From the NCBI GenBank assembly GCA_025349905.2, contig MU624817.1:1-15182 (forward strand): DNA of 15,182 nt, in the 5' to 3' direction. This document shows, piece by piece, positions 1-15,182 of this stretch; position 1 is the stretch's first letter; each line of letters starts with the position of its first letter. A program made the position numbers and the translations under genes. This DNA is from Blastocladiella britannica (taxonomy: Eukaryota; Blastocladiomycota; Blastocladiomycetes; Blastocladiales; Blastocladiaceae). Below the pieces are notes generated by a model, which saw only the letters and a program-made list of their open reading frames with translations, did no database searches and was not told the origin of the DNA.

Positions 1-63
1 TTGGCTTGTTATTTGATTGATTGATTGGATGATACTTACTCTGCAACAATCCTCCAAAACCAG
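1..63 (+). other. 3' end of an intron (partial)
   Basis: The frame of the downstream exon is closed by a stop at 22-24, and no AG occurs before 62-63, where the sequence reads CCAG. The simplest reading is that 1-63 is the end of an intron whose acceptor is at 62-63. The donor lies outside the window. This is inferred from frame and splice-site logic only. Confidence 0.55.
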
Positions 64-726
64 CTCGATTCATTTGCATCGCAACATGCAACAGCCACAG
101 ACCGACCGTACTCGCACGCGGCCCCACAACAGCAACACCAGCATCTCCAGCGCACGCGGTTCGCGTCCGAGTCGCTGGTGTCCGTCCCGCCGTCGCACCT
201 GTACCAGCAGTACCAGCAACAGCAACTTCAGCTCCAACAGCAGCAGCAGCAGCAGCACTTGCCTCACCACCACCTGCAACACCTGTACCCCCACGCGCAC
301 CAGCAAAAGCTGCAGTACCATCGCGCCCCCACACCGTCATCGTCGTCAACGGGATCGCCTTCACCTCTGGCATCCACCGCCGCCGCCGCTCACTTGCACA
401 ATGCTGCGCGCCGGCACAGCTTGCACGTCAGCGCGCTGAGTTACATGTCTCCGTCACATGCGACGTCGTCGTCGTCGTCGTTGCTCGGCCCGTCTCCATA
501 CGGGTCAACGAGGACGTCACCTTCGGTCACAGCGGCAGCTCTGGGCGGCGCGATGTCGCCGCCGCCGCCGCTGGTCCCGCCGTACCACCAGCATCATCAT
601 TCGGTGGACGAGGACCGTGATGTCGAGAACGAAATTGGGGACGGCAGCAGCGAGTACTTTGCGCGGCGCCGGCAGCAGCAGCAGCAGCAGCGCGTGTCAT
701 TTGCGGAAATGACCAGTCCATTTTAA
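64..726 (+). CDS. C-terminal exon of a Gln/His/Ser-rich low-complexity protein (5' partial)
   Basis: An open frame of about 220 codons ends in TAA at 724-726. It has no in-frame ATG near its start; the first Met is more than 100 codons in. A terminal exon spliced at about 64 is therefore more likely than a complete gene. The product is low complexity: a Gln run encoded by CAG repeats (about 205-258), His-rich stretches, Ser and Pro runs, an acidic patch (VDEDRDVENE) and a second Gln run just before the C-terminal end VSFAEMTSPF. RRHSLHVS resembles a basophilic kinase phosphosite, but that is only a motif match. No folded domain is visible. Such disordered polyQ tails are common in fungal transcriptional and signalling regulators, so the identity has to come from upstream exons. 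The gene converges on the kinase gene with only 72 bp between stop codons. Confidence 0.6.
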   Translation, partial: LDSFASQHATATDRPYSHAAPQQQHQHLQRTRFASESLVSVPPSHLYQQYQQQQLQLQQQQQQQHLPHHHLQHLYPHAHQQKLQYHRAPTPSSSSTGSPSPLASTAAAAHLHNAARRHSLHVSALSYMSPSHATSSSSSLLGPSPYGSTRTSPSVTAAALGGAMSPPPPLVPPYHQHHHSVDEDRDVENEIGDGSSEYFARRRQQQQQQRVSFAEMTSPF

Positions 727-798
727 GAAGAAAACAATATACAAAGAATGCTGTGTGCCATTGAATGTTGTACGTGTGTGTGCGACCGTATTGCTAAA
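727..798. other. convergent 3' intergenic region
   Basis: These 72 bp separate the stop codons of two convergent genes. No AATAAA hexamer is visible on either strand, so the two 3' UTRs probably overlap. Confidence 0.5.
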
Positions 799-3700
799 TC
801 AACACCCACCGCCGCCCCCACCGGACGACGACATCGAGGACGACACCGGCCGCGCGACCGTGTACAGCGCATGCAACGCCTCGGCGTCCTTGAACACGAA
901 CGCCGCGTCGTCAAAATCGTCCGCCGTGCCCGCCGCCGCCCCCGCGACACCGCCATTCGAGCTCCCTCTTCCCTCCAGAGGCCCGACCGCAGCAGAAAGA
1001 GTGACCGATGATGGAATGGATGACGACCCGGTCGATGAGGATGAGGGCACGTACGACGCCATCGAAATCCCGCGCTGTGCGTTGCGCGCCTCGTGGTACG
1101 ACAGATCGTCGGCCGCGTCCAACGTCGGGGTGAACGGCGGGACCATGTCGTGAAGACGCGTCCAGTCGGTGCCGGAAAAGAACCGGTGCCGTTTTACGTC
1201 TGGTTATAAGTAACTGGTGAGTTCAAGTCATGGAAATGAAGCGAGAGATCATTGCGGACCTTTAGCACGGAACCGGCGCTTGGGTTCCGGCTGCAGCAGC
1301 GCCTCGATCAGGGCCTTCGCATCGGGGTCTAGATCATCCTCGGGCCATTGGACCGCTATTTTTACCTTACGAGTGAGTCTTTGACGCAAAAAAAAAGAGG
1401 TGGAACATACTCATTTGCACAATGTTGGCAAAGATCTCCTCAGGCGAATCGGCCATGAACGGCGTGTACCCAGCCAGCAGCTCAAACAGGACGACACCGG
1501 CCGCCCACCAGTCCACGGCATCGTCGGTTCCGCCCAGACCCAGGACCAGTTCGCGCGCAACGTAGTCGGGGGATCCGGGCACCGTTGGAGGACGCTGGCC
1601 ACTGGGTTTGCGGCGGAGCGTGGCCGCGCGGTCGAGTTGTTGGCTGATCCGCTTGATGGTTAAGGTTGGGTCTTCCACGGCGCGTTCGGGTAGGACGCTA
1701 TTTGGATCATTTTGTTATTGCACTTGACGAAGAATGATCGGGAGGAGGAGAGGAGATGCGTGTACCTCAGGCCAAAGTCCGTGAGCCGAATGTGACCCTT
1801 GGCATCAATCAGGATATTGTCGGGTTTAATATCGCGGTGGATGACCTGTCCAATTTTTTTTAATTTTTATGAGCAAGAATGAAATGAAAAAGTGCGAAAA
1901 AGAAATGAATACCTTGTGCTGGTGAAGGTACTCGAGCGCCGACGACAGCTGCGCGACATAGAACCGCGCCATGGGCACTTCGAAGCACCCGTACACGCCC
2001 AACAGCGACGACAAGTCCCCGCCCGGCATGTACTCCATGACCTAAAATCATCACCATCAGTTCTCCAACCATCCAAACCAAAACCCAAAACTGTACAGTA
2101 CCAGCACAAAGTGCTCCGCGCTCCGAAACGTGTAAAACAACCGGACCACGAAATCCGACCGGGCCAGCGCCATCGCGTTGCGTTCCGCCAGCACCTGGTT
2201 CATCAAGTTCTTGCGCCTCATGTCGTTGATGTCCACCACTTTGGCCGCAAACGTGTCCCCCGTGGTCCGTTTCTTGGCCAAGTACACTTTGCCGAACGCG
2301 CCTTTCGAAATGGGCCGCAGAATATCGAAATCTTCCAGGCGCGGGATCTGGCGGGTGCGGCCGAGCGACGTGGACCGCGACCGGGGTTTGGGCGACCGCG
2401 AGGAGCCCAGGAGATTGGGCGTGAGGACCGCCATGAACAGGTTGAGGAACGTGCCGGCTGGGGAGGACGATACGTTGGGTGCGGGCGACAGGCCACGGGC
2501 GGACGCCGAGACGTCGGTGCCCAGGGCCAACGACGTGGCCGACGACGACACCGACGCGGCAATCCCACGCGACTGCCGGACCACCGCGGGCGCCGCCGTG
2601 ACGTACCGGTGCAGCGCCGACAATTTATCGGTTCCCAATGCAATCACGTTCCGCGCCAGGACCTGGAGTTCGGCGTCCGCGATCTGCACCTGACGACCAA
2701 CCCCGTCCACGCTCGCTTGCAATTTCCCGACCAGCCGCTGCACCAAGTCGCACGACCGGTCGTCCTTTTCGTCGGCGTCGGCGATCCGCGACCCGTACTT
2801 GAGCACCACCTCGGCCTCGCGCGACAGCGGGTCCGTCACCTGACCTTGCATGCGCCGCTCGGCTTCCAGGTGGTTCTTGCGAGCTACCACGTTGGCCATC
2901 AGACGCCGGATCCGCGAATCTACCTGGTACAGCTGCAGCTCGCACTCGGAGAGGATCTTGCACGCCACGCGATGCACCTCGAGGTTTTCGACGGGGACGC
3001 GCATCTCGCAGACTCGGCACAGCGCTAGTTGCCACGACGATGCCAGTGGGGACGACGCGTGCGACGCGGAGCCCGTGCGCCGGTGCAGGGGCGTCGGGCG
3101 CGTTGGGGACACGGGCGACGAGTCGGACCGTGGGCGGAACCCGCCACTAGCAGTTGGATCGGCGGATGCCGGCGTAGTAGTAGCTGCAGCAGCGCTGCTG
3201 TCACGGTCAGCCGTCCGCAACGGCGACGAGGACCGCGACGACGACCGCCGTTGGCGACCGGGCGAGAGCGCACTCAACGAGCCCCGCAGCGCCGACGAGA
3301 CCGACTTGAAGAAGTTGCCGACCAGCGGCGACGACGATCCCGTCTTGGACCCGGAGGCCCGGCGGCCGCGCTGCGGCTGCTCGTCCTGGAGGTCGGGCGG
3401 GGCGGTGGCCGACCGTTTCTCGGACGGGTCCAGGGTGGTGGTGAGTGGCGAAGGGCGGCGGCGGGACGCTTGCGTAGCTACGGTGACGGTTGCAGCAGCG
3501 GTGGTCTCGGGAGCAGCAGTGGTCGTTAACGGTGACGATGGCGTGGACGACAACGTCAGGCGCGCGTGGGCAGACAGGTCGGGCTCGCTGCGTGATCCAT
3601 GCAGCGACACGTGCTCGGCCGCTTCGCGCAGCAGGTGTGGCGGCAGAACGGCAGTGGACAGGCGGCGGTGGTGCTCGGCATCTAGGGAAGGGACTGGTGG

Positions 3701-4534
3701 CGGCGGCGACGATTGTGACGACGACGAAATGACACCGCCAACCAGGGGCCGGAGCGGAATGCGGGCTGCCGCGGGCGAGGGTAGGCGCGACGTGTTGGCG
3801 GACGATAAGCGCGAGTGTTGCTCGTCGTCCTCGGTCACGACCGACCCAACAGTGGCCAAGTCGCGCGACCCGGTAGCGGCAACCGAGTAGGCGCCACTTC
3901 CAGCGGCTGCCAAAGCTGCAGCAGCAGATGATCGCACCAGGGCTGCGAGGTAGTCCGATTGGAGCGGGAGCGGGGGTTTCCGTTGGAGTCCAGAAGTAGT
4001 GGGGTCGGTTGCGACCGCCGACGAAGAGCCCACGTAGTCCTGAGCGCGCGCGGACCAGCGCACGGCGGCACGGTGGCATTCGACCAGGCGCGCGAGCGGA
4101 GCGAGAATGTAGAGCATGGCGGTGATGAACAGGGCGGCGCGGTCATTGTTCTCAACGATGGTAGTACTAGCAGTAGCATTGGAAGAGGAGGAAGCAGAAA
4201 GGCCACGCGACTCGCCCAGCGCCGCCTGCAGTGCGGCAATCGTGTCGCCAACAAAGTCCGAGTACACCAGGGCGTCCAGCGACGAGGCGGCGAGCACCGA
4301 GTGGGCCAGCACAGCGGCTTTGGCCAGTGGCGCAGAGACCAGTATATCCGAGGGCGAAGGGACCCATTGGTCCAGGGCCGAGCGGATGGCAGTGTCGGCT
4401 TTGAGTTTGACGGCAGCCAACTCGTCCAGCACAAACTGCACATCGGCGAGGCTGGGCGAGGCACTCGAAACAAATGCGGCGGTCTCGGGCCTCTCCAGGG
4501 TGGTTGGGAGCAGCGGTGATAGCGCGTGGTCCAT
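799..4534 (-). CDS. RIM15: Rim15/Cek1/Greatwall-family AGC serine/threonine protein kinase, six exons
   Basis: Spliced model: complement(799-1199, 1260-1355, 1411-1697, 1766-1845, 1913-2041, 2102-4534). This is 3426 nt and 1141 aa, and each junction keeps frame. Domains: a helical N-terminal region (about 1-200); a long Ser/Pro-rich disordered region (200-500); a C2HC zinc finger, CRVCE...H...C, at about 506-525, a hallmark of fungal Rim15/Cek1 kinases; a helical linker; and a kinase domain from about 736. Motifs: P-loop [11 protein letters not shown] (743-753), catalytic Lys765, HRDIKPDN (857-864), DFG (877-879), [22 protein letters not shown]. The tail [20 protein letters not shown] resembles the AGC-type tail of Rim15. 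Rim15-type kinases act downstream of TOR/PKA in quiescence by phosphorylating endosulfines. Oddities: the APE motif reads ARE, and the protein ends in a Gly run plus Cys with no response-regulator domain. The ATG at 4534 is the first in a long open exon. The weakest junctions are the GTCCGC donor (1258-1259) and the exon 4/5 join. Confidence 0.88.
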
Positions 4535-4674
4535 TTAAATCCCAGCTACCAGAAGGTACGTCGCTGGGCTGTATGCGTTTGGAAAAAAAAAGGGGAGTAG
4601 AAGAGACACACGCCTGTCACAACCAATCCGGAAATCCAAGGAAATGGGAAGAGCTGAAACAACGTGATCTCGAT

Positions 4675-4695
4675 CCTGTACAACTGCTGTACAGG
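4675..4695. promoter_or_regulatory. perfect inverted repeat, operator-like dyad
   Basis: The sequence is CCTGTACA, a 5 bp spacer (ACTGC), then TGTACAGG: two perfect 8 bp arms. It lies about 140-160 bp upstream of the kinase start codon, a plausible position for a dimeric transcription-factor site. The symmetry is seen directly; the function is inference. Confidence 0.4.
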
Positions 4696-4784
4696 CATGC
4701 CAAAAGAAAAGGCAAATCAAGAGAGGGTGGGGTATAAGCCCAGTTGGAAGGTAGAAAGGGGGTTGGGGTGGGCCAAATTATGAC

Positions 4785-4889
4785 ATGACCCGAGGGAGAG
4801 GAGAAAAGGAAAAAGTAAACGAAAAAAGAAGACGAAAAAAAAAGAGGAGCGACGGAGAGGAGATCGAGAGAGAAAAAGTAAAAACAAGG

Positions 4890-4931
<42 letters not shown>

Positions 4932-4972
4932 GACAGAGAGGAGAGGAGAGAAGAAGGGGAAGAAAAAAGGAC
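4785..4972 (+). repeat. long polypurine tract with (GA)n microsatellite
   Basis: About 190 bp is almost purely A and G on the plus strand, with few pyrimidine interruptions. It includes an uninterrupted GA dinucleotide run at 4894-4929 (about 18 units). It separates the kinase promoter region from the stop codon of the first Fanzor relic. Open frames through it encode only Arg/Glu/Lys runs and are rejected as genes. Confidence 0.85.
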
Positions 4973-4975
4973 AGG

Positions 4976-6283
4976 CTACGCTGCCACCACAGCCGTCACT
5001 GGCACAGAGGCCTCGGCCGCCTCCGCCAAACGAACCAACAGCGCCGACGGCTGCCTCTCACACAAGGTCGCCCCGCACACGTTCCAGAGTTGGTCCCGCG
5101 CGGCAGCCGTCCCGGACGAGCACGTATCGTCCGCCACCGCCCGCTCCATCCGCAAAGCCCACCAGCGAGGGAACAACCGGCACCACTCCATGTCCGCCTC
5201 GGTCTCGCGCCTGCGAACATTGAGCGGCCGCTCGCCCTCCTCGCACTCATCGATCAAGGCCGCCCACTGCTTGCGGTGGTGGTCCCGGAACACGTTGAGC
5301 GCGTCGAGAAGGCCCTTGATCACCTTCTTGAGGGCGGCGGCCTTCTCGATGGCAGCGGCCCTTTCGACGGCGGTGGTCACGCCAGGAATCACCTTGGCCA
5401 GGGCGAGCTCCTTCCGCCGCAAGCGGAGCGCCTTCTTGAGGGCGGGACGCGAGTGGGTCTTGGGGCACCCCACCAAGGTGCTCCACTCGATGCGGGGCCT
5501 CTTGATGGCGCGCCACTCCTCGAGGCGAGGACGCGCGGCGGGCGCGCGAATCGGGCCGGTCGTGCACCACCGTGCAGCCCCATGTACAGGAACAAAGCGT
5601 GGCCCCACCGGTACTTGAACAGGTCGATGATCGCCGCCATCGTCGGGACCTGGAGCGACGGCATGCGGGCGTCGATGGCCTTGATCTCGGGCGGCCTGGC
5701 CTCCAACGCCTTGTGCTTGGCCTTCGCGATGTTGTCGCCGCACCTGTGGATGTACTCCTTCCGCGAGAGCGCGCGATCCCTCGACGTGCCATCGGTCTCT
5801 ACGATCACCAGCGACTGCACCTTGGTCGCACCCGGATCCGACCCGATCAGCTTCCTGAAGTTGTGGCCCCCAATGTTGTGGTACATCTTGTTGGTGTCCT
5901 TGCGGTACGGTCAATTTTGATGTTGCCGGTGGTCTCGTCGGTGGTGGTCGTGGTGGTGATGGTCGTGGTGGCCGAGTTGGTGGCGGTGGATGGGCGAACG
6001 GAGCCGCGTCGACGTTCAGACCACGAGCGGACATGGTGGCGGTGGTGGCGGTGGACGCCGTCGTGGTCACAGGCACGCAAGGTTTGGGCGCAGCCCGTGC
6101 CTTGTTCACCATCTTCAGACGGCATGTGGTGCCGTCCGAATAGATGTGCCCACCAAACTCGCGCCCAACAAAGGACGTCGGGTTGCCCTTCTTGTCGAAA
6201 TGCCGATCGGGATGGAACAGCAATTCCCTCCACCGGTCTTCCTTGCTCAACTTCATGAAATCTTCATGTGAAATAAGTTCGGT
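4976..6283 (-). pseudogene. Fanzor1-like (eukaryotic TnpB-type) nuclease relic, internally deleted and frameshifted
   Basis: Read leftwards from an apparent intron acceptor (6284-6285, TGTGTAG), one frame gives TELISHEDFMKLSKEDRW and then FGGHIYSDGTTCRLKM. This resembles the segment before RuvC-I in Fanzor1 proteins (an F..I.TDG motif). After a low-complexity stretch a second frame (5886 to about 5540) gives RKLIGSDPGATKVQSLVIVE. That is a RuvC-I motif with its Asp at 5836-5838, followed by SRKEYIHRCGDNIAKAKHK and IKAIDARMPS, the Fanzor1-like segment after RuvC-I. The sequence then jumps to LFLYMGLHGGARPARF, which elsewhere in this window follows RuvC-III. RuvC-II, the zinc ribbon and RuvC-III are therefore missing. 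A third segment, back in the first frame (about 5540-4976), encodes a C-terminal extension shared with the relic at 10120-10760. Fanzors are RNA-guided DNA endonucleases carried by eukaryotic transposons. This copy cannot encode one. It lies divergent to a transposase relic. Confidence 0.7.
5930..6065 (+). repeat. GGT/CCA-rich low-complexity insertion inside the Fanzor relic
   Basis: Irregular GGTGGT / GGTGGC / GGTCGT repeats lie between the conserved pre-RuvC segment and the RuvC-I segment. On the relic's strand they read Thr/Pro/Ala-rich in every frame. The frame change between the two conserved segments lies at or next to this stretch, so repeat slippage is a likely cause of that break. 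Confidence 0.6.
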
Positions 6284-6302
6284 CTACACAAAAAATAAGT
6301 GA

Positions 6303-7361
6303 GCCACCACCATTGTCAACGCCCAATTCTCGGCGCCGCCGCCTCGACGTTACTGGAAGCGCGCGTGCACGGCAGCTTGTGTCTATTCTCGCGGCCGTCA
6401 CCCGCCACGCCAGTACCGGCACAAAACTCCATGCCCTTTATGCGAACATTTTCTAAAATACTCTGTGACCGAGGTCAAGACCATCTTTGGCAAGTCCAAA
6501 GCGACCATTAACACCTGACTCGCGATTCACCGTGCTGGCAAGTCTCTGGATCGCCAGGAGACTGAGAAAGTCTTTCGCAAGTTCTCGCTTGACCAATGCA
6601 AATGGATTTATTGTTATTTCCAAGCAAATCCAGCATCGTACCTCAACGAAGCTCAACAAGCGTTCACCGAGCATTACAACACGATCAGCAAGTCAAGTGT
6701 TTCACGCATCCTCCATTCTCTTGGTATGACACGGAAGGTAAATCTTTGCTCTGTCAACGCGGATTTCATTTCAAATGCTGCACTGACATTTGATTTCATT
6801 CTTGGACTGCCGACAGGTACTTGAAACCCCGTGCAATCCAGATCAAAGAATCCGAGGTCGCTCGCTTTGTTTACGAGCTGAATTCCCTGGCGTGGACCCC
6901 TTCCAACTTGGTCTTTCTTGACTGATGGCACATTCACTCGCCGCAAGTTTGCCGAATCCTGCGCATCGTTTGCCAAGTACGGGCCTATCAACGCGTATCC
7001 TGGTCGCAACTCTATTTGGATTTTGGACGGCGCAAAGATCCATTGTCACCCCAGCATTATCATGTACCTTCGTTCGATTGGGATTGTCCCCATCTTCCTG
7101 CCTGCCTATTGTCCCTTCTTCAACCCAATCGAGGTCTTTTTCGCAATTGTCAAGGCTCGGATGCGTCGCATTTACCAAGAGAACACTCTGACCGCGAAAA
7201 CGCTTCCCATCAAGGTCGCAGAGATCATGTTTTTGTTCCGGCACATGAACATGTCCCGTCTGTACGCCAAATGCGGTTACGAGTTCGCTGGCCGTTTTGA
7301 TCTGCGGGCATACAAGACCGAGGTGCTTGAAGATGACGAGGAGGCCCAAGACACCGTATGA
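6303..7361 (+). pseudogene. Tc1/mariner-type DDE transposase relic (DDE_3-like)
   Basis: One frame is open from 6303 to 6737 except for a TGA at 6516-6518. It includes CEHFLKYSVTEVKTIFGKS, then SLDQCKWIYCYFQANPASYL and SVSRILHSLGMTRK, the helix-turn-helix region. A recognisable intron follows (GTAAAT at 6738 to ACAG at 6816), and the next exon resumes with VLE. A 1-nt frameshift at about 6824-6830 leads to RAIQIKESEVARFVYELNSL and LVFLD, which carries the first catalytic Asp, then a stop at 6923-6925. The remaining ORF (6918-7361) begins TDGTFTRRKF and carries WILDGAKIHC (second Asp) and FLPAYCPFFNPIEVFFAIVK (the Glu). Related transposases have roughly 50 more residues between VFLDE and TDGTFTR (from memory), so there is an internal deletion as well. 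At least three lesions make it inactive. Related transposases are cut-and-paste enzymes. Terminal inverted repeats were not found by eye. The part before about 6430 is uncertain and may include flanking DNA. Confidence 0.8.
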
Positions 7362-7504
7362 TATGGATACCAACTGCAGCACCGAGTGGAGGCGAGCGTA
7401 TATTATTGAGAGCTGCATTGTAAATATTATTTTAAAACCAAGCCTGAATATATTACCGGTATGATTAATGTGGTATTCTTGTTCTCACTCTGCATGCTTC
7501 TCCT

Positions 7505-8484
7505 TCATGGTTGGTGATCAACATCCTCCGTATCAGGCATGTCATGGAGCATCGTCTCGAGTTCGCCAGTGACAGGCCCCAGTTCAACTTCAAAGGACGC
7601 AACGGTTTCGAGCTGGGCTTGAAGACGCGCCTGAAGCGCCCTGGCCCTGCCCGTGGTCACCTCCAACTCTTCCAAGATCTGGGAGACGGCCGTAGTGGTT
7701 GATGCCAGGAGCTCACGAGCAAGCCGCAAATTCCCACGAAGGTGCACAACTTGCAAGTCGCCTGCAGAGTTGCGGCACTGGGTGTACATGGCATCCAGTG
7801 CCGATGGCGGCGGCAGGTCGATCAAGCGTTCGCGCTGCTCCTTGGTCATCGGCTGCACAATCCGCGCTGCCCACATGGTCCAGAAGCTTTGCTGGCCCTC
7901 CAGACGCCCGCCCCACCCCGCACGGAGCCGCTCAACAATCTCGTCCTCTGTGATCTGGTTTGGGGCACCAGCGCGGTCGGACGGGCCAGCACGGAGCATT
8001 GCCTGCACAGCCAGCAGCTTGGGTTTGGCTGTCACCTGACAACCATACTTTAGGATGGCGAGTTCGAAGGGTGTACCGTGATCACGCCAGCCTTGAAGAG
8101 CAGCTTCAGTGACAGGGTGGGGTGCTAATAAAGGAACGAGCTTCAGACCAAGTCGAAGAGAAGAATAAAGCGGAGACGCACAATCCGGGTCAAACCTGTA
8201 CGGATGGCTGCTAGTCGAAATTATGAACGATTCGTCAAACAACTCGATGCTTGGGTCCTGGAGAAGCCAACCGTCGTCGGTTGCCAAGGCAACACACTGG
8301 AGGTGCCGCGAGTACCGGCTCCAAATGAGTGCTTTCAACTCAGTAGGATCGACAGTGTCAAACTCCTCTGATGGCAGAATGATGGCTGTGTTCCTGTGCT
8401 GGCCGTTTGTGTCCTTGAGAAGGACAGTCGGTTTGAAGGCCACGTTCCGTGAGGTGCCAGGGGGAGGAGGGGAAGGAGGTTGCC

Positions 8485-8519
<35 letters not shown>

Positions 8520-8536
8520 GCTATGACCACGGACAT
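7505..8536 (-). CDS. hypothetical protein with C-terminal coiled coil; N-terminus uncertain
   Basis: A 343-codon uninterrupted frame, stop at 7505-7507. I do not recognise the family. The body (from about residue 27, RNVAFKPTVLLKDTNGQ) has ordinary, mixed composition. It has a mixed sheet/helix-looking N-terminal third, a Trp-rich middle (AGWGGRLEGQQSFWTMWAAR) and a helical, heptad-like C-terminal end (RARALQARLQAQLETVASFE) that probably forms a coiled coil, with an acidic tail. The N-terminus is suspicious: the ATG at 8536 leads into a run of Val encoded by a hexanucleotide repeat. Upstream, two other frames have alternative starts. One is at 8648 (MLSAIQSDSASSAG...), which hits a stop near 8523. 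The other, at 8609, encodes a hydrophobic leader (MLPVLLPALFLVLPLILVL) followed by an Arg-Gly repeat. Either could join the body by an intron or after a repeat-length change. It is divergent from the SNARE gene, with about 350 bp between. Confidence 0.6.
8485..8520 (+). repeat. hexanucleotide microsatellite (CCACGA)n, about 6 units
   Basis: Six tandem CCACGA units (last one CCACGG) lie near the 5' end of the minus-strand hypothetical gene, with degenerate units continuing to about 8530. On the minus strand the unit reads Val-Val in the long frame, Arg-Gly in a second and Ser-Trp in the third. Whole-unit changes keep frame, but imperfect units may not. Confidence 0.85.
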
Positions 8537-8649
8537 GAGTGGCGGCAGGAGGGAGCACCAAGATCAGCGGCAGCACCAGGAACAGCGCTGGTAGCAGCAC
8601 CGGCAGCACCGGCCGAGGACGCAGAATCAGACTGAATGGCGGAGAGCAT

Positions 8650-8999
8650 GGTTGCAGGAGACTATTTTGTCGTCGAATTTGGGCCAGATGACAAGAGAAA
8701 AAATACCAATACCAAAATATAATAATAAATTTATTAGTTGATGAGAGATGGTGGTCAGGGAGGGAGACAAGAAAAAAAAAATCGGAGGGGCGATGTTAGT
8801 CACGTGAGTTGTGCTGCGGTTTGATGCTCCGCTTGAGAAGTGGAGCCGACCAGTTTTGAACGGCAGCCGCAATAATTCGCGAGAATGAGATTCCGAAGAA
8901 TCAAACTTTGATTTCCTCCAAAAACGCCATCACCTCTCCTGAGCCGTGCAGCGCCACGGCATCTTCAAGAATTAAAAAAAATCGCAAACTATCAACAAA
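8650..8999. promoter_or_regulatory. divergent promoter region with a CACGTG E-box
   Basis: About 350 bp separate the minus-strand hypothetical gene from the SNARE gene start. The stretch includes an AT-rich segment (8700-8740), short A runs and one palindromic CACGTG at 8801-8806. CACGTG is the core recognised by fungal bHLH factors such as Cbf1, Pho4 and Tye7. A single hexamer is weak evidence. I see no gene here. Confidence 0.4.
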
Positions 9000-9967
9000 A
9001 TGCAGGACCCATTTGACGAGGTCAGGGCGTATGTATTCAAATTTCCTCACACAAGACTCAAACTGGTAGTGATGATACATACACAGCTCCGTCGCCGACA
9101 ACCTCGCCTCGGCCCGCCAACTATTGTCCTCATGGCGCGCTACAACTACTGGCCCGGACCCTCCGCCTCCACGTATTCGCATGCTGCTATCGTCCATTGC
9201 CGCCGATCTTGACGATCTAGCCGAGACGGTGGCAGTTGTGGAGCGCGATCCCGCTCGGTTCCGGTTATCGGTGGCCGATGTGACCTCCCGTCGCCAGTTT
9301 GTGGCATCTTCACGGTCCGAGCTGCGGGAATTGAACGCGGCCCTTCAGTCCGGTCTGTCTGCGGCCGAGTCGGGGAGGCGAGCTGTATGGTTTTGTCCAT
9401 TTCTTGGATGGTATTCATAGACTGATTTATGGAAATAACATACAACAGGCGCTGATGGGCGCTTCTGCCTCTGGGAATGGCATTCGATCTGCAGCAGCAG
9501 CGGCAGCCCCACCATCGCTCAAGAATGGCAACCAGGGATTCATTGACGACGAAATGGGGAAACAGCAGCTGATGATGAAGAGCCAGGACCACCAGCTCGA
9601 TGCGGTACTCGGTACCGTCACCAATCTCAAGCAGGTGGCCGTGGTCATGGGCGATGAGATTGAGGATCAGATTGGGTATGTTTTTTTTTCTTTGTATTTT
9701 GAATGGAATAGGTATTGACAACCCACACTTGGTAAAGACTCATGAACGAAATGGAATCGGACGTAGACCGAACGCAGGACAAGCTGCGCGGGGCCATGAG
9801 TCAAATGGACAAGATCCGGCATGCGAGCAATGGTACCTTTACATTTCCATATTCTCGTTAAGTTACCACATAACTGACTATATAATGAAACAGACACCAA
9901 AGCAACATGGCTCATTGTCGCTCTGACAATAGTGCTGGTGCTCCTGATTGTGTTTATTTTGGTGTGA
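9000..9967 (+). CDS. TLG1: Tlg1/syntaxin-6-family Qc-SNARE, five exons
   Basis: Model: join(9000-9028, 9087-9384, 9449-9675, 9738-9832, 9894-9967), 240 aa. All four introns are 58-64 bp, GT-AG and frame-consistent. The N-terminus MQDPFDEVRASVADNLASAR matches the syntaxin-6 type start (DPF...V). Residues to about 109 form the three-helix N-terminal domain, including DDLAETVAVVERDPARFRLS and RRQFVASSRSELRELN, close to the conserved D...T..VE..P..F.L pattern. The SNARE motif runs from about 155 to 216; DVDRTQDKLRGAM carries the likely zero-layer Gln198. A single transmembrane helix (about 221-240, WLIVALTIVLVLLIVFILV) ends the protein, as expected for a tail-anchored SNARE. Family members mediate fusion of endosome-derived vesicles with the trans-Golgi network, as the Qc partner in four-helix SNARE complexes. 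The short first exon is set by the family motif and the GTATGT donor. No lesion is visible. Confidence 0.93.
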
Positions 9968-10068
9968 CAGAAGGACAAGAAATGGATTGCTGTTCGATAT
10001 GGGCGACTGTTCCAAGTCAGCGAGGATCCCGATATCCGAGTCCATGAGGATCAACGTATTCCTCATAC

Positions 10069-10084
10069 AAAAAAAAAAAAAAAA
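10069..10084 (+). repeat. A16 homopolymer
   Basis: Sixteen consecutive A residues lie about 100 bp after the SNARE stop and just beyond the 3' end of the second Fanzor relic. Read on the relic's strand it is a T run, so it is not a retroposed poly(A) tail of that gene. Confidence 0.9.
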
Positions 10085-10119
10085 TGCAGCGAGTTGCTCA
10101 AGAGGAATGCACATCTGAT

Positions 10120-10760
10120 TCAACCCGCACCAAGTCGGCGCAACATCACCGTCGGCGTTTCCGCCACCTTGGCCGCCTCACGCATTTGGCGGACATGCCT
10201 CAACGCATGCGCCAACCCGCATCCCTCGCCGACCGCGGCCGCCTTCTCCATCCGGCGAGCCCACCAGACCGGCAGCAACCAACACCACGCCATGTCCGCC
10301 TCGGTTGCGGCCTTGCCTCTGGCAAGCAGCCCATTGACCTGCTTGAGCTCGCCGATCATCGCCGACCACTGCTGATCGTGGTGCTTGCGGAACACGTCGA
10401 GCTTGGTGAGGAGGTCACTGCACTTGGCAATGACAGGGCCTTGGCGAGACCAGCCTGCGTGCGCGTCTTGGGGCAGCACGGCATGGCCTTCCAGTCGATG
10501 CGGGGCCGCCGGATGGCGCACCACTCCATCTTGCCAGAGACCGGGGCGGGCAGCTTCTTGGTGCGCGAGAACGGGCCGGCCGCGCGCCGCCAAAGCATTC
10601 CATGTACAGGAAGAGACCGATCATGTTGCGAGCGGCATTCGCGTCACGATCGATCACAAACTTGCACACCCGGCAGGCGCGCGTCCCCCACGGCTTGCCC
10701 GGCACGTCGTCCAGGACGTTGTAGCATCCACAACAGAGCTTGTTGGGTGTTGGTTTTGAA
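10120..10760 (-). pseudogene. Fanzor/TnpB-like relic: zinc ribbon, RuvC-III and C-terminal extension only
   Basis: Read leftwards, the first recognisable codons (about 10745) give NKLCCGCYNVL, then GTRACRVCKFVIDRDANAARNM. This is a four-cysteine zinc ribbon (CxxC...CxxC) directly followed by the DRDxNAARN motif that carries the last RuvC catalytic Asp (10643-10645) in TnpB and Fanzor proteins. LFLYMECFGGARPARS follows. The frame then changes at about 10590 to GPFSRTKKLPAPV and MEWCAIRRPRIDWKAM. It changes again near 10440 to the long segment ending at the stop 10120-10122, which includes LDVFRKHHDQQWSAMIGEL and ATEADMAWCWLLPVWWARRM. Everything before the zinc ribbon, including RuvC-I and RuvC-II, is absent, so the copy is 5'-truncated as well as frameshifted. 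Its C-terminal extension is clearly homologous to that at 4976-5540. It sits between the SNARE and ATOS genes, with no transposase next to it. Confidence 0.75.
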
Positions 10761-10937
10761 AAATAAAATATGTTGGTCCAAAGAGGGTCAGATTATTTCC
10801 AACGGAAAAGAATAGAGGCGATTGCTATTTCCATGGGAATTTCCGGACAGATTTCTCTTAGAGTTCAGCCACCACTCAAACAGCAGTGTGGTTGAGCTTT
10901 CCCAATTGAAAAAAATCGAATTACACCATCATCCGCC
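10761..10937 (+). promoter_or_regulatory. short upstream region of the ATOS-like gene
   Basis: These 177 bp lie between the truncated end of the second Fanzor relic and the ATG at 10938. The last 20 bp before the ATG (AATTACACCATCATCCGCC) are A/C-rich, a favourable fungal start context. No clear TATA box is visible. Confidence 0.35.
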
Positions 10938-13128
10938 ATGCCTCAGCTCATCCCGACTACCATACCACCGAAGCCGAAGGCGACGACGGCGAGGTCCACC
11001 ACTCCGCCCATGGTGGCGACAACGGCAACGGAGCCGAAGGGTGGTCGCCCGTACTCGTCCATTGACCAGCTGCACCTGTCGCTCGCAACCGTATCGCCGC
11101 GCGCAATTCCTTCCGCACCAACCTCCACCTCCTCGGCCTCGGCCAGCCCCGTACCCAGTCCACTTCCGTCGCCCTTGATGGCTGCGCATCCCACTTCTCT
11201 TATGTCGCCGTCAGTCCCACCGCTCATGGTGCGGTCAGTGTCGATGCCAGTCCCGATTGTTCTGCCCACTACCGCCGCCACTCCGTTTTTAATGGCGGCA
11301 ACTGACATGGTGACAGTGCCCGCTACTCTTCCGAGATTTGGTGGGTTTGGTGGCAATGGTGGGAATGGAAGTGGGAGCAGCGGCGGCAGCAGCAGCAGCA
11401 GTGGAAGTGGGAGCGGAAGTGGCGGCATCGCAATCCCCGAGGCGGGGCCGGTGCTCGGGTCGCCCGACGGCAAGGACCCGTACCGGTACGGTGTCTTGTT
11501 CGAGGACCGGACTTCTGTCGCTTCTTCTGCCGTCGTTCTGCACTCGTCTGCTCTTCTGCCAGCACGCCCGCTGCCGCCAATGCCGCCGGCTATTTCGACA
11601 CTGCCAGTCACGACAGTGCAGCAGCAACCACCACGGCCAGCATCGCGGGCAATGGCACCGCTCCCACCCTTACCCTCACCCTCATCCCCACTTCAACGAC
11701 AGTCGCCGGCGATCTCTGGTCTCGCCAGTACCCCACGGCGCCGGTCGTCGCTCCTGCGCATTGGCCGCGTGCTCCGTCAGCCCTCTTCATCGTCGGTCCT
11801 GTCCACCTCATCCACTTCCTCTCTGACATCGTCGTCGTCGTCCCCCTCTTCCTCGGACTCGGAGGACGAACTGATGTTTGTGCGCAATCGCCGCCCATCG
11901 ACCGCTCCCGTGGCGGGTATCAGTGCGGCATCCAAATTTGTCGGGAGTTATGAGGTTCGCATTTTCACAATTTCATTTGTTTCGAATTCATTTCACATCA
12001 CTTTTTTTATTCATTGACTGTTGACACTTGATATATCAGGAATCACTCCTGTCTGGCCGCCTATCGATGCGCGCGTCACGGCCCATTGCATTCGACGTGT
12101 CGATTGGCGTGATCGGCCTGGGCAAGTGCAAGCCCAAGCTCCGGTGCCCGCCGCACGCGTCCGCCATGTTTGCCGCGCACTACTACGACCTCTCGGCCGC
12201 CGACAAGGATATTCTGACGCTGGCGTCATCGTCTCCACAGTCGCCGCCGTCGCCGACGCGATCCGTCTTTGGCGGCAATTCCCCACCCGCGCCCCTGCAC
12301 GCGGACTTGGATGCCAGTAGTAGCAGCGAGTGGTTTGCCTCACCACCACGGCCCGCGAGCCCCCTTCGCTCTGTCGGCGGCGCAGCTCTGTACATATCTA
12401 CCTCCACTTCCACTTCATCGGCCACGTCCCCTCCATCGCCGTCCATGGGCCCGTCGTGGAGCCCGTACGTTGGCGTCATCAATCTGGACGAGTTACCCGC
12501 GCCGGGATCGACCAAGACCAACGGAAGTGGATCGGACATGGATATCACCACACCAACAGCACCGCCACCACCACGGTTCAACTCGGAGGGGGTGGTGGGC
12601 GGTTACGAGATCCCGGCGCGCGGGCAGCTGCAAATCATGATCAAGAACCCGAACCGCACCGCTATCAAAGTGTTTCTGGTCCCCTACGACCTGTCCACGG
12701 TGCCGCCGTCACACCGCACGTTCATTCGGCACAAGCAACATGCGGTGCCCAACCCGGACAAGACGAGTGGAGGGAGTTCAGGGGCAGCCGTGGACGGCGT
12801 GCCCGTACCCAAGTCGGCGGGGGCCGTGGCATCGCACGCGGTCGCATCGGCGTTCCCGGCGCGGGCACTGCGGTACGCGCTGCACATTCCGATCGTGTGC
12901 ACGCCGCGCGGACGGTACTTTTTGGCCGGACACGGCGGGCTGCGCGTGGTGTTTTCGGGCAAGTCGGTCGAGTCGTACGAGAAGCTCGTGGCGTCCACGG
13001 AACCGCCGCTGGCGCCGACGCCGTGGGTGCCAACCATCAAGGCAAAGAGACCAGCACTGGTCAAGAGTAACAAGGCGCGGCAGTCCAGTACGGCCGCCGC
13101 AGAACTCGTCAGTCCCATCAATCGCTGA
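10938..13128 (+). CDS. ATOS/FAM214-like protein (DUF4210 plus C-terminal Chromosome_seg-type domain), two exons
   Basis: Model: join(10938-11954, 12040-13128), 701 aa. The 85 bp intron (donor GTTCGC, acceptor ATCAG) restores the conserved string GSYEESLLSGRL. Residues 1-330 are disordered: Pro/Ser/Thr-rich, with a Gly/Ser run and an acidic SSDSEDE patch. The DUF4210-type domain begins at about 334 (FVGSYE|ESLLSGR) and continues with IGVIGLGKCKPKLRCPPHAS. A disordered insert follows. Next comes the C-terminal module: GYEIPARGQLQIMIKNPNRT (from 527), KVFLVPYDLS (549-558), LRYALHIPIVCTPRGRYFL (from about 616) and LRVVFSGKSVESYEKL. These strings closely match animal ATOSA/ATOSB (FAM214A/B, Drosophila Atossa) and their fungal relatives. 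The fly protein is a nuclear transcriptional regulator; fungal members have been loosely linked to meiotic chromosome segregation by annotation. The function here is inferred from family only. Both halves of the conserved core look intact. Confidence 0.88.
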
Positions 13129-13420
13129 TACGGAATTTTGACTCGATTAAACGTGCTTTGGGCGTGGACTAATCTGAAACATTTTCATCGTGGTTGGGCG
13201 AGTGACGCTCTTTGGCGTCGATCCTGTCTGTAATACTGGCTTGACTCATCAAGCCTGAACAGCTTCGCCCCCTGGCCGGCGACAACAACAGAGGGTTCTT
13301 CGGCCAAAGTTTAAATAGGCAGCGATGCCCCCTCGCCCAAAACCGCCTCTTGCTCGAGCAAGTCATAGATAGGAGACTCCATACTCCATTAAATAGAAGT
13401 ACCTGCATTTTGACTCCATC
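13129..13420 (+). promoter_or_regulatory. chitinase promoter region
   Basis: This 292 bp interval lies between the ATOS-like stop and the chitinase ATG. It holds a TATA-like element, TTTAAATA, at 13310-13317, about 105 bp before the ATG. A second AT-rich patch (TTAAATAG) lies near 13389. It also holds a TGACTCA-containing dyad (13238-13255). The first part also has to serve as the 3' end of the ATOS-like gene; no AATAAA is visible there. Confidence 0.5.
13238..13255. promoter_or_regulatory. dyad with central TGACTCA (Gcn4/AP-1-type site)
   Basis: GGCTTGA, a 4 bp centre (CTCA), then TCAAGCC: perfect 7 bp arms. The consensus bZIP heptamer TGACTCA sits inside at 13242-13248, about 170 bp upstream of the chitinase start codon. 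TGACTCA is the Gcn4/AP-1 site in fungi. The match is seen; occupancy is inference. As RNA it could also form a small hairpin in the 3' UTR of the ATOS-like gene. Confidence 0.45.
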
Positions 13421-15120
13421 ATGCGCTCTGTTCTTGCCATTTTCTTGCTTGCCCTGGCGATTAATGCCGCCCCATACAACAAGTGCCCGGTTAACACGTA
13501 CCCGGCGGCCGGAGAGTCATCGCTGGTGATTGCTGCCACGTCGTCGGTTCCATACGGCAAGCATCACTCCACCTCTGTGTACTCGACTGAGACGTCGACT
13601 GTTCCCGCTTCGTCGACCTCGACCAAGTCGTCCACCAAGTCGGCTTCGTCGTCGTCTTCGACCAAGTCGGCTACTGAGTCCTCGACCAAGTCGGATGCCT
13701 CGACCTCGTCATCTACCAAGTCGACCTCGTCGTCTTCGTCGTCGTCGACTCTGACCAAGTCGGACTCCACCTCCACCACGTCCACCACCCCGGCGACCAC
13801 CACCACCACCACCTCGACCGCGACCTCGACGGCCACCAGCACCAGCACCTCATCGACCACCACCACCATCCCCGTCGGCAAGACTGAGACCTCCACCTCG
13901 ACCAGTGCGACTGCGACCTCCTCCACCACCACCTCGGCCACCCCCGTTCCGACCCCCGGCGCGTCCCGCAACGTTGTCGCGTACTTTGTCAACTGGAAGC
14001 CCGAGTACCAAGTGACCGACCTGCCCGTGGAGGACCTGACCCACGTCATTTATGTACGCTCACATTCAAAAAAAAAAAACGACGACTCTGTGTTTCACAT
14101 TCTAACTCACTTTAATTGTCATAGGCCTTTGCGATCCCCAAGAACGGCGTGGCAGTGATGACCAGCGCGGCGATCGACGCCAAGCAGATCCCACTGCTCA
14201 ACGACCCGACCGGCCCCGTGCGCACGCGTAACCCGGCCATCAAGTCGCTCATGTCGATTGGCGGGTGGTCGGGAAGCGCCGAGTTCTCGACGATCGCCAA
14301 GACCGCAGCGACTCGCGCGGCATTTATCGCATCGGTCGTCAAGATTGTCGGCGACAACGGATTTGACGGCGCCGATATCGATTGGGAGTACCCGGGCACC
14401 GACGGGAACGCCGGGAACGTGATTGACGCGGCCAACGACGGCGCTAACTTTACATTGCTGCTGGCCGAGCTCCGCGCGGCGCTCGCCAAGTGCCAGGCCG
14501 ACAAGAACCGCAAGCACGCGTACTTGGTCACCGTGGCCACCGGCGCTTCCGCTAACGCGTACTCCAAGCTCGATATGGCTGGTCTGGCCGCCAACGTCGA
14601 TTTCGTCAACGTCATGACCTATGACGCGTCTGGGCCGTGGTCTCCCGCCACCGCTCACAACGCGCCCCAGTCGCTCATCAAGGCCGCCATGTCCGGTTAC
14701 ATTGCTGCCGGCCTGCCCGCCAGCAAGCTCCAGTTCGGGATCCCGTTGTACGCGCGCGCGTTCGCCGGTGTCAAGTTCGGCGATGCCACCATGGCCCAGA
14801 TTGTCGGTGGTGGCCAGGCGTTCAACAAGGCCCTGGCGGCGCCCGGTACCGCCGAGCCGTCGGTCGTGGACTTTAACGAGATTGCGTCGGCCAAGTACAT
14901 TGGCAACAAGGCGTACAGCAAGGGGTACGACAGGGCTGAGAACGCGCTGACGCTGTGGAGCGCCAAGGACGGCGTGTGGATCAGCGCCGAGGACGCGACG
15001 ACCGCCAAGGCCAAGTCGGCGTTTGCGGTCCAGCAGGGACTCGCTGGTGTGTTTGTGTGGGAGGCGTCGCAGGACAAGTCCAACGCTATTGTCCGCGCCA
15101 TCAAGGTTGCCCTTGCATAA
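13421..15120 (+). CDS. secreted GH18 chitinase with N-terminal Ser/Thr-rich stalk, two exons
   Basis: Model: join(13421-14053, 14125-15120), 542 aa. The 71 bp intron (GTACGC...CATAG) joins VIY to AFA, restoring the GH18 string THVIYAFA. A signal peptide (MRSVLAIFLLALAINA) precedes a short region with one Cys and then a Ser/Thr/Lys-rich stalk (about 50-175) likely to be heavily O-glycosylated. The GH18 barrel starts at about 182 (SRNVVAYFVNW). Key motifs: SIGGW (255-259) and DGADIDWEYPG, with Asp292, Asp295, Asp297 and the catalytic acid Glu299. MTYD (375-378) supplies the Tyr and Asp that help position substrate. FGIPLYARAF and VFVWEASQD follow, as in active family members. The enzyme should hydrolyse beta-1,4-GlcNAc links in chitin, outside the cell or in the wall. 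No chitin-binding module or GPI signal is seen at the C-terminus. The stalk preceding rather than following the catalytic domain is the less usual arrangement. A TATA-like element lies upstream. Confidence 0.93.
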
Positions 15121-15151
15121 TAAGCCCAATACATGGTCTCGTTTAGCCAGT

Positions 15152-15157
15152 AATAAA
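15152..15157 (+). terminator. polyadenylation signal AATAAA of the chitinase gene
   Basis: A canonical AATAAA lies 32 bp after the chitinase stop codon, a suitable distance for a fungal 3' UTR. It is the only clear canonical hexamer I noted just after a gene in this window. Confidence 0.6.
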
Positions 15158-15169
15158 ACAAAATGAACG

Positions 15170-15182
15170 TTTTTTTTTTTTT
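15170..15182 (+). repeat. T homopolymer at the window end
   Basis: Thirteen T residues run to the end of the window, so the true length is unknown. It may be an ordinary homopolymer or an assembly breakpoint. Confidence 0.8.

What the first reader, a model, noticed from the sequence alone, without database searches (positions are those of the whole stretch)
4976..10760. Two Fanzor relics share an unusual C-terminal extension beyond RuvC-III
In TnpB/Fanzor proteins the chain usually ends soon after the DRDxNAARN motif. Here both relics continue for roughly 150 residues of related sequence. EEWRAIKRPRIEW pairs with MEWCAIRRPRIDW, VFRDHHRKQWAALI with VFRKHHDQQWSAMI, and TEADMEWCRLFPRWWALRME with TEADMAWCWLLPVWWARRME. 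The match is at protein level between diverged DNA copies, which suggests the extension was under coding selection. It may be a family-specific domain not normally described for Fanzors, or a separate small gene carried just downstream.
Basis: partly seen in the sequence, partly recalled or inferred. Interest (0 to 1): 0.75.

Follow-up and report, generated by a model that had tools for sequence, protein, structure and literature searches.

The report
Fanzor family with added C-terminal tail
The two broken genes are dead copies of a fungal family of RNA-guided DNA-cutting enzymes (Fanzor) that carries, in the same reading frame, an extra tail of about 160-190 amino acids, found so far only in this one fungus and of unknown use.

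Summary
Both relics are real. But relic 1 (4979-6283) lost its zinc finger and RuvC-III by an internal deletion; only relic 2 keeps RuvC-III before the tail, and there the frame is broken. Elsewhere in the genome the tail is fused: in 8 of 8 other copies read here that hold both motifs, RuvC-III lies exactly 123 nt before the tail start, in frame (7 without a stop), across four subfamilies; four stay open to the TEADM motif. A separate downstream gene is therefore very unlikely. The relic pair itself does not show coding selection (dN/dS 0.98 and 0.68 for the two tail parts; core 0.24-0.31). Across four subfamilies a 56-codon Trp-rich block shows moderate constraint (pN/pS 0.33-0.78; 7 of 10 intervals below 1); the tail has coding-like GC3. 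Both published Fanzor fingerprints are met. The element's right end is a candidate guide-RNA scaffold (good folds in s1, not in s2). No homologue of the tail was found outside this species in searches of limited sensitivity. Verdict: a lineage-specific, fast-evolving C-terminal extension of Fanzor; a new variant of a known kind, function unknown.

The parts
4979..6283 (-). Relic 1 (subfamily s1): 435-aa open frame; the tail is read in this frame, the RuvC-I part in another frame (5910-5392)
6083..6283 (-). N-terminal remnant of relic 1 ending in ...FGGHIYSDGTTCRLKM..., 44% identical over 57 residues to a stretch of C264 (s4)
5830..5844 (-). RuvC-I motif GSDPG of relic 1
4979..5533 (-). C-terminal extension (tail) of relic 1; TAG stop at 4978-4976
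4609..4723 (-). Non-coding right end of relic 1; folds as a candidate guide-RNA (omega RNA) scaffold; element terminus GGCGTG at 4609, 74 bp before the ATG of a kinase-like gene
10418..10792 (-). Relic 2 (subfamily s2): zinc finger and RuvC-III frame; homology to family begins at 10742; RuvC-III RDANAARN at 10648-10625
10425..10529 (-). First part of the tail of relic 2 (MEWCAIRRPRIDW...)
10123..10443 (-). Second part of the tail of relic 2 (...VFRKHHDQQWSAMI...TEADMAWCWLLP...), joined by a deletion to the element's right end at 10110
6519..7358 (+). Broken Tc1/mariner-like DDE transposase (DDE_3 match in 6882-7358) just upstream of relic 1; not shown to belong to the Fanzor element

Best explanation
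Shown: The encoded protein has the marks of a Fanzor (RNA-guided RuvC nuclease) and does not stop soon after RuvC-III but continues in the same frame for about 160-190 residues to a TAG codon just before a pyrimidine-rich tract; a non-coding right end with RNA-like folding follows. The two window features are dead copies of subfamilies s1 and s2. Inferred: the core works as in other Fanzors, with an RNA scaffold transcribed from the right end, a guide read from the flanking DNA and RuvC cutting. The probably helical, charged/Ala-rich tail with a conserved Trp-rich patch (QW...E...EADM.WC...W..RM) is an accessory interaction module, comparable in role (not homology) to the cyclophilin-binding insertion of PpFz1. 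By pN/pS it is roughly one and a half to three times less constrained than the nuclease core.
For: Fusion: 8 of 8 copies outside the window that hold both motifs have RuvC-III and tail start 123 nt apart in one frame, 7 of 8 without a stop (C37, C215, C3b, C1, C81, C525, C64; C499 has one stop); open to TEADM in C37, C215, C3b, C1; C348 keeps an in-frame fusion with a shortened tail. Fanzor identity: PF07282 above cut-off in 7 of 7 matches; SpuFz1 8gkh is the best of 2 PDB matches to profile A2, E 5e-4; DPG motif and Glu six residues before the zinc finger, the published fingerprint. Coding: GC3 of the tails 0.73-0.92 with lower GC1 and GC2, core 0.75-0.84, two host frames 0.84 and 0.78; frame 0 of four tails stays open in only 0.7-2.4% of base shuffles; relic 1 and C499 are in the same codon phase in 527 of 540 shared tail columns although lengths differ; TAG stop before a T-rich tract in s1, s2, s3 and s4. 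Selection: 56-codon block pN/pS 0.33-0.78, 7 of 10 chosen comparisons (of 35 possible) with intervals below 1, other frames 0.76-1.46. All-helical model, low confidence.
Against: Constraint on the tail is weak: with DNA-only alignments 18 tail comparisons give pN/pS 0.63-1.44 (intervals below 1 in 5 of 18), against 0.39-0.44 in 4 core comparisons. s1 versus s2 gives dN/dS 0.68-1.41 in 8 comparisons, and fixed differences show no third-position excess in the three pairs of subfamilies counted (s1-s2, s1-s3, s2-s3) over the whole tail. No copy read here is intact from start codon to tail stop. The model of the tail has pLDDT 57. With the single C37 sequence the best PDB match was a TnpB-like chain (9b0l, E 0.0036) and no Fanzor. 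No homologue with known function. Any role of the tail is inference.
Confidence: 0.8

Rival explanations
1. The tail is not a selected protein part: it is 3' sequence read through in a GC-rich genome where long open frames are common, so the match is merely homologous DNA.
For: The relic pair and s1-s2 in general show dN/dS about 1 with no third-position excess; only 5 of 18 DNA-only tail comparisons exclude 1; another frame of C499 is also open for 301 codons.
Against: GC3 pattern of coding sequence, fixed in-frame spacing in four subfamilies, stop codon in the same setting in four subfamilies, pN/pS below 1 in 7 of 10 comparisons of the motif block with other frames near 1.
Confidence: 0.13
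2. The tail is a separate small gene just downstream of the Fanzor.
For: Some tail copies are found without a core, for example C88 fused to an unrelated open frame, and many at contig ends.
Against: Same frame and no stop between RuvC-III and tail in 7 of 8 copies; of the tail-only s4 copies read here, C88 is truncated at its 5' side, C178, C290 and C139 run off the contig, and C87 has a run of N upstream, so none shows a gene start of its own; s4 has a copy, C64, with core and tail in frame.
Confidence: 0.03
3. The tail was a one-time fusion that hitch-hiked and is now relaxed in s1 and s2; only s3/s4-like ancestors used it.
For: Constraint is clearest in comparisons with s3 (s2-s3 0.33, s3-s4 0.48-0.51), while s1-s2 is 0.65-0.78 there; s1 copies sharing one tail-end deletion (C37, C215, C337, C498) have multiplied.
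Against: Open frames and coding GC3 persist in s1 and s2; few independent lineages, so branch-wise rates cannot be separated.
Confidence: 0.3

Closest known systems
Fanzor1 proteins, e.g. SpuFz1 of Spizellomyces punctatus (PDB 8gkh)
   Same: RuvC core; the DEY.TS..C spacing of the relocated Glu to the zinc finger as in the SpuFz1 alignment; best of 2 PDB matches to the profile A2; structured right end
   Different: In the SpuFz1 chain at most 60 residues remain beyond the aligned part (972 of 1032), and these must still hold the second zinc-finger half and RuvC-III; here the chain goes on for about 160-190 residues after RuvC-III
[quoted passage not shown]
   Same: A Fanzor1 with a lineage-specific accessory domain, there shown to bind cyclophilin
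   Different: FRI lies inside RuvC; here the extra part is at the C-terminus; no homology was tested between them
Fanzor1 families of Allomyces macrogynus (3 families in Bao and Jurka 2013, PMC3627910, table passage seen)
   Same: Fanzor1 in the same fungal phylum (phylum of Allomyces recalled)
   Different: Their C-termini could not be examined here; homologue searches returned no Allomyces protein
Bacterial TnpB
   Same: TnpB family model matches the zinc-finger/RuvC-III part of C37 (NF040570, E 1e-7); TnpB-like chains match it in the PDB
   Different: 31 bits against a cut-off of 100; DPG and relocated Glu mark Fanzor; extra tail

Membership tests
Fanzor (TnpB-related eukaryotic nucleases) | RuvC-I with DPG | tested here: met
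   GSDPG in relic 1, C37, C215, C3a, C3b, GLDPG in C2; criterion read
Fanzor (TnpB-related eukaryotic nucleases) | Catalytic Glu six residues upstream of the zinc finger (Ealt) | tested here: met
   DEYRTSKLC in C37, C215, C3b, C499, C2, C64 and DECRTSKLC in C1; six residues lie between Glu and the first Cys, as in SpuFz1; criterion read
Fanzor (TnpB-related eukaryotic nucleases) | C4 zinc finger (PF07282) followed by RuvC-III RD | tested here: met
   7 of 7 own-genome matches above cut-off; of 11 copies with a tail start, 9 have a RuvC-III motif (7 RDANAARN, 1 RDANATRN, 1 SDANGARN), relic 1 and C3a lack it by deletion
Fanzor1 (against Fanzor2) | Place in the Fanzor1 clade of a tree | not tested
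   No tree was built; only the profile match to SpuFz1 points to Fanzor1
Fanzor1 | N-terminal WED/REC half | tested here: inconclusive
   C264 and relic 1 keep part of an N-terminal half ending in a TDG/SDG motif; likeness to known Fanzors recalled, not computed; the own-genome search with this stretch gave 4 matches only, one of them relic 1
Fanzor1 | Omega RNA encoded at the 3' end of the element, guide beyond the right end | tested here: inconclusive
   Fold z -3.3 and -3.9 in two s1 copies, 0.4 and 0.0 in two s2 copies; 3 of 20 consensus pairs with changes on both sides; no RNA data
Fanzor1 | RNA-guided DNA cleavage | not testable with these tools
   needs experiment
Fanzor1, described members | Chain ends soon after RuvC-III | tested here: not met
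   Tail fused in frame in 8 of 8 copies outside the window. A usual trait rather than a defining one, so it does not exclude membership

The most novel reading that the evidence does not exclude
The tail is a new Fanzor domain, selected in this lineage to bring a partner (host protein, the transposon's transposase, or the RNA scaffold encoded right behind it) to the nuclease: the first C-terminal accessory module of a Fanzor, parallel to the cyclophilin-binding FRI insertion.
Probability: 0.3. Interest if true: 0.55.

Novelty: new variant of a known kind. Interest (0 to 1): 0.4.

Why it matters
In the passages I saw, the size differences of Fanzor1 proteins are put down to insertions in REC, RuvC and the zinc-finger domain (PMC10711439; PMC11423790). 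A fused C-terminal module kept across four subfamilies of one genome gives a natural site where Fanzors tolerate, and perhaps use, large C-terminal additions. That is useful for asking what Fanzors do for their transposons, and for where extra domains may be attached. The family is, however, mostly decayed and known from one species.

Tried and rejected
Separate-gene reading: rejected by the fixed 123-nt in-frame spacing. Subfamily s4 looked like a tail-only family until C64 showed core and tail in one frame. C2 looked like a tail-less Fanzor but is cut off 3' of VAAG, where C64 goes on. Protein-guided alignments gave lower dN/dS (0.30-0.76 in 11 comparisons of the second tail part of s4 with s1, s2 and s3; 0.36-0.93 in 3 of the first part) than DNA-only alignments allow, so the first figures are partly an effect of the alignment; both are reported. 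I first thought the right end much better conserved than the tail; between s1 and s2 it is only modestly so (mean identity 70% over 36 pairs against 62% over 12 pairs). A fold search with the tail model was not run because its confidence is too low. Pfam, NCBIfam and the PDB gave no match to the tail above cut-off; Rfam gave nothing in the window. Target-site duplication: seen by eye only at C37 (CAATACA on both sides); the transposon superfamily was not settled. Literature: Fanzor with Blastocladiomycota gave 0 papers, Fanzor with C-terminal domain 8, Fanzor with C-terminal and fungi 7, Fanzor alone 82 of which 40 were listed; a search with C-terminal extension asked for either term and listed 5 of 5,292, so it says little. 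No listed title or start of abstract describes such a tail; texts were seen in passages only, plus one whole section.
Full report
What was checked. Homologue searches returned proteins of Blastocladiella britannica on contigs of 116,226, 116,907 and 19,346 bases, the exact lengths of C2, C1 and C337 in this genome; a fourth hit lies on a contig of 18,455 bases that I did not match. The organism is very probably B. britannica (Blastocladiomycota).

The two relics. They are homologous at DNA level (blocks of 176 bp at 71.0% and 157 bp at 70.1%). Relic 1, however, has no zinc finger and no RuvC-III: against copy C37 about 399 bp are missing, and copy C3a aligns across this junction without a break. 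Its RuvC-I (GSDPG) and its tail are also in different frames. Relic 2 has part of the zinc finger and RuvC-III (PF07282, E 1.4e-4, below cut-off), but tail and RuvC-III are out of frame (122 nt apart), and its tail is cut by a deletion that joins it to the element's right end.

The family. Own-genome searches with the relic-1 frame, the C37 frame, the C1 tail, the C525 tail and the C178 tail gave 61, 56, 45, 46 and 61 matches (overlapping sets, fragments counted separately, many at contig ends). I read part of these: 63 loci in all, many overlapping. By eye and by the matches they fall into four subfamilies: s1 (relic 1, C3a, C37, C215 and others), s2 (relic 2, C3b, C499, C1, C81 and others), s3 (C525) and s4 (C64, C178, C290, C88; C2 by its core, 83% identical to that of C64). 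No tree was built.

Fusion. In 38 sequences scanned (window and 37 loci), 11 copies hold a tail-start motif and 9 of these also a RuvC-III motif; relic 1 and C3a lack RuvC-III by deletion. In the 8 outside the window the spacing is exactly 123 nt, in frame, with no stop in 7 (C3b, C215, C37, C525, C1, C81, C64) and one stop in C499. The frame stays open up to TEADM in C3b, C215, C37 and C1; in C525 and C81 a frameshift lies in between, and in C64 TEADM was not found. C348 also reads in frame from RuvC-III into a shortened tail. RuvC-III motifs without a tail start were seen in C348, C419 and C2. C2 and C348 are explained by truncation or deletion; C419 (L047) runs into sequence without the tail and was not explained further. 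C88 shows the reverse: a tail joined to an unrelated open frame, without a Pfam match, which looks like a 5'-truncated element.

Is the tail coding and selected? GC3 of the tail segments is 0.73-0.92, above their GC1 and GC2, as in the core (0.75-0.84) and in two host frames (0.59/0.50/0.84 and 0.64/0.56/0.78). The frame remains open in only 0.7-2.4% of base shuffles of four tails. The reading frame ends with TAG just before a pyrimidine-rich tract in s1, s2, s3 and s4. Relic 1 and C499 share codon phase in 527 of 540 aligned columns in spite of a 39-nt and a 3-nt gap and, near the end, gaps of 13 and 5 nt. Against this, the pair in the window gives dN/dS 0.98 and 0.68 for the two parts, and eight s1-s2 tail comparisons give 0.68-1.41, while core comparisons between subfamilies give 0.24-0.31 with a third-position excess. 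Fixed differences in the tail show no third-position excess (s1-s2 38/35/30, s1-s3 48/38/40, s2-s3 46/49/43). With alignments made on DNA alone, 18 tail comparisons give pN/pS 0.63-1.44, 5 of them (all s2-s3 or s3-s4) with intervals below 1, and 4 core comparisons 0.39-0.44. Within the conserved 56-codon block (10 copies, four subfamilies) 10 comparisons chosen from 35 give 0.33-0.78, 7 with intervals below 1, the two other frames 0.76-1.46; the relic pair itself gives 0.78 (0.51-1.39); 13 residues are invariant, among them two Trp and one Cys. These comparisons share sequences and are not independent. I conclude that the tail is a translated part under moderate constraint in its Trp-rich block, and near-neutral in its first third and in the s1-s2 split.

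Membership. Both published fingerprints of Fanzor, DPG and a Glu six residues before the zinc finger (PMC10711439, section read), are met. SpuFz1 (8gkh) is the better of two PDB matches to the profile A2 (E 5e-4); with the single C37 sequence the ten matches up to E 10 were mostly TnpB-like and Cas12-like chains and no Fanzor by name (best 9b0l, E 0.0036). In the SpuFz1 chain only 60 of 1032 residues lie beyond the aligned part, so it has no comparable tail. C264 preserves part of the N-terminal half with an STDG motif and an RG-rich linker.

Right end. 18 right ends were found by pattern and 13 of them aligned (left out: C337, C304, C256, C211 and relic 2, which are deleted, masked or near-duplicates). 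47 of 119 columns are invariant; s1-s2 pairs are 66-78% identical, mean 70%, against 61-64%, mean 62%, in the tails, so the difference is modest. The alignment folds into a CUCUCGAU-type stem with two inner hairpins (20 consensus pairs, 3 with changes on both sides). Single folds are better than shuffles in two s1 copies (z -3.3, -3.9) but not in two s2 copies (0.4, 0.0). By analogy with the 75-nt scaffold next to the inverted repeat of S. punctatus loci (PMC10432273 passages) this is a candidate omega RNA; no RNA evidence was available.

Mechanism proposed. A Fanzor nuclease with a C-terminal helical accessory module; the model of the tail is all-helical but of low confidence (pLDDT 56.9). 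The nearest precedent for a lineage-specific accessory domain is the FRI insertion of PpFz1, which binds cyclophilin (PMC11423790 passages). What the tail binds is unknown.

Limits. The homologue searches score only the roughly 8,000 candidates sharing most words and bound the length of hits, so absence outside B. britannica is weak evidence. No full-length intact copy was seen.

Noticed in passing
window 4609 and right ends in L021-L045: Right ends of these elements lie just upstream of start codons: 11 of 17 right ends are followed within 150 nt by an ATG that opens at least 150 codons in sense, against 760 of 3000 random points in the same loci (Fisher p 7e-4, thresholds chosen). At 300 nt and 60 codons there was little contrast: 15 of 18 against 389 of 500. 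Relic 1 ends 74 bp before a kinase-like gene.
   Followed up: partly
window 6519-7358 (+): Broken Tc1/mariner-like transposase with DDE_3 (E 2e-9) lying between the relics, on the other strand, where the N-terminal half of relic 1 should be.
   Followed up: no
L048 (C88:6500-9500), ORF 579-1628 minus: A 350-aa frame in which unrelated sequence without a Pfam match runs in frame into an s4 tail: possible capture of the tail by a host gene, or a truncated insertion.
   Followed up: partly
L023 3137 and 5062 (C37); L048 and L059 right ends: Element ends: 5' CACGGCTGGGGAGAG, 3' GACAGGCGTG in s1 and CTCAGCCGTG in s4, i.e. short imperfect terminal inverted repeats; C37 is flanked by CAATACA on both sides.
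   Followed up: partly
L057, L063: An Ala/Thr-rich (L057) or RG-rich (L063) low-complexity linker sits upstream of RuvC-I or just behind the TDG motif in this family.
   Followed up: no
window 14125-15117 (+), 12025-13125 (+), 9076-9417 (+), 2060-4534 (-): Host genes: GH18 chitinase, DUF4210/Chromosome_seg protein, syntaxin 6/10/61 N-terminal domain, protein kinase. The GenBank model P0002 of the C2 Fanzor leaves out its RuvC-III stretch.
   Followed up: no
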